From Alloascoidea africana (taxonomy: Eukaryota > Ascomycota > Alloascoideomycetes > Alloascoideales > Alloascoideaceae), in the NCBI GenBank assembly GCA_030581615.1, contig JAKTTT010000041.1, positions 62,001-126,000 on the forward strand: 64,000 nucleotides of DNA. Direction: 5' to 3'. A model generated the notes under the pieces. It saw nothing but the letters and a program-made list of their open reading frames with translations, was not told the origin of the DNA and did no database searches. The position numbers were made by a program, and so were the translations under genes. Shown here piece after piece: positions 1-64,000 of the stretch (positions are counted from its first letter, which is position 1; every line of letters starts with the position of its first letter).

Positions 1-3000
1 CACCAGCGGATCGTTACGGTTAGTATTAGGTGTAAACACTACAGTCAATTGAGCCCATTCTGAAAGCTTATAACTCCAGCGGAAGCCCGTCTAGATTACT
101 TTTATAATTTTATTTCAAACTGACAAAGGGAAAAAGCATTCTCAACTTCCGGGTTCTGGCCGTTTTTTCTTCTGTCCAGGGAAAGAGAACCTATTTTATT
201 CCAGGACCATCTCGCCGAATGTAATCTTGCACGAGTATATAAGCGGTTAGTTTATTTGATCTATGTTTTAATCGCTTTTATCTATCGTAATTGATGAAGT
301 ATTAGAGTCCCAAAGGCAGTAGATGATGCATGCAAGGGCCCCCATAGTTTCTCCCCATGTTCATGGACAAGGGTGATTCAGCTAATCGGAGCCAATATCA
401 TCTACACCGAACCCCGAACACCGACGAAACGCCGTTCCAGTGCTTCTAATGTCTAGCAAAAAAGTCAATGGCTTTGGTCCGGTCCGGAACCATCCGGTCT
501 CGTCAACCGTTAGAGAGCTTGCATGGCATGCATTGGTATGCAGCACTTCCTGTTGGTGTCTGTTGCATCGAACCAGCATTTACTGATGTGCTGTGCTCTG
601 AAAATATCCTAATAATCACCTATTCAAATTTTCATGACTGGCTCTCTCCCCCCAGTTACTTTCTAGGTAGTTTAGATATCCTGTACCGATTGAACTCTCC
701 CAAAATTCACACACACGATTGCCAGGATTTTAGCTGGTTTTTTGTATCGAATTGGCTGATCATCCATCTATCCCTTTCTTCCCCCATCAACATTGATCAA
801 TAATGGAAGCTTTTTCTACGTATTTTCACCTTCTTTAATTGAATGCGCCTTTTCCAGAAAGTTTGTAGAAACATTGATATTTTATCATATCCATGGATCT
901 GGTAGATGCGATTTTTTTAACGTTCAAGGCTCCTTGAGCACCGTGGATTTCAGTTAGAAAGAAGAAAATGGCCTTATTTATTCTCATTGTGCCAAAGTAG
1001 TCGCAAGAATATGATTTCCTACAGCATTTTTTCCATTTTGCCTTCTAATTATGAAAACTTAATTTTTCATCAAATTTATGAACTGAATACTAGGTTTCTA
1101 TCGAGCATAAAGAAATATAACTTTGCAGTTTTAGATTGGACTGATAACCTTTTCAGATATATTTGTGCTTGAAAAGTTCTCTAAGACCACACAAATTGTG
1201 TCAAATTTTTGTTAAGATAAGAAATGAGTGGGCTCGGATATTTAAGAAGATTTTGGAGACTTTAACCAAAGTGAAGAGAAACGTTTAGCTGATGTATGAA
1301 CAGATTCTTGGTTATTCCACCTGGTAAATGAATGATTTACAAGTTTTCAAAATGCAGCTCGTTCCAAAATCTTTTATGTAGAAAGCAAAAATAGTATAAT
1401 TTATCTGAAGAAAAACATAATGTCTATTATTTTGTGCCTTTGTTTATGTATAGCCGCTCCTTGAAGCCATATTGGCCTTCTCTTTTTTCATCGGTCTTCA
1501 TGGGCTTTGCTTCCCAAGTCGCTGATACCTATTTCTTTTTCAATTCTCCTGCTCTTTTATTTGAAGTGCAAGGATAGAAGTAGTCCGTTGTCACTGTTTT
1601 GGTAAATAATTCAACTTTGCCTAGACTAGAGAACGCAAAAAGGGGCGGATGCTTCAAGCCCAAAAGCTAGCAGGGTTTTAATCTTTCAGTACAGAACCCG
1701 GATCTTTTTCTCGTCTTTTGAAAATGACGTTGGTATTGAAAACGGTTTATAATGAATTTTTTGTTGATGAGAAGTACAATTGGCCTCTCGTAATATATCT
1801 CGTTGCTGTGTCTCTATATTTTATCTTCTTTGCTTTGGATTTTTAGCACCGGAATCTTTTCTGGTGTCTGCTGAGACTCTCTTCATACTTTTGATCTCTT
1901 CATCAAGTACCTCAAAAGCCTACATCTTAGTTTGCCCCCCTTAAATGTCAAAAGTTTCTCTCTTAAACTCTATTGAGACCACATTTTACGCTGCCTAATC
2001 CAAAAGAATAGGGTTTGTTTTCTTTAAACGCAGACCTTTGTATATTTCAGCCAAGCCTGATATCTCCGTAAAGTGAAAACCGTAAAGATTGTCCCATATT
2101 GAAAGTCCAATAGTAAGTCTGGCTTTCAGCTTCTCACCAAGTCGAACGACACTTTGATGAAAACTTTAAAGTTGAATAGTAGTAGTGTTAAGATTGTTAA
2201 AAATGCTGCAAATCTACATAGATAATTCCCCGCTTGCTTCTCATAGTGATACAAGGGGGGTGTCACTGTAAGGACATGAAGAGCATATTCTAGTGGTATG
2301 ATAGAAGACGCCCGGCGTTTCAAGTTTTAGTCTCTCTTCCTACAATAGATACAGTTGGGGCAAAATCTAGTAATAACCGGATCGACTGGAGAGGAATTTC
2401 AACGTTGTCTAGTATTTCGTTAAAGGGAAATAGCGTATGCATAGTATCCCCACCTCCTTGAGCATTGAACACTCTAGAGCCTTAAAAGCGACTAGGAGAG
2501 CTGCTCTGCCAACTTGTTAATTATTACCATAATTCTTTGATGGGAATAAAGTTGGATTCCATAGCTTGTATGTGGTTCTCCAAGCTAGGAAGCAGAAAGG
2601 TTTCCTCTTCGAGGGATACACATCTGTCAAAGAATGAGGAGTTTTGTTAGAGCCAACACACCAAGAACGCGAAAACGAGCATAATTATCTTGTTGCAGGC
2701 TTGTTTACCTCGCTTTTTCCTTTATCCAGCTGAAATTGCTCAAGGATTTTTGTTCCCGAGATGCCATAATAAGTTTTATTAATTACTTACTTGCTTTTTA
2801 GAGGGAAGTGTTATCCAACGTCGATTGAAACCTTAATGGTCCATCTTTTGTTCATTGGAGGCCACTACTGCTTCTAAAGACGATCAAGAGCTGGAGGGTA
2901 AAATAAGAGAGAAGAGATTGGGCCTGACGTCATGAAATGAATAAGTGGTCTAATTTCTTCCTAAAAACGAATTGACAAATGCAAAAGAAGAAAGGATCAT

Positions 3001-3899
3001 TTCATTGACATGGTTAATTTATTACGGATTTTTCTTTCCACTAATCTTGCCATCATATGGGTAAGGCTCAACGAACTATGTGGATAGATTAATTTCTCAA
3101 TCTTGAGGTGTACTCAGGGTCGCCGTAAATGATGATGATCATTACATGAAATTCTAATTCCTCAAACCCTTGAATCGAGAAGGCATTAACTGCTCTCTGA
3201 GTTTTTGTTTGCCTGTCCCACTGTCTACATGTGTGTGTGCCTGGAGAGGTTGACGTCTGTGAAGAAGCGGGATATATGCACACACACTCTCTTCTCTCCC
3301 CTCGACAAGCTTTCCATTTATGATAAATGCAGTCCAGTAGACACCATATCAACAGTTGCAGACCAGCGAGCTGACGATCTCCTCTGTAGTCATTAATATC
3401 GGTCACGGGCTTGCCAATCTGCAATTTATTTTTCTTACTTTTTTGCCTTTTTAGATGCTTAACGCCAAAAAAGCAACTAGCCATAAAACCATATGATGAT
3501 CATGGCGCTTTGAAAGCAATAACTCCGTTCAGTGTAGGAAGAAAACCATGAGGAGTAATGGCTTGAGAAGCTAGATTTAGAATCAACAACGGGCATGTGT
3601 CTCTTTGTTATGCACTGTTGTCGGTCGATGCTAATGTAAAGTCTAGGGAAGGGCCTTGGATCTGAAACAGAAAAGGCAACAGCTAGAATGTAGCTTGAGA
3701 TCTCCATATGGGAGACTAACAATGCGATATCTCAAGACTGCTCTAAACGAATAGATAATATAGTAGACTGGTCAGTTGATCTGGTTTCTATTTCACAAAC
3801 AAGGGATATATTACTCGAGCAATTGTCTACAGCAAATGAAGTCCCTTCATATGGTGAAACACCTTTCGGAGGCTGGAAAAGATCACACATTCTAACCCT
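1..3899. other. Gene-free stretch, left edge
   Basis: No reading frame here looks like a protein gene. The longest frames (about 110-130 codons) have no recognisable domain, no balanced codon use and no splice-extended continuation that I could find. I found no tRNA with both A and B boxes. Base composition is ordinary, with homopolymer runs and no tandem array. The stretch may continue beyond the left edge. It most resembles decayed intergenic or transposon-derived DNA. Confidence 0.6.
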
Positions 3900-4660
3900 G
3901 GGAGGGATTTAGGTCTTCTTTGCAGCTGTAATTTGGATCCAAGCTCTTTTGTTTGATCTTACGCTCCATCCTAGAAACAACGATTGAGATTTTTATCGGA
4001 GTTCCTTTTGTATCAGGAGTTGGGGGGATGGCAAGCCGGCTCGTCTTGATCCCAGATATCGGCCTTTCTGTGTTTGCCGGATAAAGTCCAGCATCTCCAT
4101 ATCCCACAAGGAGTAATAAATCAAGCCACAGTTTTCATGAATTTATTCTTTCGAAAACCTTATACTCGATAACAATAGAACTAAGAGCTACTGAGCCTGA
4201 AGCATGACCGCATTCTTCTCTGATTAAAAATTCCGGTTACCCGGATATTTCAACGGCAATGAACGCAATAGACTGGGATAAAGAAGCTGCTCTATGAATC
4301 ATTAACCAAAGCAAAAGACAAATGTCCATGCATGTTTGACGTATTCAGCCTATAACTACTTACTGCAAATGACTGGTAGAAAAACAACCTAAATTGATGT
4401 GTGTCGGTGTAACCGGCGTGGTTCTCTAGACCTATTCTGGATCAGGGAGGAAGTAACGTCATCAACAGCATATATTGGAACTCCAAACTCTTTCTCTTTC
4501 TTTATGTGATGGCTGTTGAAGATCCGCCTAGGCATAGTAGCCATGTAGTTTAGGATATCGTGAAATTTTACGTGTTAAAGAAAGTGTAATCCTCGTTCTC
4601 TAGTCATATTTCAGGAGCTCTTTATTGTTCCAAGGATCTCGCAGCATGGATCGAGAACCC
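3900..4660 (-). mobile_element. Ty1/copia retrotransposon fossil (RT to RNase H)
   Basis: The minus strand carries scattered remnants of a copia-type pol region in the expected order. First comes a segment resembling the RT LYGLKQ-type motif (about 4600-4640), then a YxVDD-like RT catalytic motif (about 4457-4475), then a GYxDA...SISG-like start of copia RNase H (about 4050-4107). The spacing is shorter than in a whole element, so internal sequence has been lost. The copy is old and heavily broken, with many interruptions. No LTRs were recognised. The call rests on the order of three weak motifs; chance resemblance is possible for any single one. Confidence 0.42.
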
Positions 4661-7600
4661 TGGTACTTGTAACACAGACGAGATCACGACTCGAAGGCAT
4701 CATGTTGATACGATGAACGAACGATTCTTATTGGTAGATGCTTGCACTTAATAAGTCGAGATGTTGTATCTTTCTAGATATCACGGGAGTCTCCTTTTCC
4801 TCAATTTGTGTAATGAAATGTTTTGCACGTGTGTGTTTCTAACTTGAATCTCAGAACTTCAGCTTGGTGTTCCTGTGTTGAAATGCTTTGTAAAAAGCAA
4901 TTTCAGAGCTCTGCTCCCCAAAGAAAACAATACCCTATCACAAAGCTTTAGTAACTTGGTTCATGGTCGCTGAAATTTTGAAATTTGATTGTTCCTTTGG
5001 CATACTGGCCTTGAAAGGGTGTCTAAAATTTCAGCGAAGAGAATAGTCCGAGAACTTTTTCTCAAGCACATGTATTTTTTCTCTCACATGCTGGAGTCAT
5101 TATTACTTTTCATATCAGGCCATTCTTCAAGAATTCTCTTTCTGGTAATATTCTGTGAAGAGTGATGTCGATAGCAGTAGAGATTCCGCAAACTCTTGAC
5201 GCAAATGGCATCGTCTCGCGGAATAAGAAGCAAGACAGTCACCAGGGATATATCCTTGGGCCCATTAAAGTTCCATAAAGCCATTTTTTTGGATGTCCAT
5301 CGTGGTTGGAACCCGAGCGTGAACAGTTTCGGCGTAACTGAAATGGCGAGATTAAGTAGTAACATTTGTCTCTGTCAGAAAGTAAAATAAAAAGCAAGAG
5401 TTCGAATCCAAAACCATACTAGAGCCTTCTGAGGGAACTGGAAGAGCAAGGTATAGAAGTTGGCCACTCTGAAAGCTGTCAACTCTTTCCATAACTAGGA
5501 AATAGGAAACAGTAATTTCGGCATTCGATATTCTCTTTTAAAGGAAAATGTCATAGCTATTTGCACCAAACATATGGCAATATTAACCTGTGCTTCGTCT
5601 ACAACTTCATTACTAATCTTAAAGTGAGTACATAGTTTTGCCTATCCCTTAGTAAATCCTGAAGCTCCTTTTCCATTAGAATAGTTAAATTTAAGGCCAA
5701 ACCGGGAGATTTTTCTCCACAAATTAAGCTAATGTATGCCAAACTCAAGTTTCATGTGCTAGAGTAATTACAAGAGAATGACTGTGCACTGGCGCTTTAT
5801 TAACCATAACACATCAAAAAATGGGATGTAAAAAAAGTTGAAGCTTGACGACTAAATCGCCCGAAAGCTTGGGGTGACCAAAACACCAGCATTCTTTGGT
5901 ATGTTCTCAAAATTTTGGTCTGATTGAGTGAATGTCTACGGATACACAAAGAATTAGAGCTGCAACATGTAGTTGACCAAAGATTAAGTACATGCAAATA
6001 AAAATCCTGCTTTTAGTGTTCTGCATGGTATCAGCATCGACGACAACTTGATCAACAAAGGGGTCATTCATAAAGTAGATTTAGAGGCATAATTCATGTT
6101 TCTCTATCTTTTTAGCTTGACTCCTTAAAACTACAAATAAATAGAGCTTTCCGCTAATGAGAGGTTTTTATTTGCTCCTTAATGACCTTCTTTGGGGTTC
6201 AGCGGAAAATACGCAATCGTTGTGAGTCCCTCAGTCCGTTCTTAGAGAGGAAAATCTTACGAAAGGATCAGAAAAACTCTTCAAGAAAATAAAGAATTTT
6301 TTTTTTTCAATTAGAGATGAAATGGATACTGAGCATTTCATGATGGTCATCCGTGATTCCTCTCCGGGGCAATAGACTTTTTTTGGCTTAAAAGTATATA
6401 TATTAATCCGAAACCATTTCTTATTAGAATCAAATTTTTGGGATTCAAAAGTTTTAAAGCAGCAATTTATGTTAAGCCCCAGGAAGAAGAGGAGGATGCG
6501 GTTTGCTAGCCAGGAAAGCAAATTTTTAATAACCTTGAATTTTCTTAAGATGGCAAAAAAAGTAGTAATACCACATGAACCAATTCTATATTGTAAACAG
6601 AGATTTCTATACGATACTACATTAATCACATGTTGAGCTATCTTGAGAAACCTGCGACTAGTACCAGGTTCCAGGTGCTTCCACTGGAAATCTGACAATT
6701 AAGTAATCTGCTTCAGTGTATTGTAACATTAGACAAGGTCTAACTACCAATTATTTTTACGATTCTAGTTACCAATATTATTGAATATTAATTAGTTGAC
6801 ATTCTAACACAGCACATATAGCTGTTTATACAAGCCACAGCGCTACTGGTCCATGAAAGACAATAGGAGAAACAATACGGTTTGCGAATCAAAGCCATAG
6901 TTCAGTAGATCTTATTATAAAGAATGGTTTAATTTTCGAATTTTAGATTCTATTTCTTTTAAGGGATTGAAACGTTCAGCACTACTTATTCACGAGAAAA
7001 ATTTTGATTGGCTCCACAGTCGTTGCCGGGAAACTGAAAGCAGTGGATGTTGTAGTCAAAAGGAAAACACACGCGTTTTCTGTGTATTGTGCTTTCTTTC
7101 ACTTCCGTTAGCCAACGTAAAAATTACCAGTGATCACGCCCATTATTCGGGATCTTGCGATCTTGGTTGTGATGGGAAAACCTTTGGATCTATGCCATGC
7201 ACGCTATCCCATTCAAGTTGTACCAAGATCTTAAAACGGGTTAAAGTTAGCACAACTAGTTCTTGTGTGCATGATCAGAAAAAAGGGGAATTCCTAAAGG
7301 TTTGGTTTTTAGAAGCGAGAAAATGAAACAACACGAGGAATTTATAAACAAATGAAATTTAGGTGCAAGCTTTGGCTTCTTTTTTGAAGAAATTGCCTTT
7401 CTCATCCTAATGGCATCCTGAATAAAGAGATGGTTGATGCATAATCTTATCTAATAGCCGTTGGCGCCTATGTATAATATCTGTTGAGCCCTTCTTGAAA
7501 ACTGAGCGTTTTACCCTTAAAACTAGGTTGGAGCTCTACCTGGAATGACTATCACAATATTCATAGGTACTTTACTGTATTACGATAGCCGGCTCTCATA

Positions 7601-10411
7601 ATCCGAAAATGCTTATAGATTGCAGGGACCTCCGACGAGCCTTTTAAATTGTATCAAAGAGATTTTGTGGCGTTCAAATGGCAATTTTCTATCCCTTTAA
7701 GGGAATAGTGGAATTATTACCTATAATATAAAATCTGACATTAACTGGACGACTTCTATGTGTAATAGTTGCCAATTGTCTGCAAAGGCGTGGTAAGCCA
7801 ACACTCTTTCTGACATTACCAATCGGGTCAACACTGGATGGCAACAATAATGAGATCATGGGTAAAAGTGTAGCTTTGAGGACCAAGTTTTACTTACCAG
7901 GCAAGCTGTTGCAGACATTATCAAAAGTTTTGAACCCTTATCGAGAGTTTGTCAAGTTTTGCGTCTGACTGAAATTACGAGATCTTTTGAACAGCAAAAC
8001 AAGCAGACTTATTATTATCCTCCAAAAATTTATAATTCTTTGGAAAACAAAAGGACTTTACTGATAGATAAATGTCCCTTCCTGGATCTCAATCATGGTT
8101 CTGAAATGAACTAAAGTCCCCTTTCTACTACCATACTGTTTGGTACCTGTAGAACATTTTACATGAAAATATTCTAGGATAATTCGACATGATTTTTACT
8201 ATTTTGGGGACCCAGAATTAGTTCAACACAAAAAGCTCGGAGAAATCCAGTGCATGTACTAAGAGGTGTGCTAGGGGACTTTGCTAGACTACCAACTTCA
8301 GCAAATTATGTCGCTTTACGCCGATATGCTTTGCCTGTCCTTATGCCTATACCGTCACCCTTTGACTAATAATAATTTCTTTTGAATGGGCGCTTTTGAC
8401 GGTTGTTTTCCCCTTACAAGGCAATATAGATAGGCTTGGGTACGGGCGTACCATTAGCATATGGGACAAAATTATGGCTCCAATCAAAGTATCAAACAGG
8501 GTCACTAGTCTTGCCGGTTATGATTTCATTGCCATAGAGCACTGGAAGACTTGTTGCTTGCAATTGTCAGATGAGAACGAACAGAAACAACATTAAATCT
8601 TTTTAAAGAAAATCTACATTGTTCAATATCACCGTCTATTATCATCTAGTTCTTTAGAGGTACATGCAAGTTCTTTTGAAAGGATTAGGCTATAGCTATA
8701 CGCCCTAAATGTGAAAAGAAGTAATGTAGCTCACTGCAAATGAGAGATGCAATCAATTTTTTAAATGGATTCTAAAAGGAGGAGCATGCTCAACTATTGA
8801 AGCCCGTGTTTGTGAAATGTGATTTCTGTTATTAATGGCAATTTTCTTTTTGAGGAGGGCTAAGCATAAGTATTTCTCGTTTTATAATATTCTTTATCTC
8901 TTTCATTCTTTGCTTAATTTTATCAGAATCTGAACTGATCAAACTGTTTAAACCAACAGAAAGCATCAAAGTTTTCTTCTATCGCAAAAAGCGTTCGTAA
9001 GTTTGAATCTGTCCCGCTTCCTAAAGACCCAGCGTTGTATTTTTTGCTAATTCTCATTGTAAAACATGCTCCTCTGTTGACAGACATTAGGTTCTATACT
9101 AGTCTGAATCTATGATGAGCCGGCCTATTTGAATCGTGGGGGATTTGGTGTCGTCAGTCTTAGACAGCCCCAATAACCCCCAAGTTTAAGTCAAAGAAAG
9201 CTTTTTTGGATGTCCCTTGCTGATTAGTCTGCAAACATTGTTTGCTTATTTCAGACTCGGAGTTATCATTTCATTTGTGGTTTATCTAGCTTACGAGAGA
9301 AGGGAATTTGTCAGGTAATTACTAGTTGAAGCACCAAGCAGGACGTTTCTAGTTTCCACCTGAAGATTTAGATGTAAATTCAGTGTGTACGCAATACAAG
9401 CCAATCCGCTAAAATTTCCATGAAAAGGACACTTTCTGGGAGCATCAACTTTTCCACTCCATCAGCATACAGAATTTTCCCGTTTTTGAGTTCAATAAGG
9501 AAACTCCATATAATTAAGGGCACATTCAATGCTTCAGATATACCCGAAGCTATTTGTACTTCTCGGAACCAGAAGCACATAAAAGTTACAGATCCGGAAA
9601 CTCCAAAACATTTGTGAATAGAATCAATACATTAGAGATTACCTATTGACTAATCCTCTACATTAGTTTTACTAGATCTGTTGAATACAGTCTATTTAGG
9701 TTCGGAAAGCACCAAAATTCTCACTTTCATCAACTATAAGAGAACATGCATCAAGAGACTGAGCTCTTATTTTCCAACTCTATCAACTAATACTGAATAA
9801 TAATAACCAAAAAGAAGAAAAACAAACTTAAAAGCTGCTTCAGAAATCTCGAACAAAACATAGATCCATCGGTTTAAATTGCACATTTTTACAAAAGTGG
9901 CATGCTGTAAGTTATATAGTCTGGGATCAATCAAAACAGGTTTTAGTACGTAATCTTTTGATTTTATGAACAAACACTGGAACGTGTCGGCACTTGACCC
10001 AATGTTCAAGAGATCCCTTGATAGAGCTACAAGTATTCTTATTTTGCGCGTATGCTATTTACAGCTTGTTACACGTCCTTGCATCGGGAGAACAACAAAT
10101 ACCCGCATTTAATTGGCTGTTGTACAAATTTAAGCATATTTTCCTTGCATCGTATACGCGAGTTTGTCCAAAATAGGAAATCACTTGACTTTTTTCGAGT
10201 TTGTCAACAATTGAACCCTTGTGACTTCTTTCTCATCACACCTTCGTTCCATTTTACTTTTCTTTTCGACAAATCCTCTCTGAATTCTACATTCATTTTG
10301 ATAACTACTCTTGTTTTACCAACTAGATACTCTCGTTTATAAACAATTCAATCAAATAAAACCTATCATTAAATTCAATTTTGAACCCAAAGATATCGAA
10401 GACTAACAACA
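4661..10411. other. Gene-free stretch, about 5.7 kb
   Basis: No convincing protein or RNA gene is visible. Frames of 60-155 codons occur (for example 6231-6698 minus and 6967-7326 plus) but show no family motif, and several lack an ATG start. A possible copia RNase H scrap lies at 9383-9600 on the minus strand. The sequence immediately left of 10412 is the promoter and 5' leader of the GPI-type gene, with A-rich context before its ATG. Confidence 0.55.
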
Positions 10412-10900
10412 ATGAAATACTTGAACATTATTCTATTGATTTCTGCCCTTTTTGCGTTTTCGGTTGCTGACGAGCTTACGACAATTTCGTATTCGACTAT
10501 TACTGTTACCGTTTTCTTGGGCCGTTCCAAGACCACTACGACAAGTGTTGTGCCATTGACAACCACCTCAGCCTCAACAACTTCAACTTCGGACGATTCA
10601 ATCCTCTTGAAAGCTGGAGGACTTTATGCCTTGGCCTTACAAGGAAATTTTACGACCTCAAATTCGACTATATCGTCTTCAATCAACGCTACTTCGTCCA
10701 CATCCATCCGCTCTAGCTCGATCAACTCCTCTTACACAATCACCTCTTCTAAAAGACATCATCATTCAACTGTATCAAGCTCTGAAATAGCTTCTAGTTC
10801 TAGTTCCGACTTCTCTGCTAATCTAGGGTTTGCTACAATACCCCATGTTGGAACCTTTACCAGTCTTTTGGTCTTGTTGGCTGGTTTACTGACACTCTAA
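10412..10900 (+). CDS. Small Ser/Thr-rich GPI-type cell-wall protein
   Basis: A 162-residue secreted protein. Residues 1-19 form a typical signal peptide (a short basic start followed by a hydrophobic stretch ending in FSVA). The mature part is dominated by Ser and Thr with several NxS/T sequons, as in heavily O-mannosylated wall proteins. The last 16 or so residues are hydrophobic (SLLVLLAGLLTL), preceded by small residues, which fits a GPI attachment signal. Expected fate is plasma membrane or covalent attachment to wall glucan. There is no catalytic domain and no relative that I can name. The ATG has a good A-rich context (ACAACAATG). It sits alone between two long gene-free stretches, a setting often seen for fast-evolving adhesin-like genes. 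The secretory and GPI call is fairly secure; the function is unknown. Confidence 0.75.
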   Translation: MKYLNIILLISALFAFSVADELTTISYSTITVTVFLGRSKTTTTSVVPLTTTSASTTSTSDDSILLKAGGLYALALQGNFTTSNSTISSSINATSSTSIRSSSINSSYTITSSKRHHHSTVSSSEIASSSSSDFSANLGFATIPHVGTFTSLLVLLAGLLTL

Positions 10901-13246
10901 AATTGGGCTGTTTAGATGATATCAGAAACTGCTCAACGTGTATTATAAGTGAACATCTAATTTTGTTCTATTTTAAGCCCTTGTTCAATTTGATGTTCTT
11001 TTTGTACCATGTTTTGATTATTGTGATTTTTTCAATTGTATACCCAAGATGAGAAGATTAAACACATACTGTTACTCCAAAAGAGACCCATGTAATCCAT
11101 ATTTTCTTCTTTCAGGTTTATTAAGCCTTCTGTTAGTATTAGAGATGTTGAACCTGAATATGTATAGATTGAATGAAATGATTATAGTTGTATTATTTCC
11201 GTTCATTGATACTGTTGTGGCCTCTATCAAATTGCTATAAAAATGGGAAGAGATAAATTTGTCTGTATACCGTCCACTAAAGAGACCACAAATGTCCTAA
11301 TGTGATGAAAGTAATATTATATCTTTATGGTCATGAATCTCAAGAGAACTTCAAAGTCTCACAATCTATCTCTTTCTACCGGCATTTTCAGCTCAACAGT
11401 TTGTTTTTTCCCAACACCAATAGTCCTCTAGACTTGTGTCAAAATAGAGGTGACTCATTTTTTCAGCTACAGATGACAGAGATACAATTGCTATCCATCA
11501 TCATCGAAAAAGCAGGACATTCTATCAACAGGGATAGCTGCAATTCATTTAGGGAAGAATTGTGTTTTTTTTGGCAAAAGCAGATTTATGCTCTAACAAA
11601 ACAATGGCTTTAAATGGCTTTTGACTTCTGGAAGCTCCATCGAAATGTTCGGCTAATTCTTAATTATGCTTTTGTTGTCCTGTACACAAACCACTCGAAA
11701 CACTTACCAAGGAAACTGCAATGTCCACAAGCATGCGTGAAGTACTTGCATTGATTTAACAACAGGTTCGAGACTATTTGACACGATTTCAGCTTGAGCA
11801 GCTCTTGTGATTGTATCAAACCTTGAACAACACATCATGCTCACCACCAATTTTCTCGATACCTGGAGATAACAAATCTCCGGATTAACTCTAATTTTTC
11901 CAAAAAACAGTTCGGATCAATCAATTCTAAACATATCGAGATGCTTTTTGACAGGGTATCTTGTTATTTACCTTTTATAACACCAGAACTTTTTTCTACT
12001 AGTTTTTCCCGTCTTCAGAGAAGACAAATCTTGCAGTTATGTGATTAACTCTCGGTTTTTTGCAGCGTCTAATCCCAAGGTGGCCGCAACAACAATTGAC
12101 AATTGTAGAAAAAAATAGCTTTTCCCTTTTTCTCAATTACACGCATCAAGCCTATACTCTTTCCGCACCGACTCCTTTAAGCTATCCATACCAATAGGAA
12201 TCAGCTTACATCGTTTGCAATTCACATAACATAGAAATATGCTTTAAGACGAATAAACCTAAGCCAACAAGATATTGTTTCCCGTCTGTCATTATATCTT
12301 TTCATTTAACAATGCCGTATTGGAAATCAATGTGTACATCAACAGAAGTAAAGAGGAGGAAACAAAGATGCCATTCATACCATATGATAATGGCATTTTG
12401 TAAAAGAAAACGGTTGAAACAATCTTGTGAAGTAAACGATGTGGGAATAGACTGTATTTTCTTGGGTGCGATATTTAAACTCCACCAAAGGTCCGCCTTC
12501 GACGGCAAAACTGGTAGATGAATGATACTCCAAAGTGTGGGCAACCTGTATTACTCTGTCTCCGTTAAATCATCACTTTCAACATGCTTACTGTCAGAAT
12601 CAACAACTTAGGAAACCTGGTAAGCCCCTTAAAACCCAGAAATCTATTACAGTTATTGCTCTGGATATGCTTGCCAGTAATAAACGGATACGCCTTCCTC
12701 AAACATGGCGGACTTATTTCGTTTCTCGTGCTATGCACACATTCACAACATGTATGTATCTCTTAGTTATCTCAGTAAACGGGGTATCTGTCTCGGATTT
12801 GGGACCAAGACAGTCAAAGGATAAGGCATAATCTATGGTTAGCTATGTTTTGAGTTGTCTTTTATTAATACTACCTTTTGCAAAACTTGACAAGTGTGTA
12901 GTACTTCCGGGATACTCAAAAACAAGTTTATAAATCCAAAAGATCTGAAAGTTTCTCGAATTCTGCTATAAGGTAAGCACTGTCGTTCGAGTCCTTAACA
13001 AAATTGCCTGTTATATGAAAAGCTGAACTATAAAAGTTTCTAGTTGTCACTAAAACAACATACAAGGACAACATGCTATGAATCTTGCCCATGAATTGAA
13101 GATAGTTAACTTGCAGTGCAAATAGAGGTGACTCACCCTAGTTCAAGGTAACAATATGTATATCTGACATGCAAAATCTAGTTTCAATGGATTAAGTGTA
13201 ATTGTTTACTATACAAAAATATTCTGGAACTGATGTGGTATACTTC
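10901..13246. other. Gene-free stretch, about 2.3 kb
   Basis: This lies between the GPI-type gene and the 3' end of RRP9. Short frames (such as 11302-11613 plus and 12535-12831 plus) show no family motif and poor coding character. No tRNA signature was found. The left few hundred bases should hold the 3' end of the GPI-type gene transcript, and the right end the RRP9 3' untranslated region. Confidence 0.55.
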
Positions 13247-14848
13247 TTAAATAAACTGCGTTGCAATATTGCAATATGCTAAACCATTCTTTCCGCCTTT
13301 CACTTTCTTCCACCGGCCCAGTCTTGGTTCTTTAGATACTGCTGCCAATAAGCAAAACTGTGTGTATCTATCGCTCTTCAGCTTTCGGTTGGGATCTTCT
13401 TTTTCAATTACCGTGATTCTGTTTATAAATCCTTTCACCTTATTCAGCGTTCCTAATAGCTCAAAGGATTTCATAGTCCCATGCAACTTCCATGCTCTTA
13501 TCTCTCCATTCCAAGATCCAGTAAAAAACACATCCGAGTAGGGAATTGCATATATTGAGGTTATCCAGTATGGAGATGCTCTAGGGACGTCTGTATTCCC
13601 TTTTTCAGCCGATGCGAATGATGGCAAAATACTAGGTTCTATACCGTGGGCAAGACGATGTGTGAAAAGGGGTTTGCTCTTGTGGATTGACCAAAGTCTA
13701 ATGTTTCCATTGTCACTGCCAGTAACAAATAACTGTTCATCTATCATAGACACGCAATCTATGCTTCCTTCTTTGTAGAATGTGCCTTCATCATCGTGAT
13801 GCTTTCTAATGTCATTCACGGGATAAATCAGCTTTCTCTCCTCTGGAATCTTCCAATAAAATGCCCTGCGATCCCTAGATCCAACTGTCACGCATCGCTC
13901 TTGGTGAAGAGCAGATATATCCACAATTTCATTTTCATGTCCATAAAGAATCTCCATCATGCTGAGTTGAGAAACAGAGTAGGTCCTAACTGTCAAGTCC
14001 GCACAGGCTGCAAAAAACTGATCTGTGTCCTTTCGAAAAGACAAGCCTAACACTGAGCCCGTTTTAGTCTTTGTACCCAAGGCCTTCACAACAGAAAGGG
14101 ATCCGGTGCTCCATATCAGAACACGGCGATCTCGACCTCCAGTAACTACATACTTGCCATCTGGACTAACTGCAACACATAGAATCTCATCAACATGACC
14201 CAATCCTTCGGATGGTTTGTGGTGGAGTTCTTGGATTTCACTTTTTGGTATTCTCTTACCCTTGGTAAATTTGACCCGTCTTGGAGCTTTATCAAAATTG
14301 GAGAGGTCCCACTTGGTGAGGGTCAAATCTTTTGAGGTGGTATACGCGTGAGGATATTTCCCATCCACACTTGTGATGGCAGTCGGTCCAACTTTCTGTA
14401 TCTTTATTGTAGATTCGTTTACCAGAAAGTGATCACCTAAAAACCGGTAAACTTTGCCTTTCAATGCAGCAGTATCTTGTTTCAATCTCCTAGAAATATT
14501 ATCTCTATCAAGATCTGCTGCATCAAACCCAACGGAATCAGCCTCCGTTTCTAAGTTAGCGAGGTATTGTTTCGCCAACCGTCTTCTTTTTTCAGCTGCT
14601 GTTTCACCCTCAAACTCCTCATCACTATCTATTTCCCCATTCCCTCCATCTTCTATCGACTCTTCTCCAGATTCCACGTTTTGACTGCTTTCGTCGCTAT
14701 CACTTCCAGAGATTTCTTCATCAATAACAGGCTTGCGTTTTCGGGATGTTCTTTCTGTCCGGCTTCTACTTGTAGTGCTGTTAGCTGTCGCTCTTGCCCT
14801 CTTTCTTTTTTTTGAACTTGGGTCATTAAAAAAAGGATCTACTGCCAT
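13247..14848 (-). CDS. RRP9: U3 snoRNP WD40 protein Rrp9 (U3-55K)
   Basis: A 533-residue nucleolar WD40 protein that binds the box B/C motif of U3 snoRNA and acts in early 18S rRNA processing in the SSU processome. The N-terminus has the DPFF motif, a basic Lys/Arg-rich nuclear localisation region and an acidic Ser/Asp/Glu stretch. These are followed by the family helix ETAAEKRRRLAKQYL (about residues 81-95). WD repeats follow from about residue 140 to the end, with recognisable blades such as GGRDRRVLIW and VGSRDRRAFYWK. Length is close to the S. cerevisiae protein (573). It is a single exon with an ATG at 14848. The upstream neighbour RPS23 is transcribed in the same direction, and co-regulation as ribosome biogenesis genes would be expected. 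Confidence 0.93.
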   Translation of the reverse strand: MAVDPFFNDPSSKKRKRARATANSTTSRSRTERTSRKRKPVIDEEISGSDSDESSQNVESGEESIEDGGNGEIDSDEEFEGETAAEKRRRLAKQYLANLETEADSVGFDAADLDRDNISRRLKQDTAALKGKVYRFLGDHFLVNESTIKIQKVGPTAITSVDGKYPHAYTTSKDLTLTKWDLSNFDKAPRRVKFTKGKRIPKSEIQELHHKPSEGLGHVDEILCVAVSPDGKYVVTGGRDRRVLIWSTGSLSVVKALGTKTKTGSVLGLSFRKDTDQFFAACADLTVRTYSVSQLSMMEILYGHENEIVDISALHQERCVTVGSRDRRAFYWKIPEERKLIYPVNDIRKHHDDEGTFYKEGSIDCVSMIDEQLFVTGSDNGNIRLWSIHKSKPLFTHRLAHGIEPSILPSFASAEKGNTDVPRASPYWITSIYAIPYSDVFFTGSWNGEIRAWKLHGTMKSFELLGTLNKVKGFINRITVIEKEDPNRKLKSDRYTQFCLLAAVSKEPRLGRWKKVKGGKNGLAYCNIATQFI

Positions 14849-15274
14849 ATTTCAAACAGAATTCCAATTCTTTACGTCTATGCAAATGAAGAAATCTGTG
14901 AAGGTGAATGTTACCTTACTCACTGCTCGATGACCTTTGAAAAAAACTTCAAAGTGGTGAAATATCCGGGTAATACAGGAAACTGAATTTCAATCTGTAA
15001 AGTAACTCGCCAAACAAAGGTTGACCAAGTACGGTTTGTTCATTTAGCGAAGCAGGTGCTTTTGCTTCTGATTCATGTCCTAAAACAATACTATACAACT
15101 GGCAAAGTATTTGACATTCGCTGAGGGTTCTGCTGAAGAAAGAGTCTCTGAACCACTCTTCCCTGACAAAATTGGCTGCGTAGAACTTGCAAATTTGGTT
15201 TACAGTTGACCATTACAAACAGATGATTAAAATTTAAAATACATCAAACAAAATAGCAAATTGTATCTCATAAC
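14849..15274. promoter_or_regulatory. RRP9 promoter / RPS23 3' region
   Basis: About 425 bases separate the RRP9 start from the RPS23 stop; both genes read leftward. It should contain the RPS23 terminator and the RRP9 promoter. A sequence resembling, but not exactly matching, the yeast PAC element lies near 14930. I see no additional gene. Confidence 0.4.
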
Positions 15275-15944
15275 TTAAGAGCGTGGCTTCTCCTTCTTTT
15301 CCTTCCACAATGCAAGGAGAGAAACACCAGAAACCTTCACAACCTTGAATCGAACACCGGGGATATCACCCTTAGCTTTGCCTTTTCTACCAAAACCAGC
15401 AATCAAAACCTCGTCATTCTCATCAACATAATTGAGACAACCGTCATTGGGAACAAAGGCAGTAACCTTCTTGCCGTTCTTGATAAGCTGTACACGAACA
15501 CATTTTCTGATAGCGGAGTTGGGCTGCTTGGCCTCAACACCAATTTTTTCTAGAACAATTCCCTTGGCATGGGATGATCCTCCAAATGGAGAAGACTTAA
15601 AAGCAGTTCCAAGAAGTCTCTTCTTGTATGCCTGGTCAGCCCATCGACTATAAATTGGTCACCAGTTAGTCAATGCTCCCTTGAGCTTCATGAATAAAAA
15701 ATGAAAAAAAGAAAAAGCAAGAGAGAATTTAAAGACAAATCAGCTATTTGAGAAATAAGAATGGCTCCTCAGAGTTTCTTCAAATCCTGTTCTTTAGAAG
15801 ATCCTCAACAGTTCGATTCTCGGTTGTTGCTTTTCCTATAATGAAAAATTGAGTTGATTCAATAACGCTTTAAACATACTTGTTTCGACGGTGAACACGG
15901 AGCTTTCTAGCAGAGTTAAGTCCTCTTGGTTTTCCCTTTCCCAT
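15275..15944 (-). CDS. RPS23: 40S ribosomal protein uS12 (Rps23), one intron
   Basis: A two-exon gene: exon 1 is 15880-15944 and exon 2 is 15275-15647, with a 232-base intron between (donor GTATGT, branch GACTAAC, acceptor TATAG). The product is 145 residues, the same length as the S. cerevisiae protein and nearly identical to it ([15 protein letters not shown]... and the C-terminus KEKKEKPRS). uS12 forms part of the 40S decoding centre and controls translational accuracy; the conserved PNSAIRK loop is present. The intron falls after codon 21, the position used in S. cerevisiae. The promoter carries two CACGTG boxes. I looked for an intronic snoRNA and saw no clear box C/D or H/ACA signature. 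Confidence 0.97.
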
Positions 15945-16077
15945 TTTGAGTGATTGTTGAAGTTGAAGTGGGAGGTTGAATCGCTATGACCTTAGCGATG
16001 GTCTGCTGTGCTCAGAGTTACTACACATCTTGTTTAGGAAATACCACAGGCATTGAACACAAAAGCCCAATGTACTT

Positions 16078-16150
16078 CACGTGACACACACGTGATAGCA
16101 TTTTAAACGTTCTGAGCATAATCTCATCCTGCATCCACGATTCCCCGAAC
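16078..16150 (-). promoter_or_regulatory. RPS23 promoter: twin CACGTG boxes
   Basis: Two CACGTG hexamers lie at 16078-16083 and 16089-16094, about 135-150 bases upstream of the RPS23 start, each followed by GA. Further upstream (16140-16150) is ATTCCCCGAAC, resembling ATTCCCCAAAAC in the RPL21 promoter. CACGTG is the known site of bHLH factors such as Cbf1 and Pho4. The rest of the 15945-16584 interval shows nothing else I can call. Confidence 0.5.
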
Positions 16151-16584
16151 ATTGAAACTTAAAAAATAGTCTCTTCATGGGAACTGAGATGCCGTTAAAT
16201 GAAGTCTTTCATTGTCAGTTGTAGATATGAAGAATGTTCCCATGAGGCGCGGTACTAATAGGGTAATATCATCAAGTATTAAGATTGAAAGCACATGCTT
16301 TGTTTTATTTGTCCAAAATGATCTTCTGAGCCTTATAAAATAGAATTATCATAGCAACTGAAGATAGTGACATGTGCCTATCGAGGCTTCATTCGTGAAT
16401 ATTCCTCAAATTTGTGATGAATTACTGCCTCCTAAACTCTCTGCTTTTATCTCTATTTTTTCTATTACATTCTATAAGAGCATCATTGGAATACTACAAA
16501 ACAAGCGATCAGATTAAACATTTTTGCACACATGCATGTACATCTCCCAGATGGAGACCGGAAAGCACCTGTTAGCTCAACTCA

Positions 16585-17673
16585 TTAAAGTGTTTTCAGC
16601 TTCAAGCTTTTCTTCCATCCAATAAGTTTGAATATTATGAAAATCATTAGCATTTCCACTTTATCCTTAAACATAAACAATAGTCCTTGGACCAAAACCC
16701 CCTTGGTAAGTTGTGGAGTCAGACCTTTGAACAGGCCAGGAATCCCTTCCGTTTTGTACAAGTATACCAAAACTTGTGTAAAAGAAGTAAACCTTGGCGA
16801 CGTTGGCTTTAGTTCTCTACCCAAAAAGTGAGAGCCATCTGATTTTTCAGACTTGAAGGAACTGTTTGCTGATTCAAGATCTTCCCAACTACTAGAATAC
16901 CCACTACTGGTTCCGTTCGACTCCGCCTTGTCACTGTTAATAGTTTTCCTGTTACCCTTTGACTGCAAAGTAACTTTTGAGATAATCAACGGCTGTGTAG
17001 CTGTTGTGGCTACGCCTTTTGACAATATTCCCAAGATAAAGTTTTGCTTGGCTGTCAAGAAATGGCGGTGAGGGAAAAAGATTGCTTTTAGCCGCTCATA
17101 AGTGCCATAAGTAATCGACGGATTTGAAGTTAGGACCAAGCTGGCATTCAACCCTCTCCAAAGCCCAACAAGACCTTCCTCCTTCACCACATCTGTGGCA
17201 GTTCCCAGAAGAGACTTTCGCTCATTTCTAACTGTAGTTTGCTGTCGGGTTGTGACAACTGATATGGGGAGGACAAATAAAGAACACAGAGCTCCTGCAA
17301 TCGCCCCCAGCGCCAACTCCACAGCAGTTGAGTTGTTTTCCTTTCGGTTCTGCTTGATTTTCCTCTCATAAATGTTTCTAATCCAGCTGTACCAGTAAAA
17401 GTAGAAAAAGTTTGCACTGGCACAGCCAAGAAGGCAAGCTCCCATACCATGGTACAGTCCTGCCACTCCTTCTGTCTTTATGATTTTCTGAACTGCATCC
17501 AGAGTTCCATCATAATGGGAATCTTCATCGTGATCCTCGGGTCTTTTCTTTGGCTGGACCTGGATTCTGGTTTTGATTATGTCCAAAGGATACACAGCGG
17601 CATTAGCTAAAGTTCCTGCAAGAGCACCGGCTATGGCTTTCTCCCAAGGAGACAACACAGGTGCTTTTGACAT
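16585..17673 (-). CDS. ANT1: Peroxisomal adenine nucleotide carrier (Ant1/PMP47 type)
   Basis: A 362-residue member of the mitochondrial carrier superfamily. It has three repeats with carrier signatures: PLDIIKTRIQVQ near residue 29, then the altered PISVVTTRQQ and PLIISKVTLQ. Weakened second and third signatures are typical of the peroxisomal PMP47/Ant1 branch, which exchanges cytosolic ATP for AMP so that medium-chain fatty acids can be activated inside peroxisomes. Other carrier features include TEGVAGLYHGM and EEGLVGLWRGLN. A Ser-rich insert of about 50 residues (near 230-285) separates repeat 3. S. cerevisiae Ant1 is 328 residues, so the insert explains most of the extra length. The C-terminal tail is hydrophobic and basic. 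It is a single exon with ATG at 17673. Assignment to peroxisomal rather than mitochondrial carriers is by sequence character. Confidence 0.8.
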   Translation of the reverse strand: MSKAPVLSPWEKAIAGALAGTLANAAVYPLDIIKTRIQVQPKKRPEDHDEDSHYDGTLDAVQKIIKTEGVAGLYHGMGACLLGCASANFFYFYWYSWIRNIYERKIKQNRKENNSTAVELALGAIAGALCSLFVLPISVVTTRQQTTVRNERKSLLGTATDVVKEEGLVGLWRGLNASLVLTSNPSITYGTYERLKAIFFPHRHFLTAKQNFILGILSKGVATTATQPLIISKVTLQSKGNRKTINSDKAESNGTSSGYSSSWEDLESANSSFKSEKSDGSHFLGRELKPTSPRFTSFTQVLVYLYKTEGIPGLFKGLTPQLTKGVLVQGLLFMFKDKVEMLMIFIIFKLIGWKKSLKLKTL

Positions 17674-19587
17674 TAGCGCTTATACTGTCAAGTGTTTTAA
17701 GAGAAGGAGGGAAGGAAACAATCACAGAAGTACAGAGCTCTGGGAATTTATCAGAACAAAAAAGTACTAAGCGGAATAAATAGGTACCTTAAGATGAGTT
17801 GTATGATGCGGAAGAATATTATAGGGCGATATGGTTTTCAAGGTACGCAGATCTTGCATACCAAATTCCCTGAATAACAAGGCACCTTCTGGTCTGAAAC
17901 CAACCTATAGGGTGCATATCATTTGTGTCATCTTTCAGTCCTTGGAAATAACCTTTGCTGTAATTTGCAATAATTTCTAATGCCACCAAATTTGTCACCA
18001 TGAGAGAACCACAACCTTTCCTTGAAGTTTAGGGGCTGGAGCTTGTAAATCAATTACATGGGAAAAGTCAATTTCTTTTAGCTTCTTCTTTTATTCTTTG
18101 GGACGCTCTATTATGCTATTATAACTTCTATTAGATGAGAGATGCTCAAGGTGCTTATTATTATCAATGAACGATTTTTCTTGCATACAACTCCCATAAG
18201 GCATAGAACTTCGTCAATGATTATGCTTGGATAATAAAATGTTGAAATTATCGCAATACACTCAAGTCAATATTTGCTTTTACTATGTAAAGAGAGAACA
18301 CAGAAGCTCTTACTAGTAACTCTTATGATTTGAGCATCTGTTGAAGGATGAAACTGTTTGAAAGAATTGAAAATTCTCAAAGTCGGAGAATCCTAAGAAT
18401 AACCTCAAGCATTGATGTTCAACCGGACAATGAAATTGACACCTAGAAATACTTAGAAGAGTGACATATGAAGAGCATCATCAGAGGCAAAACAATGAAA
18501 CTGAGAAGACAAAGTATGTGGTACTCTTCAAAATCTTTTGAGTTTTTGTTGAGTTTGCATTGTTGGTTTTATATCACGCCTTTATCTCACCAAAAAGAAG
18601 AATATAGCTCGGGGAAAATTTACTCATAAAGATGATTTATTTATACCCAATCATTCATGATACTCTTTAGAGTGTGCTATTTGTCAAGTATGAAACACAA
18701 TGCCACATGTAAGCTTATCTCAGAGTCTATCATTTCTACAAAATGTCTACAAAATGTGAGGGTTGCTGTCATTTGTAATGACCAAGACTAAAGTCTATCA
18801 CCTATGTACACAGATTATGTATGCATAACTGGCCAAATTTCCTAGTTTCCCATCCACCTCGAAGAATATTCGGATTAGTTTATTGTTCCCTTTAAAACAG
18901 TACTTAGAGACGTGCCTGGAACAAATCAGGAAAAGGCAACCAAGTCTGTTTGCCCCAGTTCAACACCAAAATGTCGCAAAACTGTAGTGGATTTGAACAT
19001 ATCGACTCCATACACTGTGGTGAATGTGAACAGATTTGTGATCAACCGTCACTGGGAGGGAATACTGGAGAAGATCAGAGCTTGCTTAAACTCTAGGCTT
19101 ATAGCCAAAGACAGATAAGGGTGATGATGGGAAAGACATAAAATAAGATTCCTTTTTTTCTCAAATCAAACTAGTCTCTTCTCCAGTGGCTTGAAGAAGC
19201 ATGTTTTAACATTTTCCTGCATACGAGGCGGAGAGTTCGATCAATAATTCAGCCAGATTTTGAAGCATTCTACTCCCTGTTTGCAAACAGAGCTAGATTG
19301 TTGACATTGATTATATTTCTTTGTGTATATTCTGAAATAATCTATCACCTAAAGATTCCCCAGGTTTGCTATATCTGATGTATTGTAAGAATTATAATTC
19401 TTACTCTTTGTTTCGATAGCACATTTGGTCACATGTGTATAATGAATACTGTTCTGTGTATTTAAAGTTAGTTTCTATAGTTTCCTTGTTCTTTTCTACA
19501 AGTTACTTTAATACAAGTTTTTCGAACCAAACCCACCACCTAAGAGTTCAGAGCTGAGGCTCTGTTCTCTTACATGTATATACAAGT
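17674..19587. other. Gene-free stretch upstream of tRNA-Glu
   Basis: About 1.9 kb between the carrier gene start and the tRNA. The right-most frames (18912-19118) begin with GTG and match nothing I know. The left end contains the carrier promoter. A small direct repeat (TCTACAAAATG twice, near 18737) is present. Nothing else is supportable. Confidence 0.5.
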
Positions 19588-19659
19588 TCCGATATAGTGT
19601 AACGGCTAGCACGGTCCGCTTTCACCGGGCAGTTCGGGGTTCGATTCCCCGTATCGGAG
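19588..19659 (+). tRNA. tRNA-Glu (anticodon UUC)
   Basis: A 72-base cloverleaf. The acceptor stem TCCGATA pairs with TATCGGA, the A box (TAGTGTAACGGCTAG) and B box (GGTTCGATTCC) are complete, and the anticodon loop CTTTCAC has TTC at 19621-19623. It is nearly identical to S. cerevisiae tRNA-Glu(UUC) outside the anticodon stem. There is no intron and CCA is not encoded. T-runs about 40-55 bases downstream (19698 and 19706) could serve as Pol III terminators. A Ty3/gypsy remnant lies about 350 bases downstream. Confidence 0.97.
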
Positions 19660-20009
19660 AAATTTAACAAATAACTCTTAATACAAGAGCTCTGTTCCTT
19701 TTTGTGTTTTTTTAGTCGTAATCATTATTGTTTTTGATCTTTAGAATGAATGGTTAGACTAGGAACTTTTTCTAATATCAAAAATAAATTATTGAATTAT
19801 TCTTAGTAAAATCCAAGTATTCATAAAGCATTTCACAATTAGCACATTTAAAATTTGTCAATGACCTACTTAGGATTGAGGATACTTAAATGGTGTAGAA
19901 ACCAAGTAGAACTTTAGGTTGTCCTACCTTTTTAGAGCCCGCAAGACGTGTCCACTATTCATCGTAAAACTAACTTCTTCATAAAAGTGACATACTTTCT
20001 AAAGAACGT
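19660..20009. other. tRNA downstream flank
   Basis: About 350 bases between the tRNA and the recognisable retroelement remnant. It may be further decayed element sequence, but no motif survives that I can name. Confidence 0.35.
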
Positions 20010-21170
20010 AGTCTATTCTGTGAGTAGATTTGTAATGCCCAGACTAGGTCGCTCTCTTTCGTATACTATATAGGTGGGCCTTTTTCTTGGAGAGTCTGGC
20101 ATTCTAAGACTTAATGAGCGACAATAGCTATTTTCCCAGCTCCTCCTTCGTAGTTCATTACATGGAGGTCGTGCACAAGAGGGAATTTGGAATTTCAACT
20201 TTAAAACTTTTACTGATAACTGTTTTTCTTTCGTCATCGTTTCTCGGTCTACCCTGATCACAACATGGGATCTAAGTGAGTATCTTTGACTGTGGTAGTT
20301 GCCTTGAACGCACTCACTCCGTACCCCACGCTGGAGTTTGAGAGTTTTGTGATCATTAGACACCTGGCATGATACAAGCGCCACATTGGAGAAATGTCTC
20401 AGTGGCAGGACCTACAATGGGGAGATGTTCTTCTCTGCCCAGAGGATCGGGCCACTTGGAAACTATTGATTTCCCCCTTCTGAAGTATACCCCGCCCATG
20501 CCATAATTCAAGCAGTCAAGAGTTATGCAAACGGCTTTTTGCTGAGGATCGTTTGATTTAAGAACTGTGTCTTTTGTGATGACATTCCTCAAAGTCTTCA
20601 GTTGCATCATTTTTCACACCGAGTTTTCGCCATTTCGGAGGATCCTATGCTGAAGTACTCGGAGGCTTTAGCAAAATCGATCTACGACTTGAGGAATGCT
20701 ACCTATTACCTCGGACTATCCATGAGCTAAGAACAATGAATGTCATTCTTAGCTTTTATTCCAAGTTTGTTCTGCTTGGACTTGGGTGATATCCGTCCCA
20801 GGTAAGCCCAGTCTATTGCTAGCATAGTTAGATCTATTCTATAGCAATTCATCATTAATTATCGACTCTTTGTCTCCTTTGGACCTAACACACTGATTAT
20901 CTCTATGTCTAGGTTGAAAATCTCAGTAGTTTTATATAGATCTTAACGTTTGATAATCTTCATAATCATCCAACTGTTGCAACGTGACAAAGATTCTTTA
21001 CACCAAATCACATTGCGTTTCTGTGCCTGGCAAGCGCAAAAGGAATGTGATCGATTACAAACAATTTTTATTAGGAAAACAAAGAATCCATCTTGTTGAA
21101 ATCACCTGGGTTTGCAAATGGTGTTGAAACCATGACGATAAAGGAGACTTCTTATCAAATGTTTTCTTGA
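20010..21170 (-). mobile_element. Ty3/gypsy retrotransposon fossil (RT to RNase H)
   Basis: The minus strand preserves, in correct order, shadows of a gypsy-type pol. An RT segment resembling MPFGL..APATFQ lies near 21020-21060, an LDD catalytic-type motif near 20965, a YLG-type motif near 20810, and the connecting DFAKA segment near 20670. RNase H follows, with LDCLNYGMGGV corresponding to the family TDASxYGxGGV, and later NDHKTLKL corresponding to TDHKSL (near 20350). It is old and heavily broken, with many interruptions. No LTR, protease or integrase was recognised. It occupies the gap between tRNA-Glu and PHO4. Confidence 0.6.
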
Positions 21171-21992
21171 ACCCAAATTACCCATTCAAATCACCCAATG
21201 CAAAATAATCATTATTTCAGGCGTATGGAGATAACGGGGAATAGCTTATTCTGGTAAACTAACCCAAAAAGAATAACAAAAAAAGATTGGTAAAAATAGG
21301 GTGGGCAATATGCATGTCACAACGAGATTTGGTTTTGCATATGCAAGGTGAAGATTCGAGGTTTGTACAAGTAAGACAGTAATGGTAATTCATGACAGAT
21401 ATGCTGTCAAGAACCGATCAGAATGAGACCTACTTGTCAAGAGAATTTGCTTATAACTACTTCTCATTTCTTTCTGAATCACACGCTAAATTACTTTACG
21501 TTGATGATAGATTGGATCTTCTCAACGTTCTTGTCAAGTCTGTACAATTTTGAGACACTGTACTTTTCCAATTCCCAAAGATTTGTAAACCACAGGGTCA
21601 GATTGGCTATTAGACATTTCACAATCCTTATCACACGCATTTAGAATTGAGGCTGTTGATTGTAACCACATCAATTTTGATTCAATCTTGAAACAGTGTC
21701 TTTATTGATGCTTCTGCTGGCGTTTTTACACATGTTTTTAATAGTGAGACTGAAAAAGTCAAAAAAACACATCTAAATTCAATCTTCTAGAGAGAACAGT
21801 TTCACGCTATTACTATCTAAACTTAAATTAATAGAGAATATCGTACGTAATTGTTAAAGTAAAAGTAAGAAACAAACAAAAACTTGAAACCAAAATACAC
21901 ATAATCAACCCCCTTTTTTTCCATGTCATACTACTACAAAATATAATTAGTAACTAGTTTTCTTGGGATATTACAAGCAGAGACATTACTTT
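21171..21992. other. Gene-free stretch / PHO4 3' region
   Basis: About 0.8 kb between the retroelement remnant and the PHO4-like stop codon. It may hold the 5' part of the fossil, but nothing recognisable survives. AT-rich sequence near 21800-21960 probably serves as the 3' end of the PHO4 transcript. Confidence 0.4.
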
Positions 21993-23732
21993 TCAGCTTG
22001 AATCATTGTTCTGGGTTTGTAAATCTAAATTGTTGTGAAGGTCTATTACTGAATCACCCCGGTCGTCTTTCTGATCATTAATGTCACTTGAATTGTTCAA
22101 TTTATTTCCACATCCATTTCCATTTCTTGAAGAATCTGAATCGCCTGCTTTAGCTGAATCCACTCCACCACATTCACTCAACTTGTCCTTTAGCAGTCTA
22201 ATTTCCTCTTGTAACATTCCAATATACTTTACAGAGAGCTCCACAGTTGTTGCTTTGCTAGGAACCAAATTTTTGTCAGTATACAGAACATCTGGTAAAA
22301 CATCTGCCAAGGCGGAAAGAGCCGTATTCATTCTATTTCTTCTTCCTTGTTCAGCCAATTTGTGGTTTGTCCTTTTTGAAGTAATGTCTACATTAATTGA
22401 TTCGGGATACGCAAGACCAAGTTCTCGATACTTTCCTTCCAGTATATTTTGATAGTTTGACTTTGAGGCAAGAATAAGCGTGGCTTCATTTGTTTTTGCC
22501 ATGGAGCTTGACATTGGAAATGAGTGTTGGCCATGGCCCTGACCTTGGCTTTTATCCGATGATATCCCAGAATACTGAATACCATTCCCATCTGGACTAT
22601 TATAATTTGTTGTTGCTAGAGTGTTCGTTCCGTCCTTCATATTAATGGCGGTGCGGCTGTACCTAACTATCCGGGGAGCAATGGGTGCTGGAGTTTTAGA
22701 GGATGTTGACGTCCTCACTCTTTCTCCTTGGGCTTGTTTCTTCTTTGTAAAGTTCATAAGCATAGCAGGAGTCGCTGCTGAAAGGGGAGTCCCCGGTGCT
22801 TTTTCATTAACGCCATTGTGGTTCACGTTTTCGGTATTACTTTTCCCAGCGAAAGGCTTGTTGAAGGGAGATGAAGATGAAGATGAAGAGACATAAGGCA
22901 TAGGCATTTCAACATCCACAGCTTTGGGGCCTAAAGTAGGAGTCTTTTTCGCTCTAATTGCTGGAGATATCTTGGACACCCTAGTGTTTTGTGTATTAGG
23001 CTCTAGAGCAGACGTCGTACTATTCGATTTCCCCCTTTGCTGCTGCTGCTGCTGCTGCTGCTGTTGTTGTTGCTGCTGTTGCTGTTGCTTTTTGAACGTC
23101 TGAGAGGGCTTCCGACTTCGATGGCCATTGCTGTTTGGACTTGAGATCGCAGAAGAGTCGGAGCCAAAGGCCGAGCTCGCCTGGCGCTGCCGTGGGTCCA
23201 CACAGATGGAGGAGTTCTGAGCCGTCAGGGCAGGCGAGGTCAGAGGACTAAAGTAGGCCGCGCTGTGCGACCCATCGGGCACCGCAGAGGTATGGGGAGT
23301 GATGGCCGGCGAGACCAGCGGCGTGAAGGGAGCATAGGCCTGGCTCGACGGAGGCACTCCGACCATGGGCGAGTGGAACGTGGCCGCGCCCGCCATCTCC
23401 ATGGATCTTGGAGTCGGGGGTATCTGAACCATCCCCTGTAGCGCAGGACTGGACTGGGCAGCCCGCTGGCCTCGGGCCTGGCCGTGGACCATCGCTGGGC
23501 CGCGGTACACGTACTGCTGCTCGATGTTGGCGACCAGCTTGTCCAGGTCGGCCAGGTTCCGGTCGAGAAACCCTTCGTCTATCGTCATATCGTCGTGGAG
23601 CTGGGATTGTGCTGGGTGCGCAAGACCAGTTTTGGGTCCCGCGGCCGAGTAGGAATGGTATTCCTCAGGCCCGCCGTCGACCAGCTGGGGGGCGTCCAGC
23701 TCCAGAAACCAGTCAGATTCGTTTGTACTCAT
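21993..23732 (-). CDS. PHO4: bHLH transcription factor, Pho4/NUC-1 type
   Basis: A 579-residue protein whose basic helix-loop-helix domain (about residues 450-515) starts KRTNHKLAEQGRRNR and continues through LADVLP, a long loop, PSKATTVELSVKYI and a short leucine-containing extension. The His, Glu and Arg residues that read CACGTG are all present. The HKxAEQxRRNR and SKATTVE blocks are characteristic of Pho4 and Neurospora NUC-1, the activators of phosphate-starvation genes regulated by cyclin-Pho85 phosphorylation. The N-terminal 400 residues are low complexity, rich in Ser/Pro including many TP/SP sites, with a polyQ tract (encoded at 23038-23090). The start is the ATG at 23732 (MSTNESDWF); the frame extends three codons upstream to a GTG only. 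The 5' part of the gene is strikingly GC-rich and the 3' part AT-rich. It is divergent from the Mis18 gene, with 270 bases between starts. Confidence 0.82.
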   Translation of the reverse strand: MSTNESDWFLELDAPQLVDGGPEEYHSYSAAGPKTGLAHPAQSQLHDDMTIDEGFLDRNLADLDKLVANIEQQYVYRGPAMVHGQARGQRAAQSSPALQGMVQIPPTPRSMEMAGAATFHSPMVGVPPSSQAYAPFTPLVSPAITPHTSAVPDGSHSAAYFSPLTSPALTAQNSSICVDPRQRQASSAFGSDSSAISSPNSNGHRSRKPSQTFKKQQQQQQQQQQQQQQQQQRGKSNSTTSALEPNTQNTRVSKISPAIRAKKTPTLGPKAVDVEMPMPYVSSSSSSSPFNKPFAGKSNTENVNHNGVNEKAPGTPLSAATPAMLMNFTKKKQAQGERVRTSTSSKTPAPIAPRIVRYSRTAINMKDGTNTLATTNYNSPDGNGIQYSGISSDKSQGQGHGQHSFPMSSSMAKTNEATLILASKSNYQNILEGKYRELGLAYPESINVDITSKRTNHKLAEQGRRNRMNTALSALADVLPDVLYTDKNLVPSKATTVELSVKYIGMLQEEIRLLKDKLSECGGVDSAKAGDSDSSRNGNGCGNKLNNSSDINDQKDDRGDSVIDLHNNLDLQTQNNDSS

Positions 23733-24002
23733 GTTTAGCACGGAAGGCGTTCCATAAACTCTAGGGAGAGCGATCTGTTCTCTCTGCCTGGGCAGAATCT
23801 TTTGTTTCTGGAGGTTTTTTTGAAGGAGTTGCGCACGAGTCTTTTGAGAGCTGTTCCGAATGCGGAAACAGCCCGGATCTTTCCGACGGAGCTTCCGGGA
23901 ATGGCCCCCAGCGGCCAGCGGCCAGCAGAGGTTACCCGGAGCCGGGACACCTCCAGCATGAGAAGCGGCAGATGGAGAAACTGCTCAGGGAAACCAGCCA
24001 AG
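23733..24002. promoter_or_regulatory. Shared divergent promoter PHO4 / MIS18
   Basis: 270 GC-rich bases separate the two start codons. They contain upstream in-frame non-initiating sequence of the MIS18 frame, back to 23802. I did not find a TATA box or CACGTG in it. Confidence 0.5.
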
Positions 24003-24665
24003 ATGGCTTCGACACAGCAGAGCAGCGAGCAGGTGCCGCCGCTGGTCATCTTCCAGTGCAAGAGCTGTCTGCGCGCGATCGGCGACTCGCTGTCCTGGGG
24101 GATGCCCGTCAGGGAGTTGCAAGCCTTCACGCTGACCTCTGTGGCCAAGGGCACCGTGCTGGTAGGCGACTCTCTTCGCACCTCTTCCAAGGGAAAGGAC
24201 TTTGGTGCCGCGTACTGTGAGCTCAGATGCTCCAACTGCTCCTCTTTACTAGGCAGATGGTATAAGACCACACCAAGGGCTTTTGACCGAATACGTGAAA
24301 CGTGGACGTTTTTCGTTTCACAGGTTGTCAACTATATACCAGGAATCTCCTCCACGAATTCGTCCGCTCCAGCAGAGCGATCTGAACAGGATATGAAGAT
24401 TCTACAACCTTCGCCTGAAGATCTAGTCACCCGGCTGGGGATGCTCGAGACCATGATCACCGGCTTTCACGATGAGCTTGAGGTGATGAGCGAGTATCTA
24501 GCGCGTTTGGTCCAGCGGCTACCCCAATTGATGGAACAGGAAGGTGAAAAACAACTGGCTCAGCTTGAAAATGAAGATATACCTGCTCTTGTTAAGGAGT
24601 TTGATAGCGTCAAGAGTCTCATCAACAACCCGTCTGTTTCTGCCCCCGACACTACCACTGTCTAA
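24003..24665 (+). CDS. MIS18: Mis18 kinetochore (CENP-A loading) protein
   Basis: A 220-residue protein with a Mis18 (Yippee-like) zinc fold at residues 16-115. The first CxxC (C19, C22) lies in FQCKSCLRAIGDSLSW, the second (C76, C79) in CELRCSNCSSLLGRWY, followed by the TPRAFDRIR segment; this order and wording match human Mis18 alpha and S. pombe Mis18. The C-terminal half (about 135-205) is predicted coiled coil, as used for Mis18 oligomerisation. Known role: with Mis16 and the Scm3/HJURP pathway, it licenses centromeres for CENP-A deposition. The frame is open upstream to 23802, but residues before MASTQQ are not Mis18-like and lie in the shared promoter, so I chose the ATG at 24003. S. 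cerevisiae has no Mis18. Single exon. Confidence 0.85.
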   Translation: MASTQQSSEQVPPLVIFQCKSCLRAIGDSLSWGMPVRELQAFTLTSVAKGTVLVGDSLRTSSKGKDFGAAYCELRCSNCSSLLGRWYKTTPRAFDRIRETWTFFVSQVVNYIPGISSTNSSAPAERSEQDMKILQPSPEDLVTRLGMLETMITGFHDELEVMSEYLARLVQRLPQLMEQEGEKQLAQLENEDIPALVKEFDSVKSLINNPSVSAPDTTTV

Positions 24666-24957
24666 GCAAAACCAAAACCAGCATAGCATACTCTTCTACA
24701 TTATGCCCACAGAAAAGTATGACTTATGGAGCTAACGGTATCAATTAACAATCTTATTACCTAGCGTTTATACTTTTCGAAAACTGTATCCTAACTGAAT
24801 GTACTTGTAAGCATGAAGCATCGCCAGGAGTGGTAATCTTTACCTCTCCAATTCTATCACAAAGATTTTTGGATAGTTTTTTTCATTTTTTTTTTTTTTT
24901 TCATTCTCTGTTTGCTATCCTGCAATCCAAATCTAATATACAAACAAGATATACCTA

Positions 24958-26024
24958 TTAATAACGACCTCCGTTAATATAAGGAGTGCTTGCTGTACTC
25001 CAAGTAGAAGCATTCCCATCTCTGGGAACAAATGGTGAATTCATGATTCCCATATTCGTGCTTGGATCATTTTCAATCGAATGGTCTGTTTCTTTCAAAG
25101 CCTGTACTATCCCGGCCACTTTTTTCATCAAAACCTCAATGCCTCTGGACACAACCTCATTAGGCTTTAGCGATCCAATCGTCTCCACATTAACATAAAA
25201 TTTTGAGGGCTTTGCTTTATAATCAAAGGGCTCATTCGGGTTAGGAGGCTCTTCCCAATCACAATTCGCAGACTTGGGCCATTCATCCTCCGCACTTTCC
25301 TCATACCAGTAGCTCGTATGTCGTAGTTTGTTCCAAGGGTCATACTCAAATGCAATTGCAGCGCAAGGTGACCATTTTGCGTGTTCCTTTGCAATCCCTT
25401 TTTTCGCAATGCATCGTAATCTCAATTCCTGGAATTTTCTCAACTTACAAATCAAAACACCTTTCTCCTCAGGATCCCTTATTATTGGATTGCCGAGTTG
25501 GTATGGTCCCCTATGTGGCATATACAAATCGCGAGCGTAAACATCCATCGTGCCATCACTTGTACACATTGCTTTGAGTTCCAAAACCACTGAACATTTC
25601 TCACAATATTGATCACAGGTACAATCTCGTGTGTAAAGAAGATCATCAATGTCTGTAGAATCCAAGGGTATTAAGCCCATCCGATGAGCAATAAATTCAT
25701 CTGCTAGTACAGACGTGTTGATTTCGATTTCAACCAAGTCAATAGCTAGCGCCAGCGGTATTAGAACTTGTTTCATCAAATAACACAAGGCAACAAATAA
25801 AAAGAAATCTTACCCAAAGTGGGAATTTCAGCCAACATCACCCGTCGTAGAGAGTTTGCCATTCTAGTCAAGACAATAAAAAAATGTCAGTGCTCGTTCA
25901 TCAGCAAACATATAAACGGTGTATCCAGAAAGTATACGTACGCCAGGTCCATGTCCTGCAAGACCATATCCACATCATCCTCACTTCGACCGCGGATTGT
26001 GACTTTTGGCCCCTCGTCTTCCAT
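24958..26024 (-). CDS. RPB3: RNA polymerase II subunit Rpb3, two introns
   Basis: A three-exon gene: 25942-26024, 25814-25863 and 24958-25745. Intron 1 is 78 bases (donor GTACGT) and intron 2 is 68 bases (donor GTAAG, acceptor GCTAG). The product is 306 residues. It begins [10 protein letters not shown], continues through the alpha-type dimerisation motif [19 protein letters not shown] (joined across exons 2 and 3), [11 protein letters not shown], and the [12 protein letters not shown] zinc cluster, then the [11 protein letters not shown] and FEYDPWNKL blocks. Rpb3 pairs with Rpb11 as the alpha-like assembly platform of Pol II. Length is near that of the S. cerevisiae protein (318). It is divergent from the small membrane-protein gene at 26215. 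An unspliced reading would start at a spurious frame inside intron 2. Confidence 0.95.
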
Positions 26025-26214
26025 TATTTGTTCCTACTGTTGGTTTTCACTGGTGACAAACTGGTGCACTTGCCAAGTGATGATTATGTGCGGTATACTT
26101 TATACCGGTCTCATAATTACACAATCTCATCCCACTATCACCATCACCATGATGAATGAAACTATTCTTGTGTGAAAGCCAACTATTCTTAACAGTTTTT
26201 CCGGCTATATCACA

Positions 26215-26697
26215 ATGTCGGTGGAAACAGATGTACCGGTGTCATCAGGGGAATTGGACAACGCCTATGCTGACTTTGAGATAGGCAAGCCTTACGACTT
26301 TGAAAAGCCCAGGGATCCCTTTAAGCTTCCTCCATTACCAGATCTTCGATTTGAGCGCTCTTATCTTCGTGCTCTGAAAACATTTGCAAATGTACAACGT
26401 GACAAAGTCAAGAGTAAAATGACAGCAACAGAGATTATAAAAGAAAAATCGGAAAATGATTTGACAGGTGAGCAGGATGCACCCATTACACTGTCCACAG
26501 TTGTGATCGTCACATTCCGAGATCAACTTTTGATGCCCTTCTTACAAGGCTTTTTCATGGCATCTGCGTTACTGGTGGCGAAACCTTGGCTCAATGCTAT
26601 GGTTAAAAGTGGGAGGACTTGGGGACTTTATTTCCAAAAATCCTTGGGATTGGGATTAAACCAAAGAACAACCCCAAGCAAGGCAAAGATTTGGTGA
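26215..26697 (+). CDS. Small outer-membrane-type protein, DUF1770-like
   Basis: A 160-residue single-exon protein. Residues 38-51 (KLPPLPDLRFERSYL) and the following FRDQLLMPFLQGFF, which begins a hydrophobic segment (about 103-123), match the pattern I remember for the fungal DUF1770 family, which includes the S. pombe mitophagy receptor Atg43. The family has an N-terminal cytosolic part and one C-terminal membrane anchor. I see acidic/aromatic stretches at residues 18-30 (AYADFEIGKPYDFE) but no perfect W/F/Y-x-x-L/I/V Atg8-interacting motif there. It shares a 190-base promoter with RPB3. A single-pass membrane protein is well supported; the family name is from memory and the mitophagy role is inference. 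Confidence 0.6.
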   Translation: MSVETDVPVSSGELDNAYADFEIGKPYDFEKPRDPFKLPPLPDLRFERSYLRALKTFANVQRDKVKSKMTATEIIKEKSENDLTGEQDAPITLSTVVIVTFRDQLLMPFLQGFFMASALLVAKPWLNAMVKSGRTWGLYFQKSLGLGLNQRTTPSKAKIW

Positions 26698-27660
26698 TGT
26701 GAATAATGATTTATGTTTTAGGTTCTGATTCTTTATAGATCCGAATTACATTTAAAAATGTAAAGATTAGAACATTGTATTGTGGACCTCTTTTTCTGGT
26801 GAGTTTGTGCATATTGCCATCCAGTATTCAAGGCACTCCAGCTGCATTTTAATGTCTAGAAATCTTAGTTCTCCAGTGAAATTTAGTAGCTTGGGCATAT
26901 TTCGCTGACATGGGCATGATTATACCATTGATGTGGCGTGGAGTAAAAACTGGTGAAACTTCTTGATAATAATTTTTCCGCTTGTTCACCTTGAAACTTG
27001 TAACATGTTCAGCTTTTAACTGAGAAACAGAGATTACCTCAAGGATATTCTAAGAGAATACATGATATTTTGTAAAATGTTCTATTTCGAATTTTGAAGA
27101 GCCTGAAAGTTCAAATGGAACAGTCTAGAAATATCATCTTTGAAGTGGGTTTCTTCCTCAAGTGCAATTTAAATGTTAATTCTCTTCTTCAAATGTATCG
27201 TACAAATAAGTAAAAAACGGCCAAAAAGAACTTTTGACACATTAATATTAAGCCGACTTCATGCTCTAGTGTTCTCTAAGTTTCCTTTCCCTATTTAGTC
27301 CAGCGAAACAAATCCATTGAAAGTATCAAACCAACTCAATTGATAGAGTTGAGACTTCAACTGATGATCTCGCAGACACAAATATCATCACATTCGTCTT
27401 TGGGACTGAAAAGTGTAAGAGTGTTTCCATCCTTTATTTTAAGTATAATACAACTGTGGATATTTCCTATCAAGACTGAAAAAACAGCACCACACTTACT
27501 TCTTCTGATGCAAGCAGTTCAGTTTAACAAAAAAAATGTTACAAGTTTTTAGTCAGAAAAGTTAGAGGCAGGAGAAACAAATGAAATAAGTAGATATATA
27601 ATAATCAAAGACACTTGCTTGGAGCAAAAAAGAGGAAACAGACAAGTTTTGATTCTCACT
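26698..27660. other. Convergent intergenic region
   Basis: About 960 bases between the DUF1770-like stop and the SCD6 stop. Frames such as 27340-27552 lack coding character. It probably holds both 3' untranslated regions. No RNA gene was recognised. Confidence 0.45.
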
Positions 27661-29039
27661 TCAGTTCCACGTCGAGCCATTTGCATTTGCATTCGCATTT
27701 GGGGTCGCATTATTATAACCTCTTCCACGACCTCTAGAGCTATTTCCTCTTCCTCCTCTTCCTCTACCGCGTCCACCTCTGCCGCGGCCTCTTCCTCGGT
27801 AGAATCCACCGCCGGGGATTCTCGTCTGTCCGAAAGTTTCCAAATTCAGCTCTTTCTCTTCTCCCCATCTAAGACCATCTTGCGAGTTTTTGCCCTCGTG
27901 TCTGTCCTTGACACTACTGGAAATGTTATCAAAGAAGGAAGATTTTTTATCGTAATATTCCTCTGGCGGCGGGATGGTGACATCAGCAGAACTCTCGGTG
28001 TCCTCTACACCTGCAACTTCCTTGATGACCTCGTTCTTGCGGAACTTTGAGTTGCTTGATTCAAAGTCAAAATCGCTCGTAGGAACAACTTTTGCAGGAG
28101 GATGGGGGTGAGGATGAGGGAACCTCTGTCTAGTCCCATACTCGTTTCTCGAATGGAGATAGTCCGATCTAGCAGGCTTGTGTGCATTTGAAGAATCATG
28201 TTGCACATTGTCGGAAGCTGGAGCAGATCGAGCCGGAGCCTTGGGACCAGTCGCCTTAGCAGAGGGTACAGGTTGCGATTGGGGCTGCTGCTGTGCTTGT
28301 TGTGGAGGCTGTTGTTGCTCCTTTTGCGGCGGCTGTGGTGCCTGCTGCTGCTGCTGTTGCTGCTGCTGCTGAGGATGAGGAGGATACGCCGGCTGGGCAA
28401 CAGGAGGCTGAGGTGGATAAGGCTGCTGGTAAGCCTGGTATGGAGGAGCCTGACCTTGAGCCTGTTGAACAGGCTTTGAACTCTATATGTAGAAGTTAGT
28501 CAAATGTGTTTTCTAGGGTCTTGCGTGTTTGAACTCTCGCGTTTCCAAACATGAAAATTTCAAATGGCACAACAAAACAAAAACAAAAACATCAACAATG
28601 GCTTATTCGTCAGCATTAACATTCTCAACAACATGCTTACCTCGATAATAGCAGGATCCTGGGACGGCTGAGACAAGACATCATCTGGAGGAGTGTCCAA
28701 AACACTCAGATCCTGAACATCAGCGCCACGGAACACGACGTATTCGTAGATTGCCGGGCTTGGCAAAACTTCCAGAGCCGGATTGTTCATTCGGCCTTCA
28801 GACCCAAACGAACGAACCTGTTTCAAAGAGACGGTGGCTTTTTCGCCATTGATATCGTCGAGAACACCAACATATCTGGACAAGAAACCTGTTAGACAAA
28901 GTCGCCGAGAACCAACACTACACCGCACGATTCGCCATAGGACCCATGGTAATCGGCACCGGAGCAGAGATCAAACAAGCACACACCTGATTCCCTTGCT
29001 GGAAATGAGAGAGATGGTTTTTCCGATGTACTGGGACAT
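27661..29039 (-). CDS. SCD6: LSm14/Scd6 P-body mRNA repressor, two introns
   Basis: A three-exon gene: 28987-29039, 28641-28875 and 27661-28482. Introns are 111 bases (donor GTGTGTG, branch TCTAAC) and 158 bases (donor GTAAGC, branch GACTAAC, acceptor TATAG). The product is 369 residues: an N-terminal LSm domain (MSQYIGKTISLISS... through YVVFRGADVQDL, about 1-85), a P/Q-rich linker with a polyQ tract, an FDF motif (DFDFESSNSKF, about residue 232), FFD and TFG boxes (LETFGQTR, about 315), and a C-terminal RGG/RG tract. Scd6/LSm14 proteins bind eIF4G through RGG and Dhh1/Edc3 partners through FDF, repressing translation and promoting decapping. S. cerevisiae Scd6 is 349 residues. It is divergent from ATP4. 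Confidence 0.92.
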
Positions 29040-29237
29040 GGCGGGCAGCTGGAGTGAGAGAAGACAAGCGAGTCCAGCTTTCTCGGCCTGTGCTCTCGGT
29101 GCACGCGGCGTTGTGCCCCTGGTGCCGTCCACGCGTAACTCTCAGCACGCCCGTTCCTCCGTGCACCCCTCCGCCCGAATCGAAATGTTCGCGCTCCTGT
29201 TGGTTAAATCCAAGCCTGACCGACGAACTTTGCCAAC
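29040..29237. promoter_or_regulatory. Shared divergent promoter SCD6 / ATP4
   Basis: 198 bases between the two start codons, markedly GC-rich compared with the surrounding intergenic DNA. No canonical TATA box was seen. Confidence 0.5.
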
Positions 29238-30229
29238 ATGAGCTCCAGACTCGCCCTCTCCCGTCTGCCATTGGGTATGCTGCGTTTATTCTGAGGTCTG
29301 CCGGAGGTCGCTAATTTGTTTGTGTTCCAGCTGCCGCCGCTGCTGTTCGACCGGCTGCCCTTGTAGGGATCAGAACCGTCCCGTATGTGCTTTGAATATC
29401 AACTCTCCTCGGCTTTTGGTGTCTTTGTGTGTTTGCACTAGACAACTGGTCAGAGTTGGGAATTGAATGGTGCGGATCATACGGATGAATACTAACCGGT
29501 TGTATTCTCGCGGCTTGATCTCTTGTGTGTGTACATGATCTGTGTACCAACAATAGAGATCCAATTGCCGAGTTTATACTATGTTTCTAAAGTGCTGTTT
29601 CTCGCTGCTACTCGACCACTCCGGAAGACCCCAAGGCGAAGGCAACTTCAATTATTGATGCTCTTCCAGGATCCAATCTCATTTCCAAGACCGGTATTTT
29701 GGCTACCGCAACCGCTGCCACTGTTTACGGCATTAGCAATGAACTCTACGTTGTCAATGAGGAATCTCTTCTTCTAGGAACGTTTTTGGCCTTTACTTTT
29801 GGAATTGCAAAGTACGTTGCCCCAGCTTACAAAGACTATGCCGACAGCCAGGTCGAAAACATCAAAAATGTCCTCAATAGCTCTCGTGAGCGCCACGTCG
29901 ATGCTGTCAAGGAACGAATCGACTCTGTCTCCCAGTTGAAGGACGTTACAAACACAACCTCCGTTCTTTTTGAAGTCTCCAAAGAGACTGTTCAGTTAGA
30001 GGCAGAAGCTTTCGAATTGAAACAGAAAACCGACATTGCCGCGGAAGCTAAATCCGTCTTGGACTCTTGGGTTAGATACGAGGCCTCCGTTCGCCAGCGG
30101 GAACAGAAGCAACTGGCCGAGACTGTAATTGCCAAGGTCAATGCTCAAATCGGCAAGTCCAGTTTCCAACAAGAGGTGTTGAAACAGTCGGTTGCTGAGA
30201 TTGAAAAGATCTTTGCCGCTGCAAAATAG
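29238..30229 (+). CDS. ATP4: ATP synthase subunit b (Atp4), two introns
   Basis: A three-exon gene: 29238-29274, 29331-29382 and 29593-30229. Intron 1 is 56 bases (GTATGC...TTCCAG) and intron 2 is 210 bases (GTATGT, with ACTAAC near 29491, acceptor AAAG). The product is 241 residues, close to the 244 of S. cerevisiae. It starts MSSRLALSRLPLG, an Arg/Ser/Leu mitochondrial presequence, then STTPEDPKAKATSIIDALPGS, a hairpin of two membrane segments (LATATAATVYGISNELYVV... and ESLLLGTFLAFTFGIAKYV), and a long charged helix forming the peripheral stalk that holds F1 against rotation. The exon 3 acceptor was chosen because the nearer AG at 29551 leads at once to a stop; this junction is slightly less certain than the others. 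Confidence 0.92.
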
Positions 30230-30463
30230 AGAGACATTTTTCTAGGATATCCATAAAACAAATACAGGTCTAATCTGTTTAGTAAAAATTGCAAAGCGTA
30301 GTACAGTTTCCATTATTACAGAGATTCCATTTATTTTTAAGATACTGAACACTCCTTAAAAAGCCTCAATTTAGATTAACAAAATATTGATCACACAGAG
30401 ATGGCCGTCCAAGTTATCACTAACTGTTAAAGCCTGTCTCCGATTCCAAAACTGTTCTATTGT

Positions 30464-31267
30464 TTAAATGAAGGTTTCGTAGGCAACTGGTGCTAGTGTC
30501 TGTGGGGCATTATCAACAGCAGAAACAACATGAGCAGCCCTTGGCTTGGCTGGCTGTCTCTTCAGCAGCACAAGTTCTCCCTTGGCCTTGGCCTCTGCTT
30601 TTCTAGCGGCGTTCTCCTTGACTCTGTTCAAAAACTCCTGTCTGCACTTTGAGTGCTTGACATGCTCAACTCTTAGGTTGACTCGCTTCTCGATATATCT
30701 GTTGCCAACAATCTTGTTGATGATGACACCAACAGATGACTTTGTGACGTTGTAGACACGACCAGTCTTACCGTGGTAGTACTTGTGTGGCATACCCTTT
30801 TGAATCGAACCATTAGCCTTGATATCGACAATGTCACCAACTTTGTAGACCTTCAGGTATGTAGAAAGAGGAATGACTCCATTCTTCTTGAAATCCCTCT
30901 GGAAAGCATATCTGGTACCAGATCTATAACCACGACTAGATACATTGAAAAGCGTTAGTACAAGAACCAAAAATTAACTGTACTAGTGTTGTTCATCGCA
31001 GTGTTCTCTTGGTATAGGACGGGGAATACTGTATTTATCTCTACAAGCCTCTTCAATTCCCGTTGTTTTTTGTAAGCCAGAATAGTTTATAGAATTAGGT
31101 ATAACTTTTGATTGTGAAACAAGTTGTTTTTCTCTCCAAACCTTTGGCAACCTTTGCCTGAGTGAGGAGCGATGATCGCTGAAATAACCGCATAACTATA
31201 CTTGAAACCCCGTCCAAAAACCGAACTAGCAAACTATCGTGTATATGTTGACGTACCTTTTACCCAT
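30464..31267 (-). CDS. RPL21: 60S ribosomal protein eL21 (Rpl21), one intron
   Basis: Exon 1 is only 11 bases (31257-31267, encoding MGK plus part of codon 4) and exon 2 is 30464-30935. The intron is 321 bases (donor GTACGT, branch TACTAAC, acceptor TCTAG). The product is 160 residues, identical in length to S. cerevisiae Rpl21 and closely similar throughout (LSTYLKVYKVGDIVDIKANG, VTKSSVGVIINK, RVEHVKHSKCRQEFL, C-terminal ETFI). It is a component of the large subunit near the central protuberance. An intron after codon 3 is the arrangement known in other yeasts. It lies in tandem with RPS9, which is immediately upstream. Confidence 0.97.
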
Positions 31268-31346
31268 TGTTGTTTGATTTCAAAGACTGTTGATGTGCTT
31301 CTTCAAGAGAAGGTTGTGTTTGAGTTGATTTTTCTTCCTTTTTCCA

Positions 31347-31412
31347 ATTCCCCAAAACGGAAGGAGCACGTGATGATGTGACTGTCAATTTCCCTTCAAC
31401 TATCTAGGGTTA
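31347..31412 (-). promoter_or_regulatory. RPL21 promoter elements
   Basis: Read on the plus strand: ATTCCCCAAAACGGAAGG at 31347-31364, then CACGTG at 31367-31372, and TAGGGTT at 31405-31411 (a Tbf1-like TTAGGG-type core), all within 80-145 bases upstream of the start codon. AAACGGAAGG recurs in the RPS9 promoter and ATTCCCC in the RPS23 promoter. The rest of 31268-31706 shows nothing beyond the RPS9 3' end. Confidence 0.45.
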
Positions 31413-31706
31413 CGCCCTATCGAAAATGCTGCCTAGTAGGATTTTTACCAGAATATTACAAACAGAAACATAAACACTCAATGATAATCAACAGACTAGG
31501 TCTAATCAAATGGAGGGGATTTTTGAATTACCAACTTATGTATAGATAAAATTGACAGATTTATTATACATTTAAAAAAACCATTTTTCGTATTGCAAGC
31601 AATGTGCTTGCCATAACAATAACATATCTCCCTATTAAGATAATGTCGTGTGCTGTTGTTTCTGAGTTGTTTTTTGTCATAACTGCCTGTGAACAAGTCG
31701 TTTGAT

Positions 31707-32522
31707 CTATTCCTCTTCTTCCTCTTCACCCTTTGACGCAGAGTTTGCCTGGTTTCTTCTCTTAACACGGCCAGGACGTCCACCACCGTAAGGAGAGTTG
31801 AGGGCAAAGTCAATGTGCTTCTGAGAATCAAGACGGACCATGAAAGATGGAACATTCACAATCTGCTTTCCAACGCGGATGTGCCTCTGTCTGATGAGCA
31901 CACGGGCGTGGTGGATTGATCTGGCCAAACCGAGCTTGAAAACCTGGGATTGCAATCTTCTTTCCAAAAAGTCTTCGATTCTAAGAGCAAGTACGTAATC
32001 GAGCTTCATCTTGTCTTCGCTCAGCACACCGACTCTGACAAGACGTCTGATAAGGGCATTACCCTCGAAAAGACGCTTGGGGTCCTTTTCGTCACGGGTC
32101 AAAAGATCACGAGCAGCACGACGGATCTTTGAAAGCTGTAGACCAATTCTGTAAATTTCCTTCTTGTTCTTCAGACCGTATTCACCAGCCAATTTGAGCT
32201 CAGCATCAAAACGTGCAGAGTCGTAAGGACGTCTTGGGACAGAGTATGTCTTGGAATAAGTTCTTGGAGCTCCTAAAACAAAAGTTAGCAATGAGTTCTG
32301 GCTGATTAGAGCGCTCTTCAGTCCTTGGATTAACTATTCGTGGATCATTCGTGGATATTTGAAAAAGAAGTGTTTATCGGTTCAAAGTCTCCGTTCAACT
32401 CTTGCTTCGCTTCAGAGCAAACAACTTTCAATCTTCTTCCACGACTTATATTTATTCTCGAGTGTTCACTGAGCCAAAGAAGTACCGGTTTAAATGAAAC
32501 AAACTGATCACTTACTTGGCAT
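31707..32522 (-). CDS. RPS9: 40S ribosomal protein uS4 (Rps9), one intron
   Basis: Exon 1 is 7 bases (32516-32522, Met-Pro plus one base) and exon 2 is 31707-32272. The intron is 243 bases (donor GTAAGT, branch GCTAAC, acceptor TTTTAG). The product is 190 residues, against 195-197 in S. cerevisiae. It has [55 protein letters not shown], the S4 RNA-binding region ([19 protein letters not shown]) and a short acidic C-terminus. uS4 nucleates assembly of the small subunit body and lines the mRNA entry channel. The intron after codon 2 is conserved in other yeasts. Confidence 0.97.
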
Positions 32523-32648
32523 ATTGGATTTGTTCTTGTCAAACTGTCGAGGCTACCACTCAGTTAACAACTGTCTGAGAACACAACCTCAAAATTAATC
32601 AGGGTGCCCAGGGTAATTTTCAGAACACATTTGGTGCTGTCAAGGGTA

Positions 32649-32871
32649 ACACCCATACCACCTCTCAAGAATCTGTGACTTGCTTAGCCCGAAACGGAAG
32701 GCACTGCTGAGTGCATGTTACCCGGAATTGGCAGAACCTGATACGATAGTAAGCTGCTGTCTCACCAAACGAATAATATACAATGAGGGCTTCACTAAGA
32801 CTGATATTAATGATCCTATATAAAAGCAAATTAACAATTGCTTTGTGGAATTGAGGTCGAGAGACCCTAAC
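32649..32871 (-). promoter_or_regulatory. RPS9 promoter: Rap1-like and Tbf1-like sites
   Basis: ACACCCATACCA at 32649-32660 is close to the Rap1 consensus (ACACCCRYACAYM). CCCGAAACGGAAGG at 32688-32701 repeats a motif of the RPL21 promoter. GACCCTAAC at 32863-32871 resembles a Tbf1 RCCCTAA core. They lie 130-350 bases upstream of the start. The remainder of 32523-33194 holds the 3' end of CWF18 and no other gene that I can see. Confidence 0.45.
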
Positions 32872-33194
32872 ATTAAACTGAGTCGGAGGATCGGATCAAA
32901 TCCCCGATTGAAACAAATTATTGCGAAACGAAAACGACCTCCATCGTTACAACAGCATTAGAAAAATGCCGGAACCTGGCAAGTCCCTTGTGTTGACTTC
33001 TTAGTAACTAGTATGCGTGTGCGTCTAGTTTTGTGTGCTGGCCGTGTTGGGCTAATGATGTACTTCAGTGCTCCTTTTGATATATGCTTAATTTCACAGT
33101 TGGCTATTTTACACTGTTTAACTGCCTCTGTGACCGTCGAGTACGTTTATTCTCACGGTAAAAAAAAAAAAAAAATCGAAGATGTTGTGAATTT

Positions 33195-33741
33195 TTACTT
33201 GGATTCCTCGGCCTTAACAGTTGTTTGTAACCGTTCCTTGACAAGCTTTATTATCGCGTTATCTGTTCTTTGATCCAGAATATCCAGTTTTCCTTGTAAA
33301 TCCCTTTTCAAATCCCATGTTGTTCGTTTAGGCTTTAAATTTGAAATGCTTAGCTGCACATCTTTATTGTCATTAAGTGAGGTAGGGATTTTGTCTCGGA
33401 GATTATCAAGAACCGACTTTTCCAATTCAAAGCCTACTGCCTCAACTGTTTCATTGTTTGCCAGCTTTAAAGTCGGATTCTCTAAAAAGCCAGTCTTTGG
33501 AGCTTTTAATTCTGAGTCGTAGTTTCTAGATTTAATTATTCGCGATCTAAAAAGTCTAGTTAGTACGCACCTTGGTCTTCAAAATTCCTAGTAGATGTTC
33601 ATACTCTTCAATCTCGTGTATCGCATCAGCGTCTTGCCTAAGGGCAGAGTCCTCCTCTATCGTAGATTCATTTTTTCGTTTAAGTGAACGAAGCTGTGCT
33701 AGCCTTTGTTTGCGGCTTGCGGCCTGTGATTCCAATGACAT
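33195..33741 (-). CDS. CWF18: Splicing factor Cwf18/CCDC12, one intron
   Basis: Two exons, 33605-33741 and 33195-33546, joined across a 58-base intron (donor GTATGA, branch TACTAAC, acceptor TTTTAG). The product is 162 residues, like human CCDC12 (166). The N-terminal coiled coil has RKQRLAQLRSLKRK. After the intron comes IKSRNYD, and the C-terminus has the family signature LKPKRTTWDLKRDLQGKLDILDQRT..AIIKLVKERL, compared with human LAPRKPDWDLKRDV. It is a small subunit of the NineTeen/spliceosome-associated machinery at the Bact stage. S. cerevisiae lacks it. The chosen start is the ATG at 33741; the frame is open to an ATG at 33798 and a further small upstream intron cannot be excluded. Confidence 0.8.
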
Positions 33742-34110
33742 TAGTTGTTGATGGTTGCTAGTCTTACCATCACCAATTTGTGTGTATATCAAAGTCAAAT
33801 CCGGGTAACAAAACCTACTTTACCTTCACAGTCATTCAAGCAGGTACAAAGAATGGCGTCCCATTTATCCTCAAGCTAATTTTGTTTTCAATCCAAATTT
33901 TTTACAAGAACTCTGAGATCTATCTATAAATATTTTTTATTGAACATATAGAAGCTGAACTACAGTTTCAAAATCAGAAACGCCATTCTTTCCCATCTTG
34001 TAGGTTTGGTGAGATTGTTTGGACCTTCAAGAATATTGATCTGAGCTGTTTATAACTCTGCCTCCTTTGCAATTCAATTCATGTCATAACATACAAAAAA
34101 AAAAAGAGAA
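33742..34110. promoter_or_regulatory. CWF18 promoter / GDT1-like 3' region
   Basis: 369 bases between two leftward genes. It must contain the 3' end of the GDT1-like transcript (an A/T-rich run lies near 34095-34106) and the CWF18 promoter. No further gene is visible. Confidence 0.4.
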
Positions 34111-36207
34111 TCAACCAAATACCTGATAAACATAATAAAACGAGAGAAATAGGAATAAAATAGCACTTACAAGTGTTATCGCCTTGATACTAATATTTCT
34201 GGCAAAGCCATCTCTTCCAACAACGGCCATAAAAATACAGATACCTTGCCCAGCAATAATACCCAAAGCAACAGACCAAAAGTCTGCAAAAGAGCCACCT
34301 GCCATTGCCAGAATCATCAACTGGGATCTAACACCCCATTCTTTCGAAACGGATAATGTAAAGACATGAACCCACGTTGGCGAAAGAACAAAGCTTGCAA
34401 GATTTTGTAGTCCTTCGATGATAGATTTTAGCACAGGTCCACATCTTTGAAACCACTGCCTCATTGAAGAACCATCAGATGCCTTTCTTTTGCCCTTGCC
34501 CCTGTATCCCTTCTCTAAATTGTCCAGCACTGATGAGGAAGAGGAAGAACCGTAGGAGGAGGTTGTCAGACTTTCCTCAATCTCTTGTTGTATTTCTTCC
34601 ATCTTGCCATCAATCCCTGAATCTCTCCTAGTTTTCAGGCCATCTCTTAAAGCCCTTAGACCGAGAGCTAGGAATACAGCCGCAGCTCCTATAATAGATG
34701 TTTCTTTTGAAAACAAACTGCATAAAACGGCAGCTAGGAAACAGGAAAATAACGTCATTGTGATACTCGCACACCATGCAGCAGTGGAAACTGTGTATTT
34801 AGAAGAGCTTAGAGCCATAACCACCGCAAGGAGAAATGTGTCGCTTCCAAGTTTAAAAAAAAATGTTACTATCATTGAAAAGATAAAAACGTGAAATGTG
34901 TTCTCAATTGCTTCCTGAGGGAGGGCGTCACTGGCGGTTTCCAAAAGGCTCCACCAACCAAAGCCTGCCTTATTCAATGTAGCATGTTCAGCCGGAAAGG
35001 TGTCTGGTAAAGAGGGGGCTCCTTCCGTCATGTGTTTCTCAAGCATATCATCGAAATTTCTCCCTTCATCATTGCTTTTACTCGCAACTGGATAAAGCTT
35101 TTGAGGGTTTTCATCGGCATTTTCATTCAGATGTTGATCGCCAAAAATAATTCGATCAACTGCTTCTCCCTCCTTTGCTGCTAATATTCGTGGCTTTTTC
35201 CCTGCGCCAACAGTATCGCTGTTCTCTACTGTATGGTCTATTGCTAGCATTGAGTTATCGATCTGGTTCGAGTCATACATTTCTCGAGTCGATTTCTGCT
35301 GTTCTTTAGTCTCTTTTGCAGCTGCTTCTTGCATTGGTTTTTCTGCTTTTATGGGTGCTTTTGGTGCCTCTGGTTCTTGCTTGGCTTTGTGGATATCCTG
35401 TTCTTTGGCCAATATGAAGGATCTTGAATCGTCAAGATTACTTTTACCATCTACAGATTTGTCAATTCTGTCCTTGACAACTATTTCAGAATCAAGCCCA
35501 CTCAACTTGGCACTCTCGGTGCTTTTCTTCTCATCCAAAATAGAGTCTTTCGTGCCCTTTGAAAGATCTATACTGTCATCCTGAACACTTTGAGCTTTAT
35601 CTGCAATTATATCCACCTTGCTAGAAGACTTCAAGTTCGACTCGCCCTCCGTTTTAAATTGTTTCGAATTCAATGAAGACCCCAACATCAACGATTGGGA
35701 GCCCTCTCCTTTCTGCGTACCCGCCTCTTTTCTCTTGTCGCCTGGGGCTATAGTATTATCCAGAATTGACTTTTCATTCGTATCCTCTCCAGAAGAGGGG
35801 GCCTTCTTTAAACCCCGTGTGTCTGGAGATAATGGCGATGAGCTGTCTTTAGAAGCGCCGATGCCACTTTTTCCATGAGCATTGACATCTTTCTTATTGG
35901 TATTAGTGTTTCCTGGCCTAGACAATTCGAAGCTGTCAAGTTCTACTTCGTCCTCTGTTGCAAGCTGGATTTTGTCTCCTATGCCGACTTGTTCAGAATC
36001 TACATCCAGAGATGCTAGACTTCCCTCCAAACCCTCGAGCGCCTCGGAGTTCTCTTGCTTCTTTTTCGCTGCTAGCGTAAACGCAATCTCTCTGGGATCT
36101 CGATCAAACGACAGCATCTTCCTCGTAGGATCCTCTCCGCTGAGAGCACAAACACGGACTGCATGGAGTGCAATGTATAGGAGGAATAGTACCGGGAACC
36201 TCGCCAT
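34111..36207 (-). CDS. Divergent GDT1/TMEM165-family membrane protein with long lumenal domain
   Basis: Product of 698 residues from the ATG at 36207 (a second in-frame ATG lies at 36231, next to a TATATA run that is more likely promoter). Residues 1-22 are a signal peptide. About 23-410 are low-complexity, rich in Asp, Glu, Lys and Ser. From about 415 to the end the protein follows S. cerevisiae Gdt1 (280 residues): VFIFSMI...FLLAVVMA, a hydrophobic block, a charged central loop with EEIQQEIEESL and NLEKG, LASFVLSPTWVHVF, LMILAMA, IAGQGICIFMAVVG, RNISIKAITL and a final FYYVYQVF. Gdt1 and TMEM165 are Golgi Ca/Mn-H exchangers. The two hallmark motifs are altered: the EIGDKT position reads KLGSDT and the EWGDRS position reads EWGVRS, so acidic residues thought to bind cations are missing. 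The frame is long and intact, so this is not an obvious pseudogene; it may be a functionally changed paralogue. Confidence 0.75.
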   Translation of the reverse strand: MARFPVLFLLYIALHAVRVCALSGEDPTRKMLSFDRDPREIAFTLAAKKKQENSEALEGLEGSLASLDVDSEQVGIGDKIQLATEDEVELDSFELSRPGNTNTNKKDVNAHGKSGIGASKDSSSPLSPDTRGLKKAPSSGEDTNEKSILDNTIAPGDKRKEAGTQKGEGSQSLMLGSSLNSKQFKTEGESNLKSSSKVDIIADKAQSVQDDSIDLSKGTKDSILDEKKSTESAKLSGLDSEIVVKDRIDKSVDGKSNLDDSRSFILAKEQDIHKAKQEPEAPKAPIKAEKPMQEAAAKETKEQQKSTREMYDSNQIDNSMLAIDHTVENSDTVGAGKKPRILAAKEGEAVDRIIFGDQHLNENADENPQKLYPVASKSNDEGRNFDDMLEKHMTEGAPSLPDTFPAEHATLNKAGFGWWSLLETASDALPQEAIENTFHVFIFSMIVTFFFKLGSDTFLLAVVMALSSSKYTVSTAAWCASITMTLFSCFLAAVLCSLFSKETSIIGAAAVFLALGLRALRDGLKTRRDSGIDGKMEEIQQEIEESLTTSSYGSSSSSSVLDNLEKGYRGKGKRKASDGSSMRQWFQRCGPVLKSIIEGLQNLASFVLSPTWVHVFTLSVSKEWGVRSQLMILAMAGGSFADFWSVALGIIAGQGICIFMAVVGRDGFARNISIKAITLVSAILFLFLSFYYVYQVFG

Positions 36208-37901
36208 GGTTGTGATGCATGTGAAAAGCATTTATATATTAGTGGCTGGTCATAGAACAATAGTAAGCACGCCCCGATGAATCTATTTATCAAGAAGATG
36301 TGCTGGTGACGGCTCTGTTAGTTTTCGCAGGGGTGCACAGGAAAAGAGAAGGAGAGTTTGGAGTAGGGTTTGTGCAACTAGATAGGAAGAGCCTCGAACA
36401 TTTATCCCTGGTTTGCTCGTGTTTAGGCCCCAGCCACCAGATACTTCTCAACCAACTTAACCTTGGAAAAATACGAAGAGGCTGTCTATTTAAATAGGAG
36501 CCAATACAAGATCATTACGGGTAGTGAAAAACTCTAGAGCTAGAGCTTTTTCCATTGTTCTCGCAAGCTAGACCAGTTATGTTTTGGCCACCTTTCAAGC
36601 AGTTGGTAAACACCTCTGTATTTAATAGCCTAAATATAGCGACTAGACATCAAGAAACTATAAAGAGTTTAAGTTTCTGTACGACTTTCTTTTTCTAATC
36701 GTTCTGTTCTGGACGTGGACCCGCCATTGTTTGCTGAATCAAATCGAGAAAAAAGTGAAGTAAACACATCATTAACAACGCCTTTATGGCGAGCATTTTT
36801 GGGATTTGGTTGTAAAGGCAATGGGAAATAGAAGAGGTGAAACTAAATGTACCAGCTTTCTGAAATTTCATGAGCCAGGAGACAAAATAGAGCAAGATAA
36901 GCACTTGAGCATTTGTCCCCTTCAAGCGAAACACTGCTTTATATACAATCTGTATGGAAACGACTCAAAAGATCTCATGTAACTCATTAGACAATGAAGG
37001 CACAGACATGGTGTAGTGGATTGAACATTTCCTTTTTGTACTGTTGCTGGTGTCGTCAGGCAAAGAGTTCATAGTTCTGAGGCTAAGGTATAAACCTTTT
37101 TCCAGGATTTGAAAACCTTTGAATAGTTTACACTTAGGAGAGACAATTTATACTCAGAGGGTCTAGTTGAAGATGATGTTCTAGGAAACAGGTGTATGTG
37201 TACCAGCCGGATCAATAAGATTCCAGGCTACCGCCTATACAAGCGCTTAAGTAGCGTAGATCTTGTAAAAAATACACTATCGCTTGGCTTGTCAATTCTG
37301 GACCCCAAGCTTAGTCTTGAAAGAGCATATGGACCATTTAACAGAGCTCTTTACCGAATCAAAAATTTTTATGGCTCAGTTTGCGAGTGACAAGAAAGCG
37401 GCGCTTTTTCTCAGAAAAAGTCGCGTGCTCATTTGCGCACCAAATATCTAACCACTACACATGAAGTCGTAAACTTCTTGTCACTATTCCATCGCAGGAA
37501 AGCTGGTGTAAGCCAAGAAAAGAGCTTCCTAAAGTTTAAGCAGCTTCTTTCGGACGAGTGAAACGAGGACGAATGCTTACTTAGAGCAAACATCAAATAA
37601 TAATGATAATAATAACAAAGCAAAAAACTGGATTAATGTGACAAAAGCAGAGCGAAGCCAGATCCATTCTACTTCAAATCTCGCTTTGCCAAAACAAAGC
37701 AGATAGATGTCGAAGATCTGCTTATCAGGAACCTTCAGACGCGTACAAGCAACCGCACGACACTTATGCGAAACAATCTAGTTCCGGGTAACACAAATCC
37801 CATCGGTACTTTTTCGTGTCCCGCATGTTTATTCGGGGTTCTACTTTCTCTAATTTCAACGAGTGAAGAATCACTAGAGGTTCAATAGTGACGACACCAT
37901 C
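36208..37901. other. Gene-free region between divergent genes
   Basis: About 1.7 kb between the starts of the GDT1-like gene and HDA1. A TATATA run sits at 36230-36238. A tight inverted repeat (CTTTTTCT, one base, AGAAAAAG) lies at 37404-37420, next to a minus-strand segment resembling a tRNA A box but without a B box. Short frames show no family motif. Otherwise I see nothing. Confidence 0.45.
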
Positions 37902-40226
37902 ATGACAGAGACTCTAGATAGCAAGTTTGCCACAGTGGACACGGCTATAAAGGTCGAGGAGGACGTAACCGGTAGAGACCCGAAGACTTCACTCTCACCT
38001 TCAATCGATCCTAGTAGCATAACAAGCAACAACGCAGCCGATAGTAAACTTGAAGTTTATGAAGACCATTTGGTCCCTCAAGGGGATTTGAAAAGGAAAA
38101 GATCTCCTTCTGCCGACATTCACGACTCTTTTGTAGCTGCTGATCCGACCAACGCTCCAATAATTGTTCCGGTCCAAGCGCCAAAGCTTAGTTACCGGCC
38201 TCTCAAAACTGGCCTCCTCTACGACGTGAGGATGAGGTATCATGCAAAATTGTTTGCATCATACTACGAATACATCGACCCTCACCCTGAAGATCCCAGG
38301 AGAATTTACCGAATCTATAAAATGCTGGCGGAACATGGTCTCCTCAATGACCCTACTCTGAGTGGAGTTGATGACATTGGGGACTTTTTTCTAAAGATAC
38401 CTGTTAGAGAGGCAACACGAGAAGAAATTCTAACTGTCCATACTGAGGAGCATTTGAATTATATCGAATCAACAAGATCAATGACACTGGACCAGCTGAA
38501 AGAGGCTACAGATAAAGGCGATTCTATATATTTTAATCGAGAATCTGCTTTTGGGGGGAAACTCGCTTGTGGTGGGGCTATAGATGCCTGCAAAGCGGTT
38601 GTGGAAGGAAAAGTTAAAAACGCATTTGCAATTGTGAGACCTCCTGGCCACCATGCCGAGCCAGATGTTCCTGGCGGCTTTTGTCTATTTGCAAATGTTT
38701 CTGTTGCCGCCAAAGTCATTTTGAACGAATACCCTGAGTCTGTACGAAGAATTCTTATTTTGGATTGGGACGTCCACCACGGCAATGGAACACAAAAAGC
38801 ATTCTATGACGACCCAAGAGTCCTCTATATTTCACTGCATAGGTACGATCTTGGCAAGTTTTACCCTGGTACTAAGGCGGGAGATTTGGATCAAAACGGA
38901 GAGGGCAAAGGCCGTGGATTTAACATCAATGTACCGTGGGCAAATGGCGCACTGCAAGACGGTGACTACATTTATTCTTTTGAAAAAATTGTCATGCCAA
39001 TATGTCATGAGTTTGACCCAGACTTTGTAATCATCTCCGCGGGATTTGATTGTGCTGATGGTGATTTGGTCGGTGGCTGCCATTTATCTCCAGCAGCATA
39101 CGGCCATATGACGCACATGCTCATGGGTTTAGCAAAAGGAGCAGTCTGTGCTGTCTTGGAAGGGGGTTACAATATGGAAGCTACTGCCATATCAGCTCTA
39201 GCCATGACAAAGGTATTACTGGGCGAAGCGCCTGGAGCATTGCGCACCAAAGTACCGAGATCTGATGTTATAGAAACTATCTACCAGGTTCAAAAAGAAC
39301 AGTCTGTATTTTGGGAATGTATGAAACCGGGATTTCGCGCTCTTGGAAATAATTCAAGCATAGATCTCGATGAGAAGAATGGAAAGCTCTATAATTTAGA
39401 CGATGTTATCAGATCACACCAATCTCAACTGTTTTCAAGTCGATACAACTTCGTCAATCTACCTTTACTCAGAGAACGACAATCTTCTTCGTTTGATGAT
39501 CAAGTGCTTGCATCACCAGGAATTTACCAAGCACAGACGATTGTTTTTTTGATTCACGATCCAGCTGAAGTATGGGCTTATACTGATCCATTAACAGGGA
39601 CAATAGAACCGAATGGGTCACTGCTTGTGGACCCCACAATTAAGTTGGTTGAATGGACCAAGTCCAAAGGATTCGGCTTTATTGATGTCAACATCCCAAC
39701 GTCAATAAACGGTGAAGACGCTTATTCGTACAATGCAATGGCTGCTTCTCAAGAAGCACTTTTATACCTTTGGGACAACTACATTCAATACTTTGAGGCT
39801 ACAAAGATAGTTTTTGTAGGAATTGGGGAAGCATACAGCGGCATTGTCCATTTACTAGGACACCGTGATACAAGAGATCTTGTTCGATGCAGCATTGTTA
39901 TTGCTGGGAAAGTGCCATTGAAGCCAATAGTGCCGTTGATCGATGAATACATTACAGATTGGTACTACCACAATTCTTTGGTTTTCACATCTGCCAGTCA
40001 TCCATGTTGGGGCGGAAATAACCACTCAAATGGCACTACACATAGCAATGGAACGAATTTGAATGGGAACAATGTGAAGAAGCCACGAAGAAAGTTTGGT
40101 AGGGTTATCCAAAGCAAAAGTGATGGAATCAATAGTATTCTCGAGGAGTGTTTCGAAGAGTGCACTGATTTCATCGAGGACTCATTAATCGATGAAAATG
40201 ATGACGAAGATATGGACCAGGCTTGA
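37902..40226 (+). CDS. HDA1: Class II histone deacetylase Hda1
   Basis: A 774-residue single-exon protein. The deacetylase domain (about 100-430) has RPPGHHAEPD (catalytic His pair near 249-250), ILDWDVHHGNGTQ (zinc-binding Asp/His near 287-290), YISLHRYD and ISAGFDCADGD (zinc ligand near 380). The class II order ends with LEGGYNMEATA. The C-terminal half (about 455-745) carries the Arb2-type domain found in fungal Hda1/Clr3, which supports binding to Hda2/Hda3 partners. The protein ends in an acidic tail. S. cerevisiae Hda1 is 706 residues. Role: histone H3/H2B deacetylation and promoter or subtelomeric repression. An N-terminal KRKR segment could serve as a nuclear signal. It faces TRS85 convergently. 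Confidence 0.96.
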   Translation: MTETLDSKFATVDTAIKVEEDVTGRDPKTSLSPSIDPSSITSNNAADSKLEVYEDHLVPQGDLKRKRSPSADIHDSFVAADPTNAPIIVPVQAPKLSYRPLKTGLLYDVRMRYHAKLFASYYEYIDPHPEDPRRIYRIYKMLAEHGLLNDPTLSGVDDIGDFFLKIPVREATREEILTVHTEEHLNYIESTRSMTLDQLKEATDKGDSIYFNRESAFGGKLACGGAIDACKAVVEGKVKNAFAIVRPPGHHAEPDVPGGFCLFANVSVAAKVILNEYPESVRRILILDWDVHHGNGTQKAFYDDPRVLYISLHRYDLGKFYPGTKAGDLDQNGEGKGRGFNINVPWANGALQDGDYIYSFEKIVMPICHEFDPDFVIISAGFDCADGDLVGGCHLSPAAYGHMTHMLMGLAKGAVCAVLEGGYNMEATAISALAMTKVLLGEAPGALRTKVPRSDVIETIYQVQKEQSVFWECMKPGFRALGNNSSIDLDEKNGKLYNLDDVIRSHQSQLFSSRYNFVNLPLLRERQSSSFDDQVLASPGIYQAQTIVFLIHDPAEVWAYTDPLTGTIEPNGSLLVDPTIKLVEWTKSKGFGFIDVNIPTSINGEDAYSYNAMAASQEALLYLWDNYIQYFEATKIVFVGIGEAYSGIVHLLGHRDTRDLVRCSIVIAGKVPLKPIVPLIDEYITDWYYHNSLVFTSASHPCWGGNNHSNGTTHSNGTNLNGNNVKKPRRKFGRVIQSKSDGINSILEECFEECTDFIEDSLIDENDDEDMDQA

Positions 40227-40657
40227 AAGGGAGGTTTTAAGGGGCTGTCTTAAATGTACTATTACAATGCCAAGTAGATATGACTTTTATTCTCTTTTTT
40301 ATTGATTTGATTGATGGTCTATTTATATCTAATTGGATTTGGTGTTTTATGTTGAAAAAGCCATGTATTGGCAGGCTTGTAGTCAAGATGAGTAGTTCTT
40401 TGCAGTATCTAGAATTGCTTACATAAAAGGCTTTTCCTAATAAATATAGAGAAATGAACTTTTGATAAACTAATAATCATGCAGAAGTTTGTGTTCGATT
40501 GATTAAAAGAAAATGGTAATGTGAAATACTAAAAAAAGTCAACTTCCTTTTGTCTCTGTAAATATGAATAGACCAAATAAACGTCAAATGAAGAAATTAA
40601 GAGAAGAGCCCTTAAAAAGCAAACAAAAAAAGGGGGCCATTGCTTTGATACATGTCT
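40227..40657. other. Convergent intergenic region HDA1 / TRS85
   Basis: About 430 AT-rich bases holding two 3' ends. Nothing else is recognisable. Confidence 0.5.
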
Positions 40658-42796
40658 TCAGTCTTCAACATTATTGCTGGTATTGAAGGAACCCTTCCTT
40701 TCCTTCAGAGCCGTCATCCTGTCAGCTCTTTCCTTCTCCCCTTCTGCGATTAGCCTCCCAAATAAACCATCATCTCTCAAAGTCCAGTCAAGAGGGAGGT
40801 ATACCGAGCCAGCTTGCTCAATAGATAATTGAGCTTCAGTAAACTCTTTCGAAGATTGCCATTGCTTTGCAGAGAGCAAGGCCCATAGAGCAGCCTTACG
40901 CTGGAAACTATAACCCAGAGTTGCTGAGTCCTTGATGGGTTTAATCTTGTAAGATTGATCTTCTTCTTCGCTCTCATCAGGTTTTGAAGAAACTTCCGTT
41001 ACTGAGCTTGATCTGCTGACATCTGAACTGCCGCCTAAACTGGCACGCAATCTTCTTGATAAAGAGGACCATCTCTGCTGACTATTCATAAAATAATAGT
41101 CGTGAATTTGGAAAGTGACCACTATCCGTTCAAGAACTAGGGCTCTACCCAAGTCGTCCGGCAGCTCTTCAAGCAGCACTTTATTAAACCATTTTGCGGC
41201 ACATTCATAGGCCGAAGTTAAATCAGTCATAGTACAGAGTAGTTCACAAAACAGTAGAGTACATCTTAAAGCATAGGTTGGCAAGTCGCATCTCGATATA
41301 TATGAGTATATTGAAGAGTCTACTAATGGCTCCAGTATATCGCTTCGAGTCTTGGTTGTTAGAATAGTTGAATTCATCAAATAGCTAAGTGCGCTCATTT
41401 CTTGTGAAGCTGCTAGATATGCCCAAGCTTTATCACTGTGGAAATCCTTTCTGAGAAGCTCGTAATTTGAATATGCTGCTTTGTAATCTCTTAGCATAAA
41501 TGAATAGTCGGCCAACTTTCGAACTAGAGCCTCAGGAGAGTCGTATGGGTAATATCCTTTAGAAGCGTTGTAATTACTAGAATTGTTGGAAGACAGTGCC
41601 AACGACGGAGAAGACGACGACGTCATGAAGGACGAAAATAGTGAAGACGAAGAAGGGTTTGTAGGCTTGAAGTACTTTTTTGATGCAGAGAAAAAGCGAC
41701 TTGTTATGCTTTTGCGCGAGGAAGCCACTTGATCCTCCCATTTGGTTACACAGTCTTCCATAAATGGTATAATGTCTCTTGTGAGTAACAATTTCACATA
41801 GTTTGCCAATTCTGTGGCATCGTCCTCGTGTAATTCAGGGTATGCATTAGATGCTGATTTGTTAAGAATTTTATCCAAATCCTCCTCGATTGACGTGAAA
41901 ACGTGCTGTTTCAAGGGCTTTTTGGAGTTTGCATTTGTTAGGTCTCGGTTGATACGGATCATGAAGCAATGAACCCCAAAATGACGTTCCATTTGTTCAA
42001 ATATCGATCGGGATGTTTCCAGATTGTCGTTCTGTTCGTCATGTATTAAAAGATAAGTTCTGAGATACTCCTTGTGGATATAGTTTGGGGTATCTGGTTG
42101 ATGGCTTCTTCTGAAAAGAACCGACAGTGTCTCGATTGGTTGGGGATTCCGGCTAGAAACTGCGATTATGGAGGCGACGGGATGATTAAAGGTTTCAAAA
42201 GGAACTGCTTTACAAGTGGTCACAATTTTTGAAAAATACTTTAAATATATCGAGCTTTTGATTTCGGTTGTCCTGTCGGTTCCTACTGATAAGGTTGGCA
42301 AATCTTCCATCTCCCGTATGTAGTGTCTCATCAGTTGGTTCAACGAGCGCTCGTCAAACAGTTGCGATTCGCTTCCGCCATCTCCCGATTTGATTGATCC
42401 AAACCCCGAATCATTATCTGAACGATCTTTACCCCTGTGTTCGTATGGAGGGGCCACAAATCGAAGTGCCATTTTGTCATGCTGTCGAGGAACAGACTGT
42501 GAGTTCCTGATAGTGATCTTGCCAGGGATTGAGGCCCCAAAATGTCTCAACAAGTCCTTTAGAGAAGAAAACCCCGATCCTGTTTCCTGAATCATAGTAT
42601 CGACATCGTCGGAAGTCACCACGGCCACTCGAGGGGCATATGACGTTGCGATCAGCTGCCTACATGTTGCTGAGGTCATGGCAGGAGAGACCTGCGCTGA
42701 ACCAAGGCTCGAAGAGTTCGATCCATTGGAGAACATTGCTGGAGAGTTATGGCGCCGCGACGGGCTCGGGGACGGGGGCGAGAGCAGCGCACTCAT
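40658..42796 (-). CDS. TRS85: TRAPPIII subunit Trs85
   Basis: A 712-residue single-exon protein, close to the 698 of S. cerevisiae Trs85. After a Ser/Pro-rich head comes the family opening block APRVAVVTSDDVDTMI...GFSSLKDLLRHFG, then the conserved region around HKEYLRTYLLIHDEQ and FEQMERHFGVHCFMIRINR. A Ser-rich variable section (near 385-415) precedes helical repeats (LRKLADYSFMLRDYKAAYSNYELLRKDF). Trs85 directs the TRAPPIII exchange factor to Ypt1/Rab1 in autophagy, the Cvt pathway and endosome-to-Golgi traffic. The gene starts GC-rich and becomes more AT-rich downstream. It shares a 179-base promoter with EMP70, another Golgi/endosome gene. Confidence 0.85.
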   Translation of the reverse strand: MSALLSPPSPSPSRRHNSPAMFSNGSNSSSLGSAQVSPAMTSATCRQLIATSYAPRVAVVTSDDVDTMIQETGSGFSSLKDLLRHFGASIPGKITIRNSQSVPRQHDKMALRFVAPPYEHRGKDRSDNDSGFGSIKSGDGGSESQLFDERSLNQLMRHYIREMEDLPTLSVGTDRTTEIKSSIYLKYFSKIVTTCKAVPFETFNHPVASIIAVSSRNPQPIETLSVLFRRSHQPDTPNYIHKEYLRTYLLIHDEQNDNLETSRSIFEQMERHFGVHCFMIRINRDLTNANSKKPLKQHVFTSIEEDLDKILNKSASNAYPELHEDDATELANYVKLLLTRDIIPFMEDCVTKWEDQVASSRKSITSRFFSASKKYFKPTNPSSSSLFSSFMTSSSSPSLALSSNNSSNYNASKGYYPYDSPEALVRKLADYSFMLRDYKAAYSNYELLRKDFHSDKAWAYLAASQEMSALSYLMNSTILTTKTRSDILEPLVDSSIYSYISRCDLPTYALRCTLLFCELLCTMTDLTSAYECAAKWFNKVLLEELPDDLGRALVLERIVVTFQIHDYYFMNSQQRWSSLSRRLRASLGGSSDVSRSSSVTEVSSKPDESEEEDQSYKIKPIKDSATLGYSFQRKAALWALLSAKQWQSSKEFTEAQLSIEQAGSVYLPLDWTLRDDGLFGRLIAEGEKERADRMTALKERKGSFNTSNNVED

Positions 42797-42975
42797 GATC
42801 TGTCCCTGGTTCTAACTGATGCTCAGCTCCTGGAGAAAAAGCCTGGTGGCAGGAGACAGAAGGGCTATTGGAGGGAGAGGGCTGGGGATCGCAACACCCA
42901 GACACCCACCGCCAGGGTCGAGGATATCGCACTGAGACACGTAGCTGGTATCCAAGCCCACACACTCGATCGATC
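42797..42975. promoter_or_regulatory. Shared divergent promoter TRS85 / EMP70
   Basis: 179 GC-rich bases between the two ATGs. No TATA element was recognised. The short spacing implies a single nucleosome-free region serving both genes. Confidence 0.5.
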
Positions 42976-45015
42976 ATGGCCAGACTGCTGCGAACTGCTG
43001 TTTTCCTTTCGTGCTTGCTATCGATTGCCCAGGGGTTTTACATCCCGGGTGTTGCTCCAACGGACTATAATGAGGGCGACGAGGTCCCGCTACTGGTGAA
43101 CCATCTCTCACCGTCTGGAGAAGAGTCGGACCGCAAGGCTTTTCTGTACTCGTTGGACTGTGAGTGTTTCAGCTGTTAATTCATCGGTTTGTCTGTTTTT
43201 GCTGGTGTTGGTTAAGTTACTAATTCGTGTCTGTTTTTGTCTAGACTATTCTGAAAAGTTCAAGTTTTGTAAACCGTCAAACGGTAAGCCTAAGCCTACT
43301 TCATTAGGCCCTTTAATTTTTCGACCTTGCAAGTTACTGATAATATTGCCACATTTCTAGGTCTTGTTAAACAAACAGAGTCCTTGGGCTCTGCTCTTTT
43401 TGGAGACCGAATTTTCAACTCTCCATTTGAATTGAATATGAAGAAGAACGAATCCTGCAAGGTTTTGTGCAAGCAGACCTATTCACCAGACGATGCCAGA
43501 TTTGTCAATAGAAACATAAGAAGAGGATATAAACACAATTGGCTGATTGATGGCTTACCAGCCGCAACATTGTTGCACGATAAACGGACCGACTCTGAAT
43601 TTTATGCTCCTGGATTTGGTCTTGGAGAAGTTGATGAGCAAGGTTCAGTCTATCTCAACAACCATTACGATATCGAAGTAGAGTATCATGTTACACCAAA
43701 GAACAAGTACCGTGTGGTTGGCGTCATAATCACTCCCCGCTCTTTGGATAGTCATGCAGATGCAAATGGCGATATCGAATGTAACGATGAGAATGTGCTA
43801 CCGGTGACCTTGCAGAATGATGACAATACAGATGTTATTTTCTCGTATAGCGTGGATTGGAAAGAGTCCCCGACAGCCTGGGCGACCCGTTGGGACAAGT
43901 ACCTACATGTTTTTGACCCCAAAATTCAATGGTTTTCGCTAATAAACTTTTCAATAATTGTTGTATTCTTGGCAGGAATAATGGCAAATATTCTGATCCG
44001 CGCACTGAGAAAGGACTTTATTCGATACAATGAAGTTGACCTTGATGATGAAGTACAAGATGATGGCGGCTGGAAACTGGTCCACGGAGACATTTTCAGA
44101 GCACCTAGAAAGGCAATGTTGCTTTCTGTTTTCTTAGGAAGTGGAATTCAGCTTTATCTCATGGCTGCCACCACAATTGTCTTTGCACTGTTGGGCTTCT
44201 TGTCACCTTCCAATAGAGGTTCACTGGGCACAGTTATGGTGTTTTTCTATGCGGTTTTTGGCATTGCTGGTGGATTTTTGTCTGCTTTTGTCTACAAATC
44301 GTTTGGAGGCGAGAATTGGAAGACAAATGCTTTACTCACTCCTCTGTTAGTTCCAGCTTTTATTTTCATTGTCTTTTTGGGGCTAAACTTTTTCCTGATT
44401 TTTGTAAGTTCCTCTGGAGCTGTTCCAATTGGTACAATGTTTGCAATCATCTTTATATGGTTCCTGATTTCAATACCTCTCTCGTTTGTTGGATCTTTTG
44501 CCGGTTGGAAAAAACCCTTACCTGAAAATCCAGTAAGGACGAACCAAATTCCTCGGCAAATCCCTGTACAACCGTTTTATCTAAAACTTTGGCCTACGAC
44601 CTTAGTGGCAGGAATTTTCCCATTTGGAGCTATGGCCGTGGAGCTTTACTTTGTCTTCCATTCAATTTGGTTTCAAAAAGTGTTTTACATGTTTGGCTTC
44701 CTCTTTGTTTGTTTTGTACTAATGACTCTGTCTGCTTCTGTGGTCACCATTCTTATGATCTATTATATTTTGTGCTCAGAGAACTATCATTGGCAATGGA
44801 GGAGTTTTATCATTGCTGGAGGCTGTTCAATATATGTGCTCATCCACTCTATTCTCTTGTCTGGTTTCAATTTTGGTGATTTTGTCTCTACAGTGTTGTA
44901 CTTGGGATACAGCGTGCTCATCAGCTTCTTGGTGTTTCTCATTACTGGTACTATTGGATACTTGTCATCATGGATATTTATCAGGAAAATCTATTCAGCG
45001 ATCAAAGCAGATTAA
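42976..45015 (+). CDS. EMP70: Nonaspanin/TM9SF protein (Emp70/Tmn2), two introns
   Basis: Three exons: 42976-43159, 43245-43283 (39 bases) and 43361-45015. Introns are 85 bases (GTGAGT...TCTAG) and 77 bases (GTAAGC...TTCTAG). The product is 625 residues: a signal peptide (1-20), a lumenal domain opening FYIPGVAPTDYNEGDEVPL and continuing with FCKPSNG, SLGSALFGDRI and CKVLC, then nine predicted membrane segments from about residue 265. The C-terminus ends KAD, the KXD/E motif that TM9SF proteins use to bind COPI and stay in the Golgi. S. cerevisiae Emp70, Tmn2 and Tmn3 are 667-706 residues. Role: endosome/Golgi membrane-protein sorting, adhesion and copper handling. I cannot separate Emp70 from Tmn2 orthology without a tree. 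Confidence 0.92.
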
Positions 45016-45670
45016 AGGTAGGGCTCAACATGTGGAAGATTGTCATAATTGTGCATTTGAGAAATCGATGTAGTATAGTCGTGTAAACCGATATTTAGCA
45101 TAGATTAAACACTTATAGGGGTTTAAGGACTACATTTGGTATTTTTACAGACAACGTAGTTCACATGTGTTTTCTGGTCTTTTGTTTCTCTTCTCATACT
45201 TGAACAAACGTTATTCTCGCAATAACAGTTTCATCCATTTTAGATTTCTAAGCCACATTTGCAACGGCAAGAGCAAGGTAAATGTTATTTTAAACTACAC
45301 GAATCATGCAGGGTCGTTTTCCATCCTACTTGGAGGAATTGCACAAGTTGACAACAATGAACAACAGTTGGCATGTTCAACCTCCATATGTCCAGATTGT
45401 ATCATCCGGTGTTACCGCACGGTGTTATCGGCATGAAAATTGCAAACGGAATTGCCGATATTCTACTGCTCCTGAAGTGGATCTTGACAAATGAGCAAAA
45501 TGAGTTTACGGGAAACCTTACCCGCCCGGAAATTGAGACACTTTCGATAATTCAATAGCATTTCCTGGACGTAAGTATATAAGGCTCGATGGATCCCTAA
45601 AGCAAGTTGACCGTTTCGAGGCATAAAAATTGGCCACGGACTAGTACTTCTTAATATCTAGTACGATTAT
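45016..45670. promoter_or_regulatory. YOR1 upstream region
   Basis: 655 bases between EMP70 and the ABC transporter, both rightward. A TATA-like GTATATAAGG lies at about 45574, roughly 95 bases before the YOR1 ATG. An ATG-initiated frame of 62 codons at 45306-45494 ends well before YOR1 and could be an upstream ORF or chance; no family was recognised. GCCACGGA near 45633 is one base off the Pdr1/Pdr3 consensus. Confidence 0.4.
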
Positions 45671-48600
45671 ATGAATATACAAACTACGTCTTTGGAAGGC
45701 GAACTGGAGAAGAATTCTGCCACAAAACCCAAGACTCCAATTGCCAGAAGGATCCTGACCAAGTTCATTGGAAAGCCTCAAGATGTTCCAGAGGCACAAA
45801 CTATTCCATTTCCCAAGCCCAATTGGCTTTCGTATGCTATGTGGGCATGGATCAATCCCATTTTGAAAACGGGCTACCGCCGGCGGCTGGAGAACACGGA
45901 CCTTTTTATCATGGAAGGAGACATGTCAGTTGAAGAAATGTCTGAAAGGTTTCTTACAAATTATAATAAACGATGTGAGCGATACTTTGAAAAAAAACGA
46001 AATCAAGGGTTAAATGAGGAAGAACTTTCCGATCTAACTATACCCAAAAGCGTTCTATTGCTCTCTATCAATGATACCTTTGGGAAGCTGTTCTGGACTG
46101 GAGGCGTTCTTCTCGCTATTTGTCAAGCTTCACAGGCCATGGAAACCTTGGTTACTAAGCGAATCATCAAGTTTGTTGCTGACAGATCTGTGGATCCAGA
46201 CTCAAATCCTGTGAAGGATGGAGTAGGCTATAGCATTGCGCTTATGCTACTCATCTTTATAGCGGCTCTAACGACAAATCACTCCTATTACAATGCCACT
46301 TTGGTTGGTTGTAAGGTCAGAGCGGTGCTAACCAATATCATGTATCAAAAGTCTATGAGGCTTACAACCAAATCCAAGTCAATATTTACAAACGGCACGA
46401 TAACAACACTAATTGGGGCCGACCTATCTCGTGTCGACTTTGGATTTGAGCTGGTTCATTACAACTATACTTTCCCCGTCGTTGTGATAATTGGAGTAAT
46501 TTTGTTGATTATTAACATTGGCCCATCAGCACTAGTTGGAATCGCAATCGTATCGATATCGTTTGCAGTTATCCTTTCCTGTGGTTCCAAATTCATGGAA
46601 ATCAGAATATTGACCAACAAACATACAGACAATAGGATAAGCAAGGTTAACGAAGTTCTGAGCGCCATAAGAATGGTAAAATACTATGCTTGGGAAGAAG
46701 CCTATGACAAAATTCTTTCCGGTATAAGAACAAAAGAGATGAATTTCATTCTGCGTCTTCAAAAACTTCGGAACTTTATAAACGCTTTGACTGGTTGTAT
46801 TCCTATAATCTCAGCAACGGTCTCGTTTGTGGTGATGCATGCCGCTGGCAGATCTCTGGAACCGGATAAAGTTTTTGCGTCATTGACGATTTTTTATATC
46901 TTCCAATTGCCTTTAATAATGTTGCCCATAAGTATGGCAACCACTGCAGATGCGCTGGTAGCATTGGAGAGAATATCATTATTTTTACAAGCTCAAGAGG
47001 AAAAAAGTGAATCAGATGACATGAAAAGATTGGAGAAGAAATCTCTTGGTGAGGATGAGGAGGATACGAATGATGCGATTAGAATCGTGGATGCGAGTTT
47101 TGTATGGGAAACAGCTACACAAAGAGAAAAAGAAATCATTACAGAGAAACTATTTAAAGAGCAAACAACTGAATCTATTCCGGAAACGGAGGATAAAGAT
47201 CAAACTGGAAAAACTGAAACCATTGGTTCACAAGAAGATTTGAGATTAAAAGACCATTCCAAGTTTACAGGGTTTGACACCATCAACTTGAGAATACAAA
47301 AGGGGGAATTCATAATGCTTACCGGTTCGATAGGAACCGGGAAAACAAGTCTTTTGTATGCAATATCGGGAATGATGAAGAAAACATCGGGTGATCTATC
47401 GGTCCAAGGTTCGCTATCATTTTGTTCCTATCCATGGATACAGAATCAAACTATTCGGAACAACATTGTATTTGGGTGTGAGTTTGATGCAGCGAAATAC
47501 AACCAGGTTGTTGAGGTATGTCAATTGAAAGACGATTTTGATTCTTTCCCCGCTGGCGACTTGACCGAAATTGGTGAACGTGGAGTTACACTTTCTGGTG
47601 GGCAAAAGGCCAGAATTAATCTGGCCAGAGCTGTCTATGCTGACAGGGACATTATATTGTTTGATGATGTTTTGAGCGCCGTTGATGCCAAAGTTGGGAG
47701 GAAAATCATGGAAGAATGTATTTTGGGATATCTCAAAGGCAAAACACGGATTTTGGCAACGCATCAATTATCTTTTCTCAAAGAGGCAGACCGGGTTATT
47801 TACTTGTTCCGTGGACATGTTCAAATGGACAAAGCGGATGAATTGTTAAGCACGAGTCCTGAATTTTCCCAGCTGGTAGATTTCAACAACACTGGAGCAG
47901 AACATGAAGACGATCAAATTGTCGAAATAGAAAAACTTGAAACGGGAGGCTTTAATGATGAAGAGCAGAGTTCGCCGACCAAGGACGCCCAATATATTGG
48001 TCTTGCGAGTGGTGAACTAATCGAAGAAGAAGAACGAGCTGAAAACGCTGTATCATTTGATGTTTACAAAACATATGTGAAATTGGGAAGTGGCAAGCTT
48101 GGATATTTCTCCTTGGTTATCTTCACCATATTAAATTCAATTTCAACTTTTCTTGTGCTGTTCAGCAGTACTTGGCTCAGTTTTTGGACAGAGGATAGAC
48201 TTGACACAACCACTGGAGCATATATTGGGCTCTATGTGACTTTTGGGTTTCTTGGATCTGTGTTTGTTTTCGCAGCACTCTATTTCGCATCTTACAGTAA
48301 GTTGTTACTTCCTTCAAATTTATGTTACTTCTCTAACTCTCCGTTTAGTTCTCAATAGGGCGAGTTTGAATCTTTACAAACGAGCAGCTAAAGCGATTCT
48401 CTATTCACCTATGGGATATTTCGACGTTACTCCCATGGGACGTATTTTGAACCGATTCACCAAAGACACTGATGTTGCAGATAACGAACTTACAGAGATG
48501 ATGAAAATTATTCTTGAGCAGGGTTTCCTAGTTTTGGGAATTTTGGTTTTGATATCTGTATACCTTCCTTGGTTTTTGATATGCATACCAGTCAGCTTTA

Positions 48601-49913
48601 TCATTTTTTATTTTTATGGCCATTATTATGTGCAGTCTTCTAGAGAGATCAAAAGATTGGAATCGATAAGTCGTTCCTTTGTATATAGCAATCTTTCGGA
48701 AACAATTTCGGGAATTGATACGATTAAATCGTTCAATCAAGAGGATCGATTCATAAGGAAAAACAACAGGTTGGTGAATGATATGAATTCTGCATATTTC
48801 TTGACAACTGCGAATCAACGATGGTTAGAAGTAAGACTTGATTTACTCGCAGTGATTCTTGTATTTTTTGTTTCTATGCTTTGCGTGACGGGTCAATTCA
48901 ACATCAATGCCTCTTCAACGGGACTTGTTCTTGCAATGGTGATTCAAGCAACTGGAATTTTGGCATATCTCGTGCGAATAACGACACAAATCGAAAACAA
49001 TTTTGTATCGATTGAAAGGTTGTACCATTATGGGTTCAAGTTGGAATCCGAGGCGCCATACCATATTGAAGAAACAAAGCCTGATAACAATTGGCCAGAG
49101 AAGGGTCAGATCAAATTTGAGCATGTTTATCTAAAATACAGGCCGAATCTTCCCTATGCACTTAAAGACCTGTCATTTTCCATTCGAGAGGCTGAAAAAG
49201 TAGGTATTTGTGGACGCACTGGTGCAGGAAAGTCCACTATAATGACTGCGTTGTACAGAATCACTGAGCTTTCAAAGGGGACAATATCGATTGATGGAAT
49301 TGACACCAGTACACTTGGACTTTTTGAGTTGAGATCACAGATTGCTATAATTCCTCAAGATCCTGTTTTATTTGAAGGAACAATTCGACGGAATTTGGAT
49401 CCTTTCAACGAGGTTTCTGATGATCAATTGTGGAATGTTTTGGCCCGATTCTTTGACAATGAGATGGTAACACTGATGCAAAAACAGCAACAAACGGTAA
49501 AACCCGATGGAGAAACAGGTTTAGAAGCAGCAAATCTACACAAATTCCATCTGTATCAAACTGTTGAAGAAGGAGGTAGCAACTATAGTTTAGGTGAGAG
49601 ACAACTTGTTGCACTTATAAGAGCTCTTGTAAGACAGGTTAAGATTTTGATATTGGATGAAGCCACATCATCAGTTGATTATGAAACGGATTCGAAGATC
49701 CAAGATGCTATATCCAAAAGTTTTGCAGATTGTACAATTATCTGTGTTGCACATAGACTGAAAACAATTCTGAATTATGATCGGATAATGGTGATGGATT
49801 GGGGGCAAATTCAAGAATTTGATACTCCGTTAAATCTTTTCAAGAATGAGGATTCGATTTTTGCACAAATGTGTGAAAAATCAAAAATCACGGAAAAAGA
49901 TTTTATCTGTTGA
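45671..49913 (+). CDS. YOR1: ABCC-type multidrug exporter (Yor1 type), one intron
   Basis: Two exons, 45671-48296 and 48349-49913, with a 52-base intron (GTAAGT, branch CTCTAAC, acceptor TTTAG). The product is 1396 residues with two TMD-NBD halves and no extra TMD0, as in S. cerevisiae Yor1 (1477). The first membrane domain has NPILKTGYRRRLENTDLF. NBD1 has Walker A GSIGTGKTS (near 553), signature LSGGQKARINLARA (near 641) and a Walker B with Asp in place of the catalytic Glu (ILFDDVLSAVD), normal for the degenerate first site of ABCC proteins. After the second membrane domain (GYFDVTPMGRILNRFTKDTD), NBD2 has GRTGAGKST (near 1164), SLGERQ and LILDEATSSVD. It exports organic anions, oligomycin and phospholipids at the plasma membrane. 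The Yor1 assignment is by domain layout and N-terminal wording. Confidence 0.9.
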
Positions 49914-49964
49914 TTGATTGATTGATTGTAATAAACAGACAACAATAAAACATTATGGTTGGTT

Positions 49965-50498
49965 TCATGATCTGGTATATTTTGCCAGAGTTGTATAATT
50001 TTTATTAGGACCAATGACAGAATAAGAAATTGTAAAACTTGATAAATCGTTATCTTCATAATCAAAAGTGTAAGATGTTTGATAGGTGTCATCCCCACAA
50101 AAATGTACATCTGCAATAGCATTTTTGGGTTTATTTTTTGCGAAATTGATTTTTAATGAATGAAAGATGTAATCTGCTTCAGGACTGGCATCATCTTGAT
50201 TTTTCACAAACCACGATGAGATTGAATCATTTTGTAAAGTATATCTATAAATGTATTTCTTGTAACCTGTGAATTTGACACCTGTTTTCTCAGATTCAAA
50301 CATTCCTTTTTCATCATAAACCAAATCCGTGGTTGATGATGATGATGATGATGGTGTAAGTGGTTTGAAATGAACTACTCCTGTGAAGATTCCAGAAGGT
50401 AATGAATTCAATTCAGACGTTACATTACGTGAAAGATTCCATTCTCCTAAAAGTTGATCAAATAAAAGTCTAGTTTGTGATTTTTGTATGTCGATCAT
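49965..50498 (-). CDS. DUF6314-like lipocalin-type protein
   Basis: A 177-residue single-exon protein from the ATG at 50498 (the frame opens three codons earlier only at a TTG). Its layout matches what I recall of DUF6314. It opens LLGEWNLSRNV, then SGIFTGVVHF, YDEKGMF, YKKYIYRY, IFHSLKINF, DVHFCGDDTYQTSYTF and closes with the signature VIGPNKNYTTLAKYTR. The alternating beta-strand pattern suggests a small barrel. No biochemical role is established to my knowledge. It is divergent from AIM25 with 177 bases between starts and convergent with YOR1. The gene is real on coding pattern; the family name is from memory. Confidence 0.65.
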   Translation of the reverse strand: MIDIQKSQTRLLFDQLLGEWNLSRNVTSELNSLPSGIFTGVVHFKPLTPSSSSSSTTDLVYDEKGMFESEKTGVKFTGYKKYIYRYTLQNDSISSWFVKNQDDASPEADYIFHSLKINFAKNKPKNAIADVHFCGDDTYQTSYTFDYEDNDLSSFTISYSVIGPNKNYTTLAKYTRS

Positions 50499-50675
50499 GA
50501 ACAACAAGAGTATATGTTATGTGTTGGGGTTTTTTTTTTTCAGTTTTTTGCTGGATCTTTTCGGTTGTGAGATTACCCGCTCTCGATTCGATGTTCAGAA
50601 ATCAAAAATCAACCAAACCTCCAATCAATCTTTAAACAATCACAGCATCTTCAATTCCAACACTTTCTGGTTTCC

Positions 50676-51821
50676 ATGTTACGATCACCTGCGCAATATG
50701 CGCTTGCATTGGCTCATCGTCGAGCATGGAGTTCCAGTTTCTCAGTACGAATTGTGATGGCGATGCGAATAGGCGAACAGCAAGGAGGTGGCACAAATGG
50801 TGGCAACCACAACCACAATTACAATTACAGTTCCAATTACAATAGGAGTGGGTATAGAACATTCAGTACCACGAATCGGGTCTTGAATCCTTTGAACTAC
50901 GGCATTGGTAATCCTCAAAAAGTGAATCGTAGGACTAGATCCGTGGGGGTAGCGGGGAAGAAAGGAACAATTAATCAAGAAGATCAAACGTTAACACAAA
51001 ACCATATTCAAAATGTACCCGAGTATGAAAGCAACAACAGGATTGTAACAATCACTCCGAATGATTCAATATACAACCTTTTAACGCAATCCACATTAAT
51101 AATCGAAAGACAAATTGAAATGATGAATGTTTTCCTTGGATTTGAACAGGCAAATAAATATATAATTATGGATTCTTCAGGTCGACATTTGGGATACATG
51201 TATGAAGAAGATTTTGGAATTTTTAAAATGTTCATGAGACAGGTTTATCGACTTCATCGACCTTTTAAAGTTGTCGTTACGGATGTTGAAGGTAATTTAC
51301 TCATGTGTATCCAAAGGCCATTTTCATTTATAAATTCGCATATAAAGAGTCTTATACCTAGGAATAATCCTAGTGTGGATGATGGGAAAATGGATTATAG
51401 ACTTGTTGGAGAAAGTATTCAAAGTTGGCATTTATGGAGACGACGATACAACCTGTTTCAAAAACAGGGAGGAGATGATAAAGGTGACGATTTGTATCAA
51501 TTTGGAGCGGTTGATTCCCCCTTTTTGGCATTTTCTTTCCCAGTTTATGATTCTAAAGGATGTATAATGGGGGCAGTTGATCGGAATTGGGTTGGGATTG
51601 GGAGAGAATTGTTTACAGATACAGGGGTTTATATTGTTCGAATGGATCCAAGTTTATTTGCAAATGATGTTAATTACGATTCATCAAGTTATAAATTTTC
51701 CAATAGAGGCATGAGTTTGGAAGAAAGGGCTGTTTTACTTGGAACTGCAGTAAGTGTTGATTTTGATTATTTTTCAAGACATTCTGGAAGAGGAGGATTT
51801 TTGTCATTTGGAGATGAATAA
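50676..51821 (+). CDS. AIM25: Mitochondrial phospholipid-scramblase family protein Aim25
   Basis: A 381-residue single-exon protein. The N-terminus (MLRSPAQYALALAHRRAW...) is basic and Ser/Ala-rich, consistent with mitochondrial import, followed by an Asn-rich low-complexity stretch. The scramblase domain (about 130-370) has LIIERQIEMMNVFLGFEQANKYIIMDSSG, FMRQVYRLHRPF, SFPVYDSKGCIMGAVDRNW and the closing LEERAVLLGTAVSVDFDYFSRHSGRGG. This matches yeast Aim25 and the fungal altered-inheritance-of-mitochondria branch of the PLSCR fold. Proposed role: lipid movement or tubby-like signalling at mitochondria; the activity of the family is debated. It shares a short promoter with the DUF6314-like gene. 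Confidence 0.88.
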   Translation: MLRSPAQYALALAHRRAWSSSFSVRIVMAMRIGEQQGGGTNGGNHNHNYNYSSNYNRSGYRTFSTTNRVLNPLNYGIGNPQKVNRRTRSVGVAGKKGTINQEDQTLTQNHIQNVPEYESNNRIVTITPNDSIYNLLTQSTLIIERQIEMMNVFLGFEQANKYIIMDSSGRHLGYMYEEDFGIFKMFMRQVYRLHRPFKVVVTDVEGNLLMCIQRPFSFINSHIKSLIPRNNPSVDDGKMDYRLVGESIQSWHLWRRRYNLFQKQGGDDKGDDLYQFGAVDSPFLAFSFPVYDSKGCIMGAVDRNWVGIGRELFTDTGVYIVRMDPSLFANDVNYDSSSYKFSNRGMSLEERAVLLGTAVSVDFDYFSRHSGRGGFLSFGDE

Positions 51822-51950
51822 TACTGCTCTAATTGTAAAATTGTTATGTTATGTTATAACCCACTTTATTTGTAAGTGCCCAGAACCAAAGAAATAAATA
51901 AATAGATAAAAAAAAAATAAAAAAAAAACAAATGTAAATAAAATCATAAA

Positions 51951-53540
51951 TCATGTAGGATAAACAGGATACAATGAAGTTGTTGGAAATTCTTCCATGG
52001 TTTCGGGATCCACCACGATTCCACCACCTTTTTGTAATTTTGTTGCCAAATCAGTGATTACTTGACGACCATAAATTTTGCCATTTGGTAGTAACACAGG
52101 ATCATCATCAACATGTGAGGTGACATGATGGGCGAATGAAATGTTTAAAGAGAGAATGTTTAATTCGGGTGAACAAACGGGACATAGACCACGTTTTGCA
52201 GAGAAAGAAGAATGTAATCCAGATATAGGTGTTGTTGTATGTTGACAATCTTCATCTGTCAATGCCATATCCGAATCCTCCTCATCTTTCCTGTGTTGTT
52301 GTTCTAGATAGGATGATGGTAACAAACAAGTTTTTTCTTCTGCTAGACTTGGAGTTTTACAACTTCTTGTTTTCAAAGCGCTTATCCCTGCACATAGAGT
52401 TATGAGTAACAATGGATGTTGTTGAATACTGTACAATGCTTTAAAAGCTTTTATAAATTCTTCTGCCAGTAGTTCATATCGATCACGGGAATAGTACCAT
52501 CTAAATTTACTCAAGTTTGAGTTTATAAGGGGCCATTTATCCAATTCAATGGTGGCCATTGAAGTTTCCCTAATTGTTTCGGGACAAAAGATTAGTAGAG
52601 CACTACAATCTTGTAATACTTGCCATTTCAGATCCGAATGTTTGATTAGATGGGTTTGGTAATATTGTAGAGCATCCTGGATACGTCCCGATCTTGTCAT
52701 TTCCACAAATTGTTGTACACGGATTTCAAACTCAAGGGTATTTTTGGATTTTTTCAAAAAAGCCTTGTTTTCAATACACCATTCGAGACATGCTGAAACG
52801 TCATGATCATGGATTATAGCATTTCGGATCGTGTTGCATGATTCCAAAAGATCAAAATCAATCATATCTTGGAGATGATCCGAGTTTGCCAAGAATTTGG
52901 CAGTTTCAATTGAGCCATCCCGAAGCAAATAGTCGATCAGGATCCGGTTTAATCTTGAGCGGTTAAACGCTTCAAACCTGTCTTTTGTGGTGGAAACAAG
53001 CTTTGCATCATCATCATCATCATCATCATTGTTATCTCTACGATCATTTTGGGTGATTTTGCGTTTTACTCCAAATTGTATATTCTTTTTGGGGTTTAAA
53101 GGAAAAGACGATTTATCGGGAGATGTACCGATATCCCTTGGTTCATCTGTGGATGATGGAGTAGCAGCTGAGGTGCCTGCAAAAGCCAGATCACCACCAC
53201 CACCACCACCCATCACCATATCGAGATCCTTAATCGAGTTGATCATGCGCAGCCGAGAAGCGATTTTCGCCATGCCCTTTGTGTTTTCATCACTGAGGGT
53301 TTGCAACCTTGTTTTAAGGCCTCGGACCCTGGAGATCATGGCATTCAGTGCCAACAGTTGCTCATCAGCCAGATCTGTCGATCCGTTCGCAAGCAGCCGA
53401 GAGATTTCCTTGCGCAGCCAGATGGACTCCTTTTCGATCGCACGCTGGGCCTGTCTGAAATGGGAGCGCAGATGCTCCAGCGGCACGCGGACGGCGGCCT
53501 CTTCCAGCTGTAACTGGAACTCGTTCGTGAGTTTGGACAT
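51951..53540 (-). CDS. FYV10: GID/CTLH ubiquitin ligase subunit Fyv10 (Gid9, MAEA)
   Basis: A 529-residue single-exon protein. An N-terminal coiled coil (LEHLRSHFRQAQRAIEKE) leads to an acidic insert, then LisH/CTLH (NRILIDYLLRDGSIETAKFL...VSACLEWCIENKAFL, about 195-290) and CRA (about 285-385). The degenerate RING begins CPVCSPELNIL and ends LPNGKIYGRQVI...DPETMEEFPTTSLYPVYPT, the Fyv10/MAEA hallmark. With Rmd5 it forms the catalytic core of the GID E3, which destroys gluconeogenic enzymes when glucose returns. The start is the ATG at 53540 (MSKLTNEF); the frame is open further but runs into promoter-like GA repeats. S. cerevisiae Fyv10 is 516 residues. The 5' end is GC-rich and the rest AT-rich. 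It is divergent from XBP1. Confidence 0.92.
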   Translation of the reverse strand: MSKLTNEFQLQLEEAAVRVPLEHLRSHFRQAQRAIEKESIWLRKEISRLLANGSTDLADEQLLALNAMISRVRGLKTRLQTLSDENTKGMAKIASRLRMINSIKDLDMVMGGGGGGDLAFAGTSAATPSSTDEPRDIGTSPDKSSFPLNPKKNIQFGVKRKITQNDRRDNNDDDDDDDAKLVSTTKDRFEAFNRSRLNRILIDYLLRDGSIETAKFLANSDHLQDMIDFDLLESCNTIRNAIIHDHDVSACLEWCIENKAFLKKSKNTLEFEIRVQQFVEMTRSGRIQDALQYYQTHLIKHSDLKWQVLQDCSALLIFCPETIRETSMATIELDKWPLINSNLSKFRWYYSRDRYELLAEEFIKAFKALYSIQQHPLLLITLCAGISALKTRSCKTPSLAEEKTCLLPSSYLEQQHRKDEEDSDMALTDEDCQHTTTPISGLHSSFSAKRGLCPVCSPELNILSLNISFAHHVTSHVDDDPVLLPNGKIYGRQVITDLATKLQKGGGIVVDPETMEEFPTTSLYPVYPT

Positions 53541-53899
53541 GCTGGGCAACGACAGCAACAACAGCAACAACAACACAGAGGTCGTGGAGGTGGAGTTGGA
53601 GCGAGACTCCACGAGAGAGAGAGAGAGAGAGAGAGGTAAACATCCGAACACCCTCATTATCGCACGTGAGCGTGCGATGATAGTGGCACGTGATCCATGG
53701 ATATAAAGCTGCCGCTGGCGCTGCCGCTGTCTGCAGCTGTCTGCAGTTTTCTGCACCTGCACCTGCACGCGGGCATTGCAGCTGCCCGATCGGGCGGGGC
53801 ACATGCGGCGGGTGCTCGTCTTTTTGTCTCGCTGCTCGTCTCCTTTTACTCTCCTTCCTCACTTCCCAAGGATTTAGTACCAACCAACGCAGCAGCTTG
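53541..53899. promoter_or_regulatory. Shared divergent promoter FYV10 / XBP1
   Basis: 359 bases between starts. They contain a GA dinucleotide repeat (53613-53635), CACGTG at 53663-53668 inside an inverted repeat (ATCGCACG, four bases, CGTGCGAT), a second CACGTG at 53687-53692, and TATAAA at about 53701 oriented towards XBP1. CACGTG is a Pho4/Cbf1-type bHLH site, and a Pho4-type factor is encoded at 22-23.7 kb. Confidence 0.6.
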
Positions 53900-55945
53900 A
53901 TGGCGTCTCCGTACCAGACCGTCAACTTTCCGATCATCCGGGTTCCCGAGAACGTGCTGCCCGAGGTGCCGGCGTACCAGGTCAAGAGCATTCCGGAGCT
54001 CGAGTCGATAGGCAAGCGAAGGTACGCCACCTCCGTGGACGAGCGCAACTTTCTGTCTGTGTATGAGTACCAGGTGAACAACCAGTGGATCATCTGGGAC
54101 TACCACACGGGCTACGTGCACCTGACGGGGCTGTGGAAGGCCATTGGCAACGCGAAGGCGGACATTGTGAAGCTAATTGAAAACTCTCCCGAGCTGGAGC
54201 CCCTTTTGAAGCGAGTCCGGGGGGGATTTCTCAAGATCCAGGGCACCTGGGTGCCCTACGAGATAGCAAAAGCGCTGGCGGCTAGAACCTGTTATCACAT
54301 CCGCTACTGCCTGATCCCGGTGTTTGGCACCGACTTCCCCAATTCGTGTCTCAAGCCGGGCGAGCTGGGCTTTGGACAGCTCCAGTTGACGACCCCGAGC
54401 CCAGCAGAGGCCTCCAGGAGGCGTAAGCGCAAGTCCATCAACTCTCAGGCTCATCACCCCCAGGGTCAGCATCAGCATCAGCACCAGCACCAGCAGGCCC
54501 AGCAGGCCCAGCAGGCCCAGCTCCAGCTCCAGGCTCACGCCCGGAGCTTTTCGCAGGGCTCTGGCACGGGCCACGGCTCTGTGTCCCGAGGAAGAGCGCA
54601 CCAGCGAACCTCGTCGCTGGGCTCCGAGAAGGTTTCGCGGCTGACCAAGCAGCTCACAAACCTCCACGTCTCAAACAGTGGCGTTGGCTCGAGAGCTGGG
54701 GCCCTGGACCCCGAGGGCTCTGGCCCAGGCCCGGGCCCAGCCACAAGCTCCATCACGCCAGCAGGCCCGCCACCGCCGCCGCGATCCTCGGTGGCCTCGG
54801 GCACGGGCACGGTCTCGGTCTCGTCGAACGGTATGGCCGGCGTGCCCGTGAACCAGCGGAAGCGAAGAAAGAGCGAGGCCGGCTACTCTCACGGGCACAA
54901 TCAGCCCCAGGAGGGTTTCAAGACCCACCGCCGCGGAGGATCGTATCCCAATGCCCACGCCTCGCTGTACTCGCACCACCTGCCCGCGGTCCTGGCCCTC
55001 AACGCCCAGTCCGGCGTCAGTGCTGGATCCACCGCGGGATCCACCACGGGCCCGCCCCAGTACCATCTCCAGCTCCAGCAGCAGCAGCAGCAGCAGCAGC
55101 TCCAACAGCTCCAGCTCCAGCAACAGCCCCAGCTGGCGCTGGCGCTGGCGCTGGCTCAGCCGGGACAAGGCCCTGTCCCCGGGTCCGCAATCGCGATGGA
55201 CCCGGAGGACCACGAGGACGACAGCAACGACCCGATCACGCCGCCGCCGCTGCCCTCGAAGCTGGACCTCAGCACCTTCAACCTGGACCTCATCAACTCG
55301 CCGTCCGACGTGGCCGACATTCTACAGGCCGGGCGGTCGCTGCAACGGCTGTCTGCCGGCGAACGGGGCCGTCGGTGGAGTGTCGACGACGACAAGCTGG
55401 GCGGCGGCTTCGAGTTTGGCGACCGGCTCTGGCGCTGGGACGGGCGTTCGCAGCTGGACCTGGTTTCGACCCCGGGTCTGAAGCTTCACCAGCATCAGAA
55501 CCAGAACCAGAACCAGGCCAGCCTGAGCCTGTCATCCACCTCCGTGCCCAGCCTGAACTCGCTCGGGACAAACTCGTCCAGCTCCGTGTCGCTCTATGCC
55601 AACCAGGTCCAGGTCCAATTGCAACTGCCCCAGGTCCCCAACTACAGTTATCCTACCGGGCAGCCTCTGTCTCCGGACCAAAATACAAATCAAATTACCT
55701 GTCAAAATCAACATGAGAGCCCAGCTCACACCTTGTTGAATGCACCGAGCCCCTTGCCACATTCCCAAATTCCGAGAATGACCTCCCTCGGCTCCACACC
55801 AACCGCTATCGATGGCCAACTTCAGACTCCATCTGCACCTCCTGGTCCAAACTCGGCCAGTCCTGATGCCCCCAACCCTGCTTCTAACAACACTCTAGAA
55901 GCAGGCAAAAGAAACATAATGGATATCCATGGTCTTCTTTCATAG
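53900..55945 (+). CDS. XBP1: APSES-domain transcription factor, Xbp1 type
   Basis: A 681-residue single-exon protein. The APSES/KilA-N DNA-binding domain covers about residues 30-155. It includes KRRYATSVDERNFLSVYEY, the WDYHTGYVHLTGLWKA helix-turn-helix region, KADIVKLIENSPEL, RVRGGFLKIQGTWVPYEIAKAL and CYHIRYCLIPVFGTDFP. The VHLTG and GGFLKIQGTW wording is that of the Xbp1/starvation-repressor branch rather than Mbp1/Swi4; there are no ankyrin repeats. The rest is low complexity (His/Gln runs, polyQ near 390, Pro/Gly, Asn/Gln). Xbp1 represses growth and cyclin genes during starvation and quiescence. The start is the ATG at 53900; an upstream in-frame ATG at 53690 lies in the promoter. The first 1.7 kb of the gene is very GC-rich and the last 300 bases are AT-rich. 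Confidence 0.85.
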   Translation: MASPYQTVNFPIIRVPENVLPEVPAYQVKSIPELESIGKRRYATSVDERNFLSVYEYQVNNQWIIWDYHTGYVHLTGLWKAIGNAKADIVKLIENSPELEPLLKRVRGGFLKIQGTWVPYEIAKALAARTCYHIRYCLIPVFGTDFPNSCLKPGELGFGQLQLTTPSPAEASRRRKRKSINSQAHHPQGQHQHQHQHQQAQQAQQAQLQLQAHARSFSQGSGTGHGSVSRGRAHQRTSSLGSEKVSRLTKQLTNLHVSNSGVGSRAGALDPEGSGPGPGPATSSITPAGPPPPPRSSVASGTGTVSVSSNGMAGVPVNQRKRRKSEAGYSHGHNQPQEGFKTHRRGGSYPNAHASLYSHHLPAVLALNAQSGVSAGSTAGSTTGPPQYHLQLQQQQQQQQLQQLQLQQQPQLALALALAQPGQGPVPGSAIAMDPEDHEDDSNDPITPPPLPSKLDLSTFNLDLINSPSDVADILQAGRSLQRLSAGERGRRWSVDDDKLGGGFEFGDRLWRWDGRSQLDLVSTPGLKLHQHQNQNQNQASLSLSSTSVPSLNSLGTNSSSSVSLYANQVQVQLQLPQVPNYSYPTGQPLSPDQNTNQITCQNQHESPAHTLLNAPSPLPHSQIPRMTSLGSTPTAIDGQLQTPSAPPGPNSASPDAPNPASNNTLEAGKRNIMDIHGLLS

Positions 55946-58179
55946 TGCCATCTAGCATCTAGCACCTAGGTCTAGGTCTAGGTCTAGGTCTAGACGCATT
56001 GTGCTTTTTGTCTTTGCTCTAAAGGGACATCAAAGAGATGAAACTAGGAACTTGCAGTTCTTTTACCAAAACATACCTGTCCTGTCATGTTTCTGATTGT
56101 CTCATATAACTTACTCCTTGCATGTCTATTTGTGTTGTTTCGTTCTACTCTGTTTCAATTCGTTTTTGTTTCGTTATGTTATGTTATGTTGTTGTCTTTA
56201 GTTTTGTTGTTTCTTTTCTTTCCACTGATTTCGATGTTTCGGGGTTTGATTTATTACTTACCGTCCATCATTGCTCATCATAATGACGTGCTTCTCGGTT
56301 TACTGCTTTTCACAAAAAGAGCTGAAAAGATTATTATTATTTTATTCTGTTCTGTTTTGTTCTGTTCTGTTCTCTTGGGTTTGATTTGAAATTTGTTTGG
56401 ATGGGTCTGGCTTGATTTTGCCTTGGCTTGGCTTGTTATTTTTATTTTTATCTTTCTCTATATTCTTTCATTCGCTTTTTTCCTGCTTTGTTGATGATGA
56501 CGATTTAAATCTTTATGTTTTTTTCACATTCCATTCGTTTCTAGCTTTTATCTACCTATTCTATCTATATTATGTCTAATCAATCAATCAAATCTATCTA
56601 TCTATTTATCTCATTATATCTTTTTTTCCTCCTATTGACTATTTATACTATTACTATTAAACAACAATATCAAACCACTTGGCGGATACTACTACTTTTT
56701 TTATTTATGCACTTTATTACATGGGATTTCTCTATAAAAACTATCAAAAAAACTACCAAAAAAAAAAATTATTATCTTGAAAAGGGTTTCTTTCGCTTTA
56801 TAAACTTGTTAAATATATCAAATAATACTATCTGCTAATTTATAATGGGTTTTTTTCTTATCATTTCGTTTCGTTTTCTTTTAAATACACAAAAAAAAGA
56901 ATATGATCCCCTAATCTCTTTATTTTATGTGAGTAGGAGTAAAAATATACTAGTTTTTAGTTATAGTCTATGAGATATACACATGCATTTTTTTTGAAGT
57001 TCTTTCTCCATCCATAACCGAATAACCAAAAAATTAGAGTGAGTGTGAGTTTTCTGTGGGTGCTAATCACGCAGGCAATCAAATCAATTAATCAAGAAGA
57101 TCACGTTCATCACAATTTTGATGGTGGGGTCTTACCCGGATAACGGAGAGTTAATTGAGTTCTATCCCAAGAAAAAAAGGGCTATCTATCACACAGTTTA
57201 GGTGTTTGAAAATTACGGGGATGAACAGTATTCCAAAAACTGGAGGAGATCTTGAATTATGGTCCCTTTCACCCAGTTATATATATATTAATTTTTTTTT
57301 TTGGACTTTGGATATCTAATCTTTTGAAACTGTTCTCAATTAATTACTTTTAACGAGTGATTTATCTTGGTTACTTTTCTTTCTAATATTAAAAGGTCAA
57401 TATCTATTGATCAAGTTCATAATAACTGTTTTTATCATAAAAGATTTCCCATAACAAAAAGGTTGAATCTTTGGTATTCTATTATGAGATCTCGGTTGAG
57501 GAGGATCCAGAGAGGGAGGCGACAGGGTAACAACCATGAGAGAGATAAAGAATATAAATACAATTGATTGATTGATTGATTGTTCCAGACACGAAGCGAA
57601 CCGCAAACCGCAAACGCGAAACCGATATTTATTTCTTGATGCATTTTTGACCGTTTCAGGAAACTGTTTTTTTAAACATCCCATCCCACTTCAAAAAAAA
57701 TCTGTAAAACTATAAAACTGTAAAACGAAAGAAAAAACCAGATAAGGAAAAGGGCCAAAAGGGATGGGTTTTAAAACGTACTGTATTAGACTAAGCTAAA
57801 CTGGATATAGAATTATTTCCAGAACAAGATGAGAATAAGACAATTGGTTAGTAACTACCAAGCACTAATCTATTTTATTTTTTATTTGTTTTATTTGGGT
57901 TTTTGGTATTGTTAAGATTCTATAACTCGATTAGGAGTGGGAATCAAAATCATTAAAAAAAAGTATAAGAAAATCCAGAATAAGCCAAGACAAAACAACA
58001 AATACAAAAAACAAAAATAATTAAAGAAATAGATCCATTTGAATCTTCTTCCCCCTTTATAAACAAACAAAACAAGAGAAAAGGAAATAAAAAACAATTG
58101 GTGGTGAAACCCCAAATCGCCATCGCCATCGCCATGAATAGATATAAGATACTAATGTATATATAAGGGGTTCAATTGA
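55946..58179. other. Convergent intergenic region with simple repeats
   Basis: About 2.2 kb between two converging genes, rich in T/A and short tandem repeats: CTAGGT units at 55966-55993, GTTAT units near 56175, TGTTC units near 56345 and ATTG units at about 57566-57582. Frames of 60-100 codons are driven by T-rich sequence and have no family motif. The length suggests long 3' untranslated regions or an unrecognised noncoding RNA; neither is proved. Confidence 0.45.
55966..55993. repeat. CTAGGT hexanucleotide repeat
   Basis: Four perfect CTAGGT units and a partial fifth, just after the XBP1 stop codon. It is the same hexamer phase throughout. No function is evident. Confidence 0.9.
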
Positions 58180-59972
58180 TCAATTTCTACGACCAAGAGA
58201 AATAAACGGTGGTAATCGACGCAATGGATTATGACTCTTCTTCTCACCTGGGGTCGTTGTTGTATCCATCGTAACAACAGGTGTGGATGGATTGGTACTG
58301 GAAGTGATTAATCCAGTGTTCAAATTGTGGTTTTCTTGTTCTTGATCCCGATTTGGACCTTGCTCTCGTTCTCGTTCTCGTTCTCGTTCTCGTTCTCGTT
58401 CTCGCTCTCGTTCTCGAAACCCATCCTCTGTGTATTCTCCCGGCCGTGGCTTTTCCGCCCCGGACCGCGGCAGAGTCAGGGGCGACCCGATCGGCGACGC
58501 GAGCCGCGAGATATGGGGCAGCGTGGGTTGTGTCGAAACACTACCGCCGTATCGCAGATGCTGCGATGGGTGAAGAGGTTCGGAAAACGAAACACCACTT
58601 CCACCTCCTTGAAGTTGATTCTGTCTCAGTGGGTCAATCTCCGCGAGTTGCGTCCGCGCAGGAGGCGTTTGCAACGGTGAGGCAGAAAAAGCCGTTGTGG
58701 TCGTTACTCCTGTTCCCGAGGCCGAAGCCGAGGCCGAAGCCGAAGCTGTCGTGGAAGAACTCGTGGTCGTGGCCGACAGAGTAGTGGTTGCAATATCTGC
58801 CAACATGTTGAAACCGTTGTTGATAGGGGCCGGCGAAGCAGAGTTGTTCAATTCGACCGCCATCTTTCGCTTATTCCCGATTTCTGCCTCTGTTTCAGGC
58901 TCAGCTTCCGGTTCTTTCGGTTCACCGTTTTGCTCAAAATCGGGATCCAAATCCATTGCCATTGCCTGGTCGTTTTCTCGGTTCCGGTCTTGCTCCTGCT
59001 CCTGCTCTTTCGTCTTCGTGTTCGTCTTCGCCTTGGCCTTGGGCTCCGTTCCAATTTGTATCTTGGTTGGAGACGTATGCGAATTCATATTCATCAAGTC
59101 CATGGCAGCAGCTGCGGACTCGGATCGTCTATGTCGGAAAGTGCCTCTTAGTCCGAATCCCTTGCCTATTTTTGATCTCGCAGAGGGCGATCTAACGAGT
59201 AGAGAAGCACTTTTCGGTCCGGTTGTGTTGGTTGTAGACGTGGCTGTGGATGTAGAAGTTGCTAGACTCGGTACATCACAGGAACGTCTTCGTTTCGAGT
59301 TCTGCCGCTTCAGATTTGTCGAATCTCGAATACTGCTGCTGCTGCTGCTGCTACTGCTGCTAGTACTACTGTTGCTACTGCTATTGTTGCTACTACTGGT
59401 ACTGCTCGTAGAACTGTTTCCCTTAGATGAAGAACTGGAGGATGAAAACTTGGCCTGGTTCGGCTGCCAGTGATGAAACTGCAACAATTGGATCGAACTG
59501 GACATGGAGCTCGGGGATGGAGGATCGGGCGGGACAATATTCGCCTGGGATTGTGATTTTTGATGTCTGCGCCAGGGAGAAGGTGAAGATGCCCCCGATC
59601 CGGGGCCAGGAGTCTGAGCCTGAGCCTGAGCCTGTCCTTCTCTATTCTGATTGTGATTTGGAGTTTGATTCTGATTCTGATTCTGATTCTGATTTTGGTT
59701 CGGCCGCGTTAAACTCTTGCTCTTCTTCAAACCTGACGAATCCACCTGTTGTTGAAGTGACATGGGTCCATTTGCATTCCCATTACCGTTAACCTCGTTC
59801 CCAGGAATTGCCATATTCATAGGCGGCATGTTCAAGTTCATTGGTGGCATGTTCATATTCATATTCATATTCATCGGCATGCCCATGTTCATGTTCATAA
59901 ATGCCGTCCCGGTAACGGGAACAGACACGTTTCTCTGGTGATGGCCCATTCTCGAAGGACTGGGACTGTTCG

Positions 59973-60010
<38 letters not shown>

Positions 60011-60666
60011 GGAGGTTGCTGGGGCTGGATTTGTGTGGAAACAGGCGGCGGCCATTGACACTTTTCAGGCATACCCTGGTGGATAGAACCTGGCGGGCCT
60101 CTTGCTGGTTGACCTTGTGGTTGTGGAGTTTGCTGAGTCCCAGTTTGGGACTGCGACTGCGACTGGGTGAACGGGATACCTTCATTTCCACCAAATAGGA
60201 TTGGGATCATTGAGGACGGGATGTTATAACTGACGGCAAGTTTAAGCATCTCGAGAGATTTGAGTCTTAGTTCGAGGCGGTAGTACTCCTGTTTTGTTCG
60301 TTCCTGTTCTGCTTTTAGAGTAAGCGCATCTCGGAAAGCGTCTTCTGAGTAGGGCCAGGTGGCAGCAGCAGCGGTAGAGCAGGATGAAGAAGAGGATGAA
60401 GAAGGCATGGAGGTGTCGGGGGACAGGACGCCAGACGGGCCAGATCCAAGAAGACTGGAGACGACGACTGGCACAGCGGAACCTAGAGGTTGCTGGTTTT
60501 GGCTTTGGCTCTGAGGTTGCGATTGAGATTGAGATTGAGATTGGGGTTGGGGTTGAGATTGGGGCTGAACATTGGATTGGAACTGGGTATGGAGATGATG
60601 CTGGAGAGACGGTATAGGGCCCATTGACACGGGGCGTCGACGGGGGCTTCTGTTGGAGGTCATCAT
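58180..60666 (-). CDS. Long Gln/Ser/Asn-rich protein with one conserved helical block
   Basis: 828 residues from the ATG at 60666 (a second ATG follows directly). Most of it is low complexity: SQPQ repeats near the N-terminus, a polyQ tract, alternating Met-Asn units (encoded near 59800-59905), Asn-Gln units, long Ser runs, and Arg-Glu dipeptides encoded by a TCTCGT-type repeat (58360-58415). One segment (about residues 105-170, starting WPYSEDAFRDALTLKAEQERTKQEYYRLELR) is a well-formed amphipathic helix with ordinary codon use, and resembles a block I have seen in uncharacterised filamentous-fungal proteins. The extreme C-terminus (LRRLPPFISLGRRN) may be a second conserved patch. Likely a nuclear regulator or condensate-type protein, but no function can be assigned. 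Confidence 0.7.
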
Positions 60667-61394
60667 GATCTGTCTTTCTTTTTTTTTTTCGCGTTTCTCG
60701 TTTCCCGTTCTCGCACACACAGTTAGGTTTTTCGTGTTTGGTGTAGCGCGGTCCAGAGAGTAGCAAACTAGAGCAGGACTAGAAAGTGGACGTGGATAGA
60801 AAAGAAAGAGAGAAGAAGGAGAAGGGGGTTAAGGATTAGGAAAAGAGGAGGAGGAGACAGGCTCTTTCTTTTTACGAGAAACGACAAGGCTATCTCAGTA
60901 GTAATATTTTTGGTTTTTTTTACTTTTGAGTGTGTTTTAGTTGTTTTGGGAAAGCAGGCCCGAAATGATGACAGCTTGACACTTAAAAGAGCCCAAAACA
61001 AAAGGTGAAAAAAGGGCAAAAGGGTCAAAAAATGCACAAAAAAGGTCGAGAGAAAGGGGTCTTCTCTCCATCCCGAAACACGCGCCCTGGCCCAAAACGG
61101 AAATCGGCCTGCTGCATCCGGAAGGCCGTTGGCCGGGCAACGGACCCCTCCGCCTGTTTGCGAGTTGCCTAATCGGGCGAAACGTCAACTGGCGGCTGCC
61201 GCATTGGGACGGGCGGGTAACGCCAGGATGGAAGGGGTGTACGGGTGGAGATACGAATGTTAATTACTAGTATAAGAAATTCTCATCTTGTAGGAAACAG
61301 GAACAGAAAACAGAAACAGAAACAAGAACTGGCTCTTTTGCAAGGACATAACGGGCAAAACAGACACAGACACAAACATACGCAAACACAAACA
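60667..61394. promoter_or_regulatory. Promoter of Q/S-rich gene and SUN 3' region
   Basis: 728 bases; both flanking genes read leftward. Purine/pyrimidine-rich runs lie at 60670-60690 and 60790-60870, and a strongly GC-rich patch at 61075-61225. The last portion (61245-61394) should be the SUN-gene 3' untranslated region. No other gene is seen. Confidence 0.4.
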
Positions 61395-62354
61395 CTAGTT
61401 GTACAGCACGAACTTGGCCTTGCCCGAGGTGAGCGCGACGGTGCACCCGTCCGTGCCCTGGCCGTTGTAGCTGCCGTTCTCGTAGATACAGGTGCCGCTG
61501 ACCTTGGCCCCATCGTCTCCCACGATCTTGACGTTGTAGTTGGGCGGGTTCTCGTTGTTGGGGTTCGGGATCAGCGACAGGTAGGTGACGTCGCCCGTGG
61601 TGCCGGCGCCAAACACGAGAGGCGCCCAGTTGCCCACGGTGCCGTCCTCGGTGCCCCAGATGCACCCGTCCTCGACCTCGATTCCGGCGTTGTTGACGTA
61701 GTACTGGGCCGACGTCTTGAGACCCTTCCACTCGAAGTACGAGTCCTCCTCCACGACCGTCAGCACCTTGCTCTCGCCGCCTTGCACGACCGTGGGCACG
61801 TTCATGTTCTCGCTGCCAGGGTAGTCTGTGCGGCACACCGTCACGACCTTGTCCAGCTCGGACTCCACGTACGCGGTATCCGCGCCCCAGACGCACAGAG
61901 TGTCGAAGTCCGTGTTGCTTCGATACAGGTAGCCGTCTTTACAGTAGAGGCCCCCAACTGAAGCTCCCGAGGCAGGCTGCGCACTGGGCCATTGCGTCTT
62001 GGACATTCCGGCCTGGCACGCATAAGAGCAGTACTTGCCGTCCTCACACGCGGTTGCAGAGTTGGCGTCTCCATCCGAAATGGTCGTCCATCCATCAAGT
62101 CCAATCCAGTCTATTGCAATCACTCCTTGTCCCGCAGGAAACGAGGAGCACTTGATCGTCCCGTCTTCAAACTTCTCGCTCGGCTTTTCAAAGTCCTTGA
62201 GGTCTCCCTCGATGCCCGAGCTTGATTTGTTATTGTTATTGTTATTGTTTTGTTCCGCCTCTCGCCTGTGCAAGTGGTGGACATGTTCCAAAGGAGCAGG
62301 TGCCGCCAAAACTGAAGCAGCCAAAAATGTTGAAAAAATCGCAGAGTATTTCAT
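61395..62354 (-). CDS. SUN-family beta-glucan-associated wall protein
   Basis: A 319-residue secreted protein. The signal peptide covers residues 1-17 ([17 protein letters not shown]), with a dibasic HRR site near 26 fitting Kex2 processing and an Asn-rich spacer. The SUN domain follows (about 75-319), with conserved [46 protein letters not shown] and [15 protein letters not shown]. These are the hallmark Cys-rich blocks of Sim1/Uth1/Nca3/Sun4. SUN proteins act in wall glucan remodelling and septation; Uth1 has a disputed mitochondrial role. It is a single exon. The 3' two thirds are very GC-rich while the first 100 codons are not. It is shorter than the long Ser-rich S. cerevisiae members, matching the compact fungal SUN form. 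Confidence 0.93.
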
Positions 62355-62850
62355 CCTATAATGCACTTGATTCTACAAATCGTATCCCCCACATCTATTG
62401 TTAGATTATATCGTCTTCATGTTTTGGGCCAACCCAAAAACGGAATAAGGTTGAGAGGTGGGGTCTCACAGTACGTACCTGAACAGAACGGAAAAAAAAA
62501 AGAAGCGAATGACTTGTCTTTGAAAGAAGTGAGTTTAGGGTTTAGGGTTGGGTTTTTTGTTATTTCCCAAGAAAAAGAGCGACTATAATCGAGTGTATCT
62601 AGGTGTATTCGATTCACAAGAAAGAAGGGGAAGAGGAAAGAAGAGAAAGAAGGATATAAAAATTTGAAAGGAGATACAAGGCGGAAAAAGCTGAGCCCAT
62701 TCCCAAGATTTCCAAATCCTGGCCTTTGCAGCTCGCACCGGGATCTTCAGCCGGACAGCCCCTGGCCGGGTAGCCCCTGGCCCCTGGCAATCGCAGGCTC
62801 TTCGCTCTTAGTTCTCGCACTCGCACTCGCACTCGCACTCGCACTCGCTC
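62355..62850 (-). promoter_or_regulatory. SUN-gene promoter with telomere-like TTTAGGG repeats
   Basis: About 500 bases between the SUN start and the PGC1 stop. TTTAGGGTTTAGGGTT at 62534-62549 contains two TTAGGG cores, the site of Tbf1-type factors, about 180 bases upstream of the SUN ATG. Purine runs lie near 62620-62660. Confidence 0.4.
62814..62848. repeat. CTCGCA hexanucleotide repeat
   Basis: About five and a half CTCGCA units ending directly before the PGC1-type stop codon, so it is in the 3' untranslated region. No function is evident. Confidence 0.85.
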
Positions 62851-64000
62851 TCACTTGGCAAACACAGCGAGATACGCCCAGAACAGGCCGTCCAGGCAGC
62901 GGTACACCGCGTAGAGGGCGCGGGCCTTGATCCCGGAACATCTCAGCGCGTGGAATTGGAATTGCGACCGCAACAGCGTATTCTGTTCCTGTTCATCTCC
63001 ATGTCCATGTCCAGGCTGCCTCTTGCCCGCCACAACTTGTAGATACTCGTCGGGTCGGTCTGTGACCACGCCCTCGAATTTGCCACTCTTGATCATCCAT
63101 TCCATCACCCCGAGGTCATTCACGGTCCATGAGTAGAGCCCGACGCCTCGTACGCCCATTCTCTCCATGAACTGCTGGCCCCGCGACCCGTAAAGTGCAA
63201 GGTATAGCATCGATACCCCTTGCACGCGTCTCCTACCCTCCACTTCCCCCAACAGCCGTTCCGTGTAGAAAATGCTCACGCTAATGTGCACGGCCTGGAA
63301 CCCATCAAACTCCTCAATCTCCCCCAACGCAAGGAAAAACTCAACGTTCCAAAGCCCCAGTATGACTCGCTCGCGCCAGAAATCGAGGTTCGGGTCATGA
63401 TCCACCAACAATGCAAGTAACTTGTGCAGAATGCCCGTCGAATTCGTAAACTTGATATCCACCATAATCTTGGTTGAGGCATAGGCAGGATCCCCAATCA
63501 GCCTGTCCAGCACTTGTGACAACGCAGCCATGCCAACTCGAGGCGCCCGCTGGCTGACAAGCCGGTCCAACCCCCCGTGGTACGGAGTCTGTCCCACTTT
63601 CAAGCTGGGCCTGCCGAAACATCGCCCAGTGCTGCCGTCCTTGTGTTATCACATGAATTAGACTCTGTGCTGATTGCTGGTTCACCACTGGGCTTAACTT
63701 ACATGCGATATGACAATCACGTCATCTGAAGAAACCTGAACATCTGAGTCTTGGGTTAAAACAAACTTGAAGAAGAAATAAAGAAAAAAAGAAAAAATGT
63801 TTAAGTATATATATCTCTATCTTACCAAGCTCTAACACATGTGTTCCTTCCCGGACAGCAGCATCAAACCCAGCCATAGAGTTTTCAGGATATAGTCCTC
63901 GAAATCTAACAAACCGAAACAATAATAATAAAAAAGAAGGAAAGCCCCCCCAAAGGGTTAGATCTCTAATGCTTCCCGGTTTTATCCCCCACCTTACCCT
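62851..64000 (-). CDS. PGC1: Phosphatidylglycerol phospholipase C (Pgc1-type GDPD), partial, at least three introns
   Basis: Visible exons are 62851-63639, 63703-63743, 63826-63905, and the last three bases of a further exon at 63998-64000. Introns are 63, 82 and 92 bases, all with GTAAG donors. The 5' end lies beyond the window. The glycerophosphodiesterase core reads FRGLYPENSMAGFDAAVREGTHVLELD, VQVSSDDVIVISHD then GSTGRCFG; the PEN Glu, ELD acids and HD pair are the metal and catalytic residues of the fold. Later come MVDIKFTN, VILGLWN, GLYSWTVND and GVVTDRPDEYL. The C-terminus (LFWAYLAVFA) is hydrophobic, like the tail anchor of Pgc1, which cleaves phosphatidylglycerol to diacylglycerol at lipid droplets and mitochondria. 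S. cerevisiae Pgc1 is 321 residues; the visible part is about 303. Confidence 0.85.

What the first reader, a model, noticed from the sequence alone, without database searches (positions are those of the whole stretch)
34111..36207. GDT1/TMEM165 homologue that has lost the acidic cation-binding motifs and gained a long lumenal domain
Seen: in the two family hallmark positions (normally E-x-G-D-K/R-T/S) this protein reads KLGSDT near residue 452 and EWGVRS near 624, while the surrounding helices and loops follow Gdt1 closely. A signal peptide and about 390 residues of Asp/Glu/Lys/Ser-rich sequence precede the membrane part. Known: in Gdt1/TMEM165 these Glu and Asp residues are required for Ca/Mn transport. 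Inference: this may be a non-transporting or differently selective paralogue, for example a sensor or regulatory partner in the Golgi, with the acidic stretch acting as a low-affinity cation buffer.
Basis: partly seen in the sequence, partly recalled or inferred. Interest (0 to 1): 0.75.

Follow-up and report, generated by a model that had tools for sequence, protein, structure and literature searches.

The report
GDT1-like yeast protein lacking transport motifs
This yeast carries, beside two normal copies of a Golgi calcium/manganese transporter gene, a third intact but fast-evolving copy whose metal-binding residues have mostly been replaced, so it probably no longer moves metal and may have been kept for another job.

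Summary
Window 34111-36231 (minus) is an intact 706-codon ORF with two Pfam GDT1 repeats. Where the family reads E-x-G-D-K/R-S/T, it reads KLGSDT and EWGVRS. Three of four acidic residues needed for transport in Gdt1p are gone; both hydroxyl residues and the second Glu remain. Motif charge goes from -2 to 0, and the Glu/Lys i,i+4 pair of motif 1 becomes Lys/Asp. A one-base change in the T-run gives a stop, not the canonical motif.

The genome has two canonical GDT1 genes (C25, C5). ATP4 and a mitochondrial carrier lie beside the window copy in the same order as beside the C25 copy, pointing to an old block duplication (no chance control). The window copy has a far longer branch and keeps deeply invariant sites no better than variable ones. 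Still, omega = 1 on its branch is rejected (omega about 0.06; 2dlnL 11.5; silent sites saturated).

Best reading: a retained, probably non-transporting pseudo-antiporter, with regulator or sensor the likeliest role. "Acidic buffer" is weakly supported: the lumenal region is about four times longer than in the paralogues but no more acidic. No orthologues could be reached, so recent relaxation is not excluded.

The parts
34111..36231 (-). GDT1-family paralogue, 706 codons plus stop; a second in-frame ATG, with better context by eye, lies at 36207 (698 codons)
   Evidence: no stop in frame; of two canonical-type donor sites one lies inside the gene (34170) and one past its stop (34094), and no branch-like site follows either in the stretch scanned
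36142..36198 (-). hydrophobic segment, residues 12-30, probable signal peptide
   Evidence: hydropathy 2.05 over 19 residues; no signal-peptide predictor was available
34897..36141 (-). lumenal N-terminal region, residues 31-445, low-complexity polyampholyte without Cys
   Evidence: D+E 80, K+R 56 of 415; canonical paralogues have 114 and 86 residues here; no tandem repeats; no match to this part in the genome
34837..34854 (-). motif 1, K460-L-G-S-D-T in place of E-I-G-D-K-T
34405..34647 (-). central cytosolic loop, residues 529-609, no longer net acidic
34324..34341 (-). motif 2, E631-W-G-V-R-S in place of E-W-G-D-R-S
34114..34893 (-). membrane part, residues 447-706, six hydrophobic spans as two groups of three; helices broken at both motifs in the predicted model
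   Evidence: hydropathy; AlphaFold2 model, mean pLDDT 80.8
29699..30226 (+). ATP4-like gene; its paralogue lies beside the canonical GDT1 on contig C25
   Evidence: PF05405; two places in the genome, the other 94% identical; 4-fold sites 43% identical
16588..17673 (-). mitochondrial carrier gene; its paralogue lies at C25:85974-87221 beside the ATP4 and GDT1 copies
   Evidence: PF00153; 64% identity over 362 aa

Best explanation
This is a GDT1 paralogue, probably from an old block duplication, that has lost the divalent-cation/proton antiport site but has been kept as a membrane protein: a pseudo-antiporter. In the canonical site four acidic and two basic residues from two inverted repeats leave a net charge of -2 that a Ca2+ or Mn2+ could neutralise. 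Here the site reads K460, S463, D464, E631, V634, R635 with net charge 0. An internal Lys could occupy the place of the metal and pair with D464 or E631, which would hold the fold without a metal. The likeliest role is regulatory: a non-transporting lumen-facing partner or sensor acting beside the two canonical GDT1 proteins and the PMR1-type pump, with the long lumenal tail as its interaction surface. Shown: the homology, the residue changes, the canonical copies, the intact frame, and purifying selection averaged over the branch. Inferred: loss of transport (likely), the internal ion pair (possible), and the regulatory role (a guess by analogy).
For: Two canonical GDT1 genes in the same genome, and one PMR1-type ATPase over the family cut-off (7 of 42 candidates were scored). 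Three of four acidic residues required for Gdt1p activity are replaced (PMC7380456 section 12). The frame is intact over 706 codons. In a simulation of neutral change to the observed divergence (0.46 substitutions per site), 0 of 200 runs kept the 265-codon membrane part of the C25 copy free of stops. The branch-specific codon model over 245 codons gives omega 0.064 for this branch and rejects omega = 1 (2dlnL 11.5, 1 df). Second codon positions are 66% identical to the C25 copy and third positions 34%. The predicted fold keeps broken helices at both motifs. Constraint has been re-drawn: where both canonical copies agree, the gene keeps 34 of 69 (49%) sites in columns at least 90% conserved in cyanobacteria, 17 of 36 at 60-90%, 15 of 34 below 60% and 4 of 7 without a cyanobacterial column.
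Against: No orthologue was available, so selection on the changed residues themselves is not shown. The test averages over the branch; silent sites are saturated and branch lengths in the model are badly determined. The flat retention profile would also fit relaxed constraint. Two omega classes fit no better than one (2dlnL 0.43), and with three free omegas this branch (0.067) is like the C5 copy's (0.069), so a shift in selection strength is not shown by that test. There are no expression or localisation data. The predicted model used only cyanobacterial homologues as its alignment, so its fold is partly imposed, and no coordinates could be measured.
Confidence: 0.55

Rival explanations
1. 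A redundant paralogue in decay: constraint was relaxed after duplication and there is no present function, but stops have not yet accumulated.
For: Very long end branch (6.42 against 0.51 and 0.22 changes per column; the program warns that its place is unsure). Invariant family sites are changed as often as variable ones. The net-negative central loop is lost. Two intact canonical copies could cover the function.
Against: Silent sites are saturated while the frame has no stop. omega = 1 on the branch is rejected. Hydropathy of all six spans is kept. The extra ~300 lumenal codons are open too, and in that part (codons 1-400) the reading frame has the best codon-usage score of the three sense frames in each of four blocks, though an antisense frame comes near it or exceeds it (first block 0.106 against 0.071).
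Confidence: 0.22
2. A working transporter with other selectivity, for example another cation, a proton-uncoupled path, or an organic substrate as in other LysE-superfamily members.
For: The fold, the hydroxyl residues T465 and S636, the following F466, E631 and R635 are kept. A plant subfamily with E-x-G-D-E-T shows that motif charge can drift (PMC4067407, section 8 read).
Against: Single Ala or Gly changes at E or D of either motif already impair transport in three members. Here three such positions are changed at once and the site is charge-neutral.
Confidence: 0.13
3. The function lies in the long lumenal region and the degenerate transporter is only a Golgi membrane anchor.
For: 415 lumenal residues against 114 and 86 in the paralogues. 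The membrane part is free to change but must stay foldable.
Against: The lumenal region has no Pfam match over a cut-off, no tandem repeat and no match in the genome. EWG-RSQ and many small membrane residues are still kept.
Confidence: 0.15
4. Sequencing or assembly error, or a wrong gene model.
For: A nine-base T-run precedes motif 1.
Against: One base more there stops the frame at residue 460, one less at 474. The motif codons lie after the run, in the frame fixed by downstream homology. Motif 2 is changed as well, 500 bases away. No intron signals that could be used were found.
Confidence: 0.02

Closest known systems
GDT1 / TMEM165 / UPF0016 family (CaCA2, TCDB 2.A.106): S. cerevisiae Gdt1p, human TMEM165, V. 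cholerae MneA
   Same: Homologous over both repeats; six spans as 3+3; signal segment and lumenal N-terminus; T and S of the motifs, second Glu and Arg kept
   Different: Neither motif intact; three of four required acids gone; central loop no longer net acidic; lumenal part about four times longer than in the canonical copies of this genome
Plant UPF0016 subfamily IX (E-x-G-D-E-T first motif; PMC4067407, section 8 read)
   Same: A family member with an altered charge in motif 1
   Different: It keeps both acids and gains a third; the window protein loses them
Non-transporting transporter-like sensors Snf3, Rgt2, Ssy1 (review PMC5890159, passages read)
   Same: Paralogues of working transporters that have lost transport, which is here only inferred. 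That these sensors carry long soluble extensions is recalled, not read here
   Different: Unrelated folds; they sit at the plasma membrane with cytosolic extensions (recalled); their signalling is established, here nothing is

Membership tests
GDT1/UPF0016 | Sequence homology to PF01169 over two repeats | tested here: met
   51.6 bits, cut-off 27; both repeats over the cut-off
GDT1/UPF0016 | One or two copies of E-(hydrophobic)-G-D-(K/R)-(S/T), the definition in PMC4067407 | tested here: not met
   0 of 2 motifs intact
[quoted passage not shown]
   Hydropathy shows six spans after the signal segment; predicted model agrees
GDT1/UPF0016 | Acid-rich central loop | tested here: not met
   D+E 12, K+R 14 of 81 residues, against 17/9 and 14/8 in the canonical copies; a short acidic stretch MEEIQQEIEE remains
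GDT1/UPF0016 | Ca2+/Mn2+ against H+ antiport | not testable with these tools
   Expected absent from mutagenesis of homologues
GDT1/UPF0016 | Golgi location | not testable with these tools
   Only a hydrophobic N-terminal segment was seen
Non-transporting transceptor | Paralogue of a working transporter | tested here: inconclusive
   Paralogues with intact motifs lie on C25 and C5; that they transport is inferred, not tested
Non-transporting transceptor | Loss of transport with signalling retained | not testable with these tools
   Loss inferred from residues; no evidence on signalling

The most novel reading that the evidence does not exclude
A Golgi 'transceptor': a GDT1 homologue that has swapped its metal site for an internal Lys-acid ion pair and uses its long lumenal tail and transporter fold to sense lumenal Ca2+, Mn2+ or pH and to regulate the canonical GDT1/PMR1 pair. 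It would be the first non-transporting GDT1 homologue that I know of (none seen in the listings of searches), and a transporter-derived sensor inside the Golgi, for which I ran no search.
Probability: 0.18. Interest if true: 0.82.

Novelty: new variant of a known kind. Interest (0 to 1): 0.52.

Why it matters
GDT1 proteins supply the Golgi with Mn2+ and Ca2+ for glycosylation, and TMEM165 mutations cause a congenital disorder of glycosylation (PMC11345563, abstract and passages). PMC4067407 states that most eukaryotes other than plants have a single member, and that paper and PMC7380456 treat the two acidic motifs as the core of the family. A yeast with three copies, one of which has lost both motifs yet stayed open under selection, is a natural mutagenesis experiment. 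It separates what the fold needs from what transport needs. If the copy is regulatory, it would offer a way into how Golgi metal supply is sensed.

Tried and rejected
Assembly error at the T-run: rejected. CTG reassignment as the source of the changes: rejected, no motif codon is CTG. Intron misreading: rejected (only GTATGT, GTAAGT and GTACGT donors were sought). Tandem-repeat expansion as the origin of the lumenal region: none found. Fusion with another gene of this genome: no match to that part. Pfam CDC37_N match to the lumenal region (E 0.065, below its cut-off): taken as chance.

Solved structure of a relative: phmmer found none (only row E 0.75). Foldseek against PDB gave 0 matches at E <= 0.001 and 241 at E <= 10, 50 of them shown; the top rows include Na+/Ca2+ and Ca2+/H+ exchangers, but at E 0.4 and more and TM about 0.15, so uninformative. 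Pairwise dS was undefined by NG86, YN00 failed and ML gave saturated values of 4 to 16; a three-sequence codon model was used instead. The tree does not resolve which canonical copy is nearer (support 13 for the two canonical copies together), so descent from the C25 side rests on neighbours alone. The search for related loci on genome contigs gave 133 pattern matches and no relative.

Papers: the listings of searches (20 of 24, 15 of 24, 0 of 0 and 6 of 6 rows shown) showed no title or abstract start about a motif-less GDT1; this speaks only for that library and for those lines. Searches (3, 0 and 9 papers, listings only, none opened) looked for a described genome duplication in candidate yeasts. 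The species was not identified.

Full report
What is there. It matches Pfam GDT1 with 51.6 bits, and both repeats are over the cut-off in a six-frame search of the genome. A hydrophobic N-terminal segment is followed by 415 hydrophilic residues and six hydrophobic spans.

Motifs. Aligned to the two canonical paralogues, motif 1 EIGDKT is KLGSDT (residues 460-465) and motif 2 EWGDRS is EWGVRS (631-636). By the published numbering (PMC7380456, section 12 read) the changes fall on the equivalents of Gdt1p E53, D56 and D207, each of which impairs activity when changed alone. The equivalents of E204, T58 and S209, also needed, are kept, as is the Phe that follows motif 1 (F114 in TMEM165). The lysine of motif 1, needed in MneA (K23), has become Asp. 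The formal charge of the two motifs goes from -2 to 0. The Glu(i)/Lys(i+4) pair of motif 1 becomes Lys(i)/Asp(i+4). This polarity swap is read from the sequence; that it forms an ion pair in the protein is inference.

Canonical copies. The genome (23.2 Mb, 138 contigs) holds two more GDT1 genes, 384 and 345 aa by my choice of start codon, both with intact motifs. A whole-genome search with the window protein finds only these two besides itself. PMC4067407 (abstract, sections 5 and 8 read) states that most eukaryotes other than plants have one member, so three copies are already unusual.

Origin. Going along the contig, the window copy has a mitochondrial carrier (16588-17673), ATP4 (29699-30226) and then GDT1. 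C25 has the same three in the same order within 8 kb, with the carrier inverted. ATP4 is found at two places in the genome, these two. Silent sites are far diverged in all three pairs: 4-fold identity 0.43 for ATP4 (75 sites), 0.43 for the carrier (94) and 0.22 for GDT1 (49). The pairs are therefore old. C25 and C5 also share GDT1 plus two genes, one of them an SNF2 helicase (a large family, recalled), and the window shares a SUN-family gene with C5. In the same comparison a 30-kb stretch of C22, fetched for its TRS85 homologue, gave only one match to C25 or C5 (32% identity). Gene families kept at single copy in other yeasts speak neither way clearly. 14 separate proteasome places were found, the number in S. 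cerevisiae (recalled). TCP1/Cpn60 gave eight strong places plus two weaker full-length ones and a part of a 1708-codon frame, against nine genes in S. cerevisiae (recalled), so one may be duplicated. HDA1 of the window has no second close copy (33-38% to others), while TRS85 has one. The block duplication is likely but lacks a chance control.

Rate and selection. In a tree with 40 cyanobacterial rows the three yeast proteins group (SH-aLRT 98, with a long-branch warning). The window copy has an end branch of 6.42 against 0.51 and 0.22; the inner order is unresolved (support 13). Counting columns where both canonical copies agree, the window protein keeps 34 of 69 at columns at least 90% conserved in cyanobacteria, 17 of 36 at 60-90%, 15 of 34 below 60%, and 4 of 7 with no cyanobacterial column. 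Of 51 columns identical in both canonical copies and in at least 90% of 76 cyanobacterial rows, it keeps 27. The old transport constraint has therefore gone. Constraint itself has not: codon positions 1, 2 and 3 are 0.525, 0.658 and 0.335 identical to the C25 copy. A three-branch codon model on 245 codons gives omega 0.064 for this branch, and fixing it at 1 costs 5.75 log units (2dlnL 11.5, 1 df, p about 0.0007 by my reckoning). One shared omega fits as well as two (2dlnL 0.43), and with three free values this branch (0.067) equals the C5 copy's (0.069), so stronger or weaker selection than in the canonical copies is not shown; silent change is saturated and branch lengths are badly determined. 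Neutral simulations to the same divergence gave on average 7.6 stops in the membrane part and 22.2 in the whole frame, and no stop-free run in 200; at 0.1 substitutions per site 19 of 200 runs of the membrane part were still stop-free. These tests average over the branch, so relaxation late in it is not excluded.

Lumenal region. It is 415 residues long against 114 and 86. Its acidic fraction, 0.19, lies between the paralogues' 0.21 and 0.15, and its net charge is -24. There are no tandem repeats, no N-glycosylation sequon and no Cys in it, and no Pfam match over a cut-off. 'Longer' is shown; 'acidic buffer' is not.

Structure. AlphaFold2 on residues 424-706 with 60 cyanobacterial homologues gives mean pLDDT 80.8, pTM 0.71, with helices broken at both motifs (helices 16-37/41-52 and 195-208/212-223 of the fragment). 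The alignment rows are canonical, so this shows compatibility with the fold, not function. No coordinates were available to measure K460-E631 or K460-D464 distances.

Verdict. The finding is real and is not an artefact. The protein descends from the GDT1 family but fails the family's motif definition, so it should be called a GDT1 homologue or pseudo-antiporter, not a Ca/Mn antiporter. Loss of transport is likely (about 0.75, my judgement). A selected regulatory role is the best guess for why it is kept, by analogy with Snf3, Rgt2 and Ssy1 (review PMC5890159, passages read), but nothing here shows signalling.

Noticed in passing
window 16588-17673, 29699-30226, 34111-36231, 61398-62366 with C25:85974-93738 and C5:458707-508184: Three GDT1 loci lie in regions that share other old paralogue pairs (mitochondrial carrier and ATP4 with C25; SUN family with C5; SNF2 helicase and a 130-aa stretch at 76% between C25 and C5), hinting at ancient polyploidy or repeated segmental duplication in this yeast.
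   Followed up: partly
window 40661-42796: TRS85 has a second full-length homologue at C22:231259-233427 (32% identity over 656 aa, Pfam Trs85 match); a duplicated TRAPP subunit is unusual (recalled).
   Followed up: partly
window 29699-30226: Two ATP4 (ATP synthase subunit b) genes with 94% identical proteins but only 43% identity at 4-fold sites: an old duplicate kept under strong constraint.
   Followed up: partly
window 34405-34647: The central loop of the window GDT1 copy has a Ser run and basic residues (KGKRK) not present in the canonical copies and is no longer net acidic.
   Followed up: no
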